Source: Bryobacterales bacterium
GTDB taxonomy: Bacteria; Acidobacteriota; Terriglobia; Bryobacterales; UBA6623
Direction: 5' to 3'
Length of the DNA stretch: 37,222 nt
Assembly: GCA_022824585.1 (NCBI GenBank)
Contig: JAJDZN010000256.1
Coordinates: 1-37,222 of the forward strand
The number at the start of each line of letters is the position of its first letter. Position 1 is the first letter of the stretch. Made by a program: the position numbers and the translations under genes. This document shows, piece after piece, positions 1 to 37,222 of this stretch. The notes below the pieces were generated by a model that did not search any database, was not told the origin of the DNA, and saw nothing but the letters and a program-made list of their open reading frames with translations.

Positions 1-261
1 GTGCATATCCTTGATCGCAAGGATTTCGATGGCGGGATCGTGGCTGACATCGAGGACGCCGTACGTTTCGTCGAACGCAATACTCGTACCGCCTATCGCA
101 TCGAGGGACTCCAGCGAGAGGATGTTCCCGAGTATCCTGCCGCCGACGGTGTTGGCCATCCCCACCAGTTCCCGCGCAAACGTAGGGGCCAAGCTCTCCT
201 TGAACTCAAGAGTGGTCCCTTCCCCCGCTTGGAGCAAGATGCTGAGGTCGGACGCGGTCAT
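1..261 (-). CDS. AlbA_2 (Schlafen-like) domain protein, N-terminal part, runs off the window
   Basis: The minus-strand frame starting with ATG at 261 reads MTASDLSILLQAGEG, then a segment with TLEFKESLAP, FARELVGMANTVGGRIL. This matches the start of the AlbA_2/Schlafen-type nucleic-acid-binding domain, where E-x-LEFK is followed about 15 residues later by AxANTxGGxIL. Such proteins are usually transcriptional regulators or ATP-dependent helicase-like proteins of about 400-500 residues; only 87 codons are present because the gene leaves the left edge. After GGRIL the usual GV-x-DDG sequence is not seen; the frame continues as GNILSLESLDAIGG, which still looks protein-like. This may mean divergence or an internal deletion. 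The match is confident over the first 45 residues only, and the function is inferred from family. Confidence 0.6.
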   Translation of the reverse strand, partial: MTASDLSILLQAGEGTTLEFKESLAPTFARELVGMANTVGGRILGNILSLESLDAIGGTSIAFDETYGVLDVSHDPAIEILAIKDMH

Positions 262-674
262 TCACATGTATCAGGACGGTCAACGAGCGATTCGCCGGTC
301 CGCTGATTCCGCTCGTGTCTGTCAGTCCTCAGTCTATTCCGGCACCGCATTCGGCCGATCCGCTCAGCTCGGGTCCGACTAGGACGGGCCGCTCCCGGGC
401 TAGATGCGAGGTGTCGAGTTGCAAGACATTGAGATCGAGTCGGTTCGGGCCGCCAAACGGCCGCCCATCCTGTTTGCCGACGCGCGTCCTTGCGGCATTG
501 ACCGGCACCACGCGATAGGAGCTGCGAGTGGCTCCGTTTTCGTCTCCATGGCGGCAGATAATACGGCGGACCAACACAGTGGGCTCGTGGCGCTACGCTA
601 TCGGTGGCGGACGGTTCGCTTGCGCTGGCCGGGCGCGCCCCCTATGGATCGTCGTAGGATTGCAGAGTGACGCG
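262..674. other. 413-base stretch with no recognisable gene
   Basis: Both strands have open frames of up to about 90 codons here, but none shows a motif, a good ribosome-binding site or the character of a known family. The stretch lies between the divergent starts of the AlbA_2 gene and the PepSY pair, so promoters for both should be here. I could not identify convincing -35/-10 pairs. Confidence 0.4.
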
Positions 675-1262
675 ATGTACCACTGGATCAAGAAGCTGCA
701 CATCTACTCCGGTCTGCTGAGCTACGTCGGATTCACCGTCTGGGGGATCGTCGGAATCTGGGCGAGCTTCGCGCCATCGCCGGCCGAGCGGCCCCGTCGG
801 GAACCGGAGGTTCGCACCGTTGCGTTTCAGGTGGACGGCAGGGCCACAGATCAGGAAATCACCGATGCCATGATCGTCGCTTCCGGCTTGCCTTTCATCC
901 AGCCCGGCCGCAAGCCCAACCGTGACAACGACGGCCGGCTCCAAGTGCGCTACCTCACCCCCAACGGCACCCGCCGGATCTTGTTGCTCGAACGAGAGAA
1001 CTTGCTCCAAGTCGAGCGGACGCCCAGCCCCTTGGGCGGGTTCTTGAACCTGATGCACATGCAGACTTTCCGGATCCACAATCCCGGTTGGGAGGTGCAT
1101 CTGTGGGGGGCGTACAACCAGTTCTCGCTGTGGGCAGTGATCTTCATGACGGTTTCAGGTCTCTATATGTGGCTCGCGACTCGCCCCCGGATGGCTTGGG
1201 CCCTGTGGACGCTAGGACTGAGCGCGGTTTTGACGGTGGCCCTGTACGCAGTTTTGCGGTGA
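675..1262 (+). CDS. PepSY-associated transmembrane protein (first of a pair)
   Basis: A 195-residue protein. ATG at 675 is chosen because the protein-like sequence (MYHWIKKLHIYSG) begins there. It opens with a K-x-H-x-YSG signature followed by a hydrophobic helix (about residues 11-29), has a periplasmic middle with a PepSY-like part (residues 45-125), then H-x-W-G-x-Y (about 138-144) leading into two more helices (about 150-167 and 175-193). This three-helix layout with histidines near the membrane is typical of small PepSY_TM proteins linked to iron or haem reduction and siderophore uptake. The gap to the next gene is 4 bases, so the two are surely co-transcribed and may form a heteromeric complex. 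The substrate cannot be told from sequence. Confidence 0.7.
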   Translation: MYHWIKKLHIYSGLLSYVGFTVWGIVGIWASFAPSPAERPRREPEVRTVAFQVDGRATDQEITDAMIVASGLPFIQPGRKPNRDNDGRLQVRYLTPNGTRRILLLERENLLQVERTPSPLGGFLNLMHMQTFRIHNPGWEVHLWGAYNQFSLWAVIFMTVSGLYMWLATRPRMAWALWTLGLSAVLTVALYAVLR

Positions 1263-1266
1263 ACCC

Positions 1267-1848
1267 ATGTATCGCCTGATCCGAAACATTCACTTGACAC
1301 TCGGGCTGGCGTTCGCGCTAGCGCTCGGAATCTACCTGCTCAGTTCCGTCAGACTCGCTCACCGCTCGTGGTTCAAACCGCAACCGACCGTCTCTGAGAA
1401 GAGTGTCACCGTCGACCCGCGCGACGCGGCGACTCCTCGAGCTCTGGGGTTGCACCTGATCGAGGAACACGGACTTCGCGGGGAGATCGTTCGGATCCAG
1501 CCATCGGACGACGGCAGCTTTGCTTTCACGATCCGTCGGCTCGGCACTGCCTACCAAGTTCGATATCAGCCCGGCGCTCGGGAAGTGCACGTCAAGACGA
1601 CACGACTGGCCTTTATCGGCATGTTGCAGAGCATGCACTTCGCGCACGGCTTCTGGCACGAAATGGAGCTGATCAACATCTGGGGCGCCGTGCTTCTGTT
1701 GACCTCGATTGGGTTGCTGTTGATGGGTGCCAGCGGGATCTACCTCTGGTTCGAGACCCATGACGAGCGCAAGATCGGCTCGGTGTTGCTCACGTCGGCT
1801 CTTGTGTTCGGCCTGGGCCTGCTGGTGCTTGTTCGCATCCAAGGTTAG
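1267..1848 (+). CDS. PepSY-associated transmembrane protein (second of a pair)
   Basis: A 193-residue protein with the same plan as its upstream neighbour: an N-terminal helix after IRNIHLTLG (residues 8-27), a soluble middle domain (about 40-115) with a PepSY-like beta pattern, then MHFAHGFWHE and two C-terminal helices (about 138-160 and 170-190). The histidines near residues 120-128, next to the membrane, could bind haem as in other PepSY_TM proteins; this is inference. It starts 4 bases after the previous stop. The sequence differs from its partner, so it is an old duplication or a hetero-pair rather than a recent copy. No oxidoreductase or TonB receptor is adjacent in the window to define the pathway. 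Confidence 0.65.
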   Translation: MYRLIRNIHLTLGLAFALALGIYLLSSVRLAHRSWFKPQPTVSEKSVTVDPRDAATPRALGLHLIEEHGLRGEIVRIQPSDDGSFAFTIRRLGTAYQVRYQPGAREVHVKTTRLAFIGMLQSMHFAHGFWHEMELINIWGAVLLLTSIGLLLMGASGIYLWFETHDERKIGSVLLTSALVFGLGLLVLVRIQG

Positions 1849-1906
1849 AGCGCAGCACGGAACGTGCTAGCGAGAGACCGCGAACTCGGCTGAAAGCCGC
1901 AGGTAC

Positions 1907-4264
1907 ATGACCTCCTTGCCGCGTCCTTGGCGCTATGCTAAGCGCCATATGCGCCTGCTAACGACCATTGCTCTTCTGCTTGCTCTCGCCGGCTGTGGCA
2001 GTACTCCGGAGCAGGCGCAAGCGCTTCGGGACGAGGCTGTTGAGCGGCTGGCTCAGATCGAGGGCACTATCTCGATTGGCGGTCTCGAGCAACCGGTGGA
2101 GATCCTGCGGGACCACTGGGGCGTTGCCCACATCTACGCAGAGACTGTTCACGACCTGTTCTTCGCACAAGGCTTCGTCGCGGCCCAGGACCGGCTCTAC
2201 CAGATCGAGATCTGGCGGAGAACCGGGTCGGGCGAGCTCGCCGAGATTCTGGGCCCGGACTACATCTCGCGGGATCGGATCGCCCGCCTCGTGCGGTATC
2301 GCGGCGACATGGAGGCCGAATGGGACAGCTACTCGCCTCGATCCAAGGAGATTGCCGAAGCCTTCACTTCTGGCATCAACGCCTACGTCGAGCGCAATCG
2401 CAACAACCTCCCAATCGAATTCGAGCTTCTGGACTTCGAGCCCGGTGTGTGGGAGCCGGAGCATGTGCTGCTGAGGGTCGCCGGGCTGCTCATGGTGAGG
2501 AACGTCAGCCAAGAGATTGCGCGGGCCAAAATGATCGCTCAACTCGGAGTCGACGAAACACGGCGCTGGTATCCGACCGACCCCGAACGAGAACTGCGGC
2601 CCGATCCCGATCTAGACCTGGCCGGAATCGACGACCGCGTTACAAGCGAGTATCGTCGGGCCGTTTCGATTCCCGTGCTTCACGAGCAGGACGGCTCGAA
2701 TAACTGGGTCGTCAACTCGGAACTGAGCGCCTCGGGCGCACCCCTGTTGGCAAGTGACCCGCACAGACCGGTGATTCTGCCCTCGTTGAGATACTTGGTA
2801 CACCTCAATGCGCCGGGATGGAATGTGATCGGGTCGGGCGAGCCGGCGTTGCCTGGCGTCGCGATCGGCCACAACGAGCGCGTCGGCTGGGGATTCACGA
2901 TCGTCCAGTACGACCTGGCAGACCTGTTCGTGGAGACCACGAACCCCGAGAACCGGCTGCAGTACCTGCATCGGGGGGAATGGCTCGATATGGAGATCGA
3001 GCGCCAGGAAGTGCGGGTCAAGGGAAGGAACGAGCCGGAGCAGGTCGAGCTCGCATTCACGCGCAACGGCCCTGTCATCTGGTCAGATCCCGAGAACCAT
3101 CGGGTGGTCGCGCTGCGCTGGGCCGGGCAGGAACCGGGCACCGCCGGCTACCTTGGCAGCCTGGCCCTCGACCAAGTCCGGGACTGGGATGGATTCGTCG
3201 AAGCGATGCGGGCTTGGAAGGTTCCGGCGGAGAATATCGTCTACGCCGACGTCGACGGCAATATCGGCTGGGTAGCCGCCGGACTCATGCCCGTGAGGGA
3301 GGGCTGGTCCGGCTTGCTTCCGGTCCCGGGCCATACCGGTGAGTACCGGTGGCGCGAATTCCTCGACGTCGAGGATCTCCCGCAGTTGCTCAACCCCGAG
3401 AGCGGCTACATCGCGACCGCAAACCACAACATCCTTCCCGATGGCTACGCGCGTGACCTAGGGTTCGATTGGTCGGCCCCGTACCGTTTCGAGCGGGTCG
3501 ACGAGGTCCTGGCGCGAGGCGGCAAGTTCAGCATCGAAGACTTCCAAGCGTTGCAACTAGACGAGACGTCCCTGCCGGCCCGCCAGCTTGTGGCGATGCT
3601 GAGGGAGTCCTCGGACAGCCCATCGGCGGCTTCGGCAACCTTCGATGGTTGGGACTTCGTCCTGAGCGCGGAATCCAATCAAGCCGCCCTGTTCGAAGCT
3701 TGGATGAAGCGCCTTCCGATCAAGTACGTCGAGGCTAACGCCCCACCGGCCTCTCGCGGACTGATCGGTCGCTACTTGCAATTGCCCACCTTGATCGAAG
3801 GGTTGCGCACGACTCCGAAGGAGCAACGAATTCGGATCATGTCCGAGTCCCTCGACGAGGCTTTCGCCGAACTGGCCTCGCGACTTGGCTCGGACTCTGC
3901 AAGCTGGCGGTGGGGTGACCTGCACCAAATCAACTTTCGGCACCCGCTGTCGAACACGCCCGAGAGGAGGGAGGTGCTGGATCTGGGCTCAGTACGGCGC
4001 GGCGGTGACGGGTTCACACCCAACGCGACGCGTGGACCGGGGTACGCTCAATCGAGCGGAGCTTCCTACCGCCACATCCTCGACGTGGCCGACTGGGACC
4101 GGTCCGTCTTCACCAGCACGCCGGGGCAATCCGGTCAACCGGGCAGCCCGCACTACGACGACCTGCTACCGATGTGGGCAGAGGGGCGTTACGCCCCGCT
4201 CGTGTACAGTCGGTCAGCCGTGGAGGCGAATACCGCCCATCGGCTCTTGCTGGAGCCTGAGTAG
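1907..4264 (+). CDS. Penicillin acylase family (S45, Ntn-hydrolase) lipoprotein
   Basis: A 785-residue frame; a second ATG at 1949 gives a cleaner lipoprotein signal (MRLLTTIALLLALAGC, with lipobox Cys), so 1949 may be the true start. The alpha-chain region has DHWGVAHIYAET and FAQGFVAAQDRLYQIE, classic for S45. The autocatalytic cleavage and nucleophile motif GSNNWVV has its serine at residue 264 (codon at 2696). The C-terminal half has TANHN followed by the PYRFERVDEVL region, as in family members. These enzymes are made as precursors that split into two chains and hydrolyse amides, often acyl-homoserine lactones or acylated peptides; the actual substrate here is unknown. The expected length is about 750-850 residues, so the gene looks intact. 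It lies 58 bases after the PepSY pair on the same strand. Confidence 0.88.
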   Translation: MTSLPRPWRYAKRHMRLLTTIALLLALAGCGSTPEQAQALRDEAVERLAQIEGTISIGGLEQPVEILRDHWGVAHIYAETVHDLFFAQGFVAAQDRLYQIEIWRRTGSGELAEILGPDYISRDRIARLVRYRGDMEAEWDSYSPRSKEIAEAFTSGINAYVERNRNNLPIEFELLDFEPGVWEPEHVLLRVAGLLMVRNVSQEIARAKMIAQLGVDETRRWYPTDPERELRPDPDLDLAGIDDRVTSEYRRAVSIPVLHEQDGSNNWVVNSELSASGAPLLASDPHRPVILPSLRYLVHLNAPGWNVIGSGEPALPGVAIGHNERVGWGFTIVQYDLADLFVETTNPENRLQYLHRGEWLDMEIERQEVRVKGRNEPEQVELAFTRNGPVIWSDPENHRVVALRWAGQEPGTAGYLGSLALDQVRDWDGFVEAMRAWKVPAENIVYADVDGNIGWVAAGLMPVREGWSGLLPVPGHTGEYRWREFLDVEDLPQLLNPESGYIATANHNILPDGYARDLGFDWSAPYRFERVDEVLARGGKFSIEDFQALQLDETSLPARQLVAMLRESSDSPSAASATFDGWDFVLSAESNQAALFEAWMKRLPIKYVEANAPPASRGLIGRYLQLPTLIEGLRTTPKEQRIRIMSESLDEAFAELASRLGSDSASWRWGDLHQINFRHPLSNTPERREVLDLGSVRRGGDGFTPNATRGPGYAQSSGASYRHILDVADWDRSVFTSTPGQSGQPGSPHYDDLLPMWAEGRYAPLVYSRSAVEANTAHRLLLEPE

Positions 4265-4442
4265 CGGGACATCCGCAGCGAGGCTTGCGAGCGCAAGGCA
4301 GATGTCAACAGCGACTGCTCTGAAACGGCCTATGTCCGGAGCGATCTTGACGCTCGACGACGTTCCCCAGTTGCCTCGTGGACAATTCTCGTCGCTGGCG
4401 AGCCCGTAACCGTTTGTCGCAAGACTGAACACCCGAACTGGG

Positions 4443-5075
4443 TCATCTGTCCGTTCTTGGAAACCAGAGCCGCAGAGTTTCCTTGAGCTCACTAAAGGCA
4501 GGATCCCGGCACCGGCGTAGCGTGACGGATTCCGCCAATTCACCAAACAATCTTGAGGAGACATTCCGTCGTGCCTTGCGCAACGCAGCTCGCATGGCCT
4601 TCTTCGGATCCTCAGGCTTGGCCGAATGCCCCGCCCACAGGCCCTCGGCAGCAAGCCATTCTTTCATATCAGCGTATCCACCATCCTCCCAGCCGAGTAT
4701 CGCGGAAACTCGACTCGAGGAATTCCACACCCAATTCTCGAGTTCTGGATCGATCACAACAACCTTCGAGCGATCTCGCCAACCGTTTTCGGCCAGCTCT
4801 TGCTCGACTTCGTGTTGAATTTCCTGGCGAGAGGCTTCGTCACCACAACCCTTCCTGTCGAACATCACCAATGCATAGCGGTAATCGAGAATGTGACCTC
4901 GAAGATAAGCGGAAGCGCTCGATCGACATCCCGGATCGCGGTGGATGTGTTTGGCAACGGCATACTCAATGGAACGAATTCCGAGACTCGGGCCCCGGCT
5001 TAGGAGTTTCTCCATGGTTTGGAGCATGTCTTGGTCCGCGACGAGCACGTAAAGGTCTTTCTGTCCGTTCCCCAC
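4443..5075 (-). CDS. Small conserved partner of the AAA ATPase (Toprim/DUF4276-like, uncertain)
   Basis: GTG at 5075 is chosen over an upstream ATG at 5132 because it sits two bases after the ATPase stop codon (5080-5078) and has a GAGG stretch just upstream; this gives 210 residues. It starts DLYVLVADQDM, has a central strand YALVMFDRKGCG (about 67-78) and then KVVVIDPELENWVW (about 104-117). Acidic residues after hydrophobic strands, with an ELE-x-W element, resemble Toprim-like or DUF4276-type partners of OLD/PARIS-like ATPases, but the classic Toprim E...DxD spacing is not clear. The C-terminal part is basic (KKAMRAALRKARR). Its tight coupling to the ATPase suggests an effector or nuclease role. 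The family assignment is low confidence; its reality as a gene is well supported. Confidence 0.7.
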   Translation of the reverse strand: MGNGQKDLYVLVADQDMLQTMEKLLSRGPSLGIRSIEYAVAKHIHRDPGCRSSASAYLRGHILDYRYALVMFDRKGCGDEASRQEIQHEVEQELAENGWRDRSKVVVIDPELENWVWNSSSRVSAILGWEDGGYADMKEWLAAEGLWAGHSAKPEDPKKAMRAALRKARRNVSSRLFGELAESVTLRRCRDPAFSELKETLRLWFPRTDR

Positions 5076-5077
5076 TG

Positions 5078-6403
5078 TTATCCGAAGACCTCGGAAGCAA
5101 AGAGCAGGTTGATATCGGCGGAACTCTTCCAATCCTGCAATCGTGGATGCAGGTTACCGGGAATTATGTGCGTGGCTCCCCTGTCGTCCTTCGCGAAGCA
5201 CAAGATCTCCTCCGGTTGGGCACAGCTAAGGAAGATCGGGGAATGAGTCGCGACAAGCACTTGGGAGTCGTATACAGACGATAGCGACTGGTACACAGTC
5301 TCAATAGCCATGGGGTGAATGCCGTTTTCTGGTTCTTCCATCAGGTAAATCTTTTCCATGTCGGGCAGATAGGCGGCGAGCGTGAGCGCCAACAGTCTTA
5401 GCGTGCCGTCGGAAACGGTCCAAGAAGGGACCTCCACTCCTGTCGCATAACGAATCATCAGGTAGGCGTGCCGATCATCGTCCCGTTCGACGATTCGGAT
5501 GTCGTCGATTTCGCGAAGCGACGTGCGAACATGGTCCAGCCAGTCCCTGAATCGGTGGCTATCGGTTTCGCGAAGGCGTTGAATCGCCCAAGGGAGATTG
5601 GATCCATCCGGAGCGAGCCCCTTCCGACGTTTGTTGGGCGAACTGGCCTGCCGTAGTCGCCTACTTTCGAGAAACAACCTCTGAACTCCCGCTTCGAGGA
5701 TCCGCTTCGAATATGTGGCGGTCGGAAATTGTTCGGGATCTTCAGGCAGATTCTTGAGCGTGGAGCGTCGCGGTCCAAACGCGATGCTTAGCCCAGGCCC
5801 CGAAAAAGACGGGTCAGCCGATACAGTCTCTATCTTGAAGGTGTCCGTGCCTGCTACGGACTTTTGCAATACTCGGCGATACTCAAGGCCATCTGGAGTC
5901 GTAAGGATTGTATCGGGTATCGGTCTGGTTGATGGGAGGTTCGTCGTTGACATAAACGCTACACGACTCTCTTCGAAGGATTCTCCTCGATCGTGTTGCA
6001 TTGCCCATTTGCTCTTGAGAAATCCCCCTTCAGAAGCGATGCAGGGTCCGTCTTTCTCCGACCGAATGGCAACCTCGTACCGGAAGAACCGGTAAGACCG
6101 GTACTCCCGGTCTTCTTCCGCGAGTTTGAGCAGGGGCGCCTCGGGGATTTCGAACTCCACAGCCAACTCGAATCCCGGATTCTCTCGATCGCGATCCCAA
6201 ACCAAGTCCTGGAAGTTTCTCGTGCGCCGCTCGATGGCTGTGTCGAGGCCATCGGAAATCAGATCGCCCAGAAAACTGATCGCGTCGAGCAGGGTGCTCT
6301 TCCCGCTCGCGTTCGGACCGACCAAGATGTGGAACGAGCCCTCGAGGTGAACATCCACATAGCGAAGGCAGCGGTAGTTTAGGGCCTGGATGCGGCGAAC
6401 CAC
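5078..6403 (-). CDS. AAA/ABC-type ATPase (AAA_21-like, SMC-related head domain)
   Basis: A 441-residue protein starting at GTG 6403 (MVRRIQALNYRCL). The Walker A motif GPNASGKST is at residues 29-37. An ABC-like signature SDGTLR is at 331-336, Walker B IYLMEEPE at about 352-359, and the switch histidine in VLVATHSP at 387. This is the standard layout of DUF2813/AAA_21 ATPases found in OLD, PARIS (AriA) and Septu (PtuA) defence systems; there is no fused C-terminal Toprim, so any effector should be the partner encoded 2 bases downstream. It has no long coiled coil, so it is not a true SMC. Base composition is less GC-rich than the neighbouring core genes. A defence role is inferred from architecture and pairing. 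Confidence 0.85.
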   Translation of the reverse strand: MVRRIQALNYRCLRYVDVHLEGSFHILVGPNASGKSTLLDAISFLGDLISDGLDTAIERRTRNFQDLVWDRDRENPGFELAVEFEIPEAPLLKLAEEDREYRSYRFFRYEVAIRSEKDGPCIASEGGFLKSKWAMQHDRGESFEESRVAFMSTTNLPSTRPIPDTILTTPDGLEYRRVLQKSVAGTDTFKIETVSADPSFSGPGLSIAFGPRRSTLKNLPEDPEQFPTATYSKRILEAGVQRLFLESRRLRQASSPNKRRKGLAPDGSNLPWAIQRLRETDSHRFRDWLDHVRTSLREIDDIRIVERDDDRHAYLMIRYATGVEVPSWTVSDGTLRLLALTLAAYLPDMEKIYLMEEPENGIHPMAIETVYQSLSSVYDSQVLVATHSPIFLSCAQPEEILCFAKDDRGATHIIPGNLHPRLQDWKSSADINLLFASEVFG

Positions 6404-6757
6404 GAAGATAGTCTACAAGAAGGCTATTGGGGCCCCTTGTGAGAAGCGCCAAGCGCCTGCAGGTCCTTGGTGCCGGTGCGGTTCAACGGATCTTCTGCAG
6501 GGACCTTTGGCACCGAAGACTGATGCCTAGGAGCTTAGTGTCACGGAATAGCAGGGAAGGCCCCACCAACTCGACCGTTGCCAGGCGATGGTGTCGAATC
6601 GTTGGATCGCAATTTATCGTGACCAGTGTTGCGATTTGGCCGCATGGTGACAGCTCCAGAGGGACGAAGGGAGAATTTTCTTAACCCCTTATACAGTAAG
6701 GGCTTCCGAGGTAGATCTATAGCAGAATACTTGGGCCGTGCTCTAGTGCAGCAGATT
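6404..6757. other. Intergenic region between divergent ATPase and Fic units
   Basis: No convincing gene is present. The DNA becomes AT-richer to the right, consistent with promoter DNA for the divergently transcribed modules. One isolated ATACTTG occurs at 6727-6733, out of phase with the regular array that begins at 6758. Confidence 0.4.
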
Positions 6758-6853
6758 GAACTTGCCCCTTTTCGGCAGAATATACTTGTAATAATCCAAC
6801 AAAGCATACTTGCTCTCATTCATCGCTATATACTTGCAACCATACGAAGAGCC
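6758..6853 (+). repeat. Four direct repeats (core ATACTTG) on an exact 24-bp pitch upstream of fic
   Basis: The 7-mer cores start at 6758 (GAACTTG), 6782, 6806 and 6830 (all ATACTTG), each exactly 24 bases apart. Lining up the four 24-mers also shows invariant T and C at columns 14 and 16, and A at column 13 in three of four, so the motif is about 16 bases long (ATACTTG-N5-ATNC). The last copy ends about 11 bases before the fic ATG. A weak promoter-like pair (TTGAAC at 6756, TATACT at 6781, 19-base spacer) overlaps the first two copies. This arrangement suits an operator array bound cooperatively by the winged-helix part of the downstream protein. The repeats are seen directly; the operator role is inference. 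Confidence 0.75.
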
Positions 6854-6864
6854 GGAGAACGGTG

Positions 6865-8448
6865 ATGCCGACACCGAACGAGAAACTCGCCGCCTCCCTA
6901 GGCGTTCTCAACAACCTTCAAAGCGGCGGACGGCGTGTCTTCCAGTCCAGCGAGTTCAGTCGACTGCACCGGGAGCGACTACTGCGGAACGGCTTCCTGA
7001 CGCAGGTCATAAAGGGCTGGGTGATTTCTTCCGGACCGGGGGTCCGCCCCGGCGACAGCACGCCGTGTTACGCCTCGTTCTGGGAGTTCTGCGCTCGCTA
7101 CTGCGAGGCGCGATTCGATGCCGCTTGGCATCTCTCGCCCGAGCAGTCCCTGTTGCTGCACGCCGACAAGACGGTCATCCCCGCGCGAGTGATCGTTAGC
7201 AGTCCGAAAGGATCGAACAACAAGATTGAGCTGCCGTTCGGGACATCGATCTATGACCTCAAGGAAGAGAGAGCGCCATTGGCCTCAGACCTGGCTGTTC
7301 TGAACGGGTTGCGCCTGTACTCGGCGCCAGCGGCCCTAGTGCGGGTTCCAGAGAGTTTCGCGCGACGCCACCCGTTGGAACTGCGGGTCGTGCTCGCCAG
7401 CGTGTCCGATGTCTCCGAGATCCTGCGGCCGCTGCTGGAAGGTGGTCGTTCCGTCGTAGCCGGGCGACTCGTCGGCGCACTGCGGAGGATCGGACGTCAA
7501 GACGACGCGGACGAGATTCTGGACACAATGAAAGCGGCTGGATACGACGTCCGCGAAAAGGATCCGTTCGAATCGGGCCAAGCGACGGGTCCGCTGCTGG
7601 CAACGGCCCCACCGATCGTCCGCCGGCTGCGGGCGATGTGGGAAGCAAGCCGGGAGAGCGTGCTCGAGTTCTTCCCGGAGCCGCCCGGGCTTCCCAATGA
7701 CGCAAACTCCTACCTTGAGTTCGTAGCTGCAATATATCGAAGCGACGCTTACCACTCGCTCTCGATCGAGGGATACCGCGTGTCACCGGACCTGCTGGCT
7801 CGCGTGGCTGCCGGCGACTGGAATCCAGACAAGAACCGGCAAGATCGAGAGAGCCGCGATGCCTTAGCCGCGCGAGGCTACTGGCAGGCGTTTCAACTTG
7901 TCAAGCGTGACATTGCCGGGATCATCAGCGGAACAGAGGCAGCGGATCTCGTAAGTCGAAGTCATCGCGATTGGCACCGGGAACTATTCCGTCCGTGCGT
8001 AGAGGCTGGCTTGATCAGAACAGCGGCGCTCGCAGGTTATCGCACTGACGCGGTCCATCTGCGCACGTCGCGGTACATACCGCCCCGATGGCAGGCGGTC
8101 AGCGATGCCATGGCAGAGTACTTCGATCTCCTGCGGGACGAGCGGGAGCCGAGCGTGAGGGCTGTCCTCGGGCACTGGCTCTTCGGGTATATCCATCCGT
8201 ACGCAGACGGGAACGGACGCATGGCGCGCTTCTTGATGAACGCAATGCTGGCATCGGGCGGATACCCTTGGACTGTCATTCGCACGGGAGACCGAAGCCG
8301 GTATCTGGCCGCGCTCGACAGCGCCAGTATCGATCACGACGTTGCCCCCTTTGTCCGGCTTGTAGCTGAACATGTCCGATGGTCGATTGAACAGAATTCG
8401 GCGTGGACCCAGACCATAGATGACGACGCCACAGGGGCAAGCACCTGA
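6865..8448 (+). CDS. AbiEi-like winged-helix / Fic fusion protein
   Basis: A 527-residue protein. ATG 6865 is preferred (GGAG at 6854-6857, 7-base spacing); GTG at 6862 is also possible. Residues 1-190 resemble type IV AbiEi antitoxins or regulators: an N-terminal winged-helix-like part with RERLLRNGFL and VIKGWVISS, then ASFWEFCARY, LSPEQSLLLHA and SPKGSNN. The C-terminal half is a Fic domain with motif HPYADGNGR starting at His444, an intact AMPylation motif. A class II-type inhibitory motif S-x-x-x-E-G lies at residues 298-303, so the enzyme is probably autoinhibited. Fic proteins transfer AMP or other nucleotides to target proteins. Here a DNA-binding and antitoxin-like module appears fused to the toxin, and the 24-bp repeats upstream suggest autoregulation. 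No separate antitoxin gene is adjacent. Confidence 0.85.
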   Translation: MPTPNEKLAASLGVLNNLQSGGRRVFQSSEFSRLHRERLLRNGFLTQVIKGWVISSGPGVRPGDSTPCYASFWEFCARYCEARFDAAWHLSPEQSLLLHADKTVIPARVIVSSPKGSNNKIELPFGTSIYDLKEERAPLASDLAVLNGLRLYSAPAALVRVPESFARRHPLELRVVLASVSDVSEILRPLLEGGRSVVAGRLVGALRRIGRQDDADEILDTMKAAGYDVREKDPFESGQATGPLLATAPPIVRRLRAMWEASRESVLEFFPEPPGLPNDANSYLEFVAAIYRSDAYHSLSIEGYRVSPDLLARVAAGDWNPDKNRQDRESRDALAARGYWQAFQLVKRDIAGIISGTEAADLVSRSHRDWHRELFRPCVEAGLIRTAALAGYRTDAVHLRTSRYIPPRWQAVSDAMAEYFDLLRDEREPSVRAVLGHWLFGYIHPYADGNGRMARFLMNAMLASGGYPWTVIRTGDRSRYLAALDSASIDHDVAPFVRLVAEHVRWSIEQNSAWTQTIDDDATGAST

Positions 8449-8575
8449 GCAAAACACCTTCAACTGCTGCGGAACTTGCAGAGCCAGCATCCGCACGGTA
8501 TTGCTGCGTTCCGCTATGTGATCATCCACAAACGGCGCCGTGTGTCAGTTGGTCGGCACGGGTACAATCCTCTGC

Positions 8576-9688
8576 ATGCTGTCCGTGTTCTCGTCCCCGT
8601 CGCGCTACACCCAAGGCCCAGACGCCACGCTTTCCTTGGGGGCCGAGATGAAGCGCATAGGTCTGCAGGGGCCGGCACTCGTGCTCGCGGGCAGGAGTCC
8701 GGCAAAGCGCCTCTCCGGCACTTGGCAACAGGCCTTCGGTGACAGCGGCATCGCCTACAAGGTGCATTTGTTCGGCGGAGAGTGCAGCCACCAAGAAATC
8801 GAGGACGTCAAGCAGGTTGCGACAGAAGCAGGATCCAAGGTCATCGTCGGCGCCGGAGGCGGGAAGGTGCTCGACACCGCCCGCGCGGTCGCTAGCGAGT
8901 TGGACCTGCCCGTCGTGAACTGCCCGACGGTGGCTTCCAGCGACGCCCCCTGCTCCGCCCTGTCCGTGCTGTATGACGAGGAGGGGAGGGTCGTGGACTA
9001 CCGTGTCTACGGCCGCAACCCAGACCTCGTTCTCGTGGACACCACGGTAATCGCTTGCGCGCCGCCCCGGCTGTTGGCGGCGGGCATGGGAGACGCACTT
9101 GCCACCGTGTTCGAAGCCCGAACCTGCGTCGAGGGCCACGTCCGCAACATGCGCGGCGGAGCTTCCACGCGCAGTGCCCTGGCCCTAGCGGAGCTGTGCT
9201 ACCAGACCTTGATCGAAGATGGCCGGGATGCCTTCGCCGCCACTCAGCAGCAGGCTGTCACGCCCGCGCTGGAGCGGCTCGTCGAGGCCAACACGCTGCT
9301 CTCCGGGCTTGGGTTCGAATCCTCGGGGCTCGCTGCCGCGCATTCGGTTCACAACGGACTCACCGTAGCCCACGGCACCCACGCGTTCTTCCACGGCGAG
9401 AAGGTGGCCTTTGGCACGCTCGTCCAACTCGTGCTCGAGGGCAAGCCCAGCACGCTGCTTGACGAGGTCATGGCGTTTTGCCGGTCAGTCGGCCTGCCCA
9501 TCACGTTGGCCGACGTCGGCCTCGGAGACTGCGACCGCGACGAACTCGGTCGCGTGGCCAAGCGCACGATAGCTAAGGGCGAGACGATCCATAACGAGCC
9601 GTTTGAGGTCAACCCGGGCATGGTGGCCGACGCCATACTCGCGGCCGATGCGATCGGGCGGCGGTGGGATCGCGACCAAGCCGGCTAG
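8576..9688 (+). CDS. gldA: Glycerol dehydrogenase (NAD-dependent, zinc)
   Basis: A 370-residue protein starting at ATG 8576 (MLSVFSSPSRYTQG), matching the start of E. coli GldA. The NAD-binding GAGGGKVLDTA motif is at about 92-102 and the APCSALSVLY segment at about 124-133. The expected metal ligands are Asp173 (in AAGMGDALAT), His256 (AAAHSVHNGLT) and His273 (FFHGEK). It oxidises glycerol to dihydroxyacetone, or works in reverse. Length and motifs fit a complete enzyme of iron/zinc-type alcohol dehydrogenase family. A TACAAT hexamer at 8563-8568 is only 7 bases before the ATG, so the transcript could be nearly leaderless, though no good -35 is visible. It stands alone between fic and a convergent gene. 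Confidence 0.93.
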   Translation: MLSVFSSPSRYTQGPDATLSLGAEMKRIGLQGPALVLAGRSPAKRLSGTWQQAFGDSGIAYKVHLFGGECSHQEIEDVKQVATEAGSKVIVGAGGGKVLDTARAVASELDLPVVNCPTVASSDAPCSALSVLYDEEGRVVDYRVYGRNPDLVLVDTTVIACAPPRLLAAGMGDALATVFEARTCVEGHVRNMRGGASTRSALALAELCYQTLIEDGRDAFAATQQQAVTPALERLVEANTLLSGLGFESSGLAAAHSVHNGLTVAHGTHAFFHGEKVAFGTLVQLVLEGKPSTLLDEVMAFCRSVGLPITLADVGLGDCDRDELGRVAKRTIAKGETIHNEPFEVNPGMVADAILAADAIGRRWDRDQAG

Positions 9689-9693
9689 CGCAT

Positions 9694-9709
9694 CCCGGAT
9701 TGCGCCGGG
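9694..9709. terminator. Hairpin between convergent genes
   Basis: CCCGG (9694-9698) and CCGGG (9705-9709) can pair around a 6-base loop. It sits in the 42-base gap between the gldA stop and the stop of the convergent downstream gene. There is no T-run on either side, so it is only a weak terminator candidate. Confidence 0.3.
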
Positions 9710-9730
9710 CGAAGCAGGTACCCCTGCCTC

Positions 9731-10567
9731 TCAGCGCTCGATCTGCGCGGTTTCCTTGACCCAGCCGCCGATTGCGGCGTGGCTTTCCTTGACCCGGATG
9801 ACGTCCCCGTCCAAGAACGTTACGAATACGATCTCGCCGGGGGGCTCGCCGTAGATCCAGTCCTCAGTCTCGATGCCTTCTTTGAAGTCACGGATCTTCT
9901 TCGTCGGCCTGCCCTTCGAGAGCAGCACCATTTCCTTGTCCATGCCTTCAACGACCTCGTTCCGTTCGATTGCCTCGCGGTATTTCACATCGATCTTGTC
10001 GAGATAAAGCTCGGTGGCCGAACGCTGGTTGAAGTCCAACACCGGCTCGAGCATCTTCTTGAACTCGTCGGCCGTCTTTATGGGCACGCTCTGAGGGAAG
10101 ACCAATGCCAGTTTGGTCCCGCCCGGCGCATGGGTGTTCTGCGACGCGCCCAGCGTCGTTCCCCGGCCCGCCGCCCCGGCCACCTGGATGCGGTGCCACC
10201 AGCGCCGCCCGCCGCCGATGCCGTGGTTGATCTCGAAGACTAGCTTCTTGCCGACGAACTGCACGTTGGTGATCTGGACCAAGTCGCCCAGTCGCGCCGC
10301 CGGCCCGAACTTGATCATCGCGTCGGCCCACTGCTTGCGGTCATATTGGCCAGTGGGCCTAAACACCAAGGGCTTCTTGGACCTTGGGATCTGGAGCTTG
10401 GCCGTGCCGTATTCAGCGTTCAGGTCGCGAATCAGCTGAGCCCGCTGCCCCGGCGTCAGCTTCTCCGTCTTCGCGCTCGCCAGCGGAGCCGCCAGGCTCA
10501 CCGCCAGCAGCGCGATCAATCCCGCCAAGGCCGGTCGCCACGACGCTGCGATCTTCACGGGGGGCAT
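9731..10567 (-). CDS. Secreted protein of unknown function
   Basis: A 278-residue protein if started at ATG 10567, which gives a clear Sec signal peptide (hydrophobic stretch LAGLIALLAVSLAAPLASA, cleavage near residue 32). A GTG three codons later is an alternative. The mature part contains LTPGQRAQLIRDLNAEYGTAK, a glycine/arginine-rich loop IGGGRRWWHRIQVAG and a C-terminal segment with GEIVFVTFLDGDVIRVKE. I do not recognise the family. The start overlaps the 3' end of the upstream CPBP protease gene by 155 bases on the same strand, so the two are probably co-transcribed. Confidence 0.7.
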   Translation of the reverse strand: MPPVKIAASWRPALAGLIALLAVSLAAPLASAKTEKLTPGQRAQLIRDLNAEYGTAKLQIPRSKKPLVFRPTGQYDRKQWADAMIKFGPAARLGDLVQITNVQFVGKKLVFEINHGIGGGRRWWHRIQVAGAAGRGTTLGASQNTHAPGGTKLALVFPQSVPIKTADEFKKMLEPVLDFNQRSATELYLDKIDVKYREAIERNEVVEGMDKEMVLLSKGRPTKKIRDFKEGIETEDWIYGEPPGEIVFVTFLDGDVIRVKESHAAIGGWVKETAQIER

Positions 10568-11417
10568 CCCAAAGCATCGGCTCCGATGCAGCTGGTGCCG
10601 GGAGCCGCCAAACGATCGCCAGCAGGGCCAATGCCATGCCGGTTGCAAGCAGTCCGCCTTCGAATCCATAGTCGCCACCGGTCACCCATTCCGGCTGTCC
10701 GAGCCTGAGGTTCAAATCACTCAGCCTTATTGTAATGCCGGAGATGTTCACGCCGAGCGCCGTCTGCGTGACGTTCCAGCCGAAATGTAGGCCAGTAGCA
10801 AGCCACAGAGACCGCTGACGAAAAACCGCTACGCCGAAGATGGCGCCGAACAGCGCGGTGTTGCATGTCGCCAAAGCCGTGATGCCGGGATTTGCTCCGT
10901 GCAGCGCGGCGAACCCCGCAGAGGTCAGGACGACGGCCCCAACGGGCCCTACTGCCCGGGCCAGACACTGCAGCAGCAAGCCCCGCGCGAACAACTCTTC
11001 GGCGGTCGCGCTGACCGCTAGCAGCCCGAGCCCCAGCATGGGCGTCGCCCGCAGGTCGAATCGAAGTGCTTCAGCCTCGATCGGCACCGGCTCCGCCCAG
11101 CCGAGCGACAACGCCAGAAGCACCAAGGAGCCGCAGCTGACGATCCCCATGACCAGCCCCAGCAGCACGCCTCGGCCCGCGCCACCGCCCAGCCCGACCC
11201 GCCGCCAGTTGGCGCGAGGCAGCAGGAGTACGATCAGGGCCGTGACGAGCGTAGTGCCGCACAGCAACGGCACGGTGGCGCGCGCCAACTGGTGGTCCGA
11301 CAGGTACGCCAACGCCATCGCCGCAAGGCTCGCGCAGAAATAGGTAGCCAACAGCGTCAGGGCTGCCAGGCCGAGATAACTCAGCCGCTCCCTTAGCTGT
11401 ATCGTTTGGTCGGGCAT
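10413..11417 (-). CDS. CPBP family intramembrane metalloprotease (Abi/CAAX-type)
   Basis: A 334-residue multi-spanning membrane protein. ATG 11417 is preferred to an upstream TTG (11462) because a GGAGC ribosome-binding site lies just before it. The three CPBP motifs are present: EELFARG (catalytic Glu-Glu), FAALHG and HFGWN, giving the EExxxR/FxxxH/HxxxN-type zinc site inside the membrane. At least six hydrophobic helices are visible. Family members process prenylated or other membrane peptides, or act in bacteriocin immunity; the substrate is unknown. The last 50 or so residues (after MLWDAPREDR) are low-complexity Gly/Ala/Arg and overlap the signal peptide of the next gene in another frame, so an original stop near 10540-10560 has probably been lost. 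Confidence 0.82.
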   Translation of the reverse strand: MPDQTIQLRERLSYLGLAALTLLATYFCASLAAMALAYLSDHQLARATVPLLCGTTLVTALIVLLLPRANWRRVGLGGGAGRGVLLGLVMGIVSCGSLVLLALSLGWAEPVPIEAEALRFDLRATPMLGLGLLAVSATAEELFARGLLLQCLARAVGPVGAVVLTSAGFAALHGANPGITALATCNTALFGAIFGVAVFRQRSLWLATGLHFGWNVTQTALGVNISGITIRLSDLNLRLGQPEWVTGGDYGFEGGLLATGMALALLAIVWRLPAPAASEPMLWDAPREDRSVVATGLGGIDRAAGGEPGGSAGEREDGEADAGAAGSADSRPER

Positions 11418-11536
11418 CGGCGGTTTCGCTCCACGGTACAGTCCGGCCCGACTCAATGGCAACTACCTCGCGTTTCGGCCTCTCGGAGCGCTCGCGCTAC
11501 CGCAGCTCCAACCGCGCGACTGCCTGGCGGCAGTGA

Positions 11537-11566
11537 TTGACAGCCGGACTATTGACTGCCTATCCT
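11537..11566 (+). promoter_or_regulatory. Likely sigma-70 promoter of rpsT
   Basis: TTGACA (perfect -35) is at 11537-11542 and TATCCT at 11561-11566, separated by 18 bases. This puts transcription start near 11573, about 10 bases before the rpsT ATG, so the leader would be very short. Confidence 0.55.
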
Positions 11567-11581
11567 CGAAAGAGAAGACGC

Positions 11582-11860
11582 ATGGCCAACCACAAGTCCG
11601 CAATCAAGCGCATTCGGCAGACGGAGCGCCGGACCGCCCGCAACCGGGCGGCCAAGAGCCAGCTTCGCACCAAGCTGAAGAGGTTTCGCGCCGCCGTAGA
11701 TGGCCAGGGCGAAGCCTCTGCCGCAGATCTGCTCGACTCGACAGTGGGCTTGATCGACCGTTCCGTCCGCAAGGGCGTGCTGCACCGCAACAAGGCCAAC
11801 CGCCTGAAGTCTTCCGTCGCGCGGGCCGCCAACAAGGCTGCCCAGGCTCCGTCGTCATAG
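11582..11860 (+). CDS. rpsT: 30S ribosomal protein S20
   Basis: A 92-residue protein; ATG 11582 is chosen because the universal S20 start MANHKSAIKRIRQ begins there. It is rich in Lys/Arg (RRTARNRAAKSQLRTKLKRF), with the second-half motif DSTVGLIDRSVRKGVLHRNKANRLKS typical of S20. It binds 16S rRNA early in 30S assembly. Length is normal. It is convergent with holA, whose 3' end is 55 bases away; the rpsT-holA proximity is common in bacteria, though here they face each other. Confidence 0.97.
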   Translation: MANHKSAIKRIRQTERRTARNRAAKSQLRTKLKRFRAAVDGQGEASAADLLDSTVGLIDRSVRKGVLHRNKANRLKSSVARAANKAAQAPSS

Positions 11861-11915
11861 CCCGCACAGCCGGCTCCGGCCGTCATGCGGTCGCGCCGAG
11901 CGAGAACAGGCGCGC

Positions 11916-12965
11916 TTAGCGGGTCAGCTTCATGACCAGCGTTTCCATCAGCACGCGGTCGTCCGGCCGCGCGCTGCGCAGGCCGCGGTCCGCCTCGAAC
12001 AGTTCGATCAGGGCCGCCCGCAACTCGTCGGCGCGATAGCGCGAGACGATCCCCTCGAGTTGCCTCGCTCGCATCGGCCACACCTTGATGCCGAGCCCGC
12101 CTAGGTCCCGGCGGATCTCGCGGGCACCGTCAGCGCCCACCTCCTTGGCCGCCAGCGCCTGCCGGAAAAGGGTGGCGAGAGCGCTCACTTGCAGCCCCCA
12201 ATACATCCCTGCCTTGGCCATGGTGTCGAGCACCTCGAGGGCCCGCGCGCGGTCGCGGTCGGCGATGGCGTCCGAGAATTCGTACGTCCCGCGCTGTCTC
12301 GCCTCAGGCACTAGCAAGGCCAGGTCCTCCGAAGTGACCTCGCGCGCGTCGTCGACGTAGAGTTTCAGCTTTCCCAACTCGCTCTCGAGGCGAAACGCAT
12401 CCGCACCGAGCATCTCGATCAACTCAGCTAGCACCGCCTGCGGAACGCTCAGAGCCATCCGCTTCGCCAACACTCGCCCGACATAAAGGGCGTCGGATTC
12501 GCTCAAGGGCTTGAAATCGACCCTCTCCGGCACGGACGCATAGAACTTCGCCAGCCGCTCCAATCTGGCGCTGTCGTCCCGGTCGTCCCAGCGGTGCTTG
12601 GTGGCCTCGACGAGCACGACCACGTCGGGAAGCGGGTCCTTGAAGTATGCCTCCAGCCCGGCCTTCTCCCGCTTGCCCTCGCTGGTCGCGATCTTGGGCA
12701 AGACTTGGTCGGCGTTGCGCGCCACCACCAGACGGGCGCCGCCGAACAAGGAAGGCGTCTGTATCTCGTCGATGAGGTCGCTGACACGATCATCTTTCAG
12801 GTCGACCTCGACGACAGAACCCTCGTCAGGCTCCGGCCCCAGCAGGGCGCTGCGAAGGAATTCGGCGCACCGCGCGCGGTAGAATGGCTCGGCACCCAAG
12901 AACAGGTAGCCCGGGGCGGGCGTGGCCCCCTTCTTGAGCCGGCCGCTCAGTTCCTTCGGGCTCAA
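11916..12965 (-). CDS. holA: DNA polymerase III delta subunit
   Basis: A 349-residue protein from a TTG start at 12965 (MSPKELSGRLKKG). N-terminal features typical of HolA are PGYLFLGAEPFYRARCAEFLR and LFGGARLVVARNAD (about 70-85), followed by the ALAELIEMLGADAFRLESELGKL segment near the middle and the C-terminal collar domain. The delta subunit opens the beta clamp and is part of the clamp loader. Length is normal for the family. No ATG is available in frame near the start, so the TTG start is inferred from homology with family N-termini and is not certain to the codon. Confidence 0.9.
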   Translation of the reverse strand: MSPKELSGRLKKGATPAPGYLFLGAEPFYRARCAEFLRSALLGPEPDEGSVVEVDLKDDRVSDLIDEIQTPSLFGGARLVVARNADQVLPKIATSEGKREKAGLEAYFKDPLPDVVVLVEATKHRWDDRDDSARLERLAKFYASVPERVDFKPLSESDALYVGRVLAKRMALSVPQAVLAELIEMLGADAFRLESELGKLKLYVDDAREVTSEDLALLVPEARQRGTYEFSDAIADRDRARALEVLDTMAKAGMYWGLQVSALATLFRQALAAKEVGADGAREIRRDLGGLGIKVWPMRARQLEGIVSRYRADELRAALIELFEADRGLRSARPDDRVLMETLVMKLTR

Positions 12966-13012
12966 GTAGACACCGTACCACCTCGTCCCAGGACACCCCC
13001 GAGGAGCTTTCG

Positions 13013-13900
13013 ATGCGCACCACCACGTTCTTCGCAGTCGCGATGCTGCTTGCAGCCCCGTCCTTCGCAGGAGATTCCGCCGAATTCGCGGCGTGGGTCT
13101 CGAGCCAGTACCGCGTCAGCCCCAACATCACCTACAAGACGGCCAGCAACGCCGAGCAGAAACTCGACGTGTACTGGCACCGCGGCGAGCCGACGCCTCG
13201 GCCGACCGTGATCTACATCCACGGCGGCGGCTGGGTCGGCGGAACAAAGGAAAGCAGCGTGCTGGCCCTTGCGCCGTATCTGGAAATGGGCTTCAACGCC
13301 GTGAACGTGGAGTACCGCCTTGGCCGCGTAGCCCTGGCCCCCGCGGCTGTCGAAGACTGCCGCTGCGCGCTGCGCTGGGTCGTTCGCAACGCCGAGACAT
13401 ACGGCTTCGACACCAGCAAGCTGGTGGTGACCGGGCGCTCGGCGGGCGGGCACCTCTCGCTGACTACCGGAATGCTGCGCACGGCGGCCGGCTTCGACGC
13501 CGAGTGCATCTCAAACAGCGAGCCGCGGGTCGCGGCCATCGTCAACTACTACGGCATCACGGACGTCGCAGACCTGATGGCCGGCCGGCCGAACGAGAAA
13601 GGCTATGCCGTCAGGTGGCTCGGCAGCATGATCGACCGCAAGAAGATCGCCGACGCGGTCTCGCCGATCCACCACGTGAGGAACGACCTGCCGCCGATTC
13701 TGACCATCCACGGAGACGCCGACAAGGTCGTGCCCTACTCCCACGCGCAAGAGTTGCACCGACGCCTGGAGGCAGCTGGAACCAAGCACCGCCTGCACAC
13801 CGTCAAGGGCGGCGGGCACGGCGGGTTCTCCAGCGGGCAGGTCGCGGCGATCGACAAGGCGATCCGCAGCTTCCTTGCCGAGCAGGATCTGCTGCCTTAG
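13013..13900 (+). CDS. Secreted alpha/beta hydrolase (BD-FAE / esterase-lipase type)
   Basis: A 295-residue protein with a signal peptide (MRTTTFFAVAMLLAAPSFAG, cleavage after about residue 19). The oxyanion motif HGGGW is at 70-74, the nucleophile elbow GRSAGG has Ser143, the acid is Asp235 or Asp237 in HGDADKVVP, and the base is His269 in GGGHGG. This is the layout of hormone-sensitive-lipase-like or BD-FAE (bifunctional feruloyl/acetyl xylan) esterases, exported to the periplasm or outside. It is divergent from holA with only 47 bases between starts, so both promoters share that space. The substrate is unknown. Confidence 0.85.
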   Translation: MRTTTFFAVAMLLAAPSFAGDSAEFAAWVSSQYRVSPNITYKTASNAEQKLDVYWHRGEPTPRPTVIYIHGGGWVGGTKESSVLALAPYLEMGFNAVNVEYRLGRVALAPAAVEDCRCALRWVVRNAETYGFDTSKLVVTGRSAGGHLSLTTGMLRTAAGFDAECISNSEPRVAAIVNYYGITDVADLMAGRPNEKGYAVRWLGSMIDRKKIADAVSPIHHVRNDLPPILTIHGDADKVVPYSHAQELHRRLEAAGTKHRLHTVKGGGHGGFSSGQVAAIDKAIRSFLAEQDLLP

Positions 13901-13910
13901 CGGCCAAGGA

Positions 13911-14759
13911 TCACTGCACAGCCTTCAAGTAGTTGTCGATATAATCACGCAAACGCAAGCGTAGACAATGCATTATGGGCCAATCTGTGCTCTTTAGCGA
14001 TCGGTCGCCGATGCGAGTGACAGGCATGAGTTCCCGCGTGGAAGAGGTGATGAAGACCTCGTCGGCAGCATAGAGATCGTCGGGATACAACACCCTCTCC
14101 TCGACCGGCTCGCCCAGCTCTTCCAGCATCACCGCGCGGGTGACGCCGGGCAGCGACCCGCTCGCCAGCGGAGGCGTGAGAGTCACGCCGTCCGTCACGG
14201 CGAAAACGTTGGCCGAAGTACATTCAGACACCTCGCCGCGCTCGTTGAGCAGCAGGGCATCGGCGAAACCGGCCCGCTGGGCACTCTCGAATAGCGTCAG
14301 GTTGTGCGCCCAAGACAGCGTCTTGGTACCCGCGAACTTGGACTTGGAATCGCGGCCGTGGGGCTGCAGCGCGAGCTCAACGCTGCCGGGATCAGAGTTC
14401 AAGTCGGCAGTGAATGCGACCACGTCGGACGCCCGGCCCGAGCCGGGGCCCTCGAACAGTCCGCCTTGGCTGCGCATCACGTTGACGCGCATCTTCGCCT
14501 CGGGACAGCCGTTCCGGACCACCAACTCGATCAGCTTCGACCGCAACTCATCTCGGCTCGGCGGCATCTCCACATGCAGCAGGGCGGCATCGCGAGCCAA
14601 GCGCTCCCAGTGGCGCTCGAACGCGAACGGGATGCCCCGGTAGATGCGCAGCGTGGAGAAAACACCCCAGCCGCTGAACAGGCCCACCTGTCCCGGTCGC
14701 AGGACAGCTTCGTCGCTGGGGATGATCGCATCGTTGTGGAGGACGAAGCGGTGAATCAC
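13911..14759 (-). CDS. Class IV (PLP) aminotransferase, D-amino acid / branched-chain type
   Basis: A 282-residue protein from GTG 14759 (MIHRFVLHNDAIIP). Fold-type IV signatures are visible: GVFSTLRIYRGIPFAFERHWERL (33-53), the PLP lysine in GTKTLSW at Lys146, and the glutamate in GEVSECTSANVF at Glu179, followed by SGSLPGVTRAVMLE. The family includes IlvE, D-alanine aminotransferase and aminodeoxychorismate lyase (PabC); the sequence does not separate these clearly. It is the last gene of a minus-strand run, 37 bases after the preceding hypothetical gene. Confidence 0.85.
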   Translation of the reverse strand: MIHRFVLHNDAIIPSDEAVLRPGQVGLFSGWGVFSTLRIYRGIPFAFERHWERLARDAALLHVEMPPSRDELRSKLIELVVRNGCPEAKMRVNVMRSQGGLFEGPGSGRASDVVAFTADLNSDPGSVELALQPHGRDSKSKFAGTKTLSWAHNLTLFESAQRAGFADALLLNERGEVSECTSANVFAVTDGVTLTPPLASGSLPGVTRAVMLEELGEPVEERVLYPDDLYAADEVFITSSTRELMPVTRIGDRSLKSTDWPIMHCLRLRLRDYIDNYLKAVQ

Positions 14760-14796
14760 CCTCTCATTATGAGCACTGCCGCGGACTCGCCCGAGG

Positions 14797-15486
14797 CTAG
14801 CCCATGTGGAACAGGCTCAGGCGCGGCAGGCCCAGCAGCTCGAACGTCTTGCGCCGAACATAGGTCTGCTTCAGCGAGCCCAGCTGCTCCGCCGTCATCC
14901 TGCGGCGGTAGGGCTTGAGCTCCGCGTCAAGCTCGCGGCCCACTTGCAACAGCTGGTCCTCGCTGAGCGCGACGGTGGCTGCCGCGAACAGCCGGTCGTC
15001 GAGAACAGTCAGCTTGCGCTCGACATCCTCCAAGTCTCCCAGTTCCCCGCCCTCGGCCTGTTCGGCCAGGCGTTCCAGGGTGCCGGCCATGCCGCCAAGC
15101 AGGTCTGCGGGCACTCCCCCCGCGCGCGTCGCTTGGCGCAACTGCCCGGCGCGTTCCGTGAAAAACGCCGCCAAGGCGGCCGGCTCGAACCCGGCGCTCG
15201 CGGACTGCTGGATCGCAGTGTCCCCGTGCGCCATCTCGCGAGCCGCGACGAGCACTTCCTGGGAGCAGTAGGCCACCGAGTTGACCGTCGAGAAGCGGCG
15301 CCGCTTGGCGGCGTGATACTTCTCGAACGACCGATCGATGCCCTTCAAGACCGCGCCGAGCGGAATGCCCGCATCCTTCCATGACTCGACCAGCACCCAG
15401 TCCAGCGGCGACATCATGAACATCCCGCTGTTGCGGGCGCGCCGGAAGTGCTCTTCCACCTCGGTGAAGTAGTTGAAGTAGTTCAC
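14797..15486 (-). CDS. Conserved hypothetical protein
   Basis: A 229-residue soluble protein starting MNYFNYFTEVEEHF. Its N-terminal part has SPLDWVLVESWKDAGIPLGAV and RSFEKYHA; the middle and C-terminal parts are helical and charged. I do not recognise a named domain and see no signal or membrane segment. It lies 24 bases after the M14 peptidase stop and 37 bases before the aminotransferase gene, so the three are probably one transcript. The N-terminal pattern reminds me of conserved hypothetical proteins in Acidobacteriota genomes, but that is from memory only. Confidence 0.75.
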   Translation of the reverse strand: MNYFNYFTEVEEHFRRARNSGMFMMSPLDWVLVESWKDAGIPLGAVLKGIDRSFEKYHAAKRRRFSTVNSVAYCSQEVLVAAREMAHGDTAIQQSASAGFEPAALAAFFTERAGQLRQATRAGGVPADLLGGMAGTLERLAEQAEGGELGDLEDVERKLTVLDDRLFAAATVALSEDQLLQVGRELDAELKPYRRRMTAEQLGSLKQTYVRRKTFELLGLPRLSLFHMG

Positions 15487-15510
15487 GGGTCGGGACCGAC
15501 GCTGGGGGTA

Positions 15511-18003
15511 TCAGAGGTATAGGCCGTTGAAGACCATCTTGAACGTGGCGTTGGACTGCCCCCGGTACTGCGGGCGGATGCCGAAGAGAATCACCCGGCC
15601 ATTGCCGAACGGCACGTCGAGCACCGCCGCCCGGTTCGCCAAGTGGCCTTCTCCAAGCAGCCACCCGGAGGCCAGCACGTTGCGCCCCGGAAAGCGCAGC
15701 ACCTGCCGCACCTCGGCCGCGAACTGGCGGCGAACGCGGAATGCGGGACCGGACTGCAACCACACAGCCTCCCGCTCGCGCATGCCGACGCAAAGCGGAT
15801 GGGACAGGTCCGCTTCCACGTTCACCAGAGTGCCCGGCGCGAAGTAGCGCTGCCGGGCGAGTCCCTCGATGGCATTCTCCACCGGCAGGCCCAATCGGTC
15901 GGCGGCGTAGGATGCCGCACGGCTGAACGCCATGATCGTGCCTCCGGCCCGCGCGAAATCGACCAGGGCCGCCGCCCCGGCCTCCCCCAAGCCTCCGCGG
16001 TACTCCGGCGGCACGATCGACTCGCCATCTCCGTGCTCGTGGTCATGTCCCTTGTCCAGCACATCCGGGGCCGCGTCGGGCAGGATCACGACGTCATACT
16101 TGCCGACCAAGCCGTCCGAGACCTGGGCGTTTCCCACGGTCTCATACGGCATCTCGTAGCGGTCTAGCAGCCAGCGTGTCCAGCCTTCGTCCATGATCGG
16201 CACGTGTCCCGCATAGATCGCCACCCGCGAGAGAGCCAGTGGCGGGTGCCCGGCAGCCAGCGTGTCGCTGGCGGCGAATTCGACGCCCCACTCGCTCGCC
16301 AGCTCCTCCAGCACCGGTGCTGCGTCGGAACCGGCGCGAAGCAGGAACGCTCCGTCAGACAGCCTCCGATGCACAGCCACGCCTCTGGCCAGCAAGCGAT
16401 TCACCGCGACCCAGCTGGAGCCCAGGTTAGGCGACAGCATCAACTCGTCCGCCGTCGCCACCCCTCCGCTCAGGTGAGGGACCCGCCCCACCGCTTCGGT
16501 CACGAGATCGAGCTCGCCCGAGACCGGAAACGCTTCCACGCCCATCAGCAGGGGCAGCGTGTGCGCGGTCGCGTCGTACGGCATCAGCGGGGGCCCGCCT
16601 GGGTACTGGCGCAGATCGGGATAGTCCTGGCGGGACAGCAAGGTGTTCGCGAACGCGCCATAGGGCTGCGCGAGCCGCACGACAAAGTCGCCCTCGCGGA
16701 CGGTGCGATCCTCCGCCGGCGCGTCCTCCAAGGCCCGCACGATCTCGACATCGCCGAATTCCAGGGTGCGCAGCAGGCGCGCAGCGGCCGCTAGGTCGTG
16801 CTGTTCGCGGGGCACCACGAAAGCGCGCCCGCGCCCGCGATCGATGATCCTCTGGCCGATGCGGTAGAAGTTCCGGAGCAAGTCCTTCCGCCGCAGCGCA
16901 GCGCTGTACAGCACGGATTCGAACGTGATGAGCTGGTTGTCGACGATGTCGCGCAAGCGCCACTCCCCGCCCTGCCAGGGCTCCAAGAAGTTCCAGCTGC
17001 TCACGCTCGGATCGTAGCCCTGACGATTGGTCTTGAGCTGTTCCGGGACCACCGTGATCGGCGAGGCAAAGCGCGCGCTCGCGCTCTCGCTTAACAGTCT
17101 TAGGGCACCGTGATAGCTCTGGTAGTGGCGTGCTGGCGAGTAATAGTCGTAAATCCCGTTCACCAGCACGCCCGTCTTTCCCGCCGCCGTCAGGTCCATG
17201 GCCATCGCGGTTCCGAAAGCGTTGACCTGCTGCGTGATCAGGGGGTCAATGTTCGGGTCGATCGGATCGATCCACGGCGGCACGAAGATGCGCGCCCCGT
17301 TGGAGCCCATCTGATGCACGTCGTAGACGATCTGAGGGCGCCACCTGTTGTGCACCTTGTCCACAATGAGCCGGGTCTCTTGCTGGGTGAAGATGTACCA
17401 GTCCCGGTTATTGTCGTGGCCCACGTACTTGTGATAGAGGGAAGTCAGCGGGGCTCCTTCGTAGGGCCCTCCGACCCAACGCCGGTACCATTCCCTGACC
17501 TTGTCGACCCCGTCGGGATTTAGCGAGGGCACCAGCAGCAAGATCGTGTTCGCGAGGATGGCGCGGTGGCGGTCGCTGTCGTGGGTCAGCAGGTCGTGGG
17601 CGAACTGCACCGCCGTCATCGTGGAAGCCACTTCGTTGGAGTGGATCGAGCAAGTGATCACGATGGCAGGCTTTCCCTCTTCCGCCAGATCGAAAGCCTC
17701 TTCCTGCGTAATCGCTCGCGGGTCCGCGAGCTTGGTCAAGATCTCCCTGTAGCCCTCGATCTGCTCGAGCGTCTCGGGGGCGGCGATCGTGGCAAGGATC
17801 AGGGGCCTGCCCTCTGTCGACCGGCCGAGTTCCTCGACCCGCATCGAATCGCTGCCGGCGTCGAGGACGCGGAAGTACTCCACCACCTCGGACCATGCGA
17901 CCAAGGTCCGATCATCGCCCATGGAGTGGCCGAAGTGCTCTTCAGGCGTCGGCAGGGCGGCGAGCGCAGGCAGGGCGCTCAGCAGCAGGGTCAGCAGCCG
18001 CAT
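15511..18003 (-). CDS. Secreted M14 zinc carboxypeptidase with C-terminal extension
   Basis: An 830-residue protein starting at ATG 18003 with GAGG six bases upstream and a short signal peptide (MRLLTLLLSALPALAA). The M14 zinc site is His121 and Glu124 in SIHSNE, with the third ligand His230 in YDVHQMG; the substrate-binding Asn-Arg is in HDNNRD (about 196-201). The long C-terminal half (about residues 590-830) has a glutamine-amidotransferase-like Rossmann look (YDVVILPDAA, ALVDFARAGGTIMAF) and ends in a segment ending FGIRPQYRGQSNATFKMVFNGLYL. This large subfamily is common in Acidobacteriota and Bacteroidota. It probably trims exported peptides. No frameshift is seen. Confidence 0.88.
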   Translation of the reverse strand: MRLLTLLLSALPALAALPTPEEHFGHSMGDDRTLVAWSEVVEYFRVLDAGSDSMRVEELGRSTEGRPLILATIAAPETLEQIEGYREILTKLADPRAITQEEAFDLAEEGKPAIVITCSIHSNEVASTMTAVQFAHDLLTHDSDRHRAILANTILLLVPSLNPDGVDKVREWYRRWVGGPYEGAPLTSLYHKYVGHDNNRDWYIFTQQETRLIVDKVHNRWRPQIVYDVHQMGSNGARIFVPPWIDPIDPNIDPLITQQVNAFGTAMAMDLTAAGKTGVLVNGIYDYYSPARHYQSYHGALRLLSESASARFASPITVVPEQLKTNRQGYDPSVSSWNFLEPWQGGEWRLRDIVDNQLITFESVLYSAALRRKDLLRNFYRIGQRIIDRGRGRAFVVPREQHDLAAAARLLRTLEFGDVEIVRALEDAPAEDRTVREGDFVVRLAQPYGAFANTLLSRQDYPDLRQYPGGPPLMPYDATAHTLPLLMGVEAFPVSGELDLVTEAVGRVPHLSGGVATADELMLSPNLGSSWVAVNRLLARGVAVHRRLSDGAFLLRAGSDAAPVLEELASEWGVEFAASDTLAAGHPPLALSRVAIYAGHVPIMDEGWTRWLLDRYEMPYETVGNAQVSDGLVGKYDVVILPDAAPDVLDKGHDHEHGDGESIVPPEYRGGLGEAGAAALVDFARAGGTIMAFSRAASYAADRLGLPVENAIEGLARQRYFAPGTLVNVEADLSHPLCVGMREREAVWLQSGPAFRVRRQFAAEVRQVLRFPGRNVLASGWLLGEGHLANRAAVLDVPFGNGRVILFGIRPQYRGQSNATFKMVFNGLYL

Positions 18004-18076
18004 GAGTGCCTCAATGGTACGAAGTCCGGAGACAAGCGCCTAGCAGCCGGGCGGACGGCGACATCGATTCCATCAG

Positions 18077-18592
18077 TCAGGCTGCGATGTCGGGCACCGA
18101 GTCCAGGCAGCGGCGCTCGTGCTCGAGCAAGAAGCGCTTTGCGATCAGGCCGCCGGCGTAGCCCGTCAGATTGCCATCAGCCCCTACGACGCGATGGCAA
18201 GGCACGAGAATCGAGAGTGGGTTGCGCCCGATCGCCGTGGCCACTGCGCGCACCGCCCTAGGTCGACCAAGGCGTGACGCCAGTTCGCCGTAGCTCAGGG
18301 TGTGCGCCGGCGCGATCTCGCGCAGAGCGGTCCAGACATCGACTTGGAAGGGCGTTCCGCGCAAATCCAGCGGGATTTCGGGCGAGTATTCCAAATCGGA
18401 ATCAAAGTAACAAGCAAGGAATGCCTCCGCCTGCAACAAGAAGATGTTTCCGTGCCCGGGACGAACTCCGGCGGGAGCTAGGCGGGCTTCGAGCCTAGGA
18501 GCTTGTACCGGGAAGTAGATCGCCGCCAAGCCGGCGTCGCTGGCCAGCATGCGGATCTCACCCAATGGGCTGAAGAACTTGGATCGTTGCAT
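18077..18592 (-). CDS. ogt: Methylated-DNA--protein-cysteine methyltransferase
   Basis: A 171-residue protein. The acceptor cysteine is in the PCHRV motif (Cys132), preceded by RAVATAIGRNPLSILV and followed by DGNLTGYAGGLIAKRFLLEHE, the full MGMT/Ogt active-site block. The helix-turn-helix with TLSYGELASRLG is at about 98-109. It removes alkyl groups from O6-methylguanine by stoichiometric self-alkylation. Ogt rather than an Ada fusion because no AraC domain is attached. It is divergent from rpe and lies 73 bases upstream of the M14 gene on the same strand, perhaps sharing a transcript. Confidence 0.94.
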   Translation of the reverse strand: MQRSKFFSPLGEIRMLASDAGLAAIYFPVQAPRLEARLAPAGVRPGHGNIFLLQAEAFLACYFDSDLEYSPEIPLDLRGTPFQVDVWTALREIAPAHTLSYGELASRLGRPRAVRAVATAIGRNPLSILVPCHRVVGADGNLTGYAGGLIAKRFLLEHERRCLDSVPDIAA

Positions 18593-18769
18593 TTCGAGGG
18601 CTTGTTCGCGCTAAAGATAGCACGGCCGCTAGGAGTCTTCCTCGCGCGGCGCGGATGCCCGGCCCGCGAGGCTCCGGAAGGCGAGTCGGCAGCTGACCGG
18701 TCTTGGGTCGGCTATCTCCGAGGAACGCCTAAACCCTTGATAGACTGAAGCCAAGGGCGTTGGAGCACC

Positions 18770-19444
18770 ATGGCCGAGGTTTCCCCGTCAATCTTGGCGG
18801 CCGATTTCGCCGCATTGGGCGAGCAGATCCGACAGGCAGAATCGGGCGGCGCGCGGATGCTCCATGTGGACGTCATGGACGGCCACTTCGTCCCGAACAT
18901 CTCCATCGGGATCCCGGTGGTCGAATCGCTGGCTAAGGCCACGGACCTGATACTGGACTGCCACTTGATGGTGGACAATCCAGAAGATTACGCGAAGGCG
19001 TTTATCGACGCGGGGGCCAAGATGGTCACTGTGCACCAAGAGGCCTGTCCGCATCTCGGCAGGTTGCTCGGGCAGATCCGCGACAACGGAGCAGCGGCTG
19101 GGGTGGCGCTGAACCCGGCCACCCCGCTGAGCACGCTCGACGAGGTCTTGGGGCAGGTGGACCTCGTGCTGATCATGAGCGTGCATCCGGGCTTCGGCGG
19201 GCAGTCGTTTCTGCCCGCCAGCCTTGACAAGGTCAGGCGCCTCAGCGCACTTCGCCGCCACGCCGGTCACGCGTTCCGGATTCAGGTCGACGGCGGGGTG
19301 AACCTCGACAACGCGGGACTGCTGGCCGAAGCCGGCTGTGACATCTTGGTGGCCGGCTCCAGCGTGTTCGGGGCGGACGACATCGCCGAAGCGGTGCGCG
19401 CGCTGTCCGCGCGGGCCAACTTGCCAGCGCTTGCAAGCGCATGA
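18770..19444 (+). CDS. rpe: Ribulose-phosphate 3-epimerase
   Basis: A 224-residue TIM-barrel enzyme; ATG 18770 follows a GGAG site. Diagnostic motifs are SPSILAADF at the start, HVDVMDGHFVPN (metal ligands Asp/His), DCHLMVDNP, MSVHPGFGGQSF and QVDGGVNLDN with GSSVF near the C terminus. It interconverts ribulose-5-phosphate and xylulose-5-phosphate in the pentose phosphate and Calvin pathways. Length is normal and all key residues are present. Confidence 0.97.
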   Translation: MAEVSPSILAADFAALGEQIRQAESGGARMLHVDVMDGHFVPNISIGIPVVESLAKATDLILDCHLMVDNPEDYAKAFIDAGAKMVTVHQEACPHLGRLLGQIRDNGAAAGVALNPATPLSTLDEVLGQVDLVLIMSVHPGFGGQSFLPASLDKVRRLSALRRHAGHAFRIQVDGGVNLDNAGLLAEAGCDILVAGSSVFGADDIAEAVRALSARANLPALASA

Positions 19445-19614
19445 GCGCTGCGTTGCGGCGGGGTCAGGCCTGGCACTTGCAGCACTGCCCTGCCTTTGCC
19501 TCACCGCCGGCCAACCCTGCGGGCGCGCCGATGGCCTTCGCCTCGCCCGGGGCTGCGAGCCGTCCGTCGCAGGACAAGCATGTTTGCTGAACTCTTTCGC
19601 CGATTCGGCGTATT

Positions 19615-20751
19615 ATGAAGGCGATGTCTCGCTTACCTCTCGCGTCTCTGACAGGTCTTGCCGTGCTTGTGATGCTGCTGGCCAGCGGCTGCGGCAAGAG
19701 CCCGTACGACAATCCGATCGCAAACAACTCCCAGCAGCCGGACAAGATCCTGTTCGACAAGGCAGTGGAGAACATCGAGCGCCATCGGTACGAGCTCGCC
19801 CGCATCACTCTCCAGACGCTGATCAACACCTATCCCGACAGCGAGTACATCGCCAAGGCCAAGCTGGCGATCGCCGACAGCTGGTATCGCGAGGGCACCT
19901 CCGAGGGGCTGGCCCAGGCCGAGGCGGAGTACAAGGATTTCATCACCTTCTTCCCCAACATGGAGGAGGCGGCCGAGTCCCAGCTCAAGATCTGCCAGAT
20001 CCACTACAACCAGCTGCAGAAGCCGGACCGCGATCCGATCCACGCGGTGCGGGCCGACCAAGAGTGCCGCCAGCTGCTGCTGCGCTACCCGAACACGGTG
20101 TTCCTCGACGAGACGCAGCAGCTCCTGCGGAACGTCCAAGAAGTCATCGCCGAGGGCGAGTACCGCGTGGGCATGTTCTATGTCAAGAAGGGCAGCTTCC
20201 GGGCGGGCGTCAATCGCCTGCAGAGCGTGACGGACCACTACCCTCTGTTCAGCAAGGCGGACGAATCCCTGTGGCTCCTGGGCGAGAACTATGAAAAGCT
20301 CGGCGACAACTTCGAGGACCAGCAAGTCGCCGCGTACCAGAAGATTGTGTCGGACTACCCCATGAGCCCGTACGTGGACGGCGCCAGGGAGAAGCTCAGC
20401 GCACTGCAGCGCGAAACGCCCGAGACTGACCCCGAGCGCTTCGAACTGCACAAGTACAACGTGGAACATCGCACCGAGCCGGGCCGCATGAGCACGTTCT
20501 GGGGCATCTTTCGCGGCAAGCCGGACCTAGGCATGGCCGCTAAGGCCGGCGATCCCGCCATGACCACGCTGATGCCCTCCACCCCTCCAGGGATCCAAGC
20601 CTCTGCGGCGGCGGCAGTAGAGCCCACCGCCGACGTCACGGTAGAGACCATCTCCGGGCCCAGCGCGTTGGATTCCGAGCCTGACGCACGCCTGAACCAA
20701 CCCCAGACCGAGTCCAGCGAAACCCCAGCCGAACAAGACGAGCAGAACTGA
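19615..20751 (+). CDS. bamD: Outer membrane assembly lipoprotein BamD
   Basis: A 378-residue lipoprotein (lipobox LLASGC, Cys26). ATG 19615 or the ATG three codons on (19624) could be used. After the signal come TPR-like helices: YELARITLQTLINTYPDSEYIAKAKLAIADSWY and later YRVGMFYVKKGSFRAGVNRLQSVTDHYP, as in BamD/YfiO. It recruits BamA in the beta-barrel assembly machine. The last 90 residues are a Pro/Thr/Glu-rich low-complexity tail, making it longer than the usual 240-280 residues. The 3' end is 5 bases before the receiver-domain gene. Confidence 0.92.
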   Translation: MKAMSRLPLASLTGLAVLVMLLASGCGKSPYDNPIANNSQQPDKILFDKAVENIERHRYELARITLQTLINTYPDSEYIAKAKLAIADSWYREGTSEGLAQAEAEYKDFITFFPNMEEAAESQLKICQIHYNQLQKPDRDPIHAVRADQECRQLLLRYPNTVFLDETQQLLRNVQEVIAEGEYRVGMFYVKKGSFRAGVNRLQSVTDHYPLFSKADESLWLLGENYEKLGDNFEDQQVAAYQKIVSDYPMSPYVDGAREKLSALQRETPETDPERFELHKYNVEHRTEPGRMSTFWGIFRGKPDLGMAAKAGDPAMTTLMPSTPPGIQASAAAAVEPTADVTVETISGPSALDSEPDARLNQPQTESSETPAEQDEQN

Positions 20752-20756
20752 GCCCC

Positions 20757-21311
20757 GTGGCCACCATCTTCGTCGCAGACGACAATCCCCACGTGCACAG
20801 CATGGTGGAGAAGTCTCTCGGCGCCGAAGGGCACGAGATCGCCGGTACCATGGTCGGCTCGGAGGCTCTGGAGTCGATCGCGCAGAGCAAGCCGGACATC
20901 GTGCTGCTGGACAGCACACTAGGGGAGCTGAACGCCTTTGACACCTGCCGCGAAGTGCTTGCCTTGCCCGGAATGGAAGAGCTGCGCGTAGTCTTGCTGG
21001 CCGGACCGCTAGAGACCATAGACAGTACCGAGGCCCTGCAGGCAGGCGTTTCGACCGTGTTGCAGAAACCGCTCGATCCCGAAGCCCTCAATGCGCTAGT
21101 CGGAAACGGCAGTGACGGCGCCGCCTCGGACGGATCAAAGTCCAAGCCCGCGGCGATAGACCTGCTCGTTCACCAAGCTCTCGGGGACGAGAGTGCGGAG
21201 CAATTGCGGAGCGCAATCCACAAGCAAGTCGAGGCAGTCGTGACCGCCTCCATACCCTCTCTGGTCGACCACATCACGGATCGGCTCGCAGAGAAGCTGA
21301 AGCCCAGATAG
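20757..21311 (+). CDS. Receiver-domain protein with a PopZ/DUF2497-like C-terminal helix
   Basis: A 184-residue protein from GTG 20757. Residues 1-115 form a CheY-like receiver domain: acidic pair Asp8-Asp9, phospho-acceptor Asp52 (DIVLLDSTL) and Lys104 (QKPLDPE). The conserved Thr/Ser of the receiver switch is Ala82 (LLAGP), so signalling may be altered. The C-terminal 45 residues (LRSAIHKQVEAVVTASIPSLVDHITDRLAEKLK) form an amphipathic helix resembling the C-terminal region of DUF2497/PopZ-like proteins; that match is weak. It follows bamD by 5 bases, so the two are co-transcribed. Confidence 0.78.
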   Translation: MATIFVADDNPHVHSMVEKSLGAEGHEIAGTMVGSEALESIAQSKPDIVLLDSTLGELNAFDTCREVLALPGMEELRVVLLAGPLETIDSTEALQAGVSTVLQKPLDPEALNALVGNGSDGAASDGSKSKPAAIDLLVHQALGDESAEQLRSAIHKQVEAVVTASIPSLVDHITDRLAEKLKPR

Positions 21312-21316
21312 GCCCG

Positions 21317-21333
21317 GCCGAGGACTACTCGGC
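21317..21333 (+). terminator. Hairpin after the bamD operon
   Basis: GCCGAG (21317-21322) and CTCGGC (21328-21333) form a perfect 6-bp stem with a 5-base loop, starting 6 bases after the stop codon. There is no T-tract, so it may be a non-canonical terminator or a 3'-end protecting stem. Confidence 0.35.
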
Positions 21334-21421
21334 GGCTCGACACAGCGGCTGTTCCGCGATTGGAACGGCGCAACGCACTGCCTGCCGAGCCAGTCCGGCT
21401 AGTCTACGATGAGAGTGCTGC

Positions 21422-21498
21422 GGGCGCGTAGCTCAGCTGGATAGAGCATCTGCCTTCTAAGCAGAGGGTCCCAGGTTCGAGTCCTGGCGCGCCTGCCA
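21422..21498 (+). tRNA. tRNA-Arg (anticodon UCU)
   Basis: A complete cloverleaf: acceptor GGGCGCG pairs with CGCGCCT (one terminal G-U), the D arm is GCTCAGCTGGATAGAGC, the anticodon stem TCTGC/GCAGA encloses the loop CTTCTAA with anticodon TCT, the T loop is GTTCGAGTC and the CCA end is encoded in the DNA at 21496-21498. It is followed directly by a degraded higB end and the defence genes, which is typical of integration at a tRNA 3' end, but I found no second copy of the 3' end in the window. Confidence 0.95.
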
Positions 21499-21540
21499 CC
21501 GCAATGACCTATCTCTCGGGTCGCTCAGACGGCCCGGCCC

Positions 21541-21570
21541 TGCGAAATGGAGATCGTGGATGATCATTGA
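21541..21570 (+). pseudogene. higB: Remnant of a HigB toxin C terminus
   Basis: The frame ending at TGA 21568-21570 reads CEMEIVDDH-stop. HigB/RelE-family toxins commonly end in (D)VEIVDYH-stop, and the higA start lies 12 bases further, the spacing usual for higBA pairs. A few bases upstream another frame reads SDGPALRN, which would fit the residues before that ending if a base was lost. Only about 15-20 codons could remain because the tRNA ends at 21498. So the toxin has been deleted. Confidence 0.45.
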
Positions 21571-21582
21571 GGAGGCTGAGTC

Positions 21583-21888
21583 ATGAATGCGGTAAACGGC
21601 ATGAGACCAGTGCATCCGGGCGAGATATTGCAGGACGAACTCGCAGCACTCAGCCTGTCGGCCACCGCGCTGGCGAAGGAGCTGGACGTGCCGGTAAGCC
21701 GCATCGCGGCAATCCTGCACGGCCGGCGTGGAGTGACGGCCAACACAGCGTTGCGCCTAGCGCGCTATTTCGGGACGACACCGCAGGTCTGGCTGAATTT
21801 GCAAGCGACTTACGAGCTTCGTCGGGCCGAGATCGAGTCGGGCCGAGAAATCTCAAAGCGCGTTCAGCCCCGGCGAACGGCTGCCTAG
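21583..21888 (+). CDS. higA: HigA-family antitoxin (XRE helix-turn-helix), orphan
   Basis: A 101-residue protein starting MNAVNGMRPVHPGEILQDEL, the standard HigA entry. It carries an XRE helix-turn-helix with ALAKELDVPVSRIAAILHGRRGVTANTALRLARYFGT (about 29-65) and the family's QVWLNLQATYELRRAE helix. A strong GGAGG site lies at 21571-21575. HigA binds its own promoter and neutralises HigB; here the higB gene is reduced to a scrap, so this is an orphan regulator that might also act on the hsd operon 212 bases downstream (inference). Confidence 0.92.
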   Translation: MNAVNGMRPVHPGEILQDELAALSLSATALAKELDVPVSRIAAILHGRRGVTANTALRLARYFGTTPQVWLNLQATYELRRAEIESGREISKRVQPRRTAA

Positions 21889-22044
21889 ATCGAACCTAGC
21901 AGCATCCGCTACCATATGCCCGCTCCCGAAGATCAATCGCTCCTGGCCCCGGCGCTAGGGGCAGTGTCAGACAGCAGGCGGTTCAAGTGCATGATCCACT
22001 TGCTCGACTACGCCCCAAGCTGGTTAGCCACAATGGACGAAAGT

Positions 22045-22080
22045 TGCATCGATGCACCTCGGAGATCCCAGATAACTGGG
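22045..22080. promoter_or_regulatory. Two dyad symmetries upstream of hsdR
   Basis: A perfect 12-bp palindrome TGCATCGATGCA lies at 22045-22056, and the inverted repeat CCCAG-ATAA-CTGGG at 22067-22080. Both sit within 60 bases of the hsdR ATG (22101). They could be an operator for a helix-turn-helix regulator such as HigA, or a leader hairpin. No promoter hexamers are convincing. Confidence 0.35.
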
Positions 22081-22100
22081 TTTCTGGGAGGCTGATTGAG

Positions 22101-24515
22101 ATGGACAAGACAAGCCTCAGCGAACGAGACATCTGCAGCAAGTTCATCACGCCTGCCCTGAGGAAGGCCGGATGGGACGAGATGTCGCAAATTCGAGAGG
22201 AGGTCAGTTTCACAAGGGGACAAATCATCGTGCGCGGCAAGCTAGTTAGCCGCGGCAAGGGAAAGCGGGCCGACTACATCCTCTATTACAAGCCCAAGAT
22301 CCCTATTGCCGTGATCGAGGCCAAGGACAACACCCACGCCATGGGCGACGGCATGCAACAGGCGCTCGAGTACTCTGACATACTTGACATTCCTTTTGTT
22401 TTCTCCTCAAACGGCGACGGCTTCGTCTTCCACGACAGGACCGGAACGAGCGCGGAAACAGAAGCGACTCTCGGCCTCGACGGGTTCCCATCCCCCGGAG
22501 ATCTGTGGAACCGTTACCGGGATTGGAAGGGCCTCACAACGGAAGCCGAGAAAGTCGTCCTTCAGGACTACTTCGACGACGCTAGCGGCAAGGCGCCGCG
22601 CTACTACCAGGTCAACGCCATCAACTCGGCCATCGAGGCCATCGCCAAGGGCCGTGACCGCATCCTTCTCGTCATGGCTACGGGAACGGGTAAGACGTAC
22701 ACCGCCTTCCAGATCATCTGGCGGTTGTGGAAAGCGGGCCGCAAACGGCGCATTCTGTTCCTAGCTGACCGCAACGTGCTGATCGACCAAACCATGGTCA
22801 ACGACTTCCGGCCTTTTGGCTCGGCCATGGCCAAGCTCTCGACAAGAGCTAAGACCATCTCCCGTGACGGGAAGCGTCGCATCGATACCGCATACGAGGT
22901 CTATCTGAGCCTGTATCAGGCCATCACCGGACCGGAGGATCATCAGAAGATTTTCCGCGAGTTTTCCTCCACCTTCTTCGACTTGATCGTGATCGACGAG
23001 TGCCATCGCGGTAGCGCCGCCGAGGATGCGGCGTGGCGGGAAATCCTCGAGTACTTCTCATCCGCCACTCAAATAGGCCTGACCGCCACGCCTAAGGAAA
23101 CCAAATACGTTTCCAACATCCATTACTTCGGCGAGCCGGTCTATTCCTACTCCCTCAAGCAGGGCATCCGCGACGGATTCCTCGCCCCCTACAAGGTCGT
23201 CAAGGTCCATATTGATCGCGACGTGGAGGGGTACCGCCCTGAGAAGGGTCAGTTGGACCGGGAGGGAGTAGAGGTCAAGGACCGTATCTACAACAACACA
23301 GACTTCGACAGCACGCTGGTTCTGGACGGTCGAACCAAGCTTGTAGCCCGGAAAGTCACTGAGTTCTTGGAGGAAAGCGGGGACCGCTTTCAAAAGACGA
23401 TCCTCTTTTGCGTCGATCAGGAGCACGCTGCCCGCATGCGCCAGGCGCTCGTCAACCAGAACTCCGATCTAGTGGATGGGAATCACCGCTATGTCATGCG
23501 CATCACCGGCGACGATGGAGAAGGGCAGGCGCAACTCGGCAACTTCATCGACCCGGAATCCAAATATCCCGTGCTGGTCACTACATCCCGGCTCCTATCC
23601 ACCGGCGTCGACGCGCAGACCTGCCGGCTCATCGTGCTTGACCGCGAGGTCGGCTCAATGACCGAGTTCAAGCAAATCGTCGGACGGGGCACCCGCGTGC
23701 ATGAGGACACTCAGAAGTTCTATTTCACCTTGTTGGATTTCCGGGGCGCGACCAGCCACTTCGCCGATCCAGACTTCGACGGCGAGCCGGTTCAGATTTA
23801 CGAACCCGGCGAAGACGATCCAGTAGTGCCTCCTGACGATCATCAACCCCCGGATGACAATGAAGAAACAGCAACGCAGGAGACGGGCGACGATGGAACA
23901 ATCATCGATGATCCTCCCGACATCACCCTGCCTCCTGATGGGCCTGGAAAACGCAAGGTCTACGTGGACGGCGTCACTGCAACCATCGTTGCCGAGCGTG
24001 TGGAGTACCTCGACGATAAGGGCAAGCTCGTCACCGAGTCCCTGCGCGATTTCACCAAGAGGGCGCTGAGAAAACGCTTCGCCAGCCTTGACGCCTTCCT
24101 GAGGCGCTGGGAGAGCACCAAGCGCAAGCAAGCGATTATCGAGGAGTTGAAAGCGGAAGGCTTGGACCTTGACATCATTACCGCAGAACTGGGCAAGGAC
24201 CTTGATCCCTTCGACCTGATCTGCCACGTCGCATTCGATGCCAAGCCATTGACCCGGCGTGAGCGCGCCGAAAGCGTCAAGAAACGCGACGTGTTCAGCA
24301 AATACGGCGACCAAGCCCGCGCTGTGCTAGACGCATTGCTCGCCAAATACTCTGACGAAGGCATGCTTAACCTTGATGATGCTAACGTCCTCCGGATTCC
24401 TCCCTTCATCGAACTCGGCACCCCGGTTCAGCTTATTAATGCTTTTGGCGGGCGCAAGGGGTACGTCGCGGCTGTCCACGACCTTCAGTCTGCCCTCTAT
24501 CGGGAGGCCGCTTGA
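22101..24515 (+). CDS. hsdR: Type I restriction enzyme R subunit (EcoEI-like)
   Basis: An 804-residue protein; ATG 22101 has GGGAGG 9 bases upstream and opens with MDKTSLSERDICSKFITPAL; a GTG at 21987 is possible but lacks support. The N-terminal nuclease has a PD-(D/E)XK site with Asp58 and Glu73-Ala-Lys75 (IEAKD). The translocase follows: Walker A ATGTGKT at 193-199, DECH box at 299-302, GLTATP, and motif VI in QIVGRGTR. The C-terminal part matches the EcoEI_R_C region that contacts the HsdM/HsdS core. It cuts unmethylated DNA after ATP-driven translocation. The stop is 3 bases before hsdM, so it is the first gene of a four-gene operon. Confidence 0.95.
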   Translation: MDKTSLSERDICSKFITPALRKAGWDEMSQIREEVSFTRGQIIVRGKLVSRGKGKRADYILYYKPKIPIAVIEAKDNTHAMGDGMQQALEYSDILDIPFVFSSNGDGFVFHDRTGTSAETEATLGLDGFPSPGDLWNRYRDWKGLTTEAEKVVLQDYFDDASGKAPRYYQVNAINSAIEAIAKGRDRILLVMATGTGKTYTAFQIIWRLWKAGRKRRILFLADRNVLIDQTMVNDFRPFGSAMAKLSTRAKTISRDGKRRIDTAYEVYLSLYQAITGPEDHQKIFREFSSTFFDLIVIDECHRGSAAEDAAWREILEYFSSATQIGLTATPKETKYVSNIHYFGEPVYSYSLKQGIRDGFLAPYKVVKVHIDRDVEGYRPEKGQLDREGVEVKDRIYNNTDFDSTLVLDGRTKLVARKVTEFLEESGDRFQKTILFCVDQEHAARMRQALVNQNSDLVDGNHRYVMRITGDDGEGQAQLGNFIDPESKYPVLVTTSRLLSTGVDAQTCRLIVLDREVGSMTEFKQIVGRGTRVHEDTQKFYFTLLDFRGATSHFADPDFDGEPVQIYEPGEDDPVVPPDDHQPPDDNEETATQETGDDGTIIDDPPDITLPPDGPGKRKVYVDGVTATIVAERVEYLDDKGKLVTESLRDFTKRALRKRFASLDAFLRRWESTKRKQAIIEELKAEGLDLDIITAELGKDLDPFDLICHVAFDAKPLTRRERAESVKKRDVFSKYGDQARAVLDALLAKYSDEGMLNLDDANVLRIPPFIELGTPVQLINAFGGRKGYVAAVHDLQSALYREAA

Positions 24516-24518
24516 TCC

Positions 24519-25976
24519 ATGTCCGTCCGCACCATCGTCAAGTCCATCCAAGACATCATGCGCCAAGACACCGGCGTCGATGGCGATGCCCAGCGCATCA
24601 GTCAGTTGTGCTGGATGTTCTTCCTCAAGATCATCGACGATCAGGATCAGGAACTGGAACTGATGAAGGATGACTACACGTCTCCAGTCCCAGAGGACTT
24701 CCAGTGGCGCACTTGGGCGGCAGACCCCGAGGGTATCACCGGTGAGAAACTGCTCGCCTTCATCAACGCCGACCTGTTTCCGACCCTGAAAGCTCTTCAG
24801 GTGACGGGCCACTCCGGCGACCGACGCCGTGTCGTGCGCACGGTGTTCGAAGATGCCTACAACTACATGAAGTCCGGCCAGTTGATGCGCCAAGTGGTCA
24901 ACAAGATCAACGAAGTCGACTTCAACAACCTGAGCGAACGCCAGCATTTCGGCGACATCTACGAACAGATCCTCAACGACCTGCAATCAGCAGGTAACGC
25001 GGGCGAGTACTACACGCCCCGCGCCATCACCGCATTCATGGTGGACCGGATTGACCCGAGACCGGGAGAGACACTGCTCGATCCGGCCTGCGGCACCGGC
25101 GGCTTCCTAACCTGCTCCTTGCGGCACATGCGCGAACGCCATGTCAAGCGGCCCGAAGACGAACAGATTATTCAGGCAACGCTCCGTGCCGTCGAAAAGA
25201 AACAGCTTCCTCACATGCTCTGCGTTACCAACATGTTGCTGCACGGCATTGAGGATCCCGGGTTCGTGCGCCACGACAACACGCTGGCACGGCCTTATAT
25301 CGGCTGGGAGCGCAAGGATCGGGTGGACATCGTACTCACCAATCCCCCCTTCGGCGGCAAGGAGGAGGACGGCATCGAGAGCAACTTCCCGCAGCACTTC
25401 CGGACCAAGGAGACGGCGGACCTGTTCCTCGCATTGATCGTTCGCCTGCTGAAGCCGGGAGGACGCGGTGCCGTGGTGCTGCCCGACGGCACTTTGTTCG
25501 GCGAAGGCGTCAAGATGCGGCTCAAGGAACATCTGATGGAGGAATGCAACCTGCACACGATCGTTCGTCTGCCCAATTCCGTGTTCCGCCCCTATGCCTC
25601 CATCGGAACCAACCTGCTGTTCTTCGAGAAGGGCGAGACGACCCAAGGCATCTGGTTCTACGAGCACCGCGTGCCTGAGGGCCAGAAGGCCTATTCCATG
25701 ACCAAGCCGATCCGGCTAGAACATCTGCAACCCTGCATCGACTGGTGGGGCGGGGCGGAACGCAACGGACGAGAGGAGACCGAACGAGCCTGGAAGGTGA
25801 CAGCGGACGAGGTCAGGGAGCGCGGATACAACCTAGACATCAAGAACCCTCACACTCAAGAAGACGATCACGGTGACCCGCAGGACTGGCTGGACAAACT
25901 GGCTGCCGCCGAAGCTGATGCGGCGGACTTGCGGAAGCGCTTGAAGACCATTCTGGCGGAGGCGCTGATCCGATGA
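24519..25976 (+). CDS. hsdM: Type I DNA methyltransferase M subunit
   Basis: A 485-residue protein. The N-terminal HsdM helical domain begins MSVRTIVKSIQDIMRQD. The SAM-binding motif I is DPACGTGGFL at Asp188, and the N6-adenine catalytic motif IV is NPPFGG at Asn275-Phe278. The GEYYTPRAIT motif lies ahead of motif I, typical of HsdM. It methylates adenine in the target set by HsdS. It starts 3 bases after hsdR and its stop overlaps the hsdS start (ATGA at 25973-25976). Length is normal. Confidence 0.97.
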   Translation: MSVRTIVKSIQDIMRQDTGVDGDAQRISQLCWMFFLKIIDDQDQELELMKDDYTSPVPEDFQWRTWAADPEGITGEKLLAFINADLFPTLKALQVTGHSGDRRRVVRTVFEDAYNYMKSGQLMRQVVNKINEVDFNNLSERQHFGDIYEQILNDLQSAGNAGEYYTPRAITAFMVDRIDPRPGETLLDPACGTGGFLTCSLRHMRERHVKRPEDEQIIQATLRAVEKKQLPHMLCVTNMLLHGIEDPGFVRHDNTLARPYIGWERKDRVDIVLTNPPFGGKEEDGIESNFPQHFRTKETADLFLALIVRLLKPGGRGAVVLPDGTLFGEGVKMRLKEHLMEECNLHTIVRLPNSVFRPYASIGTNLLFFEKGETTQGIWFYEHRVPEGQKAYSMTKPIRLEHLQPCIDWWGGAERNGREETERAWKVTADEVRERGYNLDIKNPHTQEDDHGDPQDWLDKLAAAEADAADLRKRLKTILAEALIR

Positions 25977-26596
25977 ACCCCGACCGGTTCCTGACCCATT
26001 ACGAGAAGATCGCCGACGCGCCGGACGCAATCCCTCGCTTCCGCAGCTTCGTCCTCGATCTGGCCACGCGCGGTAAGTTGGTGGAACAGGAGCCGAAGGA
26101 CGAACCAGCATCGGAGTTGTTGAAGCGGAGTGCAGCCAAAAAAGCACAGATTGCGAAGATCGGGAAGAACAAGAGAAGTAAGTCTAAGCAGATAGACGGG
26201 TTCAACACCCTTTGTCAGCTTCCGAAGTCTTGGAAATGGACCACCGTCGGCGATCTCTTCTTGTATGATGCAGGCGTCAAACGACAGCCGAAGAATCTCG
26301 ATCAGACCCTATGGCTTCTGGAACTCGAAGACATTGAGAAGGGCTCTGGGCGATTGCTTGTTCGGATCACAGTATCTGAGCGGGAATCGAAGAGCACTAA
26401 GTCAGAGTTTCGTGCTGGCGATATTCTCTACGGAAAACTGAGGCCTTATCTGAACAAGGTACTGGTCGCCGATCATCCTGGGTATTCGACAACCGAAATC
26501 GTAGCCCTTCGTCCGTTTCTACGCCTCTGTCCACAATATTGCGCTTTGGCTTTGCGGCGACCCGACTTGGTCAGGGTACAAAGATGCCGCGATTGA
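25973..26596 (+). pseudogene. hsdS: Type I specificity subunit, N-terminal fragment with TRD1 (frameshifted)
   Basis: A 207-residue frame overlapping the hsdM stop by 4 bases. It has the half-module helix DLATRGKLVEQEPKDEPASELLK (about 24-50), then TRD1 (about 70-190: GWT-like WKWTTVGDL, DILYGKLRPYLNKV, YSTTEIVALRP). It stops at 26596 just after CALALRRPD, where other family members continue to a QGTKMPRL segment; that segment is present in the +1-type alternative frame. So the original single gene is interrupted by a short frame-changing loss near 26560-26580. Without the following helix this fragment is unlikely to work alone. Confidence 0.85.
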
Positions 26597-27750
26597 GAAC
26601 AGAAGATGCCGCAATCGCACCCTTCCCTCTCCCCCCTCTCGCCGAGCAGCACCGGATCGTTGCTAAAGTCGACGAACTCATGGCCCTGTGCGACCGGCTG
26701 GAGACGGCGCGCACAGCGCGGGAAGAATCGCTTGACCGACTCGCGGCGGCAAGCCTCGCTCGTCTCAACGAGCCCGATACCGACCCAGCCGTATTCCAGA
26801 ACCATACCGCCTTCGCACTCGACAACCTCATCCCGCTCACCAAACGCCCCGACCTGATCAAGGCTCTGCGCCAGACCATACTCAACCTCGCTGTGCGCGG
26901 CAAGCTGGTCGAGCAGGATCCGAAAGACGAACCGGCGTCGGAGTTGCTGAAACAGACTGCGGAGCGGAAGGCGCAGCTTAAGGTTAAGCATCACGTAGTG
27001 CCGCTTGCTATAGAGGAACGCCCATTTTGTCTTCCAGTGGGTTGGCAGTGGAGCCGTGTCGGCGAACTTTGCACTAAGACTGGTTCTGGCAGCACGCCGC
27101 GCGGCGGTAAGAACGTCTATACGAAATCCGGTGTGCCCCTCCTTCGGTCACAGAATGTCTATGACGGTGGCCTTCGAATGGACGATGTAGCCTACGTTGG
27201 GCCCGACGTTCACGCGAAAATGACGGGAACTGCTGTTCGAGCAAGGGACTTGCTTTTGAACATCACAGGTGGCTCCATGGGGAGGTGCTGTCGTGTACCC
27301 GATCAATTTGACGAGGCTAACGTTAGCCAACACGTCGCCATAATCCGCCCAGCCGTATCCGAGATGTCGGACTTTCTTCATAAGCTCGTGCTGTCACCGT
27401 GTTTCCAAGCGTTCATCTTCGACGAGCAAACCGGCGCAGGACGTGGTGGCCTCCCCAAGAAGAAAATGGATCGGATAGCTGTCGCCGTTCCACCCCTAGC
27501 CGAGCAGCACCGTATCGTTGCCAAAGTCGACGAACTTATGGGACTCTGCGACCGGCTGGAGGCGAGCCTCGCCAGCGTCGATGACACCCGCCGCCATCTG
27601 CTTGGCGCACTACTGCACGAGGCGCTTGCTACGAGTGAGGAAAAGATCCGGCGGGATAGCTCCACGATCACTCAAGAACCGCCCGCCAAACCACCCGAGT
27701 CACTCAAAGCGCTCGCACATCCGACTCCGGCCGGCACATCACCCGAATGA
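26584..27750 (+). CDS. hsdS: Type I specificity subunit, C-terminal half (central helix + TRD2)
   Basis: A 388-residue product from ATG 26584 (AGGG about 8 bases upstream; TTG at 26539 also possible). It begins MPRLRTEDA and the conserved helix PLPPLAEQHRIVAKVDEL, then a second half-module LAVRGKLVEQDPKDEPASELLK, TRD2 (WQWSRVGELCTKTGSGSTPRGG through VSQHVAIIRP), and a second PLAEQHRIVAKVDEL helix. This has helix-TRD-helix content like natural half-S subunits, which can work as dimers (known for some truncated HsdS). So specificity may survive with a different, symmetrical target; this is inference. The last four bases (ATGA) overlap the start of the STAND gene. Confidence 0.85.
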   Translation: MPRLRTEDAAIAPFPLPPLAEQHRIVAKVDELMALCDRLETARTAREESLDRLAAASLARLNEPDTDPAVFQNHTAFALDNLIPLTKRPDLIKALRQTILNLAVRGKLVEQDPKDEPASELLKQTAERKAQLKVKHHVVPLAIEERPFCLPVGWQWSRVGELCTKTGSGSTPRGGKNVYTKSGVPLLRSQNVYDGGLRMDDVAYVGPDVHAKMTGTAVRARDLLLNITGGSMGRCCRVPDQFDEANVSQHVAIIRPAVSEMSDFLHKLVLSPCFQAFIFDEQTGAGRGGLPKKKMDRIAVAVPPLAEQHRIVAKVDELMGLCDRLEASLASVDDTRRHLLGALLHEALATSEEKIRRDSSTITQEPPAKPPESLKALAHPTPAGTSPE

Positions 27751-30700
27751 GCCTTCCCGACATCCGTTTCGAGAACGTTCGTCCGTTCGACGGAAGCCAA
27801 GATGGCGGGTTCGAGGAAATGTGCTGTCAACTCGCTGCTTTGGATGAGGTAGCCACGGGAGCAGACTTCCATCGAAAAGGCCACGGCGGGGACGCGGGTG
27901 TCGAATGCTACTGCCGTCGTGCAGACGGGACTGAGATCGGATGGCAGGCCAAATATCTCTTTCGCTGGAGTAACAGTCTCAACACGCAACTCAACGATTC
28001 GATACGCACGGCGCTCGATAAGCACCCGAGTCTTGTCGAGTACGTCGTCTGCCTTCCGTTTGACCTTCCCGATCCTCGAACAGACACGGGTAACACCGCG
28101 AGAGAGAAGTGGGAGGTATGGTGCACAAAATGGAAGAAGTTCGCCGCAAAGCAGGAACGTGACCTGACAATCACGCTGTGGGGCAAGAGCGAACTCACTG
28201 GTCGGTTGACCAGAGAAGACCCTGCCTACTCGGGTCGTCTCCTCTACTGGTTCGGACGCGAGGCTCTCACAGCGAGGTGGTTCACGGAGCAGTTTAGCAA
28301 GGCAAGCGATTCTCTGGGAAGCCGATACAGCCCCGAAACGAACGTTGAACTCCCAATTCGACAGGATTTCCTTGCGTTCGCACGCCATCCTGAACTTCAG
28401 AAGGAGATCGATGGGTGGCTATTCCGTGTCACCGAGAAAGGCAGTAGTGCCGTAGATGCCTTAGGCAGAACGGGCACAGAAGCAGCCAAGACCCATTCCG
28501 ACCCTCTGGGCAACGCAATTCGTGCACTTACTTCTTTGCTCGACGGGGAGCCTATCGGTCCCGACCAACCCTATCCTCTTACCGATTGGAGCGCCGGAGC
28601 TTCAAACTGTCTCAATCTCGCCAGAAAGGCCCTCAACTGGACCTACGACCTACCGCCTTCCGAGCCCGACAGTACGGGCATCAAGTCCGAGCGCTGGGCG
28701 CAATACACTCTCCATGAGCTGATGGAGGCGCTACATGAAATCAAGAGGGCTCTCGCTTCGAACCGTTGGCAACTGACTAACGCGAAGGCGGCTCTGCTGC
28801 ATGGTCCAGCCGGCATCGGCAAATCCCATTTGCTTGCCGACATCGTGGAACACCATCTTCACGAAGGTGGGCCTGCACTGCTCCTTCTTGGCGGTGGATT
28901 TGTCGACGATGAGCCGTGGCCGCAGATTCGCGACCGACTCGATCTCCCACCAACGGAGCAGTTCAAGCACTTTCTCGGCAGTCTAGACGCAGCAGCGCAG
29001 GCATCTGGCATGAGAGCAATGGTCTGCATTGATGCTCTGAACGAACGCAACGGCCTTGATGTCTGGCCCGAGCGTCTCGCAGCCCTTCTCCGGACTGTCG
29101 GGGCGTTTCCACGAATCGGGGTAATCCTGTCATGCCGTTCCACCTATCTTCCCTATGTGATCCCGGACGACCTAGATGAAGATCGGCTCTTCCGCATCGA
29201 GCACGAAGGCTTCGCCGCCGACGGTGGAGAGGCAGCGAAGGTCTATCTTGCCAAACGAGGAATGGTCAGCCTTGGGGCTCCTAGTCTTGTTCCCGAATTT
29301 GAGAATCCGCTCTTCTTGAAAACATGCTGCGACTCGCTACAGAAGGAGGGAAAAACCGAATTCCCTAGGGGGCTCCGTGGCGTCACGTCAATCTTCGACT
29401 TCTACTTCAAGGCGCTGACTAGATCGCTGAACCGGCGAATGAGGCTTGATTCTCATCTGGAGATAGTGCCACAGGCAGTCAAAGGATTTGCACGATTACT
29501 CGCGGACACCGGCAAAGGGTATGCCCCGAAGCGAGAGGCCGTTACTCTATTTGAATCGATCCTTGCCCCGGGCGGAAGCCTTGAGATGAGTCTGCTAAGG
29601 CAACTGGAAAGCGAGGGTCTTCTTACCGTCGAACCCATGCTGCAGGATGATCGGTCGCTTGCTGAGATGGTTCGCTTTACCTTCGAGCGCTTCAGCGATC
29701 ATGAAATAGCGTCGCGCTTGCTAGATGATCACATCGATAGCGACGATGTAGCTAGTTCCTTTCAGGCTGACCAGCCTCTCCACGCGTGTCTTCTCGGGCC
29801 GGAGAATTATAGCCGTGCCGGGGTGATCGAGGCGATGGCCATTCAACTCCCAGAACGGACTGGTGTTGAGATATTGGATCTTGGACTTGAGGATTCTTAT
29901 ACAGTGCGCAACGCATTTCTGAATAGCCTTCTCTGGCGCAAACAGTCTAATTTCACGGATCGTACGTTCGAATTGTGTCGACGATTACTTGAGACGGATG
30001 AGTTGAACGATATGCTCATTTCAATCAGCACAGAACCATCCAACAAATTCAACGCCATCTTCGTCCACAAGAAGCTCGCGGAAATGTCGATGCCCAAGCG
30101 TGATGCGTTCTGGTCAATCTATTTGGCAGAGCGCGGATTCGAAGGGCCTATCAAGACACTAATTTCTTGGGCACTTCAGGATGATCTCAAGCACATAGAC
30201 AATGATCGTGCGCACTTGACAGCAATAGTGCTTATCTGGTTCTTTACCACATCGCATCGCGAGATCCGGGACAAGGCCACCAAAGCCCTTGCCAGCATTT
30301 TGAGCCGACGGCTTCTCCTTGCCGCGCGTTTACTTGGCGACTTTTTAACTGTGAACGATCCGTATGTTTCTGAACGTCTTCTGGCTGCTTGCTACGGTGC
30401 CGCGCTTCAGGGAACGGAACAAGAGGGGCTCAGCGAACTTGCCCACAGGGTCTTCGACACGATTTTTGCCCGCGAGCAACCGCCGGCAAACGCGCTTCTG
30501 CGCGACCATGCTAGAGGCATTGTAGAGTACGCAGCGTCACGCGGCGTTCTGAATGGTTCCTTTGATCTCACGCTTGCACGGCCGCCCTACCAAAGTCCCT
30601 GGCCAATCGAACCAGTTCCGGATGAATTGATCGATGGCTATACCGAGGATCGTGGTCACGGGTCCTTTCGCGACGCAATTGTTGCTTCTACCGTTAGTGA

Positions 30701-32297
30701 CATGGGCGACTTTGCAAAATATGTCGTTGAAAGCAAAGTGAGCAGATGGAGTCCCGCACAGATAGGAACGACTCCCCTTCCAACTTCAGTTGACATTTGC
30801 GTGGAATGGCTGCGGGAGTTTTTGAAAACATCAACGACAGATCAACGAGAATCTATTCTGGAATATATGAGCGTATCTAGGGAAATTAAGAATATTCAAG
30901 ACCATCAATCCACTCCGGAGATGAAACGACTGAATACTGCCGAGATGGCCCTTAAGCAAACTATGACATCGGATCAGTGGGAGGACTTTCGGGTCCGCTC
31001 TAAGGACTTTTGCCGGCGCAAATCCTTTACAGAACAACCAGCACAATTCAATGTCGAATGGAGCCGTCGATGGATATGCAAGCGAGCCCATGAACTAGGT
31101 TGGACGTCCGAACACTTCGGGGATTTTGACAATCGCTTTCGCTCCCCCGGCCGAAATGACCACAGGGTCGAACGTATCGGTAAGAAATACCAATGGCTCG
31201 CGCTCCAAGAACTTATCGCGCGCATGGCAGACAATCTAGCGTTCTTAGACCGTCCGCAGAGCGACGACGATAAAGAATGTTCGCGGGAATGGATTGCACG
31301 TACAGTCGGGCTACGCGATATCGACCCATCTCTCCTGACCACTCAGACTCATTACGACGGGTGGCGTGAGTGGGGCAAGAAATGGTGGGTTCCCATCAAT
31401 CGTCCGCTTCGCGCAATGGCCCTCCAAGAGCGTCTTGCTTGGCTAGAGAGTGAAGCCGACATTGCCGCAGACAGTGCTCTCATCGACTTGTGCGACCCGA
31501 AGACAGACGAAAAGTGGTTGGCTCTGTCGGGATTCTCGAATTGGAGAGGCCATGGCCCACGGAGTGGGAGAAAGGAACTCCAGCGCGATGCGTGGTTTCG
31601 ACTTACCTGCATCGTCGTGCAGCGTAAGGATCAGAGCAAGATGATTGAGAGCCTCCGAGACAAGATTCTGACAAATCCCAGCTCGTTCCCTAGCATCGAG
31701 CTTCATTCTGGATATCATTATCTTGGTGAACATCCTTGGCACCCCGAGATCCGAGACCTCGACCGCTGGAGCTCGCACGACGATTGGCAGGCCTTTGCCA
31801 CTCCGATACGCCTAACAGTCGTCTCTTACATGTGCACGGTTGGGGGCTACGACTACTCGATCGATCGGACGATTAGTGTAGAGATTCCTGCTCCTTGGCT
31901 GTCCAAGAGTATGGGCCTTCAGCTGTCTAGCGGGCGATCTCTGATCTTTGTCGGTTCAGATGGGCAAAAGAAGTTCTACGACGCATCCGTCGTTGAGCCT
32001 GGTCCTGGTGCGGCACTTGTTGACCGCGATACATTTCTACAGGTGCTGGATCGGCAAGATCTCTCTGCAATCTGGGTGATCGCCGGTGAAAAGAACGTCT
32101 TTAGCGGAAGTGATATGAGTCCGAGGTTTGGGGGCAGCTTGCGCTACACTGCGCTCTATCACCTTGACGGCGAGGGCTTTACATGTAGTCTCCATACGGA
32201 TCGGATACATCCAACCAAAAGCCAGCTGCAGGAATTTTTCGGAGAAGACCCCATACCAATCGGCATTGAGACCAGACCGGACGACCAGCAGGTCTAA
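27747..32297 (+). CDS. Avs-like STAND NTPase with N-terminal PD-(D/E)XK-like nuclease
   Basis: A 1516-residue protein. Residues 20-90 look like a Cap4/Mrr-type nuclease: FEEMCCQL, then GGDAGVE (Asp49, Glu53) and GWQAKY (Gln67-x-Lys69). A linker with YSPETNVELPI (about 194-204) precedes the NTPase: Walker A GPAGIGKS at 353-360, Walker B CIDALNE with Asp429-Glu433, and ILSCRSTYLP as sensor. The C-terminal 900 or so residues are mostly helical and without a domain I can name, as expected for the ligand-sensing part. Known Avs proteins detect phage terminase or portal and then cut DNA. The ATGA overlap with hsdS means translational coupling. Base composition is visibly less GC-rich than the core genes, suggesting transfer. 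No disruption is seen. Confidence 0.85.
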   Translation: MSLPDIRFENVRPFDGSQDGGFEEMCCQLAALDEVATGADFHRKGHGGDAGVECYCRRADGTEIGWQAKYLFRWSNSLNTQLNDSIRTALDKHPSLVEYVVCLPFDLPDPRTDTGNTAREKWEVWCTKWKKFAAKQERDLTITLWGKSELTGRLTREDPAYSGRLLYWFGREALTARWFTEQFSKASDSLGSRYSPETNVELPIRQDFLAFARHPELQKEIDGWLFRVTEKGSSAVDALGRTGTEAAKTHSDPLGNAIRALTSLLDGEPIGPDQPYPLTDWSAGASNCLNLARKALNWTYDLPPSEPDSTGIKSERWAQYTLHELMEALHEIKRALASNRWQLTNAKAALLHGPAGIGKSHLLADIVEHHLHEGGPALLLLGGGFVDDEPWPQIRDRLDLPPTEQFKHFLGSLDAAAQASGMRAMVCIDALNERNGLDVWPERLAALLRTVGAFPRIGVILSCRSTYLPYVIPDDLDEDRLFRIEHEGFAADGGEAAKVYLAKRGMVSLGAPSLVPEFENPLFLKTCCDSLQKEGKTEFPRGLRGVTSIFDFYFKALTRSLNRRMRLDSHLEIVPQAVKGFARLLADTGKGYAPKREAVTLFESILAPGGSLEMSLLRQLESEGLLTVEPMLQDDRSLAEMVRFTFERFSDHEIASRLLDDHIDSDDVASSFQADQPLHACLLGPENYSRAGVIEAMAIQLPERTGVEILDLGLEDSYTVRNAFLNSLLWRKQSNFTDRTFELCRRLLETDELNDMLISISTEPSNKFNAIFVHKKLAEMSMPKRDAFWSIYLAERGFEGPIKTLISWALQDDLKHIDNDRAHLTAIVLIWFFTTSHREIRDKATKALASILSRRLLLAARLLGDFLTVNDPYVSERLLAACYGAALQGTEQEGLSELAHRVFDTIFAREQPPANALLRDHARGIVEYAASRGVLNGSFDLTLARPPYQSPWPIEPVPDELIDGYTEDRGHGSFRDAIVASTVSDMGDFAKYVVESKVSRWSPAQIGTTPLPTSVDICVEWLREFLKTSTTDQRESILEYMSVSREIKNIQDHQSTPEMKRLNTAEMALKQTMTSDQWEDFRVRSKDFCRRKSFTEQPAQFNVEWSRRWICKRAHELGWTSEHFGDFDNRFRSPGRNDHRVERIGKKYQWLALQELIARMADNLAFLDRPQSDDDKECSREWIARTVGLRDIDPSLLTTQTHYDGWREWGKKWWVPINRPLRAMALQERLAWLESEADIAADSALIDLCDPKTDEKWLALSGFSNWRGHGPRSGRKELQRDAWFRLTCIVVQRKDQSKMIESLRDKILTNPSSFPSIELHSGYHYLGEHPWHPEIRDLDRWSSHDDWQAFATPIRLTVVSYMCTVGGYDYSIDRTISVEIPAPWLSKSMGLQLSSGRSLIFVGSDGQKKFYDASVVEPGPGAALVDRDTFLQVLDRQDLSAIWVIAGEKNVFSGSDMSPRFGGSLRYTALYHLDGEGFTCSLHTDRIHPTKSQLQEFFGEDPIPIGIETRPDDQQV

Positions 32298-32498
32298 CCG
32301 TCAGCGACGCTGCTTCCCTCGCACCCCCAGAGGATCAGCGGTTTCCGGCAGCCGATCTCGGCGCTGCATCCCAACTGTCGGCAACTCGACGCGAGCCTTG
32401 TCGGCGTCCAGCTCGGCAACTACAGTAGTGGCTGCCGCCGCTGGGGGTGCTGCAGCGATCCTTCCGACTGCATGCAGAATGTTCAAGGGGAGAGCGAC

Positions 32499-34337
32499 AT
32501 GCTTACAAGAGCGCGACTTATTCCTGGATTGGTTGCCTGTTCGCTGGCGGCAGGGACCGCGCACGCCGCGCAGATCATCCGCGAATCTCTGCCGACGAGT
32601 CTGGTGAGCGCAGGTGCAGTCGAGTACGCAATTCTGCTCCCGGACGGCTATTCACCCGATGGCGAGCGATTTCCCCTCGTGTTGCTCCTCCATGGTGCGG
32701 GCGGCGACCGGGAGAAGATCGCGCGGATCGAGCCAGAGATCGCCGAGCTGCGGGCTTCGAATGACATTCCCCGCATGGTGGTGGTGACCCCGTCGGTGGC
32801 GACCGGCTCGATCTACATGGACAGCTATGACGGCAAGGAGCGTTGGGAATCGTTCCTCATGGACGAGTTCCTGCCGCACCTGCGGGCCCGATATCACGTC
32901 AGCCGCGAACGTGAGACGACGATGGTGACCGGGGGTTCGATGGGCGGGTTGGGCAGCTTGCGACTCGGTTTCAAGTATCCAGAGACCTTCGGGGCGGTAG
33001 CGGCGATCCATCCCGCTGCGTGGCCGGGCCTGACTTGGGACGAGGTGCCGGAACGCAACAAGATCCGACCTGCGGAGCGGATCGCCAATCTGTTTGGAGA
33101 CCCGTTCGACCACCAGCGGTTTCAGCAGGAGAACCCTGCGTCGATTGTCGAGAGCGACCCATCGAGACTTCGAGACTCGGCGATCTACATCGAGGTCGGT
33201 GAGCAAGACGGCTTCGGATTCGTCGAGGGCACGGACTTCATGCATCGCCTGCTGTGGCGTCATCGCATCCCGCACGAATACCGTCTCGTTCGCTGGGCGG
33301 ACCACGTTGGCAGCACGGTCGCGGAGCGCTCCCGAGACCGTTTCCGCTTCTTGGGTCGCTACCTGGAACAACCGACCGCTCCCGAGCCAGCTGTCGAGAG
33401 GTTCCGCAAGCGCATGGCAGACCGCCATCGAGCAAGAGGGCTGGAGCCGTTCGGATTCTGGCCGAACTCGACGCTGCGTTCCTATGGCCCAGCAGACGGC
33501 TTTGAGAGCGAGAGGGCAGTTCGGGATTCCGAGAAGGTTCGCAAGGAGCGCGGGGTCGTCCGCGTCGCCGATGTCCCTTACGCGAAGCATCCCGGGACTG
33601 ACCCGCTGAGACAAAGCATGGACATCTACATTCGGGAGGGGCTGACCGACGCTCCTGTCGTCTTGTACGTGCATGGCGGCGGGTGGATCCGCGGCGACAA
33701 AACAAGAGCCTTGTTCAAGCCCGCTTATCTGGTTCCGGAAGGGTATCTGTTCGCGTCAATGAATTACCGGTTCCATCCCGAAGCGAGCCTTAAAGACATG
33801 GCGGCAGACGTCGCCTCGGCCGCGGTCTGGCTCAAGCAGCACGCGCCGAAGTACGGAGGCGACGGCACGCGGATCGTGCTGATGGGACACTCGGCCGGAG
33901 GACACCTAGTCGCCCTGGTGGGCGCGAATCAAGCCTTCATGGAAGACGCCGGAGGATCGTTGAGCGACCTCGCCGGCGTGGTTGTGATCGACTCCGCCAT
34001 GCTCAACGTGCCAGCGCGCATGGAAACGGCTGGGCAGTCCCAAATCCGCGTGTTCGGCAGCGCAGCGGAGGGATGGGTCCCTGTGTCGCCTTGGCACCAC
34101 GTCGAAGCAGGAAAGGGCATACCGCCGTATCTTCTGTTCACCTCAGACGGCCGCACGATCTCGCACGAGCAGGCCGCCATGTTGACCGCAAAGTTCGAGC
34201 AACATGGCATTGAAGCGTCGTCCCACGAGGGCAAGGGGCGAGCTCATACACCGCTAGACACCTATATAGGCGTCGAGGGGGACGCGAGCACCGGCATCCT
34301 TCTGGACTTCCTTCGCCGACATACCGAATCGCTCTAG
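32499..34337 (+). CDS. Secreted two-domain esterase (esterase D/PHB-depolymerase-like + BD-FAE-like)
   Basis: A 612-residue protein; ATG 32499 is preceded by GGGGAG and starts a clear signal peptide (MLTRARLIPGLVACSLAAGTAHAA). Domain 1 (about 35-290) has LLLHGAGGD and nucleophile Ser147 in GGSMGG, with the final histidine in WADHVGST. Domain 2 (about 350-612) has HGGGW at 392-396 and Ser465 in GHSAGG, with a late RAHTPLD histidine. Two complete alpha/beta hydrolases in one chain suggest action on a polymer with more than one ester type, for example acetylated or feruloylated xylan; this is inference. It starts 200 bases after the STAND gene, and its high GC content fits the host. Confidence 0.82.
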   Translation: MLTRARLIPGLVACSLAAGTAHAAQIIRESLPTSLVSAGAVEYAILLPDGYSPDGERFPLVLLLHGAGGDREKIARIEPEIAELRASNDIPRMVVVTPSVATGSIYMDSYDGKERWESFLMDEFLPHLRARYHVSRERETTMVTGGSMGGLGSLRLGFKYPETFGAVAAIHPAAWPGLTWDEVPERNKIRPAERIANLFGDPFDHQRFQQENPASIVESDPSRLRDSAIYIEVGEQDGFGFVEGTDFMHRLLWRHRIPHEYRLVRWADHVGSTVAERSRDRFRFLGRYLEQPTAPEPAVERFRKRMADRHRARGLEPFGFWPNSTLRSYGPADGFESERAVRDSEKVRKERGVVRVADVPYAKHPGTDPLRQSMDIYIREGLTDAPVVLYVHGGGWIRGDKTRALFKPAYLVPEGYLFASMNYRFHPEASLKDMAADVASAAVWLKQHAPKYGGDGTRIVLMGHSAGGHLVALVGANQAFMEDAGGSLSDLAGVVVIDSAMLNVPARMETAGQSQIRVFGSAAEGWVPVSPWHHVEAGKGIPPYLLFTSDGRTISHEQAAMLTAKFEQHGIEASSHEGKGRAHTPLDTYIGVEGDASTGILLDFLRRHTESL

Positions 34338-34350
34338 CGGTCCGCGCCCC

Positions 34351-34620
34351 GTGGTTTTCTGCGGCGCAAGCAGATGCAGTGCCATTGCGTCGGACCGGTC
34401 GGTACTGTACGGGCAGTTGTACAACCTCGGAAACGACCCGGGCGCACCGCGGAATCTGAAGGCCGAGGAATCGGATCGTGTCGCGGCGATGACGCAACTC
34501 CTGCACAGGGGCGTTACCCCCGCCGGCGGCGGCTTGCAAGCGACATTACACAGACTTTGCAAGGCGGAAAAATCCAGCAAGGCAAAGGGCTTACAAGCGC
34601 TGCCGCTCCGGATGCCCTGA
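34351..34620 (+). pseudogene. Sulfatase C-terminal remnant
   Basis: The frame contains SDRSVLYGQLYNLGNDPGAPRNLKAEESDRVAAM followed by L-rich residues. Sulfatase C termini commonly read ELYDLxxDPGExxNLA...ERVAELT, so about 40 codons (34395-34520) match well. No N-terminal catalytic part precedes it; the esterase stop is at 34337. The rest of the 414-base gap up to the dioxygenase gene shows nothing else recognisable. Confidence 0.6.
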
Positions 34621-34751
34621 GCCAGAGCTCCGCCCGTCACTCCATAGGTAACGCGCGGGCTCCCGTAGCGTCTACTAGTCAGGCAAGGCGGCACGCCGGC
34701 AACGGACAGTCATTGGCCCGACGGAGCAGCCATTTCAACCGGGAGGCAAGC

Positions 34752-35471
34752 ATGTACGAACGATTCCAGTCTTCGACTTCACGGCGCGCGTTCGCTAGGA
34801 CGGTGGCGGCTGCATCAGCGTTCTACACGGTCCCCGGGCTCTTCGCAGAGCAACTCGCGCTGACCCCCACGGCGGCGGAAGGCCCGTACTATCCGGACGA
34901 AATGCCGCTCGACACCGACAACGACCTGCTGATCATTAACGACGCCGCGACACCTTCGTTGGGCCAAGTCGCGCATGTGACCGGGAAGGTGATGACAACG
35001 ACCGGCGAGCCTGTGCGGAACGCGACGGTGGAAATCTGGCAGGTGGACGCGAACGGCGTGTACATCCATAGCGCCGCGCCGGGCAAGGATCGTCGCGACT
35101 CGAACTTCCAGGGTTTCGGGCGCTTTGAAACCGGCTCCTCCGGGGAATACCGGTTCCGGACGATCAAACCCGTGCCCTACAGCATCGGCGCGGGACGGGT
35201 CCCGCACATCCACTACGCCGTCAACCTGAGCGGCCGCCGAGTCCTGACCACACAACTTTTCCTCAACGGCCATGACGGCAACGAAACCGACCGCGTGATC
35301 CGGCAGGCAGCACGCTCGGGGGAACCCTCCTCGCTATTCGTGGATTTCGATCCTGTGCCGGATTCCAAGATCGGGGAGGTCGCCACGACGTTCGACCTCG
35401 TCATTGACCCGGATGCGGGGTCGGGCTCCCGCAGGCGATTCGGCCGGGGCCGGTTCGGCAGACGAGGTTAG
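34752..35471 (+). CDS. Intradiol ring-cleavage dioxygenase family protein
   Basis: A 239-residue protein; ATG 34752 follows GGGAGG by 5-6 bases. An N-terminal twin-arginine-like signal (SRRAFARTVAAASAF, Arg11-Arg12) suggests export in folded form. The core matches protocatechuate/catechol dioxygenases: AEGPYYPDE, VTGKVMTTTGEPVRNATVEIWQ, then the non-haem Fe(III) ligands Tyr104 (NGVYIH), Tyr143 (PVPYS) and His152/His154 (PHIHY). It opens aromatic diols by intradiol cleavage; exported relatives act on lignin-derived aromatics. The C-terminal tail is Arg/Gly-rich (SRRRFGRGRFGRRG), which is unusual. Confidence 0.86.
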   Translation: MYERFQSSTSRRAFARTVAAASAFYTVPGLFAEQLALTPTAAEGPYYPDEMPLDTDNDLLIINDAATPSLGQVAHVTGKVMTTTGEPVRNATVEIWQVDANGVYIHSAAPGKDRRDSNFQGFGRFETGSSGEYRFRTIKPVPYSIGAGRVPHIHYAVNLSGRRVLTTQLFLNGHDGNETDRVIRQAARSGEPSSLFVDFDPVPDSKIGEVATTFDLVIDPDAGSGSRRRFGRGRFGRRG

Positions 35472-35663
35472 CAGCCCCGTCCGGCAACTTCGGCGCAGCG
35501 GGCAAGAGTTTCCAGCGGGCGCTTGCGCCGACTCCCCGGCCGTGAACGAAGATCCTGTCCGCCTTCCATATGTCCCTCGAGACGGTGCCCATACGTGCCA
35601 TCGAAGCCGCTCCGACGGCAGTTCTGACTGACCCGCTGGGGTACGCTTAGGGAGGCAAACCCC

Positions 35664-35939
35664 ATGCGAATCGCTCCCGCCCTGCTCGCCCTAGCCACGT
35701 GGTCGACCGCCCACGCGACGCCCAATCTGGTCGTGTTCCTGACCGACGATCTGGGCGGCAGGGACACGAGCGTGTACGGCTCTGGTGACGTGCGCACGCC
35801 CAACATAGAGCGGCTTTCGGCCATGGGAATTACGTTCGAGAACGCCTTTGCCGCATCGTCAGCGTGTGCGGCGAGTTGGACGGCCTTGCTGATAGGCCTG
35901 ATGCCCTCACGCACCCATTACCTCATGCGACCAACCTAG
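35664..35939 (+). pseudogene. Truncated sulfatase N terminus with lost active-site motif
   Basis: A 91-residue frame with signal peptide (MRIAPALLALATWSTAHA) and the sulfatase start PNLVVFLTDDLGGRDTSVYG, RTPNIERLSAMGITFENAFA. The formylglycine motif C-x-P-S-R is replaced by CAASW (in SACAASWTALL), so it could not be activated. It stops after GLMPSRTHYLMRPT, about 400 residues short of a sulfatase. It is a gene remnant. It may or may not come from the same gene as the C-terminal scrap at 34351. Confidence 0.75.
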
Positions 35940-35999
35940 TCTTGGTATCCTCGTCCTAGCACAGACTGCGCGAAGTAGCTCAGGGGAACGAGATCTAGC

Positions 36000-36500
36000 A
36001 TGGATGGGACAGTACGATTCAACAGAGCATTCTTTCCGGATTACACCAGTACAGCGCGAGAGGCAAAATCTGCTGCTGCTCATGCCAGTTTCAAAAGCCA
36101 AGCTACCGGACGTCAGCAGGTATTCATCTCGCACACAACCAACGATTCTCAGGCCGAAGAGGTTGCCCGCCACATTACAAGCCAGCACGGAATCGTCACT
36201 TATCTCGCGGAGTGGGATCCGAACGTCAGACACGATTCGCCCGAGCTTCCCGATTACATCATGCATGAAATCCAGACTAGCCACGGGTTTCTGGTCAATG
36301 TCAGACCACAGATTGCGATCTCCATGTGGGTCGGATACGAGATTGGCGGTGCCCACGCACACCGAGTCCCCAGCGCCAAGATGACGTTCAGCCATGTCCC
36401 AGGCATGCCGTCCGTCGTTGAGGCACTCAAATCGCTGATGGGCTATCCGGACCTTGATGACTGGATCAGGAGCTACGTCTTGAGAGTTCGTTATGGATGA
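36000..36500 (+). CDS. TIR domain protein (likely NAD-cleaving effector)
   Basis: A 166-residue protein from ATG 36000. TIR features run from about residue 40: QVFISHTTNDSQAEEVARHI (betaA-alphaA), TYLAEWDP (betaB and BB loop), I-x-TSHGFLVNV (betaC), and WVGYEIGGAHA (alphaC/betaD) where Glu114 is the expected catalytic glutamate of TIR NADases. Many bacterial TIR proteins hydrolyse NAD+ or make cyclic-ADPR-type signals during phage infection. No SAVED, STING or ThsA partner is present; instead the next gene overlaps by 8 bases and encodes a small membrane protein. The N-terminal 38 residues have no domain. No strong ribosome-binding site is visible, so the start is the least sure part. Confidence 0.8.
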   Translation: MDGTVRFNRAFFPDYTSTAREAKSAAAHASFKSQATGRQQVFISHTTNDSQAEEVARHITSQHGIVTYLAEWDPNVRHDSPELPDYIMHEIQTSHGFLVNVRPQIAISMWVGYEIGGAHAHRVPSAKMTFSHVPGMPSVVEALKSLMGYPDLDDWIRSYVLRVRYG

Positions 36501-36930
36501 CGATTTCTCCATCTACCAGCTAAACGTCCAGTCCGCCGACAAGTTGGATGAGCGGCGCGACGCCGCCGTCCGCTCACACGGGGTAATGTGCATAGTCCTT
36601 ACCACCGCTGCCACTGGATCGTTCGAAATGTTCCCGATCTTATCCGCCGTCCTGTGGGTCTTCTTGGCCGCCGTCGCCCTTGCTTGGTTAGCCAGTCTTC
36701 GGTCGTTGACCGCCAAGCTGTCCGCCAAGAGCCAACTGCTGATGGAAATGGAGAAGAATCAGGAAGTGCCAACCTCCTTCTTGGTCCGGGAGCGGAAGAA
36801 GTGGGAGAAGCTTGATAAGTCGCCCCTTCACAACGCGTTGCAGCATACCCCGATTGCCTTCGTCGTGTTGGGCTCATGCGGATTCCTCGGAACACTCTTA
36901 TTTGTTGCGCACAACATGATCAACTGCTGA
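36493..36930 (+). CDS. Small membrane protein (RipA-like), TIR partner
   Basis: A 145-residue protein whose ATG lies inside the last codons of the TIR gene (overlap ATGGATGA). It opens with SADKLDERRDAAVRSHG, then two hydrophobic helices (about 31-47 and 47-66), a charged cytoplasmic helix with LRSLTAKLSAKSQLLMEMEKN and WEKLDK, and a third helix (about 120-142). An ad-x-l-xx-RR start, a W-x(n)-LRSL step and an MEMEK element recall small RipA-like membrane proteins often found beside defence genes; that match is from memory. It could anchor TIR or sense membrane damage. The overlap indicates translational coupling with the TIR gene. Confidence 0.75.
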   Translation: MDDDFSIYQLNVQSADKLDERRDAAVRSHGVMCIVLTTAATGSFEMFPILSAVLWVFLAAVALAWLASLRSLTAKLSAKSQLLMEMEKNQEVPTSFLVRERKKWEKLDKSPLHNALQHTPIAFVVLGSCGFLGTLLFVAHNMINC

Positions 36931-37222
36931 AGTCCGAGCACCTATCCCGGAAAGGCATGCTGGCCGCAAGTCGGCCCTCCTGAGATCCGAGTCCGAGCCT
37001 TAAGCCGATCAAGTCGACAGCGGCCGTAATCCTCTCCCCTCTCGCCAGCCCCTGGTCATAGGCTCGTCTCAGCTAAAGTCCCTAGCGAGGCTGAGCCTCA
37101 GACCGACGAGACTCGGTTCGAAGCTGCGTGGTCATACTCGGGATGGAGTGCGGGTTCCGGACGCTGCTCCGCTCTGCGGCCGGAGCCGCCGTATGGTCGC
37201 CTAGGCGACAGTGCCCGTATCA
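36931..37222. other. Non-coding right end of the window
   Basis: No gene is recognisable. A GGCCG-caagt-CGGCC hairpin (36962-36976), about 32 bases after the last stop and without a T-run, is a weak terminator candidate. A perfect 14-bp palindrome GTCGCCTAGGCGAC lies at 37196-37209. A short plus-strand frame starting near 37144 runs off the edge and shows no family. Confidence 0.4.

Follow-up and report, generated by a model that had tools for sequence, protein, structure and literature searches.

A divergent avs2 gene behind a split hsdS in a type I restriction-modification operon of a Bryobacterales bacterium

A 37,222-nucleotide stretch of forward-strand DNA from a Bryobacterales bacterium (GCA_022824585.1, contig JAJDZN010000256.1; hereafter, the window) carries a type I restriction-modification (R-M) operon that ends in a gene for a large STAND NTPase. 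Does this protein depend on the restriction enzyme encoded in front of it, or does it merely share an operon with that enzyme? The initial annotation suggested a functional link, with an Avs-like sensor that could fire when restriction fails or HsdRMS is attacked. Our analysis points the other way: the protein, Avs2, is probably a self-contained second defence layer that is co-transferred with restriction, and the slot that it occupies after hsdS probably serves as an exchange site for defence genes. Being part of the restriction unit would let the genes travel and be expressed together, perhaps with coupled translation, and the predicted outcome would be two independent layers of defence.

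Layout of the operon and its hsdS

The genes are tightly packed (Table 1). As the initial annotation had it, three bases lie between the end of hsdR (24515) and the start of hsdM (24519), and the end of hsdM (25976) overlaps the hsdS ATG at 25973 in an ATGA. The proposed hsdR start, ATG 22101, is residue 39 of a longer ORF that begins at GTG 21987, and it is plausible because alignments to the family profiles set in at residues 37-44 of the longer ORF. HsdR scored 1164 bits against NF046051 (cut-off 550) and HsdM 726 bits against MTase_I, which places both in the EcoAI-type family. The order R-M-S with overlaps is that of EcoAI/FtnUII-type operons and is found in the relatives as well, whereas the split hsdS and the attached fourth gene set the window apart.

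Table 1. Coordinates of the tRNA-Arg site, the hsd genes and avs2 in the window.
Feature	Positions	Strand	Remarks
tRNA-Arg (tct)	21422..21498	+	chromosomal anchor left of the insertion; common to three sister genomes
HigA-like HTH gene	21583..21888	+	adjoins the tRNA; outside the insertion, since three sisters have it at their empty site
Lineage-specific insertion with hsdR-hsdM-hsdS-avs2	21897..32397	.	edges approximate, ~15 bases
hsdR, EcoAI/FtnUII-type restriction/translocase subunit	22101..24515	+	NCBIfam NF046051; Pfam HSDR_N, ResIII, EcoEI_R_C
hsdM, N6-adenine methyltransferase subunit	24519..25976	+	Pfam N6_Mtase, HsdM_N; PADLOC MTase_I 726 bits
hsdS first piece (conserved N-terminus and first target-recognition domain, then frame lost)	25973..26596	+	PADLOC Specificity_I 37-222/589
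hsdS second piece (central conserved region, second target-recognition domain, C-terminal conserved region)	26539..27750	+	PADLOC Specificity_I 229-588/589; Pfam Methylase_S
avs2, 1516-aa STAND NTPase sensor with N-terminal nuclease (predicted)	27747..32297	+	PADLOC Avs2 PDLC02164; PDB 9o4e Avs2 463 bits
Avs4-like PD-(D/E)XK nuclease domain of avs2, residues 1-205 (predicted)	27747..28361	+	E23, D49, E53, Q67, K69
STAND NTPase (Walker A K359, DALNE 429-433) and C-terminal sensor of avs2, residues 330-1516 (predicted)	28734..32297	+	motif alignment, structure model, PDB 9o4e match

The reading of hsdS as one gene had to be given up. A single intact hsdS was rejected, since the window holds two overlapping ORFs in different frames (207 and 403 aa) where an uninterrupted frame of 546-586 codons is seen in ten relatives. 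Aligned to that frame, the first piece covers at most its residues 1-209, and the second runs from about residue 204 almost to the end. An undivided HsdS carrying both target-recognition domains is thus not encoded. Judged by sequence, the operon is of the EcoAI type with a split hsdS, and as a working restriction system it is only putative. Irregular hsdS genes also occurred in further relatives, with a short match only in G589, an hsdM-hsdS fusion or deletion in G494, and a split beside undetermined bases in G110.

Given the split, restriction itself may be dead. It is possible, and we hold it tentatively, that the restriction system is decaying, with Avs2 alone functional and the upstream genes serving mainly as a leader, a reading compatible with Avs2 as a self-contained layer. 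The split hsdS fits this, and a relic hsdS directly before avs2 in another locus (L083) resembles a more advanced state of such decay. Against decay, neither hsdR nor hsdM is truncated and both score strongly with their families; the second hsdS piece keeps the layout of a half-S subunit, and an in-frame ATG at 26584 could serve as its start codon. A 75-nt direct repeat corresponds to the two conserved regions of this piece. Half-S subunits are functional in some type I systems.

The fourth gene appears by its layout to belong to the hsd unit, as had been proposed. The earlier claim that it starts on the hsdS stop codon stands as far as the ATGA goes (avs2 start 27747, stop ending at 27750), but the stop is that of the second hsdS piece. 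This also bears against our preferred reading: because hsdS is split, ribosomes entering at its ATG would stop about 1.15 kb before avs2, so that any coupling would depend on translation of the second piece. Inspection revealed no obvious ribosome-binding site upstream of the avs2 start. The promoter scan gave none between hsdS and avs2, yet none before hsdR either, and hence carries little weight. A terminator-like match lies inside the second hsdS piece (27358-27371), from a scan that gave six such matches against 10.2 in shuffles. Third-position GC was 0.57 in avs2, 0.73 in hsdR, 0.78 in hsdM, and 0.62 and 0.64 in the hsdS pieces.

A divergent Avs2-clade protein

The initial annotation called the STAND protein Avs-like, and the profiles make it more specific. 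PADLOC Avs2 (PDLC02164) covers residues 4-1492 of 1516 with 1722.6 bits, and residues 174-1479 match the solved Avs2 structure 9o4e; a 1516-codon ORF with a full-length match of 1722 bits is, on this profile evidence, not a chance ORF. The protein scored 933.7 bits against the NCBIfam Avs2 equivalog NF041813, below the cut-off of 1000, and for this reason we filed it as a divergent Avs2-clade protein and not as that equivalog. Its likeness to Avs2 (AVAST type 2) thus lies in the full-length profile, the 9o4e match and the conserved Walker A and DALNE motifs. It differs from 9o4e in its N-terminal 170 residues, which have no match there and as a profile match the N-terminus of Avs4 (8dgf).

We aligned the motifs of 70 proteins, the window's and those of 69 loci with one intact ORF. 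The nuclease residues E23, D49, E53 and Q67 were present in 70/70 and K69 in 69/70; Walker A Lys359 and D429 were present in 70/70 and E433 in 69/70. An intact Walker A with an acidic motif predicts a STAND NTPase, and the conserved PD-(D/E)XK residues predict the N-terminal nuclease that had been claimed. The model of the N-terminus (pLDDT 90.6) agreed, with the Avs4 8dgf N-terminus as its best Foldseek match (E 6e-5, TM 0.53 on query); a placement outside the PD-(D/E)XK fold, which would have spoken against the claim, was not found. Models of the rest of the protein, for whose C terminus a comparison with Avs1-4 had been suggested at the outset, matched NLRC4, Avs3 and Avs4, at low TM-scores of 0.15-0.18 on query.

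According to the available part of one report, Avs1-4 kill by means of a nuclease once they sense a phage protein such as terminase or portal (PMC12931631), and an excerpt of another describes an Alcaligenes Avs2 that responded to the lambda portal protein (PMC13141931). By analogy, the C-terminal part of the window's Avs2 is predicted to bind a conserved phage protein, terminase and portal being the reported triggers. The STAND ATPase would then assemble, and the N-terminal nuclease would cut DNA and stop the infected cell.

Block insertion and the slot after hsdS

The genomic site beside tRNA-Arg is empty in three sister genomes (G009, G010 and G005). A fourth sister, G003, whose contigs end inside an insertion of its own, has a scar that joins window position 21896 to 32231 and retains the 3' end of avs2. 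From the empty sites and the scar, hsdR-hsdM-hsdS-avs2 appear to have been inserted and lost as one block. In one sister genome the tRNA-Arg site holds other DNA. In four other genomes of the genus (G004, G008, G001 and G006) the esterase stretch that was retrieved lacks tRNA-Arg and the HTH gene, and the site is not comparable there. This gene, which we take to be HigA-like from its sequence rather than from a family scan, was rejected as part of the insertion because it is present at the empty site. Framing of the insertion by a repeat of the tRNA end was also rejected, as the window holds one copy at up to 3 mismatches. Family scans, run on hsdR, hsdM, the two hsdS pieces and avs2, named no integrase among these main ORFs.

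We then asked what follows hsdS in related operons, counting as a slot gene any same-strand ORF of at least 150 aa whose start lies between -40 and +60 bases relative to the hsdS stop. The best 15 of 39 HsdM places outside the window were fetched, and 43 operons were tabulated, of which three were dropped (L172 and L159, where the hsdS end was not found, and L207, with its ORF 136 bases after hsdS). A slot ORF was present in 16 of 40 EcoAI-type operons; by this rule the other 24 had none, and these include G186, with a reverse transcriptase, and L185 and L200, whose ORFs fall short of 150 aa. The same count made in mirror image in front of hsdR gave 3/40, a weak control since promoters lie there. 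Occupants were Avs2, DSR1, DSR2, Nantosuelta, a PtuA-like protein, LmuA/Cap4, an M78 peptidase and others. Nine of the 16 matched PADLOC profiles at more than 150 bits, one at 97, two at 43-44 and one at 22, and three had no match; ORF-based neighbours can be spurious in GC-rich DNA, as with L204 (216 aa, no family match).

These results partly support the initial idea of a defence gene tied to an hsd operon, in that related operons repeatedly carry other defence genes in this slot. ATGA junctions recur there with M78 peptidase, DSR2-like and unknown genes, which argues that the hsd/avs2 junction is more than chance. G186 and G494, whose HsdM proteins are 95% identical, have different neighbours, a UG13-type reverse transcriptase 222 bases past hsdS in the former and an M78 peptidase gene at the junction in the latter, and this suggests that occupants are exchanged. 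As read from these sequences, the slot is optional and its contents are exchanged among defence genes.

Relation of Avs2 to restriction

A five-protein alignment profile found 313 Avs2 loci, and we inspected the best 80, 67 of them with at least 2 kb of upstream flank, for hsd neighbours. Only one of these 80 has avs2 directly after hsdS, the relic in L083, so we rejected the idea that Avs2 is generally hsd-linked. In four further loci of the 80 the retrieved flanks contained some hsd match, which was very weak in two, in a search whose Hsd seeds came from few families and may miss other type I families. Among the loci examined, no other avs2 followed a full hsdRMS. An hsd association conserved across genomes, as a PrrC-type arrangement calls for, was thus not found for Avs2. 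The initial annotation had itself named homologues that hardly ever sit beside hsd genes as evidence against its reading, and this is largely what we observed. A single-protein scan of the genome contigs gave 50 pattern matches and no relative, the sole record in the phage collection covers 24% of the Avs2 protein, and of the plasmid records 8/57 for Avs2 and 14/14 for HsdM were opened.

The scarcity of such loci would fit hitch-hiking, in which avs2 came to lie behind hsdS by accident, within a defence hotspot, and shares the unit without a selected function. So would the 24 of 40 operons without a tight fourth gene, the base composition of avs2 against hsdR and hsdM, and the other DNA at a sister's tRNA-Arg site. 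We nevertheless consider hitch-hiking unlikely, since ATGA junctions recur with different genes, the window's genes were apparently inserted and lost together, and Avs2 is found beside hsdM/hsdS in Staphylococcus aureus too. There, as the available section of the report describes, an Avast type II gene of the vSa-beta island adjoins hsdS and moved with hsdM/hsdS by transduction (PMC12829572). In that section hsdR lies elsewhere in the chromosome, and neither overlap nor co-translation is mentioned. The window differs in having hsdR, hsdM, hsdS and avs2 in one run, with an ATGA junction and a split hsdS.

A closer coupling, with an effector that responds to an attack on restriction, has a precedent in PrrC, an anticodon nuclease whose gene lies within the EcoprrI operon; the Hsd complex holds this protein until T4 infection releases it (PMC3874165, seen in part). 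By analogy, HsdRMS would bind and silence Avs2, and anti-restriction proteins or loss of the complex would release it. By its layout the window would, like EcoprrI, place a putative abortive effector gene within a type I R-M operon; this layout and the recurring defence genes fit, and immunity proteins that inhibit linked suicide genes have been proposed in general (PMC3506569, in the portion available). In the window the effector is instead a STAND nuclease, predicted to sense protein and encoded after hsdS, and nothing seen here suggests that Hsd holds it. We regard such coupling as very improbable: once a silencer is gone, selection should remove the killer too, yet the avs2 motifs are conserved beside a split hsdS; Avs2 relatives are mostly without hsd neighbours; and occupants of such different families would hardly share a contact surface.

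The split hsdS beside a conserved avs2 likewise argues against dependence of Avs2 on an intact HsdRMS, and the relatives, mostly without hsd neighbours, imply that Avs2 should not need Hsd. The proposal that the sensor fires upon restriction failure found no support; we found no link between Avs2 activity and restriction failure. A bolder version sees in the post-hsdS position of EcoAI-type operons a dedicated plug-in site whose occupants, abortive sensors including Avs2, are adjusted to HsdS by translational coupling and report attack on or failure of restriction; it strikes us as quite doubtful. If true, one operon would encode a programmable two-layer response.

The coupling of a further defence layer to restriction has antecedents. 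A literature search combining Avs2, nuclease and type I restriction-modification returned no match. In the parts of the sources available, the coupling of immunity and suicide (PMC3506569) and Avs2 beside hsdS in S. aureus (PMC12829572) are already in print, and the window's operon adds a further case to an established manner of combining two immunity layers. It offers a compact, testable case of layered immunity, with closely related restriction operons that carry different defence genes in one slot, for a question that the available text of the 2012 proposal raises, namely whether linked genes act in synergy, gain control of dose or are simply transferred together (PMC3506569). As far as that text goes, Makarova et al. 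(2012) described Sir2, HEPN, ParB and REase-fold domains in type I and III R-M loci, with repeated toxin displacement, and did not name STAND/Avs sensors (PMC3506569). To these our slot survey adds Avs2, DSR1/DSR2, Nantosuelta, LmuA/Cap4, PtuA-like, M78 and other genes at one position of one R-M family.

A split hsdS in front of avs2

The window's hsdR, hsdM, hsdS and STAND genes run head to tail on one strand, with junctions that are either a 3-base gap or ATGA overlaps, so the arrangement described in the initial annotation was confirmed by the coordinates; its treatment of hsdS as one gene was not, and the split is a feature that this first reading missed. In ten relatives hsdS is a single open frame of 546-586 codons. 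The first window piece corresponds to no more than residues 1-209 of this frame, and the second begins to align at about residue 204 and continues almost to its end. The frame break is located where the first recognition domain ends, and the second piece on its own is laid out like a half-S subunit.

Features of the window and of the loci (L) fetched for comparison
Feature	Location	Strand	Remarks
hsdR	window, ends 24515	+	EcoAI/FtnUII type; NF046051, 1164 bits (cut-off 550)
hsdM	window, 24519-25976	+	matches type I methyltransferase subunits
hsdS region	window, 25973-27750	+	two ORFs, different frames
hsdS first ORF	window, 25973-26596	+	
hsdS second ORF	window, 26539-27750	+	in-frame ATG at 26584
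avs2	window, 27747-32297	+	1516 codons
inserted block	window, about 21897-32397		
esterase	window, 32472-34337		
split hsdS	L147:5726-6099		operon with DSR2-like gene; overlap TTGA
HTH + M78 (ImmA/IrrE-like) peptidase	L148:9206-10354		
HTH + M78 peptidase	L149:9203-10351		
HTH + M78 peptidase	L172:1714-2859	reverse	
5'-nucleotidase, NsnA, NsnB, NsnC (Nantosuelta)	L201:8144-12566		one run behind hsdS
hsd operon with inserts	L176:7149-13727		Paracoccus seriniphilus
hsdS relic	L083:9066-10016		overlaps avs2 start; gammaproteobacterial MAG
large ATP-binding protein gene	L015:15378-19862		Azonexus plasmid

The ATGA junction, together with no obvious ribosome-binding site, suggests that avs2 is coupled to hsdS. 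A promoter scan found none between hsdS and avs2, and none before hsdR either, which makes it little informative. Translation from the hsdS ATG ends about 1.15 kb before avs2; avs2 would therefore depend on translation of the second hsdS piece. The L147 hsdS is split too (4-base overlap); undetermined bases directly upstream make an assembly fault possible there.

The fourth protein

Avs2 profile PDLC02164 (PADLOC) covers residues 4-1492 of the window protein (1722 bits); its NCBIfam Avs2 score, 933.7 bits, lies under the naming cut-off of 1000. A PDB sequence search (E up to 1) returned a sole match, the Avs2 9o4e, over residues 174-1479, and the N-terminal 170 residues had no match to 9o4e. 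A profile of 58 proteins, the window's included, matched the Avs4 N-terminus (8dgf, E 7.9e-5). When residues 1-205 were modelled by AlphaFold (pLDDT 90.6), the best Foldseek match was Avs4 (E 6e-5, TM 0.53 on the query), followed by the nucleases EcoO109I and LmuA (E 0.008-0.009) and, further down, by nucleases mixed with unrelated folds. The nuclease residues E23, D49, E53 and Q67 are present in 70/70 aligned proteins and K69 in 69/70, and the Walker A lysine K359 is kept in all 70. The model of residues 330-1516 (pLDDT 88.3) matched NLRC4, Avs3 and Avs4 with low TM on the query (0.15-0.18); 9o4e was absent among the 50 structure matches listed. Together, the PADLOC, PDB and structure matches and the conserved residues indicate an Avs2-clade sensor with an Avs4-like N-terminal nuclease and no evident decay. 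The earlier description of an Avs-like protein with its own nuclease is thus upheld by PDLC02164, the nuclease residues and the Avs4 match.

For Avs1-4, killing by nuclease is described as triggered by terminase, portal or another phage protein (PMC12931631), and an Avs2 of Alcaligenes faecalis is described as responding to lambda portal protein (PMC13141931). By homology, the window Avs2 would be expected to sense a phage protein and kill by its nuclease without help from Hsd. A PrrC-like arrangement would instead have Hsd hold the effector Avs2 silent; PrrC in EcoprrI is the classic abortive effector within an hsd operon (PMC3874165). Conservation of avs2 beside a split hsdS argues against such silencing.

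The slot behind hsdS

Forty-three operons were gathered by HsdM (the window, 15 of 39 other scan places, 3 + 9 new, 14 plasmid records and L068), and 40 were usable, with the hsdS end located and sufficient sequence beyond it. The slot was occupied in 16 of the 40, by an ORF of 150 aa or more on the same strand that starts -40 to +60 bases from the hsdS stop. The mirror test before hsdR gave 3/40, a weak control because promoters lie there. The window's ATGA junction recurs at G110, G450, G400 and Paracoccus.

Slot occupants with their best PADLOC score (G, genomes compared)
Source	Occupant	Score (bits)
window	Avs2	1722
G110	DSR2	485
G193	DSR1	2154
G778	5'-nucleotidase of PDC-S08; NsnABC of Nantosuelta follow	417
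G090	PtuA	184
Pseudoalteromonas	PDC-M26	1048
Aliarcobacter	LmuA/Cap4	434
Pantoea	PDC-S11	545
P. aeruginosa	PDC-S11, partial	157
Vibrio aerogenes	DUF262 protein	97
G450, G400	HTH-M78 peptidase	43-44
G210	weakly STAND-like protein	22
Paracoccus, P. amygdali, G792	slot ORF, no PADLOC match	

The HsdM proteins of G186 and G494 are 95% identical. G186 carries a UG13-type reverse transcriptase gene 222 bases after hsdS. G494, whose hsdS is fused or partly deleted, was left out of the count; its M78 gene is 91% identical to that of G450. The closest HsdM (G589, 85% identical) has no tight fourth gene and a short hsdS match only. This occupancy and the differing genes in operons with near-identical HsdM show a slot that is optionally filled and whose content is swapped between very similar restriction operons.

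The M78 genes of L148, L149 and L172, related operons of one genus, overlap the preceding stop by 4 bases. In L176 each hsd junction holds an additional gene: one with an FRG domain (R/M), one for a NucS-like nuclease (M/S) and one for a 489-aa unknown protein after S (ATGA).

Linkage, precedents and insertion site

A scan of genome contigs gave 313 Avs2 relatives, and the flanks of the best 80 were tested with Hsd seeds from several families. In five of these 80, the fetched flanks contained an hsd-like sequence, so Avs2 usually lacks hsd linkage; homologues almost never beside hsd genes are what the initial annotation named as counting against its reading, and for this protein that is largely what was seen. 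The five are complete hsdRMS divergent from avs2 (L068), the L083 relic, a divergent hsdS fragment (L086) and weak matches at L060 and L081 (44 and 20 bits). At L083, hsdM/hsdR were not found nearby with the seeds used. Avs2 matches occurred in 3/61 relatives and 8/396 phylum-sample genomes, counting the window's own genome, which has one. Among 57 plasmid records with an Avs2 match, eight were opened; two near-identical Acetobacter loci have a convergent hsd operon beyond a metalloprotease gene.

In a published exception from S. aureus, hsdM/hsdS have an Avast type II gene as neighbour, as hsd genes have avs2 in the window, and it co-moves with them by lateral transduction (PMC12829572). Makarova et al. 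2012 report Sir2, HEPN, ParB and REase-fold genes in type I and III R-M loci, with repeated displacement, and propose functional coupling (PMC3506569). Given these precedents and PrrC, the kind of arrangement is known. Neither a complete hsdR-hsdM-hsdS run with avs2 as its fourth gene nor a list of occupants of this post-hsdS slot was found in the literature searched on Avs2 with type I restriction or restriction-modification operons. A restriction operon that carries Avs2 in its swappable slot, behind a split hsdS, is a real but modest finding.

Esterase neighbourhoods were compared from eight genomes of the genus. In G009, G010 and G005, tRNA-Arg, a HigA-like gene and the esterase gene adjoin one another, with 60-123 bases between the latter two ORFs, and the window block sits at exactly that junction. 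In G004, G008, G001 and G006, tRNA-Arg and the HigA-like gene are absent from the fetched esterase stretch. DNA of the closest sister, G003, tracks the window up to 21896 (93.6%) and resumes at 32231-32398 (84.6%), a stretch made up of the very end of avs2 and its downstream spacer; beyond this scar lie other DNA and the contig end. On the simplest reading, the block would have been present in the common ancestor and lost in one piece in G003, where its only direct trace is the 3' end of avs2. A search of the window for the tRNA end turned up one copy.

The L083 relic is a C-terminal hsdS part behind an N-terminus seemingly unrelated by inspection. The second large ATP-binding protein gene of L015 (4.5 kb) is convergent to Avs2. 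The window esterase has matches in G005 and G010 that contain a single in-frame stop when read through, and several genomes from this genus have a second esterase copy.
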